A stretch of DNA of 43,078 bases. Source: Candidatus Nezhaarchaeota archaeon. GTDB lineage: Archaea; Thermoproteota; Methanomethylicia; Nezhaarchaeales; B40-G2. The notes under the pieces are model-generated. The model was not told where the DNA came from. It was given only the letters and a program-made list of their open reading frames with translations, and ran no database searches. Below are positions 1 through 43,078 of this stretch, one piece after another. The stretch's first letter is position 1. Every line of letters starts with the position of its first letter. Where the stretch lies: assembly GCA_026413605.1 (NCBI GenBank), contig JAOAKM010000006.1, positions 1 to 43,078 of the forward strand. Direction: 5' to 3'. Both the position numbers and the translations under genes were made by a program.

Positions 1-800
1 ATCTTGAAGAGGGAGCTCATCGTCTCCGCTTGCATCCTCCTAATTAGCTCGCTAAGGCTCAATATCCTCTCAACTATCTCTGTAGGTAGCTCGTGGCTCC
101 TTAGGGCTATAGCGCTCCTAGCGATAATCACGGCCTGGTCTCCGTTAGACTCCAAGGCTCTAGCTGCTAGCCTGTAGTCAAGGCACTCAACTAGGCTTAC
201 CCCGGCTTTCTCTGAGAGCCTGGGGTTTTGAATAATAGTCCTGAGCTGTCTAACGATTAAGAAGTACAGCCTATTTAAGTCGTCGTCCCTCTTAATTACG
301 CTCTCAGCTAAGTCCTCGTCTCTATCCTTGAGGGCAGTGATAGCGTCTGCGTGCATTTGAAGCGCTAAGATGTGGGCTCTCCTGAGCAGCGTCTTTATGG
401 GTATGGCCAAGGGTGAGAGGAGGCATTGAATGGTTATCTCGTTCGGCTTCTCTTCTATAATCTCAGTCCCGATCAAGACTGTTAGCGCATTCTTAACCCT
501 CTCTCTTTGATCTAGGGTTATTCTCCTAGGAGCCTTTATGTGTATGATGTCTACTCCCATCAAGTACTTGCTGAGGATCTCCCTATTGACGACGTCGTCT
601 AGCTCAATTACCGATACATTCGGCTTCTCCGCTTCTTCAGGCACCCCGGCCTTAATGAATAGCGCTCCGTCGCTTTCCTCTATTAAGGCCACCGTCGCCC
701 CTTCCCTTAACCCCATCCTGGAAATCCATTCTTTAGGTATAGAGACAAGGTAAGAGCCACTCTTAGTCTTCTGAAGCTTCCTATACTCCACATGGCCCAT
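1..800 (-). CDS. AbrB/SpoVT-PhoU domain regulator (C-terminus beyond window)
   Basis: The gene starts at ATG 798-800 and stays open to the window edge (about 266 codons), so its C-terminus is missing. Residues about 5-50 form an AbrB/SpoVT swapped-hairpin DNA-binding domain (SGSYLVSIPKEW, then a MGLREGATV turn). The following helical sequence contains the PhoU-like pattern RAHILALQMHADAITAL with a second acidic helix (DRDEDLAESVIKRDDDLNR). It has the same architecture as the gene at 37558-38631, which sits divergent to the pst operon, so it is a paralogue. Such proteins are probable phosphate- or metal-responsive transcription regulators; the effector is inferred, not seen. It lies 6 nt after the DUF99 stop, consistent with cotranscription with DUF99 and orc1/cdc6. 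Confidence 0.85.
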   Translation of the reverse strand, partial: MGHVEYRKLQKTKSGSYLVSIPKEWISRMGLREGATVALIEESDGALFIKAGVPEEAEKPNVSVIELDDVVNREILSKYLMGVDIIHIKAPRRITLDQRERVKNALTVLIGTEIIEEKPNEITIQCLLSPLAIPIKTLLRRAHILALQMHADAITALKDRDEDLAESVIKRDDDLNRLYFLIVRQLRTIIQNPRLSEKAGVSLVECLDYRLAARALESNGDQAVIIARSAIALRSHELPTEIVERILSLSELIRRMQAETMSSLFK

Positions 801-806
801 CTTGAT

Positions 807-1439
807 TCACCCATCTTCCCCGCATGAGCTACTTAAAATAGATAGCAGGCTCCTGCTTAATCCCTTAACTAACAGCCTTGCCGTTCTTAAAGGCTCAGGC
901 GTTTTACCTCTCTTAGCTAACTCCTTCACTACACGCTCAGCCTCGGCTATTGGCATACCTACGGCCTCAAGGTATGTATGGAGCCCCCCGGGCAAATCAA
1001 CCTTTACGACCTGCGTCATCAAGGCGAGACCCTCAAAAACCCTCCACCTCACCTCCCAGTCGGGGAAGTGCTTAATGAGGGCTCGCCTAACTGCTTCGTT
1101 ATTTGGAGGGTCCTCTACGACTACTAGTACTGGCTTCTTTAGCTCATTAAATAGCCTTAAAGGGTCCACTATATTAAACCCAGCGTAAGACACTCCTCCA
1201 AGCATTATTATGTCTCCGCCGAGCTCCTTAGCTATCTCTAGGGCCTTATCTGAGCCATCTAGGCCGTCGACCTCTATAAGCCTCCATGCCAACCCCTCTA
1301 TCCTAAACCTCCTCATCAATACTCCTAAGAGGGCGGTCCTCCCTCCTCTTAGCCTAAACCTCCTGGGGAGACTCCCCCCCTCAAGGCCTAGCACTTTGGC
1401 CTCAGCAGCGTTAAGAGAGGAAGGTGGTGAGCCTAACAT
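807..1439 (-). CDS. DUF99 family protein (UPF0215)
   Basis: This 210-residue protein has the DUF99/UPF0215 signatures: KVLGLEGG near the N-terminus, TALLGVLMR, the strongly conserved VDGLDGSDKALEIAKEL, and LGGVSYAGFNIVD, followed by a KPVLVVVEDPP strand. DUF99 is an archaeal family distantly related to the endonuclease V fold; its substrate and reaction are not established, so no activity is assigned. The chosen ATG (1437-1439) overlaps the end of orc1/cdc6 by 29 nt. A later start is possible, but the N-terminal strand KVLGLEGG is family-typical and supports the long form. It is probably translated from the same mRNA as orc1/cdc6 and the downstream AbrB-PhoU regulator. Confidence 0.85.
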   Translation of the reverse strand: MLGSPPSSLNAAEAKVLGLEGGSLPRRFRLRGGRTALLGVLMRRFRIEGLAWRLIEVDGLDGSDKALEIAKELGGDIIMLGGVSYAGFNIVDPLRLFNELKKPVLVVVEDPPNNEAVRRALIKHFPDWEVRWRVFEGLALMTQVVKVDLPGGLHTYLEAVGMPIAEAERVVKELAKRGKTPEPLRTARLLVKGLSRSLLSILSSSCGEDG

Positions 1440-2607
1440 CCTCCTTTAGCCCTGCCCTAAGGGCCTCCTCGGCTGTATTTAGCTTAACTATCTTAGTCAG
1501 CCCCCTCCTACCACGACTAACTACTCTGGCTGTAACTAGCCCAGCTGTGTCCAGCTCATTTATTAAGTCGCTAATCCTTCGCTGTGTAAGCTCGTCTAGG
1601 CGCATACTCTTACACAAGCCTCTGTAGAGGCTATAGATTTCCCCGGTGGTCTTCTCCTTAATCCCCTTTTTCTCCAGCAAGTAGATAGATAGGAGGGTAA
1701 TTTTTCCGTGGAGCGGCATAGACCTAATGACCTCCACTACCCTATCTTTCTCAATTTCGCACTGAGCCTTCCTAACGTGGGCCTCCGTTACCCTACTAGC
1801 CCCCTCCCTCTCAGCTACTTCACCCGCTACTCTTAAGAGGTCGAGGGCCCTCCTAGCGTCTCCATGCTCCCGCGCCGCTAGCGTAGCGCATAGCGGTATT
1901 ACTCCTTCGTCCAGAACGCCTTCAAAGAACGCTAGCCTAGCCCTCTGGGTCAAAATATCTTTTAGCTCCTCGCTATCATACGGCTTAAACACCAGCTCCT
2001 CTTCTCCAAGCGCACTCTTAACGCGTGGGTCTAGGTCCTCAGTGAACTTTAAGTCGTTAGTTATCCCCACCAGCGATACTCTAGACAAAGAGAGCTCTGA
2101 GTTTATGCGGGTCAGCCTGTAGAGTAGGTCCTCGCCGCTCTCTCCCTTAAGGGCATCCACCTCGTCTAGGACCACTATGATTAAGCTACCGAGAGCCTCT
2201 AAGGCAGACGTGAACCTCCTAAATAGCTCTGCGTTCGAGAGCCCTGTGAAGGGCACCTTGACACCCAGCTGTTCACAGGCTGAGGCTAGCGCTCGGTAAG
2301 CAGTATTGTTGTACTTACAATTTACGTAGCAGCTCCTAACAGGCTTGCCCGCCAGCTTAGCTGAGGTAACTGCTAAGGCCTTTAAGACGTACTTAGTAAC
2401 CGCCGTCTTCCCCGTGCCCGGTAGGCCGTAGATGAACACGTTCGAAGGCCTAACCCCCTTAACAGCGGGGGCGAGGGTCTCTCCCAACCGCCTTATCTCT
2501 AGCTCACGGTGAGGCAGCTCCTCAGGGACATAGTCTGGCCTAAGCTTCTCACGATCCTTGAACACCTTAGCAGCTAAGACGCGGTGAAAGACTTCCTCAA
2601 GGGCCAT
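1411..2607 (-). CDS. cdc6: Orc1/Cdc6 replication initiator
   Basis: This 398-residue AAA+ initiator marks and opens replication origins and helps load MCM. Walker A is GLPGTGKTAV (residues 61-70), Walker B is VVLDEVDAL (about 146-153), sensor 1 is GITND (181-185) and a sensor-2-like GDARRALDLLR follows near 250. The C-terminal 100 residues form the winged helix that reads origin DNA. The length is normal for archaeal Orc1/Cdc6. ATG 2605-2607 lies 48 nt after a TATA-like CTTATAAG, so a short 5' UTR is expected. Archaeal origins often lie beside these genes, but I saw no recognisable ORB repeats in the 246 bp upstream. Confidence 0.97.
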   Translation of the reverse strand: MALEEVFHRVLAAKVFKDREKLRPDYVPEELPHRELEIRRLGETLAPAVKGVRPSNVFIYGLPGTGKTAVTKYVLKALAVTSAKLAGKPVRSCYVNCKYNNTAYRALASACEQLGVKVPFTGLSNAELFRRFTSALEALGSLIIVVLDEVDALKGESGEDLLYRLTRINSELSLSRVSLVGITNDLKFTEDLDPRVKSALGEEELVFKPYDSEELKDILTQRARLAFFEGVLDEGVIPLCATLAAREHGDARRALDLLRVAGEVAEREGASRVTEAHVRKAQCEIEKDRVVEVIRSMPLHGKITLLSIYLLEKKGIKEKTTGEIYSLYRGLCKSMRLDELTQRRISDLINELDTAGLVTARVVSRGRRGLTKIVKLNTAEEALRAGLKEDVRLTTFLS

Positions 2608-2654
2608 GGACAGGGCAGCACCGGGCCTTTCCTCATCTTACTAGCCGAGCCCCC

Positions 2655-2662
2655 CTTATAAG
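2655..2662 (-). promoter_or_regulatory. TATA-like box for orc1/cdc6
   Basis: CTTATAAG on the minus strand lies 48 nt before the orc1/cdc6 ATG, in a suitable place to give a leader of roughly 20-25 nt. It is assigned from its sequence and position alone. Apart from it, the 2608-2853 interval shows no coding or repeat signal. Confidence 0.45.
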
Positions 2663-2853
2663 CCAGGGAGCCCGGTGGCCCATGTAAAGGCCACGCAGAG
2701 GCTGTAAAGGCCTCCTAGTTAGACAACCCCTTAGCTGAGCAAGCTACCTTTAAGTTCAGAAGGGCATTGAAAAGCCACGTTCTAGAGAACGCGAACTCAG
2801 CGGCTATATCTAAGGTCGGTAAGTTTTTACGCCACGCCCTCTTTAAGAAAGAA

Positions 2854-2925
2854 GGGCCGGTAGTTCAGCGGTAGAATGCCCGCTTGGCATGCGGGAGGTC
2901 GCGGGTTCGAGTCCCGCCCGGTCCA
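2854..2925 (+). tRNA. tRNA-Ala (anticodon GGC)
   Basis: The sequence folds as a 72-nt cloverleaf with acceptor GGGCCGG/CCGGTCC, anticodon stem CCCGC/GCGGG with loop TTGGCAT, and T arm GCGGG-TTCGAGT-CCCGC, with discriminator A. The acceptor contains the G3:U70 pair that identifies alanine tRNAs. There is no intron and no encoded CCA. A decayed integrase begins about 75 bp downstream, which suggests this gene once served as an attachment site. Confidence 0.97.
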
Positions 2926-2936
2926 CTTATTTTTAA
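2926..2936 (+). terminator. T-rich tract after tRNA-Ala
   Basis: A short CTTATTTTTAA tract directly follows the tRNA discriminator base. T-rich tracts commonly end archaeal transcripts. Position and composition are the only support. Confidence 0.35.
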
Positions 2937-2999
2937 GCGAATCCTTAAATGATGGAAGATCCTTCCTTTAATTGATGGGTATGGGGTAAGTATGCTTAT

Positions 3000-3653
3000 T
3001 TGCTCGAGGGTGAGGATGTTCGGCGACGGTTTGATAATCTTGCGGCTAAGTCTTATTTGAACGCGATTGTTTATCTTAGGAATCTTGGGCTTTATTGTGA
3101 GCTTAATAAGACGGACCCTAAGGCTTTGCTTAAAGTTGCGAAGACAAAGGCTTTCCGGGATGGTTTACTGATTTTTTGTCTGAAGGCTAGAAAGCGAGGG
3201 CAAGGCGGGCCCTACATTGCTAGGCTAAAGAAGACCCTGCACTCCCGGCTCAGCTACAATGGCTTGGATGTGAGGCTTAAGGTTAATGTTAGAGGAGAGC
3301 GTGAAACATCGACCATAGCCAATGAAGGGCCCCAGGCAGAGAATAGCTTGACAGGGTCCTTGTGATGGTAACTCCAAGGGCTAGGGCTTCAATAGCCCCT
3401 ACGTCCTTCAGCGGCTGCGACCATAAAGCCTAGACAGCTACGCAGGAACTGATGGCACAGGGCTCGAAGACTTTGCAGAGGCCGAACTGGGTAAAGAAGG
3501 CGTAGCATTTACAGGGGCTCCAACCATGCTAATAGGTAGAAGAGGGCTAAGCAAGGCTAACACCAGTACCTCACCTTCGTCCCGCAGTGAACAATAACGT
3601 AAAATATTGAAGAGAGAGTTGGACAAGGCGAGGAATTAAGCGAAGACTCTCCG
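3000..3653 (+). pseudogene. Decayed archaeal tyrosine recombinase (integrase)
   Basis: Reading the three plus frames in turn rebuilds one protein. Residues from 3000 give an N-terminal SAM-like domain (LAAKSYLNAIVYLRNLGLYC, then LSYNGLDVRLKVNVRGER). Near 3350 the frame shifts to VMVTPRARASIA. Near 3409 it shifts again into the catalytic-Arg region SG/LRP, where the next codon is TAA (3424-3426), followed by SLDSYAGTDG and APTMLIGRRGLSKA. Near 3560 a third shift gives HQYLTFVPQ, then TGA and TAA. The part carrying the H-x-x-R and Tyr residues is missing. No good start codon is present; 3000 is a TTG and the frame is open from 2976. Its position just after tRNA-Ala fits an old integrated virus or plasmid. 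The family call rests on remembered integrase patterns. Confidence 0.8.
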
Positions 3654-3824
3654 CGAACCTTGGCCATCTTCTCCCCTCCTACCTTCCTCCCTCGCTTCAA
3701 CTAAAGGCATCACGTTTTGCCCCCATCTTCCTCCCTATAAATTCAAGGGCAGGAATCCTTCAAGTCCCGCCTCTATCACCTCTCCGCCAAACTGAGTTAT
3801 AGGAAGTGCCTCTGCCCAGTAAGA

Positions 3825-3836
3825 TTTTTAAATATA
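3825..3836 (+). promoter_or_regulatory. TATA box for the Cys-rich orphan
   Basis: TTTTTAAATATA lies 30 nt before the preferred GTG at 3867. It is followed by AT-rich sequence and an AGGAGGTG ribosome-binding site at 3853-3860, whose spacing of about 6 nt favours GTG 3867 over GTG 3858. An intact promoter and RBS argue that the downstream ORF is expressed. Confidence 0.55.
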
Positions 3837-3866
3837 GATTAAAGGAGAAATTAGGAGGTGGGGGCA

Positions 3867-4262
3867 GTGGGAGTAGAGGAGTGTCATCTAAGATATTTAA
3901 AATCTAAAGGCATTGACCCAGAGAGATTCAACATCAAGCTAGATAGAGAAAACTATAATCGCGTAGATTACACTGTTAATGGAATTGGTTTTCATCCCTA
4001 TCCGTGCCCTAGGTGCGGTCAGAGATATGTTCATTGTGTAAGGATCGCATTCGCGAAGAAAGATTTCCTAGGCACTAATCGGTTTTACGATGATTACTAT
4101 TTTATCTTTGATTTTTACCATATTTGCTTATATTGCTGCCACACTGAGTACGCTATGTGTCATAGAAGCGAACATTGGGCTGATGGGGAACAAACTACCA
4201 TCTCTGTGGGATGTTGTCCTTTATGCGAGCATTATTGGCGTATGTATAGGCATGACTGTTGA
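3867..4262 (+). CDS. Cys/His-rich hypothetical protein
   Basis: I do not recognise this 131-residue protein. It carries several potential zinc-binding pairs: CPRCGQRY near residue 47, CLYCC near 89, a CHRSEH segment, and CPLCEHYWRMYRH near the C-terminus. Between the pairs is a run rich in aromatic and acidic residues (FYDDYYFIFDFYH). No transmembrane segment or signal peptide is evident. GTG 3867 is chosen over in-frame GTG 3858 because the AGGAGGTG ribosome-binding site overlaps the latter. It stands alone between a decayed integrase and a broken membrane gene and is more AT-rich than the core genes, so it could be cargo of the lost element; that is inference. A good promoter and RBS suggest a live gene. 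Confidence 0.55.
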   Translation: MGVEECHLRYLKSKGIDPERFNIKLDRENYNRVDYTVNGIGFHPYPCPRCGQRYVHCVRIAFAKKDFLGTNRFYDDYYFIFDFYHICLYCCHTEYAMCHRSEHWADGEQTTISVGCCPLCEHYWRMYRHDC

Positions 4263-4863
4263 GACCCTCAATACGTATGTTTCTTTGATACTACCAACTC
4301 TGGAAATCGGTGGTTACCACGATTGGACTCCATTCCCCTCTCCCATTAGATTAACGACGCTCTGGTGTCACACCCCATAGCGCTTGTAGCGAACAATATT
4401 CATGCGCGCTTCGAGGGGCCCCTTCAGATGAAACTGCTAGCTAGGAGACGAAGGCGCTATAGAGTGTGCCCTAAGGAGAGAGGCGTCCTTCCTCACTGAG
4501 TGAAAAGATACTGAAATGGTGAAAATATCGAAAAATTCTAAGCCTACCACAGTTAAGGGGCTGTAAGGACCTTTCACGGTGCAGGGGCCTTAATTAAGGC
4601 TCTGATGCCTCAGCGCCTCAAGGCTACTCCCTACACGTGAAGGCCATCGCCTAAGGAGGTTAGCCAACGTAGCGATCTATGCACGCCTACGCTAATGCGC
4701 ATTTTAGCTCAAAATAGCCGCATTCAAAATCGGAAAACTCAAAGAGGCAAGGAGCGTAGAATGCTGAACAACTTGAAAGGCCCATCTGCGAGCCCCCTAA
4801 AGCCGAAAAGGATGGCGGAGCGAATCTTCCACCCACGCGCGTTTACATCTTTATTTCCACTTT
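4263..4863. other. Gene-poor interval
   Basis: I see no convincing gene here. Short open frames exist on both strands but lack recognisable domains or a good start context. A fragment near 4440-4500 reads as a charged helical peptide before a stop and may be a remnant. No tRNA, repeat array or clear promoter was found. Confidence 0.4.
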
Positions 4864-5370
4864 CTAATTTTGAAGTATTTCCAGGTTTCCTATGATGAGG
4901 CCTAAGACGCATAGTAAGCGTACTGGAAGGGAGTACGCTGAGTAGTAGTCAACATCGTAAGGAGCGCTTGTCCCGCGCCATAAGTTAATGAAGACTTCCC
5001 TAGGAGCCCAGAGGTAGATTAGGACGAGAGCGGCGCCAATTATCAAAAGGTGGCCGAAGCCAACGGACCTAGCAAACGGCAGTCTTGAGTGAAGCACCAA
5101 CAGCAAGTCCGTAATAAAGTCCGCATATCCGACCGGTAGTTTGAATCCTAAAGGCATCCAGAAATAAACGGCTCAGCCATGGAGTGGTAAACTCCGAAGG
5201 GAAGATTAGGAGCGCCATAAACAGCACGCCAAAAATCACCCTTACCATACGGTGCAACTTAAGCAAGCTCCTATCAAGTTTCCCATGTAGCGAGTAGATA
5301 CAATCAAGGGAAAAGAGAGACCATTACAGAAAAGGCGATCGACAGCAGCGGCAGTATTAGGCCATTATTT
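4864..5370 (-). pseudogene. Frameshifted multi-pass membrane protein
   Basis: Three minus-strand frames together read as one hydrophobic protein. About 5360-5300 encodes GLILPLLSIAFSVMVSLF. The frame then shifts to one giving SLDCIYSLHGKLDRSLLK and VIFGVLFMALLIFPSEF, and near 5175 shifts again to YFWMPLGFKLPVGYADFI, LLIIGAALVLIYLWAP and PVRLLCVLGLIIGNLEI, stopping at 4864. About four membrane helices result. No family is recognised. Two shifts in about 500 bp point to a decayed gene, although sequencing errors could give the same picture. It sits in the same scarred interval as the integrase relic. Confidence 0.5.
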
Positions 5371-5543
5371 AAACCCTATCCCATCAGTCATCTCATTTTT
5401 GTCGAAGCTAATCAACCTTATTTCACATCACTATCCTTCGTCAGCCCCCTCAATAAGCTGGGCTTACCCCTACTGCTCGCCGGGCTCGAGTGAAGAGAGG
5501 CTAGGTGAAATAGAAGTCTACTTAGAGTTGGGGCAGCTATAGG
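5371..5543. other. Short intergenic spacer
   Basis: Nothing recognisable was seen apart from AT-rich stretches. It separates the broken membrane gene from the flavoprotein operon, whose genes point the same way. Confidence 0.3.
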
Positions 5544-6131
5544 TTACGTGGGCTTGGCTGGTTCGAAGTGCTTCTTAAAGACTTGGTGGATATCCTCAGG
5601 CCTCTCTATTATGGAAACCCCCTTCATAGTGGATAGCCTCCTAACGTGCTCTACGTCCTCCTTTCGAACCATCAGCTCTATGGTCTTCCCGTCTGGAAGC
5701 CTGGTGACCACTACTCCCTCTCTGTAATCCGATGGCATTATATAAACTGGCACAGACGCTTTTAAGGCCATGATTGCTGCGTTACTGAGTAGGCTATCGG
5801 CGATCCCCAGTGAGATCTTCGCTACGGTGTTAGACGTCGCTGGGGCTATTAGCAGAAACTCGAACTTCCTGGTCTGTAGCTGACCAGCTAGAAACGGCGA
5901 GTTGGCGTTTATCTCCACGAGCACTTTACTAAATGCTTCTTTCAGAACGTTGCCTAGCTTATACCATTTTACGACCTGGTCCCCGGCCTTGGAGAGGTAG
6001 ACGTTAATATCGACCACGTCTTGGTACTGCGCCTTTATATTTCTCATGGCCTCTACGGTCTCGATCAACCTGTCTCCACTCCCAGTAATCCCCCAGGCGA
6101 CTTTCTTTTTCTTCAGCACCTTCTCCATCAT
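5544..6131 (-). CDS. afpA: Archaeoflavoprotein AfpA-type FMN protein
   Basis: This 195-residue flavoprotein matches the archaeoflavoprotein AfpA family along its length: KVAWGITGSGDRLIE at the N-terminus, VYLSKAGDQVVKWY, ANSPFLAGQLQTRKFEFLL, the FMN-binding APATSNTVAKISLGIADSLL (about residues 116-135) and VRKEDVEHVRRL near the C-terminus. In Archaeoglobus the homologue takes electrons from ferredoxin and is encoded beside an iron-sulfur flavoprotein, exactly as here. The likely role is soluble electron transfer coupled to oxygen or peroxide handling, or to an unknown reductase. Translation begins at one of two adjacent ATGs after a GGGAGGTG ribosome-binding site. It is 10 nt downstream of the partner gene and so in the same operon. 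Confidence 0.85.
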   Translation of the reverse strand: MMEKVLKKKKVAWGITGSGDRLIETVEAMRNIKAQYQDVVDINVYLSKAGDQVVKWYKLGNVLKEAFSKVLVEINANSPFLAGQLQTRKFEFLLIAPATSNTVAKISLGIADSLLSNAAIMALKASVPVYIMPSDYREGVVVTRLPDGKTIELMVRKEDVEHVRRLSTMKGVSIIERPEDIHQVFKKHFEPAKPT

Positions 6132-6141
6132 TCACACCTCC

Positions 6142-6735
6142 CTACTCTTTAAGGCCCTCAAAGCGCCTTAGAGCCTCCGCAAACCTCTTTATGGACTTCC
6201 TCAGACTCTTAAACCCTACATCGTCGCTCTTAACGCCCTCTAAAGTATCCTTAGACCAGAAAGTCGCGCCCAGGTTTGCTCCAAAAGCACCTCCACTTAC
6301 CGGGATGACTCCATTTAGAACGTAGAAGGTCAAGATTTGCTGTATAGCCAACTCTTGCCCCCCTATTCTATCGCCGCCGACGGCGATGGCCATACCGACC
6401 TTATACTTGAAAACGTCCGGGTCTGCTGCTGTTAGCGCCCTGCACCTATCCATAACTGCTTTTATCTGCGCGCTGACCCCACCGTTATAGACGGGAGTCG
6501 CGATGATTATTCCCTTGGCGACCTTGAGGAGATCGTAGAGTATCGCCATGTCATCTGAGATCCTGCACTTTTTGTTCTTCAAACAATAGTCACAGTGCGT
6601 GCAAAAGCCGATGTTCTTCCCCCTGACGGTGAAGAACTCCGTCTTAAACCCCATGTCTTCCAGCATTCGCAGCGCCTCTATAGTAACATGTTCCGTTGCT
6701 TTTCTCCGCGGGCTTCCGCACACGCCTAGTATCAT
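6142..6735 (-). CDS. Iron-sulfur flavoprotein (ISF), NADPH-dependent FMN reductase fold
   Basis: This 197-residue flavodoxin-like protein begins with the FMN phosphate loop VCGSPRRKATEH and carries the compact cysteine motif CTHCDYCLKNKKC (residues about 45-57). That motif binds the [4Fe-4S] cluster of iron-sulfur flavoproteins. ATPVYNGGVSAQIKAVMDR is the family's second flavin-contact region. ISF proteins of methanogens and Archaeoglobus move electrons from ferredoxin to oxygen, peroxide or other acceptors. A TATA box about 30 nt before the ATG suggests an almost leaderless mRNA. It is the first gene of the two-gene operon with AfpA. Confidence 0.88.
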   Translation of the reverse strand: MILGVCGSPRRKATEHVTIEALRMLEDMGFKTEFFTVRGKNIGFCTHCDYCLKNKKCRISDDMAILYDLLKVAKGIIIATPVYNGGVSAQIKAVMDRCRALTAADPDVFKYKVGMAIAVGGDRIGGQELAIQQILTFYVLNGVIPVSGGAFGANLGATFWSKDTLEGVKSDDVGFKSLRKSIKRFAEALRRFEGLKE

Positions 6736-6764
6736 GGCTCACCACAAGAAGTCTATCTTAGAAG

Positions 6765-6777
6765 AGTATAAAAAAGA
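6765..6777 (-). promoter_or_regulatory. TATA box for the ISF-AfpA operon
   Basis: On the minus strand CTTTTTTATACTC lies 30 nt before the ISF ATG at 6735, the expected distance for a very short leader. Confidence 0.55.
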
Positions 6778-6920
6778 GTGTGCTGAGCTTCAGGGCCTCC
6801 CCCCTTCTTGTACTCACGATTTTGCTTCAGCGTAGAGTCCCGCAATGAGTACTTAGTAATACGTAGCTTGCCTAAGTACCATTAGCTCCACCCAGCCCCT
6901 GCTACTTGGCCCCAACTCCT

Positions 6921-7106
6921 TTAAGGAATGGGGCCGCTAATCTCAATCTCTTCATCCCCGTCTTCCCTAACAACCATCGCTCCTTTTACTAGAGTACTAG
7001 AATGTGAAACAAGTAGTGGCTCCATATACATCACGGCTACCGCGTCGCCAAGATAAATGAGGGATAGGCACGCTTTGGCGCATCGGCACTGCTTGTCTAG
7101 GCGCAC
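6921..7106 (-). CDS. Small hypothetical protein, possibly truncated
   Basis: A 61-residue frame starts at GTG 7106. It has an N-terminal cluster of Cys (QCRCAKACLS) followed by beta-rich sequence and an acidic tail (REDGDEEIEISGPIP). The same frame continues upstream to an ATG at 7196 but is broken by two stop codons, so this may be the living remnant of a longer gene or a pseudogene. A TATA-like AATTATAAAAATG lies at about 7211-7223, well placed for the longer version. I do not recognise the family. Confidence 0.3.
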   Translation of the reverse strand: MRLDKQCRCAKACLSLIYLGDAVAVMYMEPLLVSHSSTLVKGAMVVREDGDEEIEISGPIP

Positions 7107-7206
7107 GAAATCTTCTATCCCTCCGACGCCCCCTCCCTCTTAAGTAGCTTTTCCCTCGCCCCTTTCTAATTAGAGTTTGAGCCGAACGCCTTCCATAGAA
7201 ATGCAC

Positions 7207-7492
7207 TTTGCATTTTTATAATTGAAAGGCACCCCCTAAAGGACAGGCGCACGCTATCAATTTCGTGAGAAGGTAGGAGGGGAGGCTCCTAGGCACTACA
7301 AGACTTTTACCTCACAAGTTTATTAGAACAAGTTTGAGCTCCCGGCCATCGCGGCTAAGGCGCGTGGTGCTAAGCGCAGGGGGCGGAATGATGACGACGA
7401 TTTTTTCAGAAGCCCATGCCGCAACGCTCTTAAGAGAAGCTTAAGTTAAAGCGCGCTCTTCAAAACCGGCTCGCGCGATGAATGGGAGAAAG
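7207..7492. other. Intergenic spacer
   Basis: No gene was seen. It holds a TATA-like element near 7211-7223 that faces the small minus-strand ORF; the SOD promoter lies at its right end. Confidence 0.35.
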
Positions 7493-7501
7493 TGATAAAA
7501 G
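7493..7501 (+). promoter_or_regulatory. TATA box of superoxide dismutase
   Basis: TGATAAAAG lies 30 nt before ATG 7531. It falls inside the N-terminal extension that the longest open frame would imply, so it helps reject an upstream start at 7492. Confidence 0.45.
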
Positions 7502-7530
7502 CAAACGGAAGCATATGGAGGTGGTGCATC

Positions 7531-8145
7531 ATGGAAGGGCAGAAGTTCTACGTTCTACCTCAGCTGCCCTATAGCTACAAGGATTTAGAGCCCTACATGT
7601 CCGAGGAGCAGCTAAGGGTGCACCATAGCAAGCACCACTTAGCCTATGTAAACGGAGCTAACGCAATACTTCAGAAAATGGACAATGCTAGAAAGGAGAA
7701 TGTTGATTTAGACGTAAAGTCCATGCTGAAAGAGCTGTCTTTTAACATAGGCGGGCACCTTCTCCACTCGCTTTTCTGGGGGAACCTAGCTCCGCCAGGT
7801 AGGGGTGGAGAAAAACCCGGCGGGGTCTTAGGCGACTCCATAGCCAAGGAGTTTAGAAGCTTTGAGCGCTTCCAGAGAGAGTTTTCACAGGCGGCTGTGA
7901 GTGTTGAAGGCTCTGGATGGGCAGCCTTAACCCTCTGCAAGCAAACGGGCAGGCTGATAATAATGCAGGTTGAGAAGCATAACGTGAATGTGTACCCCAT
8001 GTTTCGAATCCTCATGGTACTAGATGTCTTTGAGCATGCCTACTACATAGACTATAAAAACGAGAGAGCAAAGTTCGTTGAGGCCTTCTGGAAGATAGTA
8101 AACTGGGATGCTGTAAACAAGAGGCTAGAAGAAGCACTAAAATAG
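7531..8145 (+). CDS. sod: Superoxide dismutase [Fe/Mn]
   Basis: This enzyme converts superoxide to oxygen and peroxide in the cytoplasm. The 204-residue protein has all four metal ligands: His31 in RVHHSKHH, His79 in [10 protein letters not shown], and Asp165 and His169 in [13 protein letters not shown]. Length and motifs fit archaeal cambialistic or Fe-type enzymes; the metal cannot be told from sequence alone. The ATG at 7531 is chosen because GGAGGTG precedes it by 7 nt and a TATA box sits 30 nt upstream. The frame is open further upstream to 7492, but that part overlaps the promoter. A heavily decayed paralogue lies at 41135-41749, so this is the only functional copy in the window. Confidence 0.95.
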
Positions 8146-8170
8146 TTCTTCAGTTTATCGTACGTTCTAA

Positions 8171-8183
8171 TTCTTTTCTTTTT
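8171..8183 (+). terminator. T-rich tract after sod
   Basis: TTCTTTTCTTTTT lies about 25 nt after the sod stop codon and has the form of an archaeal intrinsic terminator. Confidence 0.45.
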
Positions 8184-8579
8184 AGTCAAGAATGAAAGCA
8201 GAGCTGGAGCTGCAAGGTGGTCATGTTCCTAGGAAGTCTCGATCGCCATTCCTTAAATAACGTGAAACGTAACCAAGTAGAGTAATATTAGGCGTACGAA
8301 GCCCTAGAGCCCCACGATGAAGCCTCAGCCTTAACCACCCCCTCGCGGCGCCCTCATTAAACGTATCTAACAAGAACGAAGAATGTATCACGAAATTCGG
8401 CCTAGGCCTTGCGCTCCCACGCAATTGATGATGCCCATAGAGGTAGGCATCATTAATAGCATTAATGACGGGCACAAGCGCGAGAGGCAAGATCTGCATG
8501 ATGATGGCGCGGCGCTCAGCCTACTGCTACCTATGTTCCTTCTCATCCCCTCCTCAAGATACTCTTAGCCCCCGTTGAT
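8184..8579. other. Gene-poor interval between sod and rpl37e
   Basis: An open minus-strand frame (8221-8499) exists, but it has low-complexity Arg/Leu content, no recognised motif and no RBS, and I do not call it. No RNA gene or repeat was noticed. Confidence 0.35.
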
Positions 8580-8771
8580 CTATTTAATCCTCGCCTGCCT
8601 ATTGAGCTTCTTAGTCTGCCAACTGTACTTACGGAGTTTGCTGCTTCTGCCGAAACCACAGGCAGCGCAGTACCGCTTAGTTATGTTGAATGAGTGGCGT
8701 CCGCACCTCCTACATACGATATGGGTCCTTCCGCGTCCATGCTTCCCGAAGGAAGTAGTTCCTTTAACCAA
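8580..8771 (-). CDS. rpl37e: Large-subunit ribosomal protein L37e
   Basis: This 63-residue basic protein of the large ribosomal subunit has the family's opening [18 protein letters not shown] and a C4 zinc ribbon made of CRRCG and CAACG, separated by HSFNITKRY. It ends in a basic tail ([10 protein letters not shown]). The length is typical. It follows the Sm-like gene by 9 nt, an arrangement common in archaea, which links RNA-binding and ribosome genes in one transcript. Confidence 0.97.
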
Positions 8772-8780
8772 GGGCCCACC

Positions 8781-9008
8781 CTATATGGCTGGAGAGACTA
8801 AGACGACGTTGTCCCCTCTAATTAGTACGAGGCCTAGCTTCCTTACCTCACCGTTATGCCTCAGCTCCTCAGCTCCTTCTAAGACTATGTTTAGGTGTTG
8901 GTCGAAGCTCCTTAATCTTCCTCTAAGCTCTCTTCCACCTTTCAGCTTAATGAGGACAGCATTACCAAGCGAAGCGTTTAGGAGGCTAACAGTAGTTAGC
9001 TCAGCCAT
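8781..9008 (-). CDS. Sm-like archaeal RNA-binding protein (LSm)
   Basis: The 75-residue protein carries both Sm motifs: Sm1 with LKGGRELRGRLRSFDQHLNIVL, where the Asp and Asn of DQHLN line the uridine-binding pocket, and Sm2 with LVLIRGDNVVLVSP. It should form a ring that binds U-rich RNA. The open frame extends upstream to 9119, but ATG 9008 is preferred because it gives the normal Sm length and a TATA box lies about 32 nt before it. It is divergent from the PUA-protein gene. Confidence 0.94.
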   Translation of the reverse strand: MAELTTVSLLNASLGNAVLIKLKGGRELRGRLRSFDQHLNIVLEGAEELRHNGEVRKLGLVLIRGDNVVLVSPAI

Positions 9009-9039
9009 TACGCTACCAAGCCACTCTAGAGCAGTTTTC

Positions 9040-9048
9040 GATATAAAG
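9040..9048 (-). promoter_or_regulatory. TATA box for LSm-L37e
   Basis: CTTTATATC on the minus strand is 32 nt before ATG 9008, indicating a leaderless or nearly leaderless transcript and supporting the short start. Confidence 0.55.
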
Positions 9049-9101
9049 CTTTTGATTAGCCTCTCGATTAAGCAGTTAGCCTTGAGCAAGGGTGTTTCTC
9101 G

Positions 9102-9611
9102 GTGCCACCGCGTCGGCACGCCTTGAGTAAGAGGGACATCAGGGCCCTCCTAGAGAGAGCTAGGAGAGAGCTCCCTAGGCTCTTTATCGACGAGGCGGCG
9201 AGCCTAAGCAACTGGGAGTTAGTTAAGACGCGCGAGATCAAGGTGTTTATTAAGGACGGCGTCCCATTCTTCATTGAGCTCGAGGGGAGGTTGATACCTT
9301 CGATATACGCAGCTGAGGCTTGTAAGTACCCTAAGGTAGTAGTGGACACTGGAGCCATCTATCCTATAGTGAGGGGGGCTGACGTAATGGCCCCTGGAGT
9401 AAGGGTGATAGAGGGCTCTATGGAGGCTGGGGACGTAATGGCAATAGCTGAAGAGGGAGGGGGGAGGGTTATAGCAGTAGGGGTAGCCTTAATGAGCAGG
9501 AAGGAGGTTCTTGAGGCTAAGAGAGGTAGAGCGCTGAGGGTTCTTCATAGAGTAGGTGACGAGGCATGGAAGTTAGGCTCCCCCAGCCACCTAGGGGCGC
9601 TTGCTAAGTAA
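9102..9611 (+). CDS. PUA-domain RNA-binding protein (MCT-1/Tma20-like)
   Basis: This 169-residue protein has an N-terminal archaeal DUF1947-like part and a C-terminal PUA domain: VVVDTGAIYPIVRGADVMAPG, then GDVMAIAEEGGGRVIAVGVALMS. Archaeal members resemble eukaryotic MCT-1/Tma20, which bind the ribosome and act in initiation and recycling. The precise role in archaea is not settled. It opens a plus-strand run with psmB, FttA, egsA and UPF0179. GTG 9102 is taken as the start; TTG 9123 is a less likely alternative. Confidence 0.85.
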   Translation: MPPRRHALSKRDIRALLERARRELPRLFIDEAASLSNWELVKTREIKVFIKDGVPFFIELEGRLIPSIYAAEACKYPKVVVDTGAIYPIVRGADVMAPGVRVIEGSMEAGDVMAIAEEGGGRVIAVGVALMSRKEVLEAKRGRALRVLHRVGDEAWKLGSPSHLGALAK

Positions 9612-9665
9612 GGTTTAAATAAAGGCCGAGCGAAGGAAAACTGCCTGCTTCTACGCTCCGCTAAG

Positions 9666-10292
9666 GTGTTAGGCGTGAGGGTAGTTAGAACCGGGACTAC
9701 GACTATAGGGATAGTATGTAGCGACGGCGTCGTGCTAGCTACGGATAGGAGGGTTACATCCGGCTTCTTCATAGCTAACAAGAGGGGGAGGAAGATATAT
9801 AGGATTGAGGAGCACATAGCAGCTACGATCGCGGGAGTAGTAGCTGATGCTCAGATGTTAATGGATAGGCTTAGTGCTCAGGCTAGGCTCTATAGGTTAG
9901 CGAGCGGTAGGCGCATTAGCGTTAAAGCAGCTGCTACCCTAGCCTCCAATATACTCTTCGGGTCTCGACCATTCCCGCTAGTGCTTCAGGCCATAGTGGC
10001 AGGGGTGGATGACGAAGGGCCTAGCATGTTTAGCCTAGACTTCTTTGGGACATTGACTAAGGAGCGCTACATAGCAACTGGGTCTGGCTCTCCGATGGCC
10101 CTGGGTGTGCTAGAGGGAGGCTACAGAGAGGGGATGAAGATAGGCGACGCTCTACCATTAGTGTGTAGGGCGATAGCTTCCTCCATGAGGTGGGACCCTG
10201 CTAGCGGTGAGGGATTCGACGTGGCCGTTATAACCGAGAGAGGTATTGAGGAGAAGGCAGGGGAGGACTTGTTAAAGGCCTACTCTATCTAA
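9666..10292 (+). CDS. psmB: Proteasome beta subunit, catalytic
   Basis: This is the catalytic beta subunit of the 20S proteasome. A 9-residue propeptide (MLGVRVVRTG region) precedes the processing site G|TTTIGI. After cleavage the catalytic Thr1 is present together with Asp17 (ATDRR), Arg19 and Lys33, and the GSGSP loop that helps organise the active site. The 208-residue length is normal. GTG 9666 is the likely start. It is cotranscribed with the PUA gene and FttA. The second beta subunit at 16864 lacks Thr1, so this copy should supply the proteolytic activity. Confidence 0.96.
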   Translation: MLGVRVVRTGTTTIGIVCSDGVVLATDRRVTSGFFIANKRGRKIYRIEEHIAATIAGVVADAQMLMDRLSAQARLYRLASGRRISVKAAATLASNILFGSRPFPLVLQAIVAGVDDEGPSMFSLDFFGTLTKERYIATGSGSPMALGVLEGGYREGMKIGDALPLVCRAIASSMRWDPASGEGFDVAVITERGIEEKAGEDLLKAYSI

Positions 10293-10310
10293 AATGGCTA
10301 GGTAGGTCTC

Positions 10311-12218
10311 ATGCATAAGTCTAGCAGCCCTCCCTCAGTAAAGGAGGAGCTACTTCAGCTTATCCCCAAGGAGGCCAAGGTAACGAAGATAGAGTTTGAG
10401 GGGCCTGAAGTAGTGGTGTACGCTCAGAACCCCACAGCGTTAATAGAGGACGACAGCTTAATGAAGAACTTGGCTAAGACGTTGAAGAAGAGGGTTGTAT
10501 TAAAGACGGACCCTGAGGTGAGGCTTAGTGAAGAAGAGGCTAGGAAGATAATAGTGGAGCTTGCTCCGCCTGAGGCTGAATTAACCGATATCACCTTCGA
10601 CAAGGTCATGGGGGAGGTAATTATAGAGGCGCGTAGGCCTGGACTAGTAATAGGTAAAGGAGGGTCTCTACTACGCCAAATATTGATGAGGACCTACTGG
10701 AGACCTGTTGTCCACCGAGCTCCTCCTCTATACTCTAGGATAGCTCGTCAAGTGGCCCGCTTCATCTACAAGAATAGTAGGTACAGGCAGAAGGTCCTCA
10801 GGGAGATAGGGCTGCGTATACATCGCCCTGCCTTAATCAAAGAGGGGGAGGTCGTCGTCGAAGCGCTAGGCGGCTTTCAAGAAGTAGGCCGCTCAGCTCT
10901 CCTAGTTAGGGCGGGTGAGACCAATATTTTAATTGATTGTGGAGTTAAGCCGAGCGCTTCGTCTCTACTGGAGGAGTTCCCCGCCTTATGGCTCCTTGAT
11001 GTTGATCGCCTGGACGCCGTGATTATAACTCACTCTCACCTCGATCACTGTGGTGCCCTTCCGTACCTCTTTAAGTATGGCTATCGAGGGCCTGTCTACT
11101 GTAGTAGGCCTACTCAGATGCTAATGTCCTTAATTTTGCTAGACTACTTAGACGTCGCTTTAAAAGAGGGCAGAGCGCCCCCCTACGACTTAAAGGACGT
11201 CAAGACAGCTCTGCTCCATACAATTCCACTAAGCTACGGAGAGGTCACTGATATAGCTCCTAACGTTAGGTTAACTCTACACAACGCCGGCCACATCATG
11301 GGCTCATCCATGGTGCACCTCCACATAGGGGACGGTATGCACAACATCGTCTACACGGGGGACTTTAAGTTCGCTAAGACTAGGCTTCTAGAAGCCTCAG
11401 CCTCCACCTTCCCTAGGCTTGAGACGCTAATAATGGAGAGCACCTATGGAGCCGCCGGCGACATAATGCCAGCGAGGCAGCAGACAGAAGAGTTTTTCAC
11501 TCAGGCTGTGAATAGGGCGCTGGCGAGGGGCGGCAAGGTTCTCATCCCCGTGCTGTCAGTAGGTAGGGCTCAGGAAATTATGCTGGTCCTCATCGAGGCC
11601 ATCTCCCAGAACCTGATACCCTCTATCCCCATATATATTGAGGGCATGGTTCAGGAGGCCACAGCCATACACACCATTTACCCAGAGGAGCTAGCTAGGG
11701 AGGTTAAGCAAAAGATACTCTATGAGGAGAAGAACCCCTTCCTCTCTGAGAACTTCATAACGGTCAGGAGTAGGAGGGCTAGGCCGGACATAGTTGAGGG
11801 GGAGCCCTGTATAATCATGGCCACCTCCGGCATGCTAAACGCTGGCCCCGCGGTGGAGTACTTTAAGCTACTGGCACCAGATGAGCATAATAGTTTAATT
11901 TTCGTAAGCTACCAGGCTGAAGGTACCTTAGGTAGGAGGGTGCAGAGCGGAGTTAAGGAGGTGACGTTGAGCGGCTCTAATGGTAAGCCTGAGGCAGTTC
12001 AAGTTAAGTGCGAGGTGGTTAGCGTTGAGGGCTTCTCAGGGCATAGCGATCGAAAGCAGCTCTTAAGGTTTGTCCAGCAAGTTTACCCCAGGCCCTCAAA
12101 GGTCCTCGTATGCCACGGGGAGCCCTCTAAGTCAACTAGCTTAGCAAGCGCTATCCAATACCATTTCAGGATACCTGCCGCTGCCCCCATGCCGCTCGAG
12201 GCCGTTAGGTTAAGGTGA
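10311..12218 (+). CDS. KH-domain beta-CASP ribonuclease (aCPSF1 / FttA)
   Basis: This 635-residue protein is the archaeal CPSF73 homologue that ends transcription by cutting RNA behind polymerase. The N-terminal region has tandem KH domains, with the GKGG loop at residues 115-118. The metallo-beta-lactamase core has HSHLDH (241-246) and further metal ligands in NAGHIMGSS and YTGDFKF. The beta-CASP part follows, with SGMLNAG and the late GFSGHSD motif. All catalytic motifs are intact. It begins 18 nt after psmB, and its stop overlaps the GTG start of egsA by 4 nt, indicating translational coupling. Confidence 0.96.
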   Translation: MHKSSSPPSVKEELLQLIPKEAKVTKIEFEGPEVVVYAQNPTALIEDDSLMKNLAKTLKKRVVLKTDPEVRLSEEEARKIIVELAPPEAELTDITFDKVMGEVIIEARRPGLVIGKGGSLLRQILMRTYWRPVVHRAPPLYSRIARQVARFIYKNSRYRQKVLREIGLRIHRPALIKEGEVVVEALGGFQEVGRSALLVRAGETNILIDCGVKPSASSLLEEFPALWLLDVDRLDAVIITHSHLDHCGALPYLFKYGYRGPVYCSRPTQMLMSLILLDYLDVALKEGRAPPYDLKDVKTALLHTIPLSYGEVTDIAPNVRLTLHNAGHIMGSSMVHLHIGDGMHNIVYTGDFKFAKTRLLEASASTFPRLETLIMESTYGAAGDIMPARQQTEEFFTQAVNRALARGGKVLIPVLSVGRAQEIMLVLIEAISQNLIPSIPIYIEGMVQEATAIHTIYPEELAREVKQKILYEEKNPFLSENFITVRSRRARPDIVEGEPCIIMATSGMLNAGPAVEYFKLLAPDEHNSLIFVSYQAEGTLGRRVQSGVKEVTLSGSNGKPEAVQVKCEVVSVEGFSGHSDRKQLLRFVQQVYPRPSKVLVCHGEPSKSTSLASAIQYHFRIPAAAPMPLEAVRLR

Positions 12219-13273
12219 AGCCCACGTCCATCCACCTTATCAACCTGCCTAGGAGGATCGTTATCGGCCCTAACGTCCTCAGGAGCCTAGGTGACCTATG
12301 CCTCGAGTTATGTCCTACAGGCAAGCTAATGGTGGTTACAGGAGACCGCACACTAGAAGTTGCCGGTAGAGAGGCGTTAAATTCGCTCTCCTCATCTAGG
12401 CTTGACTATGACCTAGTAGTCGTAGAGGAGCCGAACGTTTCAGTAGTCGAGACCCTAAGTAGTCGAGCTAGAGAGACTCACCTATCTGCCTTCATAGGAG
12501 TGGGCGGAGGGTCGATAATAGACGTAGCCAAGCTTGCCGCTTATAGAGCAGGGGCTGGCTTTATCAGTGTTCCTACCTCTGCCTCTCACGATGGAATAGC
12601 GTCGCCCAGAGCATCGGTAAAGGGGCTGGGCGTCTATGAGTCTGTCCCAGCTCAAACTCCGCTGGCGATCGTGGCTGACACGTCCATTATCATGAAGGCC
12701 CCGAGGAGGCTCTTAGTAAGTGGCTGCGGCGACGTCGTAGCTAAGCTAACCGCCGTACGCGACTGGCTGCTAGCCCATCGCTTAAAGGGAGAGTACTATG
12801 GAGAATACGCAGCCTCTCTAGCTCGTATGTCCGCCCAGCTGGTCGTGAAGAACGTCGTAGAGGTGGCCAACATGAACGACGAGGGGGTACGCGTACTACT
12901 CGAGGCCTTAGTGTCCTGCGGGGTAGCTATGTGTATAGCTGGGTCCTCGCGTCCATGCTCAGGCTCTGAGCATCAGTTTAGCCACGCTCTCGACATCGTC
13001 GCTTCTAAGCCAGCTCTCCACGGTGAGCAGTGTGGAGTAGGAACTATAATGATGGCCTACCTTCACGGCTTAGACTGGAGGAAGATAAGGGCCTTCCTAA
13101 AGAAGCTCGGCGCTCCAGTAAACGCAGAAGAGTTAAGCGTGTCTCCTAGCGACGTGGTCAAGGCCCTCACGATAGCCCACAAGGTAAGAGGTCGCTACAC
13201 GATCCTGGGCGAGACAGGGTTAACTGAGGGAGCTGCCTACCGCTTAGCTAAGGTGACCGGGGTCATAGAGTGA
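12215..13273 (+). CDS. egsA: sn-Glycerol-1-phosphate dehydrogenase
   Basis: This enzyme reduces dihydroxyacetone phosphate to sn-glycerol-1-phosphate, the backbone of archaeal membrane lipids. The 352-residue protein has the NAD(P)-binding GVGGGSIIDVAKLAAYR, the family motif SASHDGIASPRASV, and metal-binding histidines in the C-terminal helical half (SEHQFSHALD and LHGEQCGVG). Its GTG start overlaps the FttA stop by 4 nt (GTGA), and its end overlaps the next gene by 4 nt, so the three are coupled. Confidence 0.96.
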   Translation: MKPTSIHLINLPRRIVIGPNVLRSLGDLCLELCPTGKLMVVTGDRTLEVAGREALNSLSSSRLDYDLVVVEEPNVSVVETLSSRARETHLSAFIGVGGGSIIDVAKLAAYRAGAGFISVPTSASHDGIASPRASVKGLGVYESVPAQTPLAIVADTSIIMKAPRRLLVSGCGDVVAKLTAVRDWLLAHRLKGEYYGEYAASLARMSAQLVVKNVVEVANMNDEGVRVLLEALVSCGVAMCIAGSSRPCSGSEHQFSHALDIVASKPALHGEQCGVGTIMMAYLHGLDWRKIRAFLKKLGAPVNAEELSVSPSDVVKALTIAHKVRGRYTILGETGLTEGAAYRLAKVTGVIE

Positions 13274-13737
13274 GCAACTTAGCCCTAGAGGCTAGACGCA
13301 TAGTTACCTTAATAGGCTCCTCTCAGGCAAGGGTCGGGTACCGCTTTGTGCACTTAGGACCTTCTAAGCCCTGTGAGCTATGTAAGCTCCTCCGTGTATG
13401 CGTAGGAGCTCTTGAGCCCGGCAGGATGTATGAAGTGGTAGCTGTTAGGAGAACTAGGCACGACTGTCCTCTTCACGAAGGAGGGGTTAAGGTAGTCGAT
13501 GTAGTAGAGGCCCCGGTTGAAGTAGCTATCCCGCTGAAGGTAGCCGTAGAGGGCTTAATTATAAGCTACCGCCCACTGAAGTGTGGCTTCAAGGACTGCA
13601 TGCTTACTTACCTCTGTAAGCCCAAGTGGCTACGCGCTGGAGATAGATGTAGGGTTGTTGCGGTGCTTGAGGCCGGCTTGCCTTGCCCTAAGAAGCTCAG
13701 CCTTGCGAAGGCGAGGCTGGCGAGGCTCCCTTCTTAA
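13270..13737 (+). CDS. UPF0179 protein
   Basis: This 155-residue archaeal protein of unknown function has the UPF0179 pattern: GYRFVHLGPSKPCELCKLLRVC near residue 23, YEVVAVRRTRHDCPLH, and a second Cys-rich part (CGFKDCMLTYLC). The Cys arrangement suggests a metal site. The gene overlaps the egsA stop by 4 nt, and its 3' end overlaps the convergent FKBP gene by 41 nt. No reaction is assigned. Confidence 0.88.
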   Translation: MSNLALEARRIVTLIGSSQARVGYRFVHLGPSKPCELCKLLRVCVGALEPGRMYEVVAVRRTRHDCPLHEGGVKVVDVVEAPVEVAIPLKVAVEGLIISYRPLKCGFKDCMLTYLCKPKWLRAGDRCRVVAVLEAGLPCPKKLSLAKARLARLPS

Positions 13738-14425
13738 TAACGTAGGTCTCGTAGAACCTAATAGTTGAGATCGAGGGTAGGTAGCGCCCAACGTCTAGCG
13801 CGAAGCCACGCTTAGCGAACTGAACGTCCTCTAGGGTGAAGGCCTCTTCAGGAAGCTCTACTTCTAACACGTCTCCTTCAAGCTTCACCTTGAGCTTTTC
13901 CTTAGGCACTCTCCTCATCCTCCTATGTAGGAGCTCCTTCGCCTTCTCCATGCCTCCTTCTACTTTGGACACCACCTTCAGCTCGTATACGATAGAGCAG
14001 CCCGCTAAAGGGTGGTTAAAGTCTAGTGTCACCCTACCTCCTCCAACGCTCCTAACAATCCCCACCTTCCCATCCACCTCTACCCTCGCCCCTACCCTCG
14101 GAACTATACCTCTCTTAGTTAGTTCCCTCGCTGGGAATATCTTTACCTTCTCTGGGTCCCTAAGCCCGAAGGCCTTTTCGGGCGGGACTTCGACGACTTT
14201 CTCCTCCCCCTCCTCCATGCCGACTAGGGCTTCGTCAACCCCCTTCGGGACCCAGCCCTCGCCGACGATGACTAGCTGTGGCTCATAAAGCCCGTCCTCC
14301 CTATAGAACTTCTTAGCCTTCGCTACGTCCTCGCGGGTCAAGTCTATTATCTCCCCGCTCTCCTTGACGCTGGCCACGTAGTCTATTAACACGTAGTCTC
14401 CTTTCTGTATCGGCAAGCTGAGCAC
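13697..14425 (-). CDS. FKBP-type peptidyl-prolyl isomerase (SlyD-like)
   Basis: This cytoplasmic prolyl isomerase and chaperone catalyses cis-trans isomerisation at proline. The protein begins with the FKBP strand GDYVLIDYVASVKESGEIID, has VGEGWVPKGVDEALVGMEEGEE, an insert-in-flap domain, and DFNHPLAGCSIVYELKV, which is typical of archaeal long FKBPs. A further C-terminal domain of about 80 residues gives 242 residues, the normal long-form length. It is the last gene of the DUF504-Nog1-rtcA run (39-nt gap after rtcA) and converges on UPF0179 with a 41-bp overlap of coding sequence. Confidence 0.93.
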   Translation of the reverse strand: MLSLPIQKGDYVLIDYVASVKESGEIIDLTREDVAKAKKFYREDGLYEPQLVIVGEGWVPKGVDEALVGMEEGEEKVVEVPPEKAFGLRDPEKVKIFPARELTKRGIVPRVGARVEVDGKVGIVRSVGGGRVTLDFNHPLAGCSIVYELKVVSKVEGGMEKAKELLHRRMRRVPKEKLKVKLEGDVLEVELPEEAFTLEDVQFAKRGFALDVGRYLPSISTIRFYETYVIKKGASPASPSQG

Positions 14426-14464
14426 CGCGGCATTTAAGGGTCAACGGGGAGAGTTATAATTCTT

Positions 14465-15550
14465 TCAGCCAGCCCTCCTCAGCCCTGCTCCCTCACACTC
14501 TATTAAGGCAGGGCCTCCGAGCCCCCCCTCAACCTTAACCTTCACTCCTAGAAGGCGCTTTACTACCTCTATACAGGTCACAGTGTGGAGGGTTAGCTCA
14601 CTCACTTTAATCCTAGACCTCCCCTTCGCTAAGGCCATGTATACTATCAACTGATCCCCCAAGTGCTTATCTACAGACGCCTGTGTCTCTAATTGGCGTA
14701 GCAGTGAGTTAGCTGCCTCCTCTCCGACTACTTCTGCTGGCTTCCCCTTTTCCCCAAGGCAATCTGAGCCCATTAAGCAGTCCATCCCCTCGGCGACAAG
14801 TAGAATACCGCAGCCAGGGTCTAGGCTACATTTAGGATGCCCCGGCTGCAGCACTTCTTGCTCGATGCTGACGCTATCCATCCCTCCTTCGCGCAGCCTA
14901 TTGTAAGCTGCCCTACTCATTCTCTCGACGATGTGGCTGGGCAATCGACAGCTATACGCAACCCCCTTTACCTCGACCTCCCCCCTCCTTCCATCTAAGC
15001 TTATCGGAGAGAGGTGCTCAACAGGGTCCATGCTAGCTCTGACTACTCCACCCCCCCTAGGATAGAAGCCTCGACGTAGAGTAGTTACCCTGCACCTATA
15101 GCCCATTCTTAGCAGTGCTAACACTAAGACCCTCTCTACGTAGTCTACTGGAGGGGCCATTGGGTTATTGGTCCCCCCCTTGACCTCAACGGATATGCTG
15201 AAGGGGGCCAGCGCGGCTGCCGGCATTAGGCTTTGAAGGACTAGGGTCGTTGAGCCCGCGGTGCCTACGTCGAAGCTGAAGGATCCCGCTTTAGGCTTAG
15301 AGGGGATGAAGGCGAGTTCCCGGGAGCCTACATATAGACCTTCTACGCGGGCGTTAACTAGCTCAGCCACCGCCTTAATGGCGGTGAGGTGTTGCGGGCG
15401 GAGGCCCGGGTTGCTTCGCTTAGCCCTAATGTTAAACACTTTTACCGGCACCCTGGAGACCGCGGAGAGCGCTACGCTTACCCTTAGTATCTGACCTCCC
15501 CCTTCGAGCATACTGCCGTCTACCTCAATGAAGCTTAGGCTACTTTGCAT
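14465..15550 (-). CDS. rtcA: RNA 3'-terminal phosphate cyclase
   Basis: RtcA adenylates RNA 3' phosphates and converts them to 2',3'-cyclic phosphates. The 361-residue protein opens with VDGSMLEGGGQILRVSVALS, has RPQHLTAI, FDVGTAGSTTLVLQSLMP and RRGFYPRGGG, and carries the adenylated histidine at His296 in DKHLGDQ. The start ATG 15550 overlaps the preceding GTPase gene by 16 nt. The operon also holds a DUF504 protein thought to recognise RNA ends, which strengthens an RNA-end repair or processing role. Confidence 0.95.
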   Translation of the reverse strand: MQSSLSFIEVDGSMLEGGGQILRVSVALSAVSRVPVKVFNIRAKRSNPGLRPQHLTAIKAVAELVNARVEGLYVGSRELAFIPSKPKAGSFSFDVGTAGSTTLVLQSLMPAAALAPFSISVEVKGGTNNPMAPPVDYVERVLVLALLRMGYRCRVTTLRRGFYPRGGGVVRASMDPVEHLSPISLDGRRGEVEVKGVAYSCRLPSHIVERMSRAAYNRLREGGMDSVSIEQEVLQPGHPKCSLDPGCGILLVAEGMDCLMGSDCLGEKGKPAEVVGEEAANSLLRQLETQASVDKHLGDQLIVYMALAKGRSRIKVSELTLHTVTCIEVVKRLLGVKVKVEGGLGGPALIECEGAGLRRAG

Positions 15551-16518
15551 AGCTCAAGCACCTCCTCAAGCACCTCTCTCACTCCCTCGCAGCGTAAAGC
15601 CACCATCCTAGGCAGTCTTTCTACCCCTAAAAGCTGCTTCACCTTCTCTATTTGATCCTCCCTCGCAAGGTCTACCTTATTTAAGGCTGGGATGAACGGG
15701 ATGCTGCTCAACTCCCTAGATAGCTCTCGGTACACTCTAACCTGCTGATCTAAGTCGTAGCCTGAGGTCTCGGAGGGGTCTATTATGTATATTGCTGCTT
15801 TAGCTAAGTGGCGTAGGGCGGCTATAGCCTGCTTTTCAATAGGGCTCCTCTCATGAATAGGCCTGTCTAAGAGACCCGGGGTGTCCATGATCTGGACCCT
15901 TACCCCCCTCCACTCAAGGTGGCCGATCAGTAAGTTCTTCGTCGTGAAGGGGTAGGGGGCCACTTTCGGCTTAGCGGTCGATACGCATCGGACGAAGGAG
16001 GACTTGCCAACGTTAGGCGCTCCAGCTACTACTACGACTACGCCGCCTACGTCGATGGCTGGTATCTCTTTAAGCTTTATCGAGGCCTCTCTCAGTAAAA
16101 CAAGACTAGGCTCTAAATCCTCTACTATTGAGCTAAGCCTACCGTAAAAAGCCCTCCTAGCCTTAGCAGCCTCTTCGCCGTCCTTAGCCTTCCTCACCCT
16201 CCTCAAGTACTCCTTCGCTAGCTTGGCCACCATTTCCTCGCCCCACTTTACATGGGCCAGGGCTCTTCTCACGCTCCCCACCCCCACTAGTATGTCCGCC
16301 AGCTCGTAGTAGAAGGGGTGGAGCGAGGGGAAATGTGGAGCCGACTTGCGAACCCTCCTTAGCTTACTTAATACTATGCTGCTGGCACAAGATACCTTAG
16401 CTTCCTCCTTCACCTTAGTCTTAAGGCCAGGGGCCCTCCTAGGCACCTTAACCTCCACCTTCCTAGCTCTTCGAAAGGCGGCGTCTATTAGCTCAGGAGG
16501 TGATGGGGGAGGGATCAT
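15535..16518 (-). CDS. Nog1-like GTPase
   Basis: This archaeal Nog1/Obg-type GTPase probably works in 50S ribosome assembly. A helical N-terminal domain of about 160 residues precedes the G domain: G1 GAPNVGKSS (166-174 from the chosen start), a TT switch (PYPFTTKN), DTPGLLDRP and NKVD. The open frame reaches 16539, but ATG 16518 is preferred because it overlaps the upstream stop as ATGA, a typical coupled start, and gives MIPPPSPPELIDAAFRRA, which resembles the usual Nog1 start. The protein lacks the long C-terminal extension of eukaryotic Nog1. Confidence 0.9.
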   Translation of the reverse strand: MIPPPSPPELIDAAFRRARKVEVKVPRRAPGLKTKVKEEAKVSCASSIVLSKLRRVRKSAPHFPSLHPFYYELADILVGVGSVRRALAHVKWGEEMVAKLAKEYLRRVRKAKDGEEAAKARRAFYGRLSSIVEDLEPSLVLLREASIKLKEIPAIDVGGVVVVVAGAPNVGKSSFVRCVSTAKPKVAPYPFTTKNLLIGHLEWRGVRVQIMDTPGLLDRPIHERSPIEKQAIAALRHLAKAAIYIIDPSETSGYDLDQQVRVYRELSRELSSIPFIPALNKVDLAREDQIEKVKQLLGVERLPRMVALRCEGVREVLEEVLELCKVA

Positions 16519-16793
16519 GGAGGCGAAGGGTTGCTCCAAGCCCCCTCCCTCTTAAAGACCACTCTCTTCTCAGCATCCCTTACTTCGAGCACCCTATGGT
16601 ATGGAATGTAGACCTCCACGCCCTCCTCGATGTAAACTAAGTGGTCCTTGCCCACCTCCTTGACGAACTCGCCCTTAAGCTCCCTGACGTCGCCAGGGGC
16701 CCCTCTATGCCTCACTAGGATAACGCACTTGCTCAGCCCCCTTGTCCACTTTAGCTTGTTAATAGCCCCTCTCGCTGTAGCCACTGCCCCCAC
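16515..16793 (-). CDS. DUF504/UPF0248 (MJ1316-like) RNA-end recognition domain protein
   Basis: This 92-residue protein matches the DUF504/UPF0248 family: INKLKWTRG near the N-terminus, VRHRGAPGDVRELKG in the middle and the conserved VYIPYHRVLEVRD followed by a VVFKR strand. The MJ1316-type domain has been proposed, from comparative genomics, to bind cyclic or phosphorylated RNA ends. That fits its place here as first gene of an operon with Nog1-like GTPase and RtcA. The proposal is computational for the family; direct function is unknown. Confidence 0.82.
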   Translation of the reverse strand: MGAVATARGAINKLKWTRGLSKCVILVRHRGAPGDVRELKGEFVKEVGKDHLVYIEEGVEVYIPYHRVLEVRDAEKRVVFKREGAWSNPSPP

Positions 16794-16863
16794 CTTAGCT
16801 AGCTGCGCTCTATCCTGTTTATAGCAAATTTTAAGGAATCGGGCCTTAAGTAGAGGAGGAAGG

Positions 16864-17487
16864 GTGCTTATGGAGACCTTTCAGAGAAGGATACCCCTAG
16901 CCGTCGGAGCCACCACCGTCGGAGTTAAGTGCAGGGAGGGCGTGGTTCTGGCTTCAGAGAAGCGCGTCTCCTACGGCCTAGTCGTGACTAGTAAGTCGGC
17001 TAAGAAGGTGTTCAAGGTAACTGACAAGATGGGCATAGCCTGCGCTGGCCTAATAGGCGACATGCAGGCTATTGCTCGCTCCCTCGCAATCGAGGTGAGC
17101 CTATACGAGCTTAACCACGGTAGGAAGATGAGCATCAGGTCGGCGGCCAAGCTGCTGGCTAACATGCTCTTCAGCCAGCGCTACATGCCTCTTTACAGTG
17201 AAACTCTACTTGGAGGCGTGGATCTAGAGGGCCCCCACCTCTTTATACTGGACTCCCTTGGCTCCCTTATTGAAGACGACTACGCAGCCATAGGTAGCGG
17301 GGCCGAGATAGCCATAGCCATCCTAGAGGATGGTTACGCTAAAGTCAGCGGAATGAAGGAGGCTGAGGAGTTAGTGGCGAAGGCGGTAAGGACAGCCATT
17401 GAGCGAGATGCCCTATCTGGTGACGGCGTTGACATTTTAGCAATCTCTGAGAGAGGAGTGGAGGAAAAGTTCATATCAGTGAAGTAG
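16864..17487 (+). CDS. psmB: Proteasome beta subunit lacking Thr1 (probably non-catalytic)
   Basis: This 207-residue proteasome beta subunit aligns with the catalytic copy, but the processing site reads G|ATTVGV, so the residue at position 1 is Ala instead of the catalytic Thr. Glu17 (ASEKR), Arg19, Lys33 and the GSGAE loop remain. The same change is known in Sulfolobus-type beta1 subunits, which assemble with an active partner and tune activity. It should form a mixed beta ring with the 9666-10292 product. The start is GTG 16864 or ATG 16870; both follow GGAGGAAGG closely. It heads a plus-strand run with taw1 and ribL. Confidence 0.93.
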   Translation: MLMETFQRRIPLAVGATTVGVKCREGVVLASEKRVSYGLVVTSKSAKKVFKVTDKMGIACAGLIGDMQAIARSLAIEVSLYELNHGRKMSIRSAAKLLANMLFSQRYMPLYSETLLGGVDLEGPHLFILDSLGSLIEDDYAAIGSGAEIAIAILEDGYAKVSGMKEAEELVAKAVRTAIERDALSGDGVDILAISERGVEEKFISVK

Positions 17488-17491
17488 CTTT

Positions 17492-18439
17492 ATGGCCCCC
17501 ACGACGTACATCGACCTCTTAGTGAAACAGCGCTACCACATCGTCGGCAGATGGAGGCACGCAGCAGTTAAGAAGTGCCACTGGCTCCACAAGGCGCTTG
17601 TAGACAATCAGCCATGCTACAAGTCCTGGTATGGTGTACAGAGCCATCGCTGCGTCCAGTTTACCCCCATACTCTCATGCACTAACGCCTGCCTACACTG
17701 CTGGAGGCCTGAGAAAGGAGACGTAGGTGAATGTAGCGAACCTTCGCCCCAAGACTTTGATGAGCCTGAGCACCTCATTAGAGAAGCGCTTAGGGAGCAC
17801 CTCAGGATAATTAGCGGCTATAAGTCAAACCCCAGGGTTGATAGGCGTAAGCTTGAGGAGGCTAAGCACCCGAGGCACTTCGCTATATCGCTAGCAGGCG
17901 AGCCACTACTCTACCCAATGCTAGGTGAGCTAATAGGCTCACTAAAGTCCAAGGGCTTCACTTCTTTCCTCGTAACCAATGGCCAGCGCCCCGAAGTCCT
18001 CGCTAGCCTACCCTATGAGCCATCTCAGCTCTACGTATCTATTAACGCCCCTAGCGAAGACCTGTACCTCAAGGTCTGTAGGCCCTCCATGGGTGACGCT
18101 TGGAGCAGGCTGCTTAGAACCCTTGAGCTAGTTAAGTCGTTTAAGTGCCCCACGTCCCTTCGCATTACCTTAATTAAGGGGGTCAACGACTTCGACGTGA
18201 GGAGCTACGCTAAGCTAGTTGAGCTAGCTAGTCCCCTTTACGTGGAGGTTAAGGCGTACATGTACCTAGGCTTCTCTAGGCGTAGGCTTGAGCTACGTAA
18301 CATGCCTAGGCATAGCGAAGTTGTAAGCTTCGCAAAATCCCTTGCAGAAGAGACTGGGTACTTCTTTCTAGCCGACTCCCTACACTCAAGAGTTGCTTTA
18401 TTGTCTAGGGCTAGTAAACCTATCCTGATCTCTCCTTGA
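17492..18439 (+). CDS. taw1: 4-Demethylwyosine synthase (TYW1/Taw1)
   Basis: This radical SAM enzyme makes the tricyclic 4-demethylwyosine on G37 of tRNA-Phe from pyruvate. The 315-residue protein has the family lead-in CYKSWYGVQSHRCVQFTP and the radical SAM cluster motif C63-x3-C67-x2-C70 followed by WRP. Two further cysteines (42 and 54) are placed to hold the second cluster of archaeal Taw1. The SLAGEPLLYP and VTNGQRPE strands bind SAM. It begins 4 nt after the psmB stop and ends 3 nt before ribL. Confidence 0.95.
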   Translation: MAPTTYIDLLVKQRYHIVGRWRHAAVKKCHWLHKALVDNQPCYKSWYGVQSHRCVQFTPILSCTNACLHCWRPEKGDVGECSEPSPQDFDEPEHLIREALREHLRIISGYKSNPRVDRRKLEEAKHPRHFAISLAGEPLLYPMLGELIGSLKSKGFTSFLVTNGQRPEVLASLPYEPSQLYVSINAPSEDLYLKVCRPSMGDAWSRLLRTLELVKSFKCPTSLRITLIKGVNDFDVRSYAKLVELASPLYVEVKAYMYLGFSRRRLELRNMPRHSEVVSFAKSLAEETGYFFLADSLHSRVALLSRASKPILISP

Positions 18440-18442
18440 GGT

Positions 18443-19174
18443 GTGGACTTGCCCATCGCTATTGAAGACAGGCTGGCTAAGTGCCTCGCATCCTTAGGAG
18501 AGGTGTTTAGGGAGGTTGAGCTTAAGGAGGGCTCTAAAGAGGCTCGAGAGACCTTAGACCTAGCTTATCGCTACTACCTCGATGCTCTCTACTACCGCGA
18601 CCGCGACCCCTCGACTGCTCTAGCCTGTGCCTCTTACAGCGAGGGCCTCCTAGACGCACTAAGGATTCTAGGCTTAGCCTCGTTTAAATGGCCTACTAGC
18701 AATAGGATTCAAGCGGCAGCTAGGAAGGTCCTCGTGGCAGGGGTCTTCGACCTTATTCACCCAGGCCACCTATATTTTCTTCAGCAAGCTAAGGAACTTG
18801 GGGAGGTCTACGTGGTAGTCGCTAGGGACTCCACGGTCGAGAAAGTCAAGGGGAGGAGACCGGTAGTGCCAGAGAATCAGAGGCTTAAAGTGGTTAGCCA
18901 GCTAAAGCCAGTGGACCGAGCTCTCTTAGGCGAGGAGGGGGACTTGCTTAAGGTAGTTGAGCAAGTTAAGCCAGACGTAATCCTCCTAGGCCCTAATCAG
19001 CCTTTTAGCGAGGAGCGGCTTAAAGAAGAGTTAAAGAGGAGAGGCTTAGAAGTACAGGTGCTTAGGATAAAAGAGGTCTACAAGGACTGCGAGCTCTACA
19101 GCTCCTCTATGATAATTAAGGAAGTGCTTTCTAGGTGGCATGAGCCAGCTAGACGATGTACACCTCGGCCTTGA
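18443..19174 (+). CDS. ribL: DUF357-FAD synthetase (RibL-type) fusion
   Basis: Two domains are visible. Residues 1-90 are a helical DUF357 domain (ARETLDLAYRYYLDALYYRD, ACASYSEGLLDALRILGL). Residues 93-235 form a nucleotidyltransferase like archaeal RibL, which joins FMN and CTP or ATP-derived nucleotide to make FAD: VAGVFDLIHPGHLYFLQQAK with HPGH at 106-109, VARDSTVEKVKGRRPVVPEN and YSSSMI. DUF357 often occurs as a separate archaeal protein, so the fusion hints at a functional link. The GTG start is 3 nt after taw1. The 3' end overlaps convergent ribK by 26 bp, placing both steps of flavin cofactor synthesis side by side. Confidence 0.9.
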   Translation: MDLPIAIEDRLAKCLASLGEVFREVELKEGSKEARETLDLAYRYYLDALYYRDRDPSTALACASYSEGLLDALRILGLASFKWPTSNRIQAAARKVLVAGVFDLIHPGHLYFLQQAKELGEVYVVVARDSTVEKVKGRRPVVPENQRLKVVSQLKPVDRALLGEEGDLLKVVEQVKPDVILLGPNQPFSEERLKEELKRRGLEVQVLRIKEVYKDCELYSSSMIIKEVLSRWHEPARRCTPRP

Positions 19175-19826
19175 CGCGGTCCCCGTCCTTTAGCCCTAGA
19201 AGCCTCCTTATGTTAACCGGGGCTATGAACTCAGCGACATCCCTCCCGTAGTGAGAGCGCCTAGCTATAACTATCGCCCCCTCGATCCTCCCGCCGATAG
19301 TCGCCTTGAAACACTTCACCGGCCCGTAAGTCCTATTACCATCGCTAAAGCCCTCGACCTCTACGCCCTTGAAGTGATTGAGCAGCTCTCTATTAGCTAG
19401 GCTCCTTGAGTCGCTCAGCCTTATATTGAGCGTCCCCGGGTAGGGGTCGAAGCCTAGCTTATCTATGAACTGCTTCCTATAGCCCTCACGGCTAACGTAG
19501 TAAGCTCCCTCACCTATACCGGTGAAGACTTCCCCGACGAGCGTAATGGAGGCTATTTCCCCCTCAAAGATCCTCCTCAGCTCTAAGTAGACCTCCCTCA
19601 GAGCTTCAGCCCCCGCCTCTGTTAGCATTACCTCCTGCCCCCAACGCGCCATTTCTCGCTTAACCAAGCCTCTCTTCTCAAGCTCAATTAGCCTTCTCGA
19701 CGCGGTCTGCTGCGATAGTCCCTGGGCCTTCCCAAAGGCTGAGCTGTTTATCACAACCGGGTGCTTCACGGCCCCGAGAGTAGCTAGCCTATAGAGGGAC
19801 CACCAAAGCTCAGGGTCTACCTTCAA
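19149..19826 (-). CDS. ribK: Riboflavin kinase, CTP-dependent (RibK) with N-terminal winged helix
   Basis: Archaeal RibK phosphorylates riboflavin to FMN with CTP. The first 90 residues are a winged-helix domain (GLSQQTASRRLIELEKRGLVKR). The kinase follows: SITLVGEVFTGIGEGAYYVS, FDPYPGTLNIRL (the signature PxxGTLN), CFKATIGGRIEGAIVIARRSHY and a late NIRRLLGLKDGD. The full-length HTH-kinase form of 225 residues suggests it may also act as a flavin-sensing regulator. The start overlaps the endonuclease V gene by 17 nt. It lies 3'-to-3' with the FAD synthetase. Confidence 0.94.
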   Translation of the reverse strand: MKVDPELWWSLYRLATLGAVKHPVVINSSAFGKAQGLSQQTASRRLIELEKRGLVKREMARWGQEVMLTEAGAEALREVYLELRRIFEGEIASITLVGEVFTGIGEGAYYVSREGYRKQFIDKLGFDPYPGTLNIRLSDSRSLANRELLNHFKGVEVEGFSDGNRTYGPVKCFKATIGGRIEGAIVIARRSHYGRDVAEFIAPVNIRRLLGLKDGDRVKAEVYIV

Positions 19827-20499
19827 GCCCCTCCCTCACAGCCCTCGTGGCTAAGCTATGGGCTGCTAGTATAGGCTCAGGCAACCTCTTATCCTTAAGC
19901 GTGGACTTCAGCACGAGCTCTATTGCTTGGCTTAAAGTTACCCTGTGTCCAACGCTTACGTATATTGGCTTAGATCCCTCCTTAGTAGTGACGGCAGCCC
20001 CTACTACTTCGCCTAGTTCAGGATCTCTTAGCAACGCTACTCCTCTACTGAATGGCTCCTCTACTCCAAATAACTTCTTCTTCGCCACGCCTACCGTGGG
20101 TATGTTGAGGACGACTCCTACGTGAGTAGCTAGGCCGCACCGTTGCGGGTGGGCCTTCCCCTGGCCATCTATAAAGACCACGTCCGGCCTCACCTTAACT
20201 TTCCTCAGCCCAGCCATTATTGAGGGAGCCTCTCTAAAGGAGAGCAAGGTGGGTATGTAGGGGAAGAGCTCAGGCAGCTCGACTACTACCTCCTCGATCC
20301 TCCTCCAAGTACCCCATTCAAGTAGAACTACCGCTGACACTATTCTGCCTAGTCCTCTCCTAGAGGCTACGTCAGCCCCAGCTACTACTTTAACTTCCCC
20401 GACCTCCTCCTCCTTGGCCATTGAAGCTATTAAGCGCTGGGCTCGACGCGCCTTCTCTACGTCGAATGAGTGTGGAAGCCTAGCTGCCCTTACGTGCAA
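19810..20499 (-). CDS. nfi: Endonuclease V
   Basis: Endonuclease V cuts DNA (and often RNA) one base 3' of deoxyinosine or inosine. The 229-residue protein has the catalytic residues at family positions: Asp43 in AGADVA, Glu90 in SFREAP, Asp111 and His117 in FIDGQGKAHPQRCGLATH, the Lys cluster in VAKKKLFG, and His214 in LPEPILAAH, matching the Thermotoga enzyme's His214. It overlaps SepRS by 20 nt and RibK by 17 nt in a tightly packed operon. Deamination repair is useful at high temperature. Confidence 0.95.
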   Translation of the reverse strand: MHVRAARLPHSFDVEKARRAQRLIASMAKEEEVGEVKVVAGADVASRRGLGRIVSAVVLLEWGTWRRIEEVVVELPELFPYIPTLLSFREAPSIMAGLRKVKVRPDVVFIDGQGKAHPQRCGLATHVGVVLNIPTVGVAKKKLFGVEEPFSRGVALLRDPELGEVVGAAVTTKEGSKPIYVSVGHRVTLSQAIELVLKSTLKDKRLPEPILAAHSLATRAVREGLEGRP

Positions 20500-22087
20500 G
20501 GCTAATCTTCACCCCAATGAACACAGGCCCCCTAACGTCAATCCTCCCTCCCTTAGCTTGCACGTACCTTCTAGCGGCCTCTTGGATCTTGACGTTGACG
20601 TCGCTAGGATGCCTAGCCACCCTCACCCTTACGTCTACTTCGCCGCCGCGCTCAGCCACCTTCTCAGCTTCAGCTGCAGCCCTACAAGCAACTGCGTAGG
20701 CATAACTCAAGCCTGTGTCAACTCCTCCCTCGCGTGCCTCGACTACCTCTACTTTATCCTCTAAGCCTCTCGGGGGGAGGCCTAGTATGTTTCCTTCGTA
20801 GACGTAGATTCTATTGAACGCTGCTGGCCCTACTAGCTTAACTCCAGGGTCTTTTTCGTAGACACGGGCTTCAGCCTGTGCTCCTAGAAGCTCCCCCTCA
20901 AAGGCGATAAACTCGCACGGGCTAGGCTCTTCTCTATAGCGCCTTAAGGCCTCGTAGATAGCTTCAGCCAGCCTCCATCCTTGAGGAGTAGTAGGTGCTT
21001 CGCCTACCTCTATCATCGAGGCCACCTCCTCGTCGCTTAGCTCCCATGCACCATAGAACTGTGGGTATGTAAGCACTCTAACATCGCTAAGCCCCTCGAT
21101 CAACATAGCCACCCTCTCAACCCCGATGCCTAAGTTGAGGACTGGATGCTCGATTCGATACCTAGCTAAGGCCACTGGGCTGTAGAGTCCGAAGTTAGCT
21201 ACCTCTACCCATGCGTCTCCGTGCTTAATGTAGGTCTCGTGCTCAGTGCCTGGAGCGTAGTACTTAGCAGTTACCTGCTTCTTTACGTGCTTAAACTCCT
21301 TAAAGCCAAACTGCCTCAAAACTGCCTCAACTAGCTCAAAGCCTAGGTCTACGCCCAGCTCTTCATCCATAACTACACAGGACGCTGAGTGATGTACTCG
21401 TAGGTGGGTTTCGTCTTCCTGCTGCTCTCTCCTAAACCTAAGCCCTACGCTAAACAACTTAAGAGGGAGGGGCCTTCGATGTTGAAGGCTAGCGAGGGTG
21501 AGGAACCAGGCAGTGGTCATGTGAGACCTGAGCGTTAAGCTAGTAGGCTGGGGCCTAAGCTCCCTAAACTCAGGAAAGCAGCTAGACAGCACCTCGGTCG
21601 CCTTCACGTCGTTGACGCCCAGCGCCGTGGCTAAGTGCTCTACTAAATCATCAGCAACCGCCTCCCCCTTCTTATACGCATGGAGAACCCTTTGAAGCTC
21701 TGTAACTCGCTGAGCATCCATCTTAACCCCCAACTTCTCGATTTTCTCCACGACCTCTCTACTAATCCCCACATCCGGCCTAGGAAGAGTAGCTAAGAAG
21801 TAGCACCTATCGAGAATAGCGAGGGCCTCTGGCCCATACTGCTTCTTAACCTCAGCCTCCTCAACTATGACTGGGTTTACGACTTCGTCAAAGCCTAGCC
21901 TTAAGAAGGCCTCTCTAAACCTCTGAATTACCTCCATTACCGGGTGTGGCTTACCAACCCCATAGCTCAGCTTGACCCTAGTCCTCATTCCCTCAAGCAG
22001 CCTCCCCCCCTCTAGCCAAGCCCTAACAAAGCCCTCCTCAGCCTTAGCGACCAGCTCCTCGACTCTCCACGCAGTCAACGACGCCAC
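20480..22087 (-). CDS. sepS: O-phosphoseryl-tRNA(Cys) synthetase (SepRS)
   Basis: SepRS attaches O-phosphoserine to tRNA-Cys; SepCysS then converts it to Cys-tRNA. The 535-residue class II synthetase has the SepRS-specific motif-2 region LRFRREQQEDETHLRVHHSASCVV, the amino-acid pocket RSHMTTAWFL, YYAPGTEHETYI, and motif 3 NLGIGVERVAML. Length and order fit the family and not phenylalanyl-tRNA synthetase, its nearest relative. The partner SepCysS is not in this window. It heads an operon with endonuclease V and RibK. Its presence implies an RNA-dependent cysteine route, as in methanogens and related deep lineages. Confidence 0.93.
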   Translation of the reverse strand: MASLTAWRVEELVAKAEEGFVRAWLEGGRLLEGMRTRVKLSYGVGKPHPVMEVIQRFREAFLRLGFDEVVNPVIVEEAEVKKQYGPEALAILDRCYFLATLPRPDVGISREVVEKIEKLGVKMDAQRVTELQRVLHAYKKGEAVADDLVEHLATALGVNDVKATEVLSSCFPEFRELRPQPTSLTLRSHMTTAWFLTLASLQHRRPLPLKLFSVGLRFRREQQEDETHLRVHHSASCVVMDEELGVDLGFELVEAVLRQFGFKEFKHVKKQVTAKYYAPGTEHETYIKHGDAWVEVANFGLYSPVALARYRIEHPVLNLGIGVERVAMLIEGLSDVRVLTYPQFYGAWELSDEEVASMIEVGEAPTTPQGWRLAEAIYEALRRYREEPSPCEFIAFEGELLGAQAEARVYEKDPGVKLVGPAAFNRIYVYEGNILGLPPRGLEDKVEVVEAREGGVDTGLSYAYAVACRAAAEAEKVAERGGEVDVRVRVARHPSDVNVKIQEAARRYVQAKGGRIDVRGPVFIGVKISLARKGS

Positions 22088-22265
22088 CTGTTACAGCCAG
22101 CTTTAGTAAGACCTAGACCTAATTCAACTTTCAACAGCCATTAAGCGGACATTCCTCAGCCAGCTTTGCGAGGGTATTGGGGCCTTCGCATAATGCTCCC
22201 TTCTTAACTAACAGCGGCGCGAAGATAAAGGCCCCTGTGTTTAAGAACCTTAAGCTTAAGGGTAG

Positions 22266-22360
22266 CGGGCCCGGCGGGATTTGAACCCGCGGCCACTCCC
22301 CGAGGCCTAGGCCCCTACGGGTTAAAAGCCCGCTGCTCTACCATGCTGAGCTACGGGCCC
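22266..22360 (-). tRNA. tRNA-Lys (anticodon TTT) with an about 21-nt variable-region insertion
   Basis: The acceptor GGGCCCG/CGGGCCC, D arm GCTC/GAGC, anticodon arm GCGGG-CTTTTAA-CCCGT and T arm GCGGG-TTCAAAT-CCCGC are all complete. Between the anticodon and T stems there are 26 nt, where tRNA-Lys should have about 5. The extra piece contains the palindrome GGCCTAGGCC and can fold on itself. It could be an intron at a non-canonical site or an expanded variable arm. I could not draw the standard 3-4-3 bulge-helix-bulge around it, unlike the introns of tRNA-Met and tRNA-Leu here. Confidence 0.92.
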
Positions 22361-22457
22361 CTTCACAATAGGCTAGGGAGACCCTTAAAGTTTAGGGTAA
22401 GCTAGCGCAGGATGTAAGGTAAGCTTTAAGCAAGCTGGCCAGTTGACATTAGGAGGA
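22361..22457. other. Divergent spacer between tRNA genes
   Basis: It holds the start regions of tRNA-Lys (minus) and tRNA-Leu (plus) only. AT-rich GTTTAG and GCTTTAAGC stretches may be their promoters. Confidence 0.3.
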
Positions 22458-22542
22458 GCGGGGGTGGCCGAGCTAGGTCAAAGGCGCGAGGTTCAGGACC
22501 TCGTCCCGTAGGGGTGCGTGGGTTCAAATCCCACCCCCCGCA
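22458..22542 (+). tRNA. tRNA-Leu (anticodon CAG)
   Basis: This class II tRNA of 85 nt has acceptor GCGGGGG/CCCCCGC, anticodon stem CGAGG/CCTCG with loop TTCAGGA, a long variable arm (TCCCGTAGGGGT region) and T arm GTGGG-TTCAAAT-CCCAC, with discriminator A. It has no intron. Acceptor and T arm are nearly identical to the CAA isoacceptor at 32446. Confidence 0.96.
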
Positions 22543-22867
22543 CTGGTTTAATAGGTTTCAAACACCGACGCTAACCTATCGCCGTGCAACATAAGAAGCG
22601 ATTATTACCACCTCTTTACAAAGTCGTTGGTATTAACTCAGTTTTTATGAGGCTCAAGTTAACTTTTAGCGCAGCTCTTGTCTAAGCTACAACCTAACTC
22701 ACCATTAAGCGGTGACTAGTTTTTCTTAAGAAGACGCAGGATAAAGGGGACAAGGATAGTTCTAGTTCTTAATCTAATGTCATCTAAGTGTAATATGCTT
22801 GTGCGAGCCGTTGCTAGATGAAGAGCTACGTGAAAAGTTTTTTAGTTCAGTGGGAGCACTATTCATG
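22543..22867. other. Gene-poor interval between tRNA genes
   Basis: I see no coding or RNA gene here. It is AT-rich, with a T-rich TAGTTTTTC stretch at 22718-22726 and GAAAAGTTTTTTAG near 22840 that could serve tRNA-Thr transcription. Confidence 0.3.
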
Positions 22868-22942
22868 GCCCCGGTCGCCTAGCGTGGTTAGGGCGCCGCC
22901 TTGGTAAGGCGGTTGTCGCGGGTTCAAGTCCCGCCCGGGGCT
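22868..22942 (+). tRNA. tRNA-Thr (anticodon GGT)
   Basis: The cloverleaf has acceptor GCCCCGG/CCGGGGC, anticodon stem CCGCC/GGCGG with loop TTGGTAA, T arm GCGGG-TTCAAGT-CCCGC and discriminator T. It is 75 nt, with no intron and no encoded CCA. Confidence 0.96.
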
Positions 22943-22993
22943 TCAGTCAACGTAACCTAATGGATAATCATCCACTCGTGCGAAGTACTTAAG

Positions 22994-23017
22994 TTAATAC
23001 CTAAATTAATACCTAAA
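22994..23017. repeat. 12-bp tandem direct repeat, two copies
   Basis: TTAATACCTAAA occurs twice in perfect tandem downstream of tRNA-Thr and about 350 bp before rpiA. No third copy was seen. Function is unknown; replication slippage is enough to explain it. Confidence 0.8.
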
Positions 23018-23362
23018 TGGAGACGAGCATTCAGAAGTCCTCATGGGGTTTGTAGATCAGGCGCGATAGCGCTGTATTTTTCAGATGACGAGCAAGGATT
23101 TTAGTTTGCACGCCATGCAACTGCTAGAAAGCTACCTGTTGGCAAAGCTTGGAATTAAGCTACCGTAAGAGTTTAGAACATATACAGTGCATAGAGCGTT
23201 GTAAGAGCTGACACGGCTAGTAAATCATTACAACGAGCCCCAGGCGCTTCATGGATCCCGCTTCTACTTGCGGCTCGCTTTTGGGGCGTTAGTATTGTTA
23301 CAGCGTCAGCTAGGACCGCTTTATGACCGCACTTAGCATTAATAGCCCCTCGCCCTAGTACA
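23018..23362. other. Gene-poor interval before rpiA
   Basis: No gene is supported. A 27-codon frame from ATG 23083 (MTSKDFSLHAMQLL...) ends at 23166 and could be a gene remnant. No RNA gene was seen. Confidence 0.3.
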
Positions 23363-24073
23363 GTGGGGTTGAAGTTGAACAAGCTAGAGTTGGAAGAAGC
23401 TAAACGCAGGGTTGCTTTAGAAGCAGTTAAGCTTGTTAAGGATGGCATGGTGGTTGGCTTAGGGACAGGCTCTACAGCCGCCTACTTCATTGAGGCTTTA
23501 GGCGAGAGGGTTAAGGGGGGTTTAAAGATCATAGGAGTTCCTACTTCGTACCAAGCCTACTTTAAAGCCTTAGAAAGCGGAGTCCCTGTCATAAACTTAG
23601 ACGAAGTGGAGGAAGTGGACTTAGCTGTGGATGGAGCCGATGAAGTGGACTTAGCGCTAAACCTACTGAAGGGAGGGGGGGCTGCGTTAACGAGGGAGAA
23701 GGTAGTGGCTTCTATGGCTAAGGCCTTCGTAGTCATCGTCGATGAGACGAAGGTGGTACGTAGGCTTGGAGAGACTAGGCCGGTCGCTATTGAAGTTCTT
23801 CCCTTTGCACATAGGTACGTGTCTAAGAAGCTAAAAGAGCTTGGGGGGGAGCCTAAGCTAAGGATGGCTGGGGGATCTAAGGATGGCCCAGTGGTAACTG
23901 ACAATGGTAACTTCATCGTTGACGCCAAGTTCCCACCTATAGACAGGCCAGCTGAGCTAGAAGAGGAGGTTAAGCGTATCTCAGGCGTCATCGAAGTAGG
24001 CATCTTCACCAGGCTGGCTAAGAAGGTATTAATAGGGGGGTTGAAAGGAGTAGAGGTCCTAGAGAGAAGGTAA
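23363..24073 (+). CDS. rpiA: Ribose-5-phosphate isomerase A
   Basis: RpiA interconverts ribose-5-phosphate and ribulose-5-phosphate for nucleotide and aromatic precursor supply. The 236-residue protein has all signatures: VVGLGTGSTAAYFIEAL (residues about 29-45), VDGADEVD holding the catalytic acid region, KGGGAALTREK, DNGNFIVDAKF and the C-terminal VEVGIFTRLAKKVLIG-like segment (EVGIF here). The GTG at 23363 gives the normal N-terminus. It is monocistronic, lying between gene-poor stretches. Confidence 0.96.
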   Translation: MGLKLNKLELEEAKRRVALEAVKLVKDGMVVGLGTGSTAAYFIEALGERVKGGLKIIGVPTSYQAYFKALESGVPVINLDEVEEVDLAVDGADEVDLALNLLKGGGAALTREKVVASMAKAFVVIVDETKVVRRLGETRPVAIEVLPFAHRYVSKKLKELGGEPKLRMAGGSKDGPVVTDNGNFIVDAKFPPIDRPAELEEEVKRISGVIEVGIFTRLAKKVLIGGLKGVEVLERR

Positions 24074-24226
24074 CAAGGTTATCTTGCTAAAGGTCTCGAA
24101 GCTTTAGCTTAGTAAGCCGACGTACGTGGTCTTAGTTAAGTTTAGGTTTAAGCATTTAGAAGTTTACATTAAACCCTTGTACCTTTTTTACCCCCTTCTT
24201 TAGAGCTGCCTCTAGGGGGTGTAGGC

Positions 24227-24358
24227 TTGACGAATCGATCCTGTAAGACTTGCTACATGGCTAAGAAAAGTAGGCCTAATGGGACGTACTTATGCGAGTA
24301 CTATGGTCTATGGGTTAAGGAAGTAGAAGGTTGCATGATATATACTCCAAAGGCCTAA
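24227..24358 (+). CDS. Tiny Cys4 zinc-finger-like protein
   Basis: A 43-residue frame from TTG 24227 encodes four cysteines at 6, 9, 23 and 36 (CKTC, YLCEYYGLW, EGCMIY). The spacing could bind one zinc ion or an iron-sulfur cluster, and the KPNG/PNGTYLCEYYG pattern resembles small archaeal zinc proteins that begin with CxxC. No ATG or GTG start is in frame, and the only RBS-like sequence is AGGGGGTG about 6 nt upstream. The composition matches the host. The family is not identified. Confidence 0.45.
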   Translation: MTNRSCKTCYMAKKSRPNGTYLCEYYGLWVKEVEGCMIYTPKA

Positions 24359-24720
24359 GAGGCCCGTGAGCAATGAAGCACCGGTTCAAAGGTCCATGGA
24401 GGGATGCCCATAGAACGCGCCTTCTTAATGGACTATAAAAGCCTACTTTAGAAACACTTCTGCTTAGCGTACCATGCTTTGTCCATCAGCACCTACTAGA
24501 GCTCTGTGGGGACACGCTTGCTGAAATTTGTAACCTTTCAATAGGTCGCTGAAGCTAAGAAGAGCCTTCCCTAGGCCCCTTGGTGAGCGATCTTAATACC
24601 CTCTAAACTGACAAAACTTCCCCATAGTATCTACTTCAGTATCTCCTTCTGAGTTTAAGCCTACCCTATTTCTTGACGACGTGCATGACCGCGGCCGGCA
24701 CGTCTCCTTAGTGGGAGGAT
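24359..24720. other. Gene-poor interval
   Basis: No gene, repeat or RNA was recognised. Open frames are short and without motif. Confidence 0.3.
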
Positions 24721-25415
24721 CTTAGAGCCATCCTAGATGAAATTAAGTCTATTAGGACCTTTTAATCGCCCTCAATATTACATGGACCCTATTCTCACGT
24801 CATAGTGCGTCAGTATGAGCAGCTTATACCTTGGTCCTCCGTTGCCAGTTTGAGGTTAGGAGGCTTGAGCGAGGACCATTTTAAACGAAGACTTCTTAAA
24901 GCTATAAAGATAGGGGCGGCGGGAAGATTAAGGGAGGTCTTCAACAATTAGATTAAAGACCCCAGGGGCTTGCGGCTATCACTACCAAGGTTCTCTAGTA
25001 ACTAGCGGCCGAGCTTTAAGATGAGAGGAGGCTAGCTGGAGAGGCAGATAGCTACTTCAAGGATCATCAGAGGTTCTTGGAGACGGCTCCCGGGGACGAA
25101 GTGGTATGGAAGTTAAGGTAGGTCCTTACTAAGCCGAGAATTAGCCCGGTGAGGTTTGCGAGTATTCCTGCTTGCGAGGACAGAGGGACTAACTGAGAAA
25201 ATAGACTTGGAAGGGCGCTTGGGGGAAGGAACTCATATTACGTTGAATGGAAAGAATTGCTCTCAGCGAAGTTGAGGCATATACGTCGCTCATTACGTAG
25301 GATGAAGTTACATGGATGGTTAAGAAGATTATTAATGGTCTGGAAAATAGGTGTGACCATAGGCTACGATAGGGACGTTGATGGTATTATTGAAGTGAAA
25401 AGAGTTGAGCCGTAG
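24721..25415 (+). pseudogene. Remnant of an unidentified decayed gene or genes
   Basis: Protein-like sequence continues across plus-strand frames, interrupted by stops. One frame reads LRAILDEIKSIRT, then YSHVIVRQYEQLIPWSSVAS and FKRRLLKAIKIGAAGRLREV, with isolated TAA or TAG codons between. A shifted frame gives RRLAGEADSYFKDHQRFLET, then VRFASIPACEDRG. The last part gives ALSEVEAYTSLIT and VTWMVKKIINGLEN, or in another frame KIGVTIGYDRDVDGIIEVK before a stop at 25415. The helical, charged pattern is unlike random sequence, but I cannot name the family. Several single-base changes would be needed to restore it. Confidence 0.35.
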
Positions 25416-25893
25416 GTACTGCCCTTTAGACGAGCATTTCCTCACTTTCTCAACTCTCCTCCCATTAACTTCCACCAGGATCCTTGAGGTCTCCGGTGGC
25501 AGCGACGTCTTCTTGCTACAAGTACCTACTCGGTATATTGGATAGGCTTCCTAACTGCCATTTATAGCCTGAGCTTACTCCGCTCTTCACGCCTCCACCC
25601 ATTAATATAAGTCATACGTGCTCAACATCTTACTTACATTAACTGGGTTTAATGTAGTATACCTGAAGATTTTACAAAGGTTGGTTAGCATACTTCTGCA
25701 CCTGCGCTGGGAAAGCCTGAGACGCTTAGATCTTAGTAGGCCTTAGTAGCGCATCGCTATATGGTGATTCACTAAGCCCAACAGCCTCAAGCTCTCGGCA
25801 ACATCGCGGATATCGCCTTCACGCTAAGATCAATATCTGGAAGCAAAGGAAGAGAGACTGACATAGCACCGGGGCTAGAAGTATTGGTATTGG
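25416..25893. other. Gene-poor interval before tRNA-Met
   Basis: No gene is supported. Minus-strand fragments such as VAESLRLLGLVNHHIAMRY near 25740-25800 might be another remnant, but this is weak. No repeats were seen. Confidence 0.3.
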
Positions 25894-26001
25894 TGCCGGG
25901 GGCGGGATTCGAACCCGCGGTGACCAGATACCCCATCCGGCGCCGGCCTCTATAGCCTAAATTATGAGTCTGGCGCCCTAGGCCAGCTAGGCGACCCCGG
26001 C
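25894..26001 (-). tRNA. tRNA-Met (CAT, elongator-type) with 33-nt intron
   Basis: Exons are 26001-25963 and 25929-25894. The acceptor is GCCGGGG/CCCCGGC, the anticodon stem CCAGA/TCTGG with loop CTCATAA, and the T arm GCGGG-TTCGAAT-CCCGC. The intron (25962-25930) is at the canonical 37/38 site. The splice sites form a textbook bulge-helix-bulge: bulge TA|A, 4-bp helix CTCA/TGGG and bulge GT|A. The G1-C72 acceptor argues against initiator; tRNA-Ile2(CAT) remains possible. Confidence 0.95.
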
Positions 26002-26384
26002 TCACTGCTTAACGTCTCAGAGCTGTGTTTAAATTTTCATTAACGCCGGCTGCTTGCACCACGATCCTCTGCGATTAACAAGAACCCACGTGACTGCTTT
26101 ACTTGCACGACAGTCTTCATGGAACATCGGCCGAGCCCCATCGAGCTCAGCCTTGACTAAAGCACAATTACCCCCACTCCGCTGTTAAGTGAGGTCTCAG
26201 CAATGAAGTTGACTTCAAAATCTTTACATCCCAGTCGAGATGATAAAGCCCCTCAACTAAAGCTGCTCAGTTTTTGCAGCGAGACTAAAAATAAGTCTCT
26301 ATGAATGACGCGCAGTCGTCCTCTATGTAAATTTAGGCTAAGCTAGGGAAAGCTTTAAAGTTTAGGCATGTAAGCCAGCGTGAA
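26002..26384. other. Gene-poor interval between tRNA genes
   Basis: Nothing recognisable was seen except an AAAGCTTTAAAGTTTA AT-rich stretch near 26350 that probably belongs to the tRNA-Glu promoter. Confidence 0.35.
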
Positions 26385-26459
26385 GCCCCGGTAGTATAGT
26401 CCGGTTAAGTATACCGGCCTCTCGAGCCGGAGACCCGGGTTCAAATCCCGGCCGGGGCA
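26385..26459 (+). tRNA. tRNA-Glu (anticodon CTC)
   Basis: The 75-nt cloverleaf has acceptor GCCCCGG/CCGGGGC, anticodon stem CCGGC/GCCGG with loop CTCTCGA, T arm CCGGG-TTCAAAT-CCCGG and discriminator A. It has no intron. It differs by only about six bases from the inverted tRNA-Glu(TTC) gene at 31077. Confidence 0.97.
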
Positions 26460-26467
26460 CTTTTACC

Positions 26468-26636
26468 ATGCTTCTAGTTCTTAAGCAGAGGGTCTACTTT
26501 AACCATGAGGGCTTATGGGGGGAGCTTACGATCGAGGACCTTACTTAAGGAGGCGTTGAGAGGCTATGTTTTAACATTAAAACAGCCACTATACGGTGGC
26601 AAAGCGCTCGTGAGTTACAAGGAGCTAATGGGTTAG
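26468..26636 (+). pseudogene. Small frameshifted ORF
   Basis: From ATG 26468 the frame encodes MLLVLKQRVYFNHEGLWG and LTIED, then ends in TAA. A shift near 26545 continues it as LLKEALRGYVLTLKQPLYGG and ALVSYKELMG to the stop at 26636. The joined product would be about 56 residues and reads as one plausible small protein. The second frame also has its own ATG at 26505 (43 residues). Its end overlaps the larA stop convergently. The family is unknown. Confidence 0.3.
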
Positions 26637-27874
26637 CTTGCCTGCCCCCTTAACTTAACTACTACCTCAGCCCCGGCAGTGTTAATTAGCGCCTCGCCCT
26701 CCTCTACACCGATTTGCTTGAGCGCCTCCTCGATTGATGTAGCGTGGCTAAAGCCTAGCCTCTCGACTTCTTCTTTAGAGGCCCCGGGGCTTACTACTAT
26801 GAGCTGTCTCTCCCCTAAAACCTCCCTCAGCTTAAGGTATACAAGGCCAAATACGAGGTCAGGCAGCTCGTCAATCAGCCCCTCCAGCTCATCTAGGCTT
26901 CTTAAAGCAAGTCCATAGCGATTAGCGATTTCAAGCTTCTCCCTAGGCACTCCTTCTCGAGCAGGGGTCACTAAGATGATGAAGCCATTAGGCTCTACTG
27001 CACTAGCCACTGCGAACACGGCCTTCCAAGACTGGTAGAGGTTTACTTCAAATGGATGGCTAGAAGTTATAGCGACATCCACGGGCTGTTCAATGATGTA
27101 TAGGTTGTTCTTAACGAATATGGAGGCGCCTACTCTATGAGCTTCTAGAGCTTCCCCAGCCACTGCTTCAATGTAGCCCCCGCCTAGCGATGGCACTAGG
27201 TTTACGACGTAAGTGGGGAGCTTTGAAGCCACGTAGGCCTCATCCTGATAGACCGGGTTGTTGTCGATAGAGGCCAGCGTGGCTCCAGGCCTCCTAAGCA
27301 ACCTATGATTTGACCTAATCGTCTCTTCACCAGCCACTCCGGGCAGGAGGATCTTAGGCCCTCCGGAGAAGCCGGCGAAGGGGTGCGGGGTTATGGTTCC
27401 TATTGCCACTCTTAAGTCTGCTTCAGCCACGAGGCGGTTGATGTATACGTCAGTTCCATTGCTAGTCCTGCCGAGATAAGCTAAGTTTTCTCTGGGGTTG
27501 TGAAGAACCACCTTCTCAATGAGCTTCCTGCCTAGCTTAGCCTCAAGCCCCCTGCGACTTGGAGGAGGGTGGAGGCCTAGTGCCATAACCACGTTCAGTT
27601 CTCCAATACCCCTCAGCTGCTCTAGTACTAAGTCAGCTACGTCAGCCACTGGTGTGGGCCTTGTGGTATCGTCAACTATCAGCACCGCCTTAGCACTGGG
27701 CCTGACAAGACTGCGTAGCTCGACCCCATCTACGGGAGACGTGAGGGCCTTAGCAACTGCTTTGCGAGCGCTAACCCCAGGCCTTCTTTCCTGAGCTATT
27801 ACTAAGCTTGGCTTAAGGCGCCGAGGTAGGTTGAAGCCCAGGAAGCCGTCTCCATACCTAAGCCTATAGGCCAT
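26633..27874 (-). CDS. larA: LarA-family nickel-pincer enzyme (lactate racemase-like)
   Basis: LarA enzymes use the nickel-pincer nucleotide cofactor to racemise or epimerise 2-hydroxy acids, the founding substrate being lactate. The 413-residue protein keeps the key residues: Arg72 in DDTTRPTP, His102 in ALGLH, His164 and the cofactor-attaching Lys174 in TPHPFAGFSGGPK, and His190 in RSNH, with spacings equal to the Lactobacillus enzyme. His102 is followed by Pro instead of the Arg common in true lactate racemases, so the substrate may differ. The cofactor makers LarB, LarC and LarE are not in the window. Two genes further on lies a sodium-solute symporter that may import the substrate (inference). 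Confidence 0.9.
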   Translation of the reverse strand: MAYRLRYGDGFLGFNLPRRLKPSLVIAQERRPGVSARKAVAKALTSPVDGVELRSLVRPSAKAVLIVDDTTRPTPVADVADLVLEQLRGIGELNVVMALGLHPPPSRRGLEAKLGRKLIEKVVLHNPRENLAYLGRTSNGTDVYINRLVAEADLRVAIGTITPHPFAGFSGGPKILLPGVAGEETIRSNHRLLRRPGATLASIDNNPVYQDEAYVASKLPTYVVNLVPSLGGGYIEAVAGEALEAHRVGASIFVKNNLYIIEQPVDVAITSSHPFEVNLYQSWKAVFAVASAVEPNGFIILVTPAREGVPREKLEIANRYGLALRSLDELEGLIDELPDLVFGLVYLKLREVLGERQLIVVSPGASKEEVERLGFSHATSIEEALKQIGVEEGEALINTAGAEVVVKLRGQAS

Positions 27875-27951
27875 CTTTAGGGCCCTCTGCCCCTTGGTGG
27901 GGAGGGTAAAACATGAGCAATACGCATAGGCGCTCGAGACACCCTATTAAG

Positions 27952-28347
27952 CTAAACGAGGGCCCTTAGGAACGCTAGGAAGGTTATTAGCACTATCGCC
28001 ATGAGGGCTACGCTAGCTAGGATAAGCGGCCATGCCTCGCCTACGCCGAAGGCTATGGGTATTGGCCCTATGAACACGAACCCTCCTCCAGCTAGTTCTC
28101 CTCCAGCAATTAGCGGGATTAGGGCGAAAAGCAGCACGCCCACGGCTATCAGTAAGGCCCCAGCTATTCGCATTAGTGCAGGCAGCTTACTTGGGGGCCT
28201 AGGACTAACAACAAGAGGAGGCGTTATCGACAGGCAGTTGCGGCATAGCCACAGGGGCTCGTCGAAGCATTTGGCACACGCCCTTACACCACATCTATGA
28301 CATACATAGCTAGCCTCCCCCAGCCTGCACAAGTCACACTTAGCCAT
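27952..28347 (-). CDS. Zinc-finger two-helix membrane protein
   Basis: This 131-residue protein begins with a B-box-like zinc finger: CDLC, CHRC, CAKC and CRNC pairs within the first 40 residues. A Pro-rich linker follows, then two or three hydrophobic segments (ALLIAVGVLLFALIPLIAG, GGFVFIGPIPIAFGVG, PLILASVALMAIVLITFLAFL). It is probably anchored in the membrane with the zinc domain in the cytoplasm. Function is unknown. It lies between larA and the symporter on the same strand, with gaps of about 75 nt on either side. Confidence 0.75.
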   Translation of the reverse strand: MAKCDLCRLGEASYVCHRCGVRACAKCFDEPLWLCRNCLSITPPLVVSPRPPSKLPALMRIAGALLIAVGVLLFALIPLIAGGELAGGGFVFIGPIPIAFGVGEAWPLILASVALMAIVLITFLAFLRALV

Positions 28348-28421
28348 GCTAAATTATCTAGCCGTACACGCCGATATAAGCTTAGCCAGTCGAGGTGAGC
28401 TAAAAAGAAAAAGAGGAAGGC

Positions 28422-29948
28422 TCAGCCTAGTAGGTCGAGGACCTCCTTCGGGGGCTTCTTAGTGAAGAAGCTCACTAAGAAGAACAGTAGTAGCGATATC
28501 ACCAGCGCTGGTACGACTGGGTACACCCAGGCGAGAGGGTGGGTGGGCGCGGGGAACTTTCTATATATGAACAGGAACCAGGTGAGGCCAATCACTAGGC
28601 CAGACACCATTGAGGCGATGGTACCCGCCTTGGTAGCACCCTTCCAGTAGAGCCCTATCGTCACCGGGCCTACGAAGCACGCGAAGATAGTGCCGAAGGC
28701 TGCGCCCACTACTTCGACTATGATGCCTGGGGGTGAGAAAGCTAGGCCCATGGCTATTAGGGCGAAGATGAGAGGCATAACTCTAGCCATCGCGACCAGC
28801 TTAGGCTCAGCAGTCCCTGGCTTAGCAGTCTGGATGATGTCCCTGACGAGGGAGGCGGAGAGCACTATGAGGACGACAGCCAACGTAGATATGGACGCCG
28901 CTAGGATTGAGGCAGCGACAAGCCCGCTGACGCCCGGGGGCATGAGCCTCATTACGATCATCGGTATTACCCTGTCAGGGTCCTTCAGTAAGTCTCCCAC
29001 CATCCCTGGCGGTATCGCAGGGTCGAGTATCAGGTGGCCGAAGACTCCTAGCGAGAATACTAGAATGGCGTACAAGCTCACAGCGATGGGGCTTATGATC
29101 CTGCCGTAGTTAATGACTCTCACGTCCCTAGCAGCGTAGAACTGCATGAGCAGCTGGGGCAAGGCCACTTGAGCGATGCTTATCGAGAACGTCACCCCCA
29201 TTATTAGCGCTGGCACCATGCCCGCCGTCATAGCTGGAGGAGGACCGAAGCCGTCGATCCTAGTCCACAGGGTTCCGTCGAACCTACCTGCAATCTTCAT
29301 CCTCTCTATTGCTGCGATTCCGGCTTCCCAGCCGCCAACAGCTGACATCACGTAGCTAAAGGTCAGTATCGCGGCCACGAGCATTAGGACGCCTAAGATT
29401 AGGTTGTTGAGGGCTGTCGCCTTCAGCCCTCCGAGCCCTACGTAGATTACTACTGGGATGAGTAGGAGGAGGAGGCCTACCTCATACGTAGTGTCTAGAA
29501 GGACGGAGAGTACCTTAGCCCCTGCCATGAACACACTGCTTGCGTAGAGGACGAAGAGGAAGATTATGACCACGGCGGCTGTGGCCTTAGCCATCGTGCT
29601 CTGGTAGCGGTGCCCTACGAAGTCCGAGATGCTTATGATCCCGGTCTTAGACGCGTACTTATACAGCCTCTCAGCGACCAGCACCCATGCTAGCACCACG
29701 CCAATGACGTGCCACGCCGTAAGCCAAGCGCCAAAGCCGAGGTTGAATAGATAAGTAGCGCCGCCCCCAGCTATGAAAGAAGCCGCGCTGAAGTAGGTGG
29801 CCATGAAGGAGAAGCTCAGTACCCAAGCCCCTAGGCCTCGCCCAGCTAGGAAGTAGCCCACCATCGACCTGCTGACCCCGTACCCAGTCGCCCCTATGAT
29901 GATGGTTATCGCGATTAGCGCTATGACTATGGCTATATCTATCATCAC
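28422..29948 (-). CDS. Sodium:solute symporter (SSS family)
   Basis: This 508-residue transporter has about 13 membrane helices and the SSS fold: SRSMVGYFLAGRGLG after the first helix, FSFMATYFSAASFIAGG on helix 2, VYVGLGGLKATALNN, and ILAASISTLAVVLIVLSAS on helix 9. Members use the sodium gradient to import organic acids, amino acids, sugars or vitamins; the substrate cannot be read from sequence. A GTG start (29946-29948) overlaps the stop of a 36-residue single-helix protein as GTGA, so the two are coupled. Nearby larA suggests a 2-hydroxy acid substrate, which is inference only. Confidence 0.92.
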   Translation of the reverse strand: MMIDIAIVIALIAITIIIGATGYGVSRSMVGYFLAGRGLGAWVLSFSFMATYFSAASFIAGGGATYLFNLGFGAWLTAWHVIGVVLAWVLVAERLYKYASKTGIISISDFVGHRYQSTMAKATAAVVIIFLFVLYASSVFMAGAKVLSVLLDTTYEVGLLLLLIPVVIYVGLGGLKATALNNLILGVLMLVAAILTFSYVMSAVGGWEAGIAAIERMKIAGRFDGTLWTRIDGFGPPPAMTAGMVPALIMGVTFSISIAQVALPQLLMQFYAARDVRVINYGRIISPIAVSLYAILVFSLGVFGHLILDPAIPPGMVGDLLKDPDRVIPMIVMRLMPPGVSGLVAASILAASISTLAVVLIVLSASLVRDIIQTAKPGTAEPKLVAMARVMPLIFALIAMGLAFSPPGIIVEVVGAAFGTIFACFVGPVTIGLYWKGATKAGTIASMVSGLVIGLTWFLFIYRKFPAPTHPLAWVYPVVPALVISLLLFFLVSFFTKKPPKEVLDLLG

Positions 29949-30055
29949 GCTCCACCCCCGCGCCTAGCCTTTACTATGCCGTAAACAATTCCGAGCACTA
30001 GCACCACGAAGGCTATCACATACCCTGCCGTTATTGCTGGGTCTAGTGGAGGCAT
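29945..30055 (-). CDS. Single-helix small accessory protein of the symporter
   Basis: A 36-residue frame begins at ATG 30055 (MPPLDPAITAGYVIAF) and has one transmembrane helix (ITAGYVIAFVVLVLGIVYGI) followed by a positive end (VKARRGGG). Its stop overlaps the symporter start by 4 nt. Very small one-helix proteins just upstream of SSS symporters are a recurring archaeal and bacterial arrangement, thought to be accessory subunits. The tight coupling and clean helix support it as a real gene. Confidence 0.75.
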   Translation of the reverse strand: MPPLDPAITAGYVIAFVVLVLGIVYGIVKARRGGGA

Positions 30056-30068
30056 TCGATCACCGAGA

Positions 30069-30099
30069 GCTTATATAAAGCAAAGGGAGCTTATAGCCT
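30069..30099 (-). promoter_or_regulatory. TATA-like elements for the symporter operon
   Basis: Two candidates lie on the minus strand: CTTTATATAAGC (about 30069-30081), which is rather close to the ATG at 30055, and GGCTATAAGC (30090-30099), whose distance is better for a short leader. Confidence 0.45.
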
Positions 30100-30448
30100 T
30101 TTATGAATTAGGCTATTAAGCTATAAGGTGTTTAAGGCAGTGGTGGCAGTAGAGCGAAGGAGTAGAACTCCCTCAACAAAAGTGACAGGGTAGTAGGAGG
30201 GCTCAGCAGCGTAAGTCATACGTCATAGTAGCGGGCTAGAGGATTACCATGGAGGGGGGCGGGTCTCAGTTAAATATTGACTAGCAAGACGCCCTCGAGC
30301 CTAGGTCCCAGCTAGTATTGAGCCCGTCAAGAGAGCAAGAGAACAAGAGAATTAGCATTAGAAGGAGCGTGATAGCGCTATTGGCCTTCCACTTCCGAAA
30401 TAGAGTAACCTACTCACTCCTTCAAATTCTATTGCTTTGCACTTATCC
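30100..30448. other. Gene-poor interval
   Basis: No gene, RNA or repeat array was recognised in this stretch upstream of the symporter operon. Confidence 0.35.
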
Positions 30449-30631
30449 TTAAAACGTAGGAATTGACCTTCCCAACCTTTTGGCAGAGTAGTATTTCGTA
30501 GTTATCGCTAAAACCAAAACTTCCTTAGCTATCAACATAGCATGCCCCACGCCTATAGGATACTCGATGACTTTTAACTCTGGCGCAGTCACTGGTACCT
30601 TAAGCAATGTACATTCTAGTATTATTTTCAA
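30449..30631 (-). CDS. Small hypothetical protein
   Basis: A 60-residue frame begins at a TTG and reads as a compact sequence with alternating hydrophobic residues (LKVPVTAPELKVIEYPIGVG, AMLIAKEVLVLAITTKYYSA). There is no clear membrane helix and no Cys motif. The weak start codon and lack of a good RBS leave it uncertain; it may be a fragment. The family is not recognised. Confidence 0.3.
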   Translation of the reverse strand: MKIILECTLLKVPVTAPELKVIEYPIGVGHAMLIAKEVLVLAITTKYYSAKRLGRSIPTF

Positions 30632-30655
30632 GGCAAGGTTAAGGAGGTGCGCAGG

Positions 30656-30805
30656 GTGGACAGGGGTGATGACCGTTCCTCGCTTAGCAGTTTCTCATCC
30701 AGTGGCTCTGTTAATGTTGAGTATAAAATGATGAGGGTGGCAATAACCGTTAAGAGGGTGAAGGCGCTAACCATATATTTGTTTTTGAGGAAGTTAATAA
30801 GCTAA
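30656..30805 (+). CDS. Small basic hypothetical protein, possibly frameshifted
   Basis: GTG 30656 follows an AAGGAGGTG ribosome-binding site by about 8 nt and opens a 49-residue frame with a Ser-rich start (DRGDDRSSLSSFSSSG) and a basic second half (MRVAITVKRVKALTIYLFL). Near 30776 a neighbouring frame continues as FVFEEVNKLIDRIDSVYK to a TAG, which would make a more helical C-terminus, so a frameshift is possible. The strong RBS is the main support. Confidence 0.35.
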   Translation: MDRGDDRSSLSSFSSSGSVNVEYKMMRVAITVKRVKALTIYLFLRKLIS

Positions 30806-31076
30806 TAGATAGAATAGATAGTGTATATAAATAGTAAATTGAATAATTTTAATGCCTCTGCGCCTCACACTTTATGATGTATAAAGGTACAAGTCAGTGC
30901 TCTATAATCAATTCATGAGGTGCCTAGAGACTCAATGGGCTTAGGTTGACCTACGAAGGGCCCACGCACGCTCATAGCTGATATGCAGGGACGTGCGTTT
31001 AAGCTCATACACAGCTTGATATACAAAACTGAAAGCTACATAAGTCCAATGAAGTGCCGGATTACATCAACTGAAG

Positions 31077-31151
31077 TGCCCCGGCCGGGATTTGAACCCG
31101 GGTCACCGGCTCGAAAGGCCGATATACTTGACCGGGCTATACTACCGGGGC
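31077..31151 (-). tRNA. tRNA-Glu (anticodon TTC)
   Basis: The cloverleaf has acceptor GCCCCGG/CCGGGGC, anticodon loop CTTTCGA, T arm CCGGG-TTCAAAT-CCCGG and discriminator A. It is 75 nt with no intron. It is an inverted near-copy of the CTC gene at 26385. Confidence 0.97.
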
Positions 31152-31310
31152 CTGTTGAAGGCTCAACATCGACTCTCTTAAACTTTGCTCGCCTAATTAT
31201 TGACCTAGTTAAACCGCGATGCCCCCTCTCCCTCGCTCCTAGAAGTCTTCTCCTCTTCACGGTATTACTCATGTATGCTCAGCGTATGTTGCATTATGTA
31301 AAGGCGGCTG

Positions 31311-31320
31311 AAATATATAA
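31311..31320 (+). promoter_or_regulatory. TATA box for the zinc-ribbon gene
   Basis: AAATATATAA lies 30 nt before ATG 31351, giving a nearly leaderless transcript. Confidence 0.55.
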
Positions 31321-31350
31321 TGGCTCTTACCTAAATAGGCAGAGAGGTAA

Positions 31351-31626
31351 ATGGCTCTAATAGTCATGTGCTCTAGGTGCGGCTTTGAACTCCGTCGCAT
31401 TGAGGCTGAGGATAGCTCTTTATCAGCTAAGACGCCCTTACTTATGGATGTATCGAGGCGCTACGGTAGCAAGTGCCCTAATTGCTCTAAGATCCTCAAC
31501 TTGAAGCCGGTATCTATTGAAGTAAAGATGGCTGGATCCCCTCTGCCAAAGCCAAGCTGGCTGGGCATAAAGCCAACGAGGGCGTCGAAGGCTACCCGCG
31601 TCCTCCCGCTAATGAAGTTCAGCTAA
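31351..31626 (+). CDS. Zinc-ribbon protein of unknown function
   Basis: This 91-residue protein has a rubredoxin-like zinc ribbon formed by CSRCGFELRR (residues 7-16) and CPNCSKIL (about 42-49), followed by a strand and a basic Pro-rich tail (LPKPSWLGIKPTRASKATR). It resembles small archaeal nucleic-acid-binding ribbons. A TATA box at the right distance and host-like codon use support it. It stands between tRNA-Glu and tRNA-Gly. No specific role can be assigned. Confidence 0.7.
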   Translation: MALIVMCSRCGFELRRIEAEDSSLSAKTPLLMDVSRRYGSKCPNCSKILNLKPVSIEVKMAGSPLPKPSWLGIKPTRASKATRVLPLMKFS

Positions 31627-31676
31627 AGTGGCTTAAGACCCTCCGTCCAGCGGGCCTACAAAGATGAGGTCGTTAG

Positions 31677-31751
31677 TGCGGCCGCCGGGATTTGAACCCG
31701 GGTTGCGGGCGTGGAAGGCCCGTGTCCTAGACCAGGCTAGACGACGGCCGC
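31677..31751 (-). tRNA. tRNA-Gly (anticodon TCC)
   Basis: The cloverleaf has acceptor GCGGCCG/CGGCCGC, anticodon stem CGGGC/GCCCG with loop CTTCCAC, T arm CCGGG-TTCAAAT-CCCGG and discriminator A. There is no intron. Confidence 0.97.
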
Positions 31752-31819
31752 GTGAGAAACGGTTTTTTGATTTTAATAAGCTTTACTAAGAAAGTCCTCG
31801 GTGCCTTGCTCTTCTACGC

Positions 31820-32185
31820 CTACTTACTTAGAGATGTGACTGTATGAGCTCGCTCTTTAAGGAGCCTCTCAACAGAGGCTAGGTGACGAGCCACTTGCAC
31901 AGCTTCAGAGCTCACCCTGAGTAAGACCCCCTTCTCCACGACTAAGTGCTCTATTGGTCCATTGTAAGCCGTGAGCTGCTTAGCTAGCTCAACGGCAAAG
32001 TGTAGCTGTATACAGTGTGGAGACCCGTTCATTGTTAACACGGTCAGCGAAACTGGCTGGGCTTTAAATATTATTGTTGCTATCTTAAGCCCCACCCTAT
32101 CTACGTGCGTTTCTTGGAGACAGACGTGTAATCCGACTTTTCTAACACTCTGCTCTTCGACGATCGATGGGTACTCTCTCATCAT
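31820..32185 (-). CDS. Uncharacterised protein with a GSPHC-x-QLH motif
   Basis: I do not recognise a named family. From ATG 32185 the protein has 121 residues: GLHVCLQETHVDRVGLKIAT, a beta-rich centre VSLTVLTMNGSPHCIQLHFA, and a helical C-terminus (AVQVARHLASVERLLKERA). Cys and His residues in VCLQETH and SPHCIQLH could form a metal site. The frame is open to 32269, but that extension is Leu/Ser-rich and non-protein-like, so an internal ATG is chosen. It is monocistronic and follows tRNA-Gly on the same strand. Confidence 0.6.
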   Translation of the reverse strand: MMREYPSIVEEQSVRKVGLHVCLQETHVDRVGLKIATIIFKAQPVSLTVLTMNGSPHCIQLHFAVELAKQLTAYNGPIEHLVVEKGVLLRVSSEAVQVARHLASVERLLKERAHTVTSLSK

Positions 32186-32445
32186 ACAACTACTCACTAA
32201 GAGGAGAGGGTAGCTTTTCAATAGAGGACTGGTCACGCTGGTCGACATTAAAGGTAGGAGGCTGGTCATTGAAAACTATGTACTAAGTGGTCCTAATAAG
32301 CTTGCTTTGCATAAGGGACTACGTAAGCTCAATAGCTTTTTCGCGTGAGGTAAGCTTAAAGTACACGCGATGAAGCTCCTCGCTACTCTGAGACACAAGG
32401 CTAGCTAAGCTTTTATCGGGAGGGCGCGTAGTTAATGAAGAGTAC

Positions 32446-32544
32446 GCGGGGGTTCCCGAGCCAGGTCTAAGGGGGCGGACTCAAGGGTCTAACTGAGGTA
32501 TCCGTTGGCATAGGCCTTCGTGGGTTCAAATCCCACCCCCCGCA
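32446..32544 (+). tRNA. tRNA-Leu (anticodon CAA) with 14-nt intron
   Basis: Exons are 32446-32485 and 32500-32544. The acceptor is GCGGGGG/CCCCCGC, the anticodon arm GCGGA-CTCAAGA-TCCGT, with a long variable arm and T arm GTGGG-TTCAAAT-CCCAC. The 14-nt intron at 37/38 makes a perfect bulge-helix-bulge: bulge AG|G, helix CTCA/TGAG and bulge GT|A. Such a short intron is near the minimum that can form the motif. Confidence 0.95.
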
Positions 32545-33131
32545 CTAGTATATCAGTAGCAGTATGGGATAGGAACCGTACCTTACACTATCCTCCACCT
32601 TTTCTTAATCATACATACCGCCATTAATGAGCAGCCGAGGAGAGAACGAGCAAATTTTTTAGTGAACGCTAGGCTTTCATGGTGGTCAATCGGGGGCCCT
32701 CCCAATGAAGTAGCTGAGCCCTATATAGGGGATGCGTAGCAAATTAGTCTTGGCAGGCAAGCAACGATCATTACTTCCGCGAGACCCCTTAATACACTTC
32801 ACAATTATGGTGTAATATGTAAAAGGCAGAGGATGAGGGGTTCTAAGGGATCTATAATCCTTTATTTGCGCCGACCCTGCCTATTCAGTTTAGGCTTTAT
32901 CATAGGGGAGGAGCCACTAGGGATGATAAGTCGGCGTTTTTAAGGCGACTTTGTAACATTTAAAAAATGCCAATACGGCTGCAGAATCGTGTAGGAATGA
33001 ACCGGCTACGTCTTTAAGGGCCGTTGGGCTTCAACGACTTCTGTTTAAGAGAGTAGGAGAAGTCGACGTGTTGGCTTAGAAGAAGGCCCGAGGGAGATTA
33101 GACGTAGGTAAGTCTATTGTTGCTTCAACCC
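32545..33131. other. Gene-poor interval before the pst operon
   Basis: No gene is supported. An inverted sequence GGCGTTTTTAAGGCGAC near 32933 and several T-runs were noticed, but nothing with a clear function. Confidence 0.35.
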
Positions 33132-33779
33132 CTACCTGAGGAACTCCCTCCTCCCCGTTAACATGTAGATTATCGACTCATATAGATATATCGCGTGGTC
33201 GGCTATCCTCTCAAGGTAGCGGATTATAAGCACGCTCGAGGTGACTATCTTGCTCTTAGCATCTTTCTCCTCTATTATCTTGCTGAGGAAGTCGAGGTAT
33301 AGCTTATCGACAGCTTTTTCCATCTCAGACACCTTGCTTGCGGCCTCTATCTTCGCGCTTCTTAGGGCCTCTACGCTCTCCTTAACCATGCTCATTACCT
33401 TGTTGCTCATGTCGGCGACGTATGAACGTATCCACTCCTCACCCTCCTTCAGCCCGCCTAGGCGCTTATTGACGTAAGATATGTCTAAGGCGTATCGTCC
33501 GAATCGGACTAGGTCGTAGGATATCTTCATGTACGCCTTTATTATGCGTAGGTCTGAAGCTACTGGTTGGAACCTTGCTATTGCCTCGAAGGCCCCGTCT
33601 TCAACCTGGTCTGCCAGCAGAATCAGTGTGCTAGACGCCTCTCTAATTTTACTGTACGAGTCGACGCCGTGTAAGCACTCATCGATAGCCATGGAGACAG
33701 ACTGGTGGGCTAGGTCACTCATTCTGTGGATTATCGTTGAGAGCCCTCGTAGCCACGTATCTATCATCCTACTCATCAT
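33132..33779 (-). CDS. phoU: Phosphate transport regulator PhoU
   Basis: PhoU is a cytoplasmic helical protein that dampens phosphate uptake and signals phosphate status through the Pst transporter. The 215-residue protein has two PhoU repeats: LSTIIHRMSDLAHQSVSMAI with RFQPVASDLRIIKAYMKISYDL, and a second with SSVLIIRYLERIADHAIYLYES. These carry the metal-binding E/D-x-R-x-x-D patterns. It is the last gene of the pst operon, 6 nt after pstB. Confidence 0.95.
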   Translation of the reverse strand: MMSRMIDTWLRGLSTIIHRMSDLAHQSVSMAIDECLHGVDSYSKIREASSTLILLADQVEDGAFEAIARFQPVASDLRIIKAYMKISYDLVRFGRYALDISYVNKRLGGLKEGEEWIRSYVADMSNKVMSMVKESVEALRSAKIEAASKVSEMEKAVDKLYLDFLSKIIEEKDAKSKIVTSSVLIIRYLERIADHAIYLYESIIYMLTGRREFLR

Positions 33780-33785
33780 TATCCC

Positions 33786-34547
33786 TCAGCCGAACTTCCC
33801 GGTGATGTACTTCTCAGTTAGCTCGTTCCTCGGGTTTTCGAAGACAACCTTAGTAGGCCCGTGCTCTATAAGCTCTCCTAAGTAGAAGAAGGCTACGTAG
33901 TCAGATATCCTGGCGGCCTGCTGTATATTGTGGGTTACAATGATCACCGTGTAGCTCTCCACCAGCTTCCTGATTAAAGCCTCTATCTTCGCCGCAGATA
34001 TCGGGTCTAGGGATGACGTGGGCTCGTCCATTAATAGGACTTCCGGCTCAACGGCCAGCGCACGGGCTATGCAAAGTCTCTGCTGCTGTCCGCCTGAAAG
34101 GCTTGCTCCGGACTTATGTAGGTCGTCTTTCACCTCATCCCATAACCCGGCGAGCTCTAAGCTCCTCTTAACGATCGAGTCAAGGGACCTCCTGTTCTTC
34201 ACGCCGTTTAGCTTGGGCCCCATGGCGACGTTGTCATAGATCGACAGCATCGGGAACGGGTTCGGCTTCTGAAAAACCATTCCGATCTTCCTCCTTATCT
34301 GAACCGGGTCGACGCCTCCGTCATAAATATTCACTCCGTTGAAGATGACCTTTCCATGGACACGGGCCCCTGGGACGAGCTCGTGCATTCTGTTCAGACA
34401 GCGGATGAAGGTCGTCTTCCCGCATCCCGAGGGGCCCATGATGGCCGTCACTGCCCTGTCCTTTATCTTCATGTCTACGTCCTTTAAGACCTGCTTATGG
34501 CCGAACCAGGCGTTTAACCTCTCAACCTCAATCTTATAGGTCGACAT
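33786..34547 (-). CDS. pstB: Phosphate ABC transporter ATPase PstB
   Basis: This is the ATPase that drives phosphate import. The 253-residue ABC protein has Walker [10 protein letters not shown] (38-46), Q-loop [11 protein letters not shown] typical of PstB, signature LSGGQQQR (149-156), Walker [13 protein letters not shown] and the switch His in IIVTHN. PstB-type length and Q-loop distinguish it from other ABC ATPases. It begins 2 nt after pstA. Confidence 0.97.
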
Positions 34548-34549
34548 AC

Positions 34550-35380
34550 CTAGTACCTCTCCCTCATTAACACCCTAACTGCTATATTTATCCCCAGTAT
34601 TATTATAATAAGTACTAGAGCCGACCCCCATGCTAAGGCCACCCAGTTCTCGAAGGGTGAGTTAGCGAAGATGAAGACGTTTAGCGAGAGGTTAGCTGCT
34701 GGCCTATCTAATCCGGCGAACCACCACCTCCAGTAGCCCATCGTAACGAGGACTGGTGCAGACTCCCCGGCTATCCTAGCGATTGCAAGCAGTATTCCAG
34801 TTGCCACGCCTCTCTTCGCACCGCGTAGTACGACATGTATTATTGTCCTCCACCTCGGCATCCCGAGGGCGATCGCCGCCTCCCTTATAGTTGCTGGCAC
34901 TAGCTTAAGGTTTTCTTCAGTCGTCATAGTCACTATTGGTATCATTATTATCGCTAAGGCGAACGATGCCGCTAGGACGGAGAAGCCTATCGTGAGGACT
35001 ATGAGCACGTAGCTGAAGACCCCGATTACTATCGACGGGATTCCGTTCAACACCTCATTGAAGAACCTCACTACCGCTGCGAACTTGCTCTCGCTATACT
35101 CACTTAGGAAGATGCCTGACAGCAGCCCTATGGGGATGCCGATGAGAGAGGCTAGGCCGATGGTTATAAGAGTGCCCTGTATAACGTTCGCGATACCCCC
35201 TATCTCTTCACCTACTGTGGGCGTTGGCCTTATGAAGAAGTCTAAGCTAATTACCGATAAGCCCCTCTTAAACACCTCGAAGATCACGCTAAATAAAGGG
35301 ATCAGTGCTGCTACGAGAGATAGATAGATTAAGAACCGCGCAGTGTAGTCCTTTAATACCCTTAGCTTACGATGATCCAT
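34550..35380 (-). CDS. pstA: Phosphate ABC transporter permease PstA
   Basis: This 276-residue membrane protein has six helices. Near the N-terminus is a PstA-type periplasmic region ([23 protein letters not shown]), and the coupling motif [22 protein letters not shown], which contacts PstB, lies near residue 165. It forms the membrane channel together with PstC. It sits 3 nt after pstC. Confidence 0.95.
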
Positions 35381-35383
35381 CCC

Positions 35384-36361
35384 TCACTCCCTCGCTATAC
35401 CCCTGACTAGTTTAAGCGTTCGCCAGACGATCAATCGGGCGAGGATGTTCACTATCAAGGTCACGAGGAGCAGGGCTAGCGCAACGTTTATCAAGGCGCT
35501 GACGTAAAGGTCGTACGTCGCTTCGAGAAGTTCGTTCGCGATTATGGCCCCCATGGTGTACCATGCGTCAAAGAGCGAGGATGGCCAAAGCTGAAACTTG
35601 TTCCCAATGACCATCGTCACCGCCATCGTCTCTCCGATAGCACGCCCCAGCCCTAGCATCAAAGCCCCTACTATTCCGGAGCGCGCGTAGCTAAGCACTA
35701 TCTTGGTCGTCTCCCACTTAGTAGCGCCGAGCGCTATCATTGCCTCTCTCTGAGACCTAGGAACAGTTAAGAATAAGTCTCTCATGACGGCGGAGGTTAT
35801 CGGAATAACCATTATCGCCAAAACTATCCCAGCTGTAAGGACACCGCCGCCATAGAAAGACCCTGAGAAGAGCGGTATGAAGCCGAGGAGCCTCTGTAAG
35901 TGCGTGTACACGTGATCACGTAGAAAAGGTATCAGCGTATATATCCCCCAGAGCCCATAGACGACGCTTGGAACGGCAGCTAGCAGCTCCACCAGGAAGG
36001 AGACAGCAAAACTGAGCTTTCTAGGCATGTATTCAGAGAGCGCTAAGCCTATCCCAAGGCTTACCGGCGCACCTATAAGGAGCGCGATAGCCGAAGTGGC
36101 GAGGGTTCCAAGCACTAGCGGTAGAGCCCCGAAGACCTGAGATATAGCGGGGTCCCACTCAGTGCCTAGGAAGAAGCCTGGCCCAAAGGTCTGTATGGAG
36201 AGCCACGACCCCTTGATCAGGTAGTAAACCATCATGCCTAAGAGCAAGAGGACGCTGGAGGCCGTCATGATGCATAAGAACTTGAAGGCCTCGTCGCCCC
36301 TTACTCGCCGATTTGAAAGAAGAAACAGCTTGAGCTTTAGGCTAAAAAAAGGGTTTTTCAA
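35384..36361 (-). CDS. pstC: Phosphate ABC transporter permease PstC
   Basis: This 325-residue permease has about six to seven helices and the PstC pattern FLVELLAAVPSVVYGLWG, followed by the coupling loop REAMIALGATKWETTKIVL and GLGRAIGETMAVTMVIGN. It partners PstA in the phosphate channel. The gene starts 14 nt after pstS ends. Confidence 0.95.
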   Translation of the reverse strand: MKNPFFSLKLKLFLLSNRRVRGDEAFKFLCIMTASSVLLLLGMMVYYLIKGSWLSIQTFGPGFFLGTEWDPAISQVFGALPLVLGTLATSAIALLIGAPVSLGIGLALSEYMPRKLSFAVSFLVELLAAVPSVVYGLWGIYTLIPFLRDHVYTHLQRLLGFIPLFSGSFYGGGVLTAGIVLAIMVIPITSAVMRDLFLTVPRSQREAMIALGATKWETTKIVLSYARSGIVGALMLGLGRAIGETMAVTMVIGNKFQLWPSSLFDAWYTMGAIIANELLEATYDLYVSALINVALALLLVTLIVNILARLIVWRTLKLVRGIARE

Positions 36362-36375
36362 GGGATCTCCCTAGC

Positions 36376-37494
36376 CTATCTTCTGTACAGCTGTTTACCA
36401 TTGTACGTAATCAAGCGTATAGTGTCTTCGTTTATGTTGACAACGTTCTGCGGCAGCGGTACATAGTATAGCCCCGGCGCATATCCCTGCCCGTCGTGTA
36501 TAATCCACCATAGGAACTCCACCAAGGCTCTCGCCGCGGCCTCGTCCATGTTCGGCAGGACGCTCAGCTCCCTATACACCAAGAGGTAGGAGAAGCTAGT
36601 TATCGGGTAAGCCCCCCTGGCCCGCGTGTTATTGAATAGGCTGTCTACCATCGAGACCTTCGACCAATCTCCATCACCCCTCGGTAGCGTAAGACCAGCG
36701 TACTCTGCAGCCTTAGCGAATGACGTGATGCTCGGCTCAACGAACTCTCCGGCAGCATTTTTAACGTATCCATAAGCTAGGTTGTTCTTCTTCGCGTAGG
36801 TGAACTCCACGTAGCCTATGGAGTACGGTGTTTGCATGACGAGGGTGGCGACCCCCTCATTCCCCTTACCTCCAATGCCCACTGGCCACTTTACCGATGT
36901 CCCCTTCCCGACCCGGCTCCTCCACTCTGGGCTAATGTTTGATAGGTAACTAGTCCAGATGAACGTCGTCCCGCTTCCATCGGACCTGTGCACTACGACT
37001 ATCTCATTATCTGGTAGGTTAACGCCTGGGTTTATCTCAATGAGCCTAGGGTCATTCCACTTCTTGATCTTTCCTAGGTAGATATCCGCTAGGACTTCCC
37101 CCGTGAACCTTAGCCCGCTCTGCATACCGGGGATATTGTAGATGGGGACAACTCCGCCTATGGTTATGGGTATGTGCAAGGTATTGGGCGCATTTTTGGC
37201 TTGGGCTTCTGTGAGCGGTACGTCGGAGGCTGCGAAATGTACAGTCTTTTCAATATGCTGCTTAATTCCTCCTCCGCTCCCGATGGGCTGGTAGTTAATC
37301 TTGACGTTAGGCCTGAGCTTATGGTACTCAGCGGCCCACTTATCTATTAGCGGGAACGGGAACGTTGCGCCGGCGCCGTTCAATGATACCTCCTGCGCCT
37401 CCTGCGCCTCTGGCATATATTGGTAAGCGAAGATGCTCGCTGCTACTACTGTAACCATTACTGCTAGGATAGCTATTTTGTAGACAGTCTTCAT
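36376..37494 (-). CDS. pstS: Phosphate-binding lipoprotein-like PstS
   Basis: This 372-residue extracellular phosphate-binding protein starts with an uncleaved anchor or signal helix (about residues 7-25, KIAILAVMVTVVAASIFAY). The binding domain shows the PstS landmarks: NGAGATFPFPLIDKWAAEY, YQPIGSGGGIKQH, ASDVPLT, VVHRSDGSGTTFIWTSYLS (phosphate-contact Ser/Asp/Arg) and GKGNEGVA. No lipobox Cys was seen, so it is probably anchored by the N-terminal helix. It is the first gene of the operon and faces the AbrB-PhoU regulator. Confidence 0.95.
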   Translation of the reverse strand: MKTVYKIAILAVMVTVVAASIFAYQYMPEAQEAQEVSLNGAGATFPFPLIDKWAAEYHKLRPNVKINYQPIGSGGGIKQHIEKTVHFAASDVPLTEAQAKNAPNTLHIPITIGGVVPIYNIPGMQSGLRFTGEVLADIYLGKIKKWNDPRLIEINPGVNLPDNEIVVVHRSDGSGTTFIWTSYLSNISPEWRSRVGKGTSVKWPVGIGGKGNEGVATLVMQTPYSIGYVEFTYAKKNNLAYGYVKNAAGEFVEPSITSFAKAAEYAGLTLPRGDGDWSKVSMVDSLFNNTRARGAYPITSFSYLLVYRELSVLPNMDEAAARALVEFLWWIIHDGQGYAPGLYYVPLPQNVVNINEDTIRLITYNGKQLYRR

Positions 37495-37522
37495 AACTAA
37501 CCCCGCTCATTTAGAGGGCAGA

Positions 37523-37534
37523 AAAATTTATATG
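37523..37534. promoter_or_regulatory. Shared AT-rich promoter of the pst operon and AbrB-PhoU gene
   Basis: The 63-bp space between the divergent starts (37494 and 37558) holds one TATA-like tract, AAAAATTTATAT. It is about 24 nt from the plus-strand start and 29 nt from the minus-strand start, so it could serve both directions or leave each promoter blocked when the regulator binds. Confidence 0.6.
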
Positions 37535-37557
37535 ACTTACTCACATAAACAATATAG

Positions 37558-38631
37558 ATGAAAGCTAACTATATAGGTAGAAAGGAGGAACTTCATCCAT
37601 TAGAGGAGGATATTAGGAGAATCCAGTTCACTGGGAGGGCTACCTATATAGTTTCGCTTCCAAAGAAATGGGTAGCTTCGATGGGGCTAAAGGCAGGGAG
37701 CCGAGTGATGATATCGCAAAGAGGCCACTCATTAATCTTAACCCCCGTGGAGATGGCTAAACCCTTACCGCAGCCCGTTGAGGTCACGGTGACGATCTCA
37801 AGCCAAAACGACCCCGACATGATAGTTAGGGAGATAATCTCACTATATTTACTAGGGTACCGCATCATTAACGTGCGGGCTGGGGATGGACACATAAGTG
37901 CTATGCAGAGAAACGCGATAAGAGAACTAGTGAGGAGGAAGCTAGTCGGCACGGAAATTATATCAGAGAGCCCGGGAGAAATTAAGCTTCAGACCCTAAT
38001 AAGCTACCCAGAACTGTCCGTGGAAAGCGCTTTAAGACGCGTGTGTTTGATCGCCGCCTCGATGCACGACTATGCCACACAGGCCTTAATAGGCTTCGAC
38101 AAGAGGCTTGCGAAGGAAGTCATCGATTTAGACGACGAAGTTGACCGCTTCAGCATATACATCATACGGCAGCTGAAGGCTGCGGTGCAGAATGAAAGGA
38201 TCTTACACGATATCGGGCTCTCCCAACCAAGAGACTGCCTAGGCTACAGGGTAATTGTGAAATTCGTGGAAAGGGTAGCTGACCACGCCGCAAAAATAGC
38301 TGAGAACGTCCTCTCTCTAGAGGAGAGACTGAGTGAAGAGGTCCTTCAGAAGATCTTGGACATGAGCAACTTCGCCAGAAACTCTTTCGACGAAGCCGTG
38401 AAGTCGCTGTTTAGAAAAGACTACATGCTGGCTGAGAGCGTAGTTTCTAGGGCGAGGGGGATAATAGACATTGAGAAGGAGGCAGTGAAGGAGATACTGT
38501 CCAAGACGAAGCAGATCGACGCCTTCAGCGTGAGGATGATAGTGGAGAGCATACGGAGGATCGCAGAATACGCGAGCGACATCGCGGAGGTGGTCTTAAA
38601 CCTAAACGTTAACAGAATGGTTGCGTCGTGA
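37558..38631 (+). CDS. AbrB/SpoVT-PhoU domain phosphate regulator
   Basis: This 357-residue protein joins a DNA-binding AbrB/SpoVT domain (residues about 15-60: TGRATYIVSLPKKWVASMGL with AGSRVMISQRGHSLILTP) to two PhoU-type helical repeats (RVCLIAASMHDYATQALIG; RVIVKFVERVADHAAKIAEN; VRMIVESIRRIAEYASDIAE). It is divergent from the pst operon across 63 bp, strongly suggesting that it represses or activates pst and itself in response to phosphate. That regulatory role is inference from domains and position. ATG 37558 lies close to a TATA box. It is a paralogue of the protein at 1-800. Confidence 0.92.
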   Translation: MKANYIGRKEELHPLEEDIRRIQFTGRATYIVSLPKKWVASMGLKAGSRVMISQRGHSLILTPVEMAKPLPQPVEVTVTISSQNDPDMIVREIISLYLLGYRIINVRAGDGHISAMQRNAIRELVRRKLVGTEIISESPGEIKLQTLISYPELSVESALRRVCLIAASMHDYATQALIGFDKRLAKEVIDLDDEVDRFSIYIIRQLKAAVQNERILHDIGLSQPRDCLGYRVIVKFVERVADHAAKIAENVLSLEERLSEEVLQKILDMSNFARNSFDEAVKSLFRKDYMLAESVVSRARGIIDIEKEAVKEILSKTKQIDAFSVRMIVESIRRIAEYASDIAEVVLNLNVNRMVAS

Positions 38632-38709
38632 CGAAGCCCCTCTGTCAGCTACGTTCAGTCGACGGTCACTAGGGGCTAAACTCGCCTCAGAGCCCTACTT
38701 CTGCGTACT
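38632..38709. other. Spacer with possible zinc-ribbon remnant
   Basis: The sequence near 38690-38730 can be read in one frame as a Cys-containing fragment (YCGANVRGG). No intact gene is present. Confidence 0.25.
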
Positions 38710-38850
38710 GTGGAGCCAACGTCCGAGGAGGAGATGCTAGCCGTGCGCGGAGGCCTCAGCGATTGGCTGGTTTATCCTAGGCGTGGCCGCGTCGAGCTGA
38801 GGCTAGAAGTGCTCGTCGCTATCTCTCAGAAACCCTTAACTCTAAGGTAA
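38710..38850 (+). CDS. Small hypothetical ORF, probable fragment
   Basis: A 46-residue frame from GTG reads MEPTSEEEMLAVRGGLSDW and RVELRLEVLVAISQKPLTLR. The second part looks like the first helix of a winged-helix domain, ending abruptly, so it may be a truncated transcription factor. There is no clear RBS. Confidence 0.3.
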   Translation: MEPTSEEEMLAVRGGLSDWLVYPRRGRVELRLEVLVAISQKPLTLR

Positions 38851-38886
38851 CGGGTCAGCTAATCGAAGGGCTCGCGGGGGGCCCTT

Positions 38887-39822
38887 ATGTCGGGCGGGCT
38901 CAGCAAAATCTACGACCTAATAATTATTGGCGCTGGCCCAGCTGGAATAACTGCCGCTGTATACGCTGCTAGGAAGAAGCTAGACTTCTTAGTGCTCACG
39001 GTTAATATTGGCGGCCAGGTTACTTATGCTTCTCAAGTCGAAAACTACACTGGCTTTCAGTACATTGCCGGCGAAGAGCTCGCAGCAAAATTCTATGAGC
39101 ACTTAAAGCAGTATAAATTCGACTTTAAGATGGAGGAGGTTAAGAGCGTCAAGCCCAGTGACGACGGGTTCGTAGTTAAAACGGGCTACGCTAGCTACTT
39201 CGGCAGGGCGGTTATAGTTGCGACTGGTAGGAGGCCTAGGGAGCTCAACGTCCCTGGCGAGAGAGAGTTTAAGAATAGAGGCGTAACGTACTGCGCTACG
39301 TGCGACGCGCCGCTTTTTGAGGGTATGGACGTAGCTGTTGTTGGCGGTGGGAACTCTGGGCTCGAGGCCGTCCTTCAGCTGATGAAAATTGCGAGCAAGG
39401 TGTACTTAATCGAGGTCGCGCCTCAGCTTAAAGCCGACCCGATACTTATCGAGAAGGCCCTCGCCTCAGATAAGGTTGAGGTATGGACTAACACTAGGGT
39501 CCTAGAAGTAGCTGGCGAGAAGACTGTTAACGGTGTAAGGGTTCAAAGGGGCGGAGAGACAGTGCTACTGCCTGTTCAAGGGGTCTTCGTGGAGATAGGC
39601 TCCATCCCGAACTCTGAGATAGTCGACTTCGTTGAGAAAAATCAGTGGGGGGAAATAGTTGTGAACTGCGCCTGCGAGACGAGCTTTCCAGGGCTATTCG
39701 CAGCTGGGGACGTGACGAACGTCCCTGAGAAGCAGATAATAGTAGCGGCCGGGGAGGGGTGTAAGGCAGCCCTCTCAGCCTTCCGGTACTTATCGAGAAG
39801 GCCCTTGCCTCAGACTTTGTAG
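38887..39822 (+). CDS. trxB: Thioredoxin reductase
   Basis: This FAD-dependent disulfide reductase passes electrons to thioredoxin. The 311-residue protein has the FAD motif IIIGAGPAGITAAVYAAR (13-30), the redox pair Cys136-x-x-Cys139 in YCATCD, the second nucleotide motif VVGGGNSGLEAV (151-162) and the late FAD contact GLFAAGDVTNVP. The nucleotide motif ends in G instead of the usual A, and the following basic residues typical of NADPH binding are not obvious, so the electron donor may be NADH or something else. It is convergent with the thioredoxin gene (11-nt gap). Confidence 0.95.
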   Translation: MSGGLSKIYDLIIIGAGPAGITAAVYAARKKLDFLVLTVNIGGQVTYASQVENYTGFQYIAGEELAAKFYEHLKQYKFDFKMEEVKSVKPSDDGFVVKTGYASYFGRAVIVATGRRPRELNVPGEREFKNRGVTYCATCDAPLFEGMDVAVVGGGNSGLEAVLQLMKIASKVYLIEVAPQLKADPILIEKALASDKVEVWTNTRVLEVAGEKTVNGVRVQRGGETVLLPVQGVFVEIGSIPNSEIVDFVEKNQWGEIVVNCACETSFPGLFAAGDVTNVPEKQIIVAAGEGCKAALSAFRYLSRRPLPQTL

Positions 39823-39833
39823 CGAGCTGTGCT

Positions 39834-40235
39834 TCAACGTACGGGCTCTGCGCCGCCTTCTTGCTCTACCTTTGTGCTTTTCTTAGCGCACTCTTTGTAT
39901 TGTTCCATAACGTCCTCGATGAGGTGCCTTAAGTGGACCTTAGGGATGAAGCCGACTACCGATCCTACGTACCTACCGCCGCAGTAGAAGGCTATCGTCG
40001 GCGTCGCCATGACCCCGCTCTTCAGCGCCACGTTTCTATTCTTAGGGCTCTTTAAGATGTTGAACCTCACGAACTTCACTCTCCCCCTATACTCCTTGGC
40101 CACCTCCTCGAAGATAGGGTTTAGCATATTGCACCACGGGCACCTTTCATGCCAGAAGTCCACGACGGTCAGCACGTCTGACTGTAGGACTTCCCTCTCC
40201 CAATCCTCGGCGTTGATATCTAATACGTACGACAT
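39834..40235 (-). CDS. Thioredoxin-like protein
   Basis: This 133-residue protein has a thioredoxin fold: VVDFWHERCPWCNMLNPIFEEVAKEY with active-site Cys32-Pro-Trp-Cys35, VKFVRFNILKSP, and the cis-Pro in GVMATPTIAFYCGG. CPWC instead of CGPC resembles glutaredoxin-like or atypical archaeal thioredoxins. A Lys/Thr/Glu-rich tail of about 20 residues follows the fold. A GGTGAT ribosome-binding site and a TATA-like element precede it. It probably receives electrons from the neighbouring reductase. Confidence 0.93.
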   Translation of the reverse strand: MSYVLDINAEDWEREVLQSDVLTVVDFWHERCPWCNMLNPIFEEVAKEYRGRVKFVRFNILKSPKNRNVALKSGVMATPTIAFYCGGRYVGSVVGFIPKVHLRHLIEDVMEQYKECAKKSTKVEQEGGAEPVR

Positions 40236-40248
40236 GCCCCCTTATCAC

Positions 40249-40262
40249 CAGTAAAGGTATAA
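40249..40262 (-). promoter_or_regulatory. TATA-like box for the thioredoxin gene
   Basis: Minus-strand CCTTATACCTTTAC lies about 14-27 nt before the ATG at 40235, close to the usual range for a leaderless transcript. Confidence 0.4.
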
Positions 40263-40367
40263 GGATACTGAATACTGATTTAAGCCTTAGCCTTTATTCC
40301 TAAGGGAGACCCTACTATGTAAGAGCGACCCCTCATCTTTATAAAAAGAGAGAGGGTCTTTACTGCG

Positions 40368-40787
40368 CTAGATTTCCTCCAGTAGCGTCGTGAAGAAATC
40401 GTGGTGTTCTTCCTCATCTTTTAGTATTTCTTGAAAGAGGAAGGCCGTGGTTTGATCCTTCTCCTCGAGAGCCTTCTCGATTATCCTCTTGTACAGCTTT
40501 ATCGCGTTTTCCTCATCCTTCACGTCTCGCTCTATCATTTCCTTTAGAGTCTTGCCAACGACTATTTCCGTGGGTTTCGTCGTTGGAATGCCGCCCAAGT
40601 AAAAGAGCCTCTCCGCGATTGCTTCAGCGTGCTTCATCTCAGTTATGGCTATCTTCTTCAGCTCTCCTTTAACCGCGAAGCCCTTGACCCCGCTCCATTG
40701 TACGTGCTGCCACATGTACTGAATAGAGACCTGAATCTCTCTCGCTATGGCGTCATTCATCATCTCTAAGAGCTCCTTAGAAACCAA
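40368..40787 (-). CDS. Ferritin-like di-iron protein (bacterioferritin/Dps-like)
   Basis: This 139-residue four-helix protein has ferritin-superfamily di-iron ligands: E in AIAREIQVSIQYMWQHV (helix A), E-x-x-H in AITEMKHAEAIAERL (helix B), E in KDEENAIKLYKRII (helix C) and E-x-x-H in LKDEEEHHDFF (helix D). It may store iron or destroy peroxide. It starts at a TTG with GGGAGG about 9 nt upstream. It is divergent from rubredoxin, an arrangement that fits oxygen defence. Confidence 0.9.
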   Translation of the reverse strand: MVSKELLEMMNDAIAREIQVSIQYMWQHVQWSGVKGFAVKGELKKIAITEMKHAEAIAERLFYLGGIPTTKPTEIVVGKTLKEMIERDVKDEENAIKLYKRIIEKALEEKDQTTAFLFQEILKDEEEHHDFFTTLLEEI

Positions 40788-40910
40788 GCCTCGACGCCTC
40801 CCATCTAGCTCAGCAATAAAGATACTTAACAGTTTCTCTTCCCACTGCTGGCCTGACCAACAATGGCAGCCCCTCGCTAGGATAATACGACCTCCTTAAT
40901 CAACCCCGTA

Positions 40911-40920
40911 GCTTTAAAGC
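40911..40920 (+). promoter_or_regulatory. TATA box for rubredoxin
   Basis: GCTTTAAAGC lies 31 nt before TTG 40951 but only 4 nt before GTG 40924, so it supports the shorter rubredoxin. Confidence 0.5.
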
Positions 40921-40950
40921 CCTGTGGAAAAGGAGATTAAGGGGAGCGCT

Positions 40951-41109
40951 TTGGACAAGTGGATGTGCCAGGTCTGCGGCTATATTTACGACCCAGAAGT
41001 AGGGGACCCTACTCAGGGGATCGGGCCCATGACAGCCTTCGAGAACCTACCAGACAGCTGGGTTTGTCCGGTATGCGGTGCTCCAAAAAGCATGTTCGTT
41101 AAAGTATAG
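40951..41109 (+). CDS. Rubredoxin
   Basis: This 52-residue electron carrier binds one iron by four cysteines: CQVCG (C6 and C9) and CPVCG (about C39 and C42), with the usual [14 protein letters not shown] and DLPDSW-type ([12 protein letters not shown]) sequence. TTG 40951 is chosen over GTG 40924: it gives the normal length ([11 protein letters not shown]), has GGGGAG about 5 nt upstream and fits the TATA position. Rubredoxin may feed peroxide- or superoxide-reducing proteins such as the adjacent ferritin-like protein. Confidence 0.95.
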
Positions 41110-41134
41110 TGACATAGAGGTTTCAATTAGAGGG

Positions 41135-41749
41135 GTGGAACCCGCTAGACCGTACGTCCCACCCCCCAGCTGCCCTATGGCTATGGGGATTTAGCACCGT
41201 ACACGCCTGAGGAACAGCTTTGTATACGCCACACTTTTTATCACCAAGCCTATGTAAATGGCGCAAACGCAATATTGAGAGGCCGGATAGTGTCCGTAAA
41301 GAGAACGTGGAGGTAGACGTGAAAGCTATGGAACGTAGGCGGACATATATTACGCTCACTGTTCTGGAGGAACCTACTCCGCCTGGCAGAGGCGGTAAAC
41401 CGAGCGAGGGGCTGTTAAGCCTCATTGAGAGGGAGTTCGGGAGCTTTGAGAAGTTTAAGAGGGAGTTTTTCTCAGGCAGCTACTACTAGTGTAGAGGGCT
41501 CTGGATGTGTAGCCCTAACAGTGTGTAGCAGACTGATCGCTTAATGATAATGCAGGTAAAAAAGCACAACTTCAACCTCTGCCCGTCCTCCTCAATAATA
41601 GCGGTCCTAGGTATTTGAGCGCGCCCCTACTACATAACTACATAGACTACTATAACTACAAGAATAGAAGGGCGGGTTTCGTAGAAGCGTTTTAGAAGAT
41701 AGCTAACTAGGACGAAGCGAACAGAAGGCTCGTGGAAGCGCTGAAATAG
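41135..41749 (+). pseudogene. Decayed second superoxide dismutase
   Basis: The whole length of a superoxide dismutase can be traced against the intact gene at 7531. From GTG 41135 it reads as a shortened N-terminus, [35 protein letters not shown], then in another frame PTPPGRGGKPSEGL and EREFGSFEKFKREF, then VEGSGCVALTVC, QVKKHNFNLCP, and a corrupted [13 protein letters not shown] region that ends in VEALK-like sequence and a TAG at 41747. There are several frameshifts and stop codons and loss of metal-binding residues. It is 25 nt after rubredoxin, so it once belonged to this redox cluster. Confidence 0.92.
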
Positions 41750-42075
41750 CGAGGAATAAACAGTTGTTCTCTAACGCACCCTCCTTTCTACCTTGGCTAG
41801 GTCTAAAGGAAGAGCGCTGCGTCAATAGTAGCTTCAGTTGGGGGCTGCATGAGTACTTCGCTGTCCTCTCTCTTCACAGTAATGCTTGCTCGTTCGACTT
41901 AAAGACGCCCGTTAGCCCTACTTCCTTAGAGGCCCTACATAGTGGCACGCGAGGATGGTTGAGACCCAGTGAGCAGTGAGGCAGGCGGCACCCTCCATCC
42001 CTCACGGCTACCTTTGGGAGGCCCTCGAAGAGCTTAGGAGGGCGATCAGGAACGTTAGTGAGACTATTGCTATCC
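41750..42075. other. Gene-poor interval with possible fragment
   Basis: The stretch 42000-42075 can be read on the plus strand as YLWEALEELRRAIRNVSETI, a likely fragment of a helical protein. It runs into the convergent glycosyltransferase. The rest is without recognisable features. Confidence 0.3.
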
Positions 42076-43078
42076 CTAGCTTAGCCACGCTGACCTCCTC
42101 GAGACCTCGCGTAGCATGTTCTCCAGCTTGCTGAAGGTGGCTTCAGTTGAGAGGTTATTTTTAATAAAGTAGCGTGCCTGCTTGGCGAGCTCAAGATACT
42201 TCTTACGGTCGCTATCCCAGAGCTCCTTTAGGAGGTTGACGGTGCGCGCAAACGCCTCTATGCTGTAGGCCTCAATAATCGCCCTAGCCCCCTTGAGCTC
42301 TTGGGGTATGCTCGTCGAAATGACTACCGGCGTCCCGCACGAGAGGGCTTCGAGAGGTACTCGGCCGACTGTCGGCACCCTCTGGGGCATTAGTAGGACA
42401 TGGGACCGTGAGTAAATACGAGCTAGCTTCTTAGGGTCGCTTACGTAGCCTAGTGAGATTACTTGGCTATCTCTTACGTCCCCACCTACGTAAGTGAACT
42501 TGATTTCCCCGTACCTTCTCCTATAGTATCTTGCTATCTTGATGTAGTCGCCGAACCCCTTATACATCGACCGCCTGCCGCAGTAGAGCACGGTGAACTC
42601 GTCGTCCTTGCTACACGTGGGCTTAAACGTGTCTACGTCGATCCCCTGTGGGACTATGTATACCTTTCCAGGAAGAATGTGCTTGTCTAGGCCAGATAGC
42701 TTTAGTAAATCTGATGAGTATAAGTGCACCGCATCGTACCTCTTTAACTCCCTCGTGCAGAAGAGCCTCCAGACGATGTAGGCACTAGAGGCTGGGAGCT
42801 GAAGTAGATAAGACGGGGTAGCACCTCTCGACCATATTAAGGAGTGTATCCCAGCTACCTTAGGGGCGTCGTTGGTATGGAGCTTTAGGAGGGAGAGCGT
42901 GTAGACGTAGTACGCGACGTCGAAGCCCTTGACTCTAACCCTCCAAGCCTCACGATACGGTAGTTCCCGGATTAGTCGCAGGTCGAGGGGTTTAGGACCT
43001 CCGAGCGGCAAGGGAAGTGCGTAGACCTCTACATAGTGCCCTCTCTCGAGCAGCTTCTTGGCTAGGCTTATTACGAAC
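42076..43078 (-). CDS. Glycosyltransferase family 4 (N-terminus beyond window)
   Basis: The frame is open through the window edge, so the true start lies outside; at least 333 residues are present. The N-terminal Rossmann part includes SLAKKLLERGHYVEVYALPL. The C-terminal GT-B domain has VPQGIDVDTFKP, VLYCGRRSMYKGFGDYI, ISLGYVSDPKKLARIYSRSH and the nucleotide-sugar contact VPLEALSCGTPVV with its E-x7-E-like acidic residue. GT4 enzymes add sugars to lipids, polysaccharides or proteins at the membrane; donor and acceptor are unknown. Confidence 0.9.
   Translation of the reverse strand, partial: FVISLAKKLLERGHYVEVYALPLPLGGPKPLDLRLIRELPYREAWRVRVKGFDVAYYVYTLSLLKLHTNDAPKVAGIHSLIWSRGATPSYLLQLPASSAYIVWRLFCTRELKRYDAVHLYSSDLLKLSGLDKHILPGKVYIVPQGIDVDTFKPTCSKDDEFTVLYCGRRSMYKGFGDYIKIARYYRRRYGEIKFTYVGGDVRDSQVISLGYVSDPKKLARIYSRSHVLLMPQRVPTVGRVPLEALSCGTPVVISTSIPQELKGARAIIEAYSIEAFARTVNLLKELWDSDRKKYLELAKQARYFIKNNLSTEATFSKLENMLREVSRRSAWLS

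Follow-up and report, generated by a model that had tools for sequence, protein, structure and literature searches.

How is phosphate scarcity turned into gene control in archaea that have no two-component systems? The question is raised by a 43,078-nucleotide stretch of contig JAOAKM010000006.1 from a Candidatus Nezhaarchaeota archaeon (GCA_026413605.1), hereafter the window, in which a gene for a PhoU protein with a predicted DNA-binding domain faces a phosphate transporter operon.

The pst operon and its divergent putative regulator

Four genes on the minus strand, pstS (36376..37494; TIGR00975, 372.8 bits, cut-off 205), pstC (35384..36361; TIGR02138, 297.6 bits, cut-off 196.45), pstA (34550..35380; TIGR00974, 253.9 bits, cut-off 193.45) and pstB (33786..34547; TIGR00972, 395.2 bits, cut-off 343.2), each scored above the NCBIfam equivalog cut-off and make up a complete Pst transporter operon. 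The last gene of the operon encodes a stand-alone PhoU with two repeats (33132..33779, minus strand; PF01895, 88.6 bits), which fell narrowly under the TIGR02135 cut-off (121 versus 130.25 bits). The regulator gene (37558..38631, plus strand; 357 aa) is divergent from pstS across positions 37495-37557, a gap of exactly 63 bp. The initial annotation, made from the letters alone, had described this gene order and an AbrB domain fused to two PhoU repeats, and both descriptions were borne out by family matches above cut-off and by the coordinates.

We assigned the regulator's domains from Pfam matches and an AlphaFold model with a mean pLDDT of 87.7. Residues 23-65 (37624..37752, plus strand) form an AbrB/SpoVT-like, predicted DNA-binding domain that matched PF04014 (AbrB/MazE) with 33.9 bits (cut-off 24.7) and stayed under the cut-off of the narrower TIGR01439 (21 versus 28.3 bits). 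It is conserved in 46 relatives, in which its TGxSTYIVSLPKxW motif is nearly invariant. The C-terminal part, residues 155-350 (38020..38607, plus strand), matched PF01895 in two stretches (85.6 bits, cut-off 23.5) and was modelled as a full six-helix double PhoU, with a Z score of 27.2 to Pseudomonas aeruginosa PhoU (4q25). In a check of the metal motifs, where the acidic ER-x-DH and D-x-x-x-D are expected in both repeats, the first repeat retained DDEVDR and VERVADH, nearly invariant in the 46 relatives. The second is degenerate: RRIAEY (RR-x-EY) replaces the usual ER-x-DH, with D341 and E344 retained, so sensing may differ from that of classical PhoU.

A third domain, of predicted Alba-like fold, sits between the AbrB and PhoU parts. 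In the model, residues 75-147 (37780..37998, plus strand) fold as beta-alpha-beta-alpha-beta-beta, for the most part at a pLDDT above 90, and their conservation nearly equals that of the AbrB part. Foldseek placed Alba and IF3-C proteins among the best matches. In VIA-align the first 15 matches, with Z scores from 9.7 to 8.6, were all Alba/Sso10b proteins, the best of them aligning over 74 residues at 2.3 Å (Z 9.7); IF3-C, SirA/TusA, Smr and SepF share the same general arrangement at slightly lower Z scores. A profile search with residues 66-158 of the window's protein gave no Pfam family match, the Alba family was absent from the matches of the corresponding segments of 26 relatives, and a sequence comparison with the PDB returned no credible match. 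We therefore call the domain only 'Alba-like': its predicted model shares the fold of the Alba chromatin proteins, and its sequence does not place it in their family. As many kinds of protein use this fold, it does no more than suggest that the domain binds nucleic acids.

The initial annotation had also supposed that PhoR-PhoB is absent, and the genome agrees. Its assembly (1.4 Mb, 147 contigs, 95.6% complete) held no match to the response-regulator family PF00072, a search in which 12 of 14 controls were positive, and its single HATPase match is probably topoisomerase VI. The same genome has five AbrB-PhoU genes or fragments, three of them at contig ends. One is in the window itself (3-800, minus strand), a sequence-divergent second gene cut by the contig edge and lacking a CTATATAG box (see below); no such box was found at the promoters of the paralogues in this genome. 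Elsewhere in the window, a short ORF at 41220-41489 (plus strand) resembles a piece of Fe/Mn superoxide dismutase and is probably a gene remnant; a full gene for this enzyme lies at 7492-8145.

Of 300 genomes from the phylum, 288 yielded relatives in a protein search; the genomes compared were mostly MAGs. Linkage was scored by tblastn with the window's Pst proteins in 80 loci, consisting of 79 fetched neighbourhoods and the window. Pst genes were divergent from the regulator in 46, co-linear in three and absent within 3 kb in 31; as these loci are the best-ranked search matches, the linked share is not that of all AbrB-PhoU genes. In 40 of the 46 divergent loci (window counted) the pst match was at most 500 bp away. 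Recurrence of the divergent order in 46 of 80 loci is more than chance. In a maximum-likelihood tree the window fell within a 16-member clade (SH-aLRT 98) whose every member is pst-divergent, and the paralogues from its own genome formed long branches elsewhere. An unlinked distribution in relatives, named in the initial annotation as evidence against its phosphate switch, is thus not what the window's branch of the family displays; linkage there is strong. Two seemingly identical inverted AbrB-PhoU genes on one contig of another genome (L089 and L090; G222 contig C8) are probably a palindromic assembly artefact.

Promoter boxes in the window and in relatives

Two boxes flank the start of the regulator gene. 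Box C (37569..37576), the perfect palindrome CTATATAG, is conserved in relatives; it falls within codons 4-7 of the regulator gene, at a distance of 82 bp from the start of pstS. Box B (37550..37557), CAATATAG, which reads CTATATTG on the pst strand, is separated from box C by 11 bp and precedes the start of pstS by 63 bp; the last base of box B directly precedes the regulator's start codon. Read towards pstS, the pair is CTATATAG-N11-CTATATTG (37576-37550). Its spacing is conserved: in a promoter alignment, ATATAG-N11-CTATATAG kept the spacing of 11 in 16 of 21 near relatives, and the exact pattern occurs in the window's own genome at one site, this promoter. A central AT-rich element, AATTTATATGACT (37525..37537), is from its sequence and the relatives' alignment a likely TATA box, perhaps for both strands. 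Further left, CTCATTTAGAG (37506..37516) is a degenerate box, weak in the window and TATATAG in several relatives. The shared 63-bp promoter of the initial annotation was therefore right as to the gap and too narrow as to the promoter, since the conserved boxes extend past it into the regulator's first codons. Because box C is outside the gap, a binding test limited to the 63 bp would lose one of the two boxes.

We then counted CTATATAG across the phylum. In 56 of the 80 AbrB-PhoU genes it occurred at most 170 bp before the conserved start, where shuffled sequences gave about one. These loci are not independent, and the signal was intact after thinning to 65% identity (32 of 48 non-redundant genes, with about 0.4 expected). 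Among all 256 palindromic 8-mers the next commonest was TATATATA, at 10 of the 48 loci. In a GTDB-named sample that partly overlaps the first, 66 of 80 genes had the box, including those of Nitrosopumilus, Nitrosotalea, Nitrososphaera and Hadarchaeum. The exact sequence was missing in nine of the 46 pst-divergent loci, and all 25 of those left after thinning had it with at most one mismatch. Distances between box and pst start were taken from single-start loci, as choosing among several possible start codons would bias the statistics; 17 of the 23 such loci gave 76-98 bp, and in several of the outliers the exact match sits in another box of the array.

The background in the AbrB-PhoU loci was 46 copies per 1.005 Mb, and 19 of the 873 other promoters in these loci had the box, many of them belonging to pstS paralogues or DUF47-Pit genes. 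These figures bear on the idea that CTATATAG is a TATA-like core promoter element and not an operator. The box is indeed AT-rich and close to transcript starts, but it is scarce at the other promoters, a separate TATA-like element coexists with it at a fixed distance, and TATATATA is far rarer at AbrB-PhoU loci. We consider this explanation highly improbable. As a finder of regulon members in the window's genome, a single CTATATAG was useless alone, most of its 28 copies lying within genes. One copy, at 32721, is downstream of the stand-alone phoU with no evident gene behind it.

What ties CTATATAG to AbrB-PhoU is association in sequence, and the box could instead be the site of another transcription factor for phosphate genes, with AbrB-PhoU as one of its targets and acting elsewhere, for example on the transporter. 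Against this, the box accompanies AbrB-PhoU even away from pst (17 of 31 unlinked genes had it) and where no pstB was found; of 20 genomes chosen mainly because their regulator is unlinked, 11 had no PstB match at E 1e-60. The palindrome, furthermore, is consistent with binding by a dimeric AbrB domain. A second factor thus appears unlikely to us, and we go on with AbrB-PhoU as the candidate reader of the box.

The box at further phosphate genes

Of eight pst operons located apart from the regulator, six had an exact CTATATAG shortly before the first gene, and in most of the six it was the sole copy nearby. In Nitrosopumilus-like loci, separate pstS genes and a DUF47-Pit pair have boxes; in one Nitrosopumilaceae-like genome a double CTATATAG (L250:3130-3155) precedes a DUF47-Pit pair adjoining the AbrB-PhoU/pst region. 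Pit genes have an upstream box in some genomes; none was found at the PHO4 gene of the window's own genome (L257), nor at three of four Pit genes from its order.

When 300 genomes were scanned for ATATAG-N11-CTATATAG, 36 sites came up, compared with 12 for the reversed control. Fourteen of the 36 were at AbrB-PhoU or pst, and several were before unknown genes or within repeats. In Sulfolobaceae-like genomes, sites were found 59-87 bp before genes for phosphoesterases, MFS proteins and a PHO4/PiT carrier, the MFS proteins being closest to the phosphate:H+ symporter model, under its cut-off. Repeats of the form CTATATAG-N11-CTATAT, or near variants, precede these genes, and near-matches were seen before further symporters, a phosphodiesterase and a solute-binding protein in genomes of this kind. 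That unrelated families are joined here only by phosphate is the strongest reason to call CTATATAG a Pho box.

Three further observations came from these searches. A membrane protein of 237 aa that belongs to no known family is encoded in two Sulfolobaceae-like genomes (L294:717-1427, minus strand, and L295); it has CTATATAG repeats 78-95 bp upstream and is a candidate member of a Pho regulon. An intergenic pair in the window's own genome, CTATATAG-N10-TTATATAG (L157:3625; C51:3625), lies 23 bp before a 276-aa ORF that has no family match and looks CARF-like by eye. An identical 25-base ATATAG-N11-CTATATAG, spacer included, stands at two far places in one genome (L286 and L298; G044) and is probably a repeat.

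A proposed one-component switch and its known counterparts

From these data we infer binding by the regulator, phosphate sensing, activation of pst and autorepression. In the proposed mechanism, the AbrB dimer would bind the palindromic CTATATAG boxes, two of which, directly repeated at a spacing of roughly two helical turns, would be common to the pst operon and the regulator gene. Pst would be activated from boxes upstream of its likely TATA, and the regulator would lower its own level, the same boxes covering its expected transcript start and first codons. The double PhoU may read phosphate status through a ligand, metal-phosphate or contact with PstB and so alter DNA binding. The Alba-like domain could stiffen the dimer or add a second DNA or protein contact, and the separate PhoU encoded last in the operon would exert the classical restraint on the transporter. 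We put at about 70% the probability that the protein is a one-component Pho regulator binding CTATATAG boxes, with control of pst, probably activating, exerted upstream of the TATA and with repression of its own gene. Weighing against this reading are the pst-divergent loci that lack the exact box, the degenerate second PhoU repeat and the boxless, long-branched paralogues in the window's genome.

For the sign of control the basis is weak, because TATA and transcript starts were guessed from AT-rich sequence. Activation of pst with autorepression is favoured since at phosphate genes the boxes precede the likely TATA, the usual place for an archaeal activator, and at the regulator's own gene they cover the likely start. 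The same protein and operator could also work as a repressor, with the boxes bound and both pst and the regulator off in phosphate-replete cells, and released at low phosphate. Bacterial PhoU is a negative regulator; in the window, the boxes cover the probable start of the regulator's own transcript and the degenerate left box is close to the pstS start, all of which would suit a repressor. Less compatible with it is the position of the boxes at several kinds of target, around 60-90 bp before the start codon and upstream of the likely TATA. Likewise, the pho-boxes of Halobacterium salinarum, motifs of a PhoU regulator, are reported in PMC6560208 (citing Furtwangler 2010) to be needed for the induction of pst at low phosphate, that is, for upregulation. 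We regard repression of pst as possible but doubtful, and retain the activating regulator as the preferred reading.

The one-component phosphate switch proposed in the initial annotation gains from the pst linkage, the lack of PhoR-PhoB and a conserved box both in cis and in trans; as a kind, such a protein beside pst is not new. Extended further, CTATATAG repeats would serve throughout the phylum as a Pho box recognised by AbrB - Alba-like - PhoU proteins. Together they would define an ancient one-component regulon of pst, PiT, phosphate:H+ symporters and phosphoesterases common to ammonia oxidisers, Bathyarchaeota, Methanomethylicota and Sulfolobales-like archaea, and the Alba-like domain would supply a second contact, to nucleic acid or within an oligomer. 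For this wider proposal we see the chances as evenly balanced. If true, the proposal would give ammonia-oxidising archaea a Pho regulon, relevant to phosphorus and nitrogen cycling in ocean and soil. In one such archaeon, Ca. Nitrosopelagicus brevis, a phoU by Pst/Pit showed the strongest differentiation of any gene between ocean basins (PMC9239043). With a defined operator and a named regulator, it is directly testable with soluble protein.

Bacteria control pst and phosphatases through PhoR-PhoB-PhoU and a box of direct repeats that precedes the promoter. That system is a two-component phosphorelay in which PhoU is an adaptor protein of its own, whereas in the window PhoU is fused to a predicted DNA-binding domain. 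Closer counterparts are archaeal. Halobacterium pst2 is flanked by the regulator genes phoU and prp1 (PMC1779511); the likeness to the window lies in regulator genes beside pst and in the presence of promoter boxes. Thermococcus kodakarensis TK2245, a SpoVT/AbrB protein with a PhoU domain like the window's regulator, was found on isolated chromosomes, and no targets are named for it in PMC7325993. In Haloferax volcanii, PhoU2 (HVO_2374) adjoins the pst1 operon and is a predicted transcription regulator of phosphate uptake, and a transposon insertion in it leads to hypochlorite tolerance, according to the excerpted text of PMC6267482. The window's regulator has the HVO_2374-type architecture, an N-terminal predicted DNA-binding domain with PhoU, and adjoins pst; on that excerpt the likeness is one of architecture and synteny. 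PhoU2 differs in being euryarchaeal, and the same excerpt mentions neither an operator nor a middle domain. Among the matches listed in the literature we searched, in which subscription papers were thinly covered, we found no archaeal CTATATAG box, phylum-wide reach of one, or Alba-like domain in such a regulator. Relative to that literature, a DNA-binding PhoU beside pst is already known, and what is new is the phylum-wide CTATATAG box together with the Alba-like domain.
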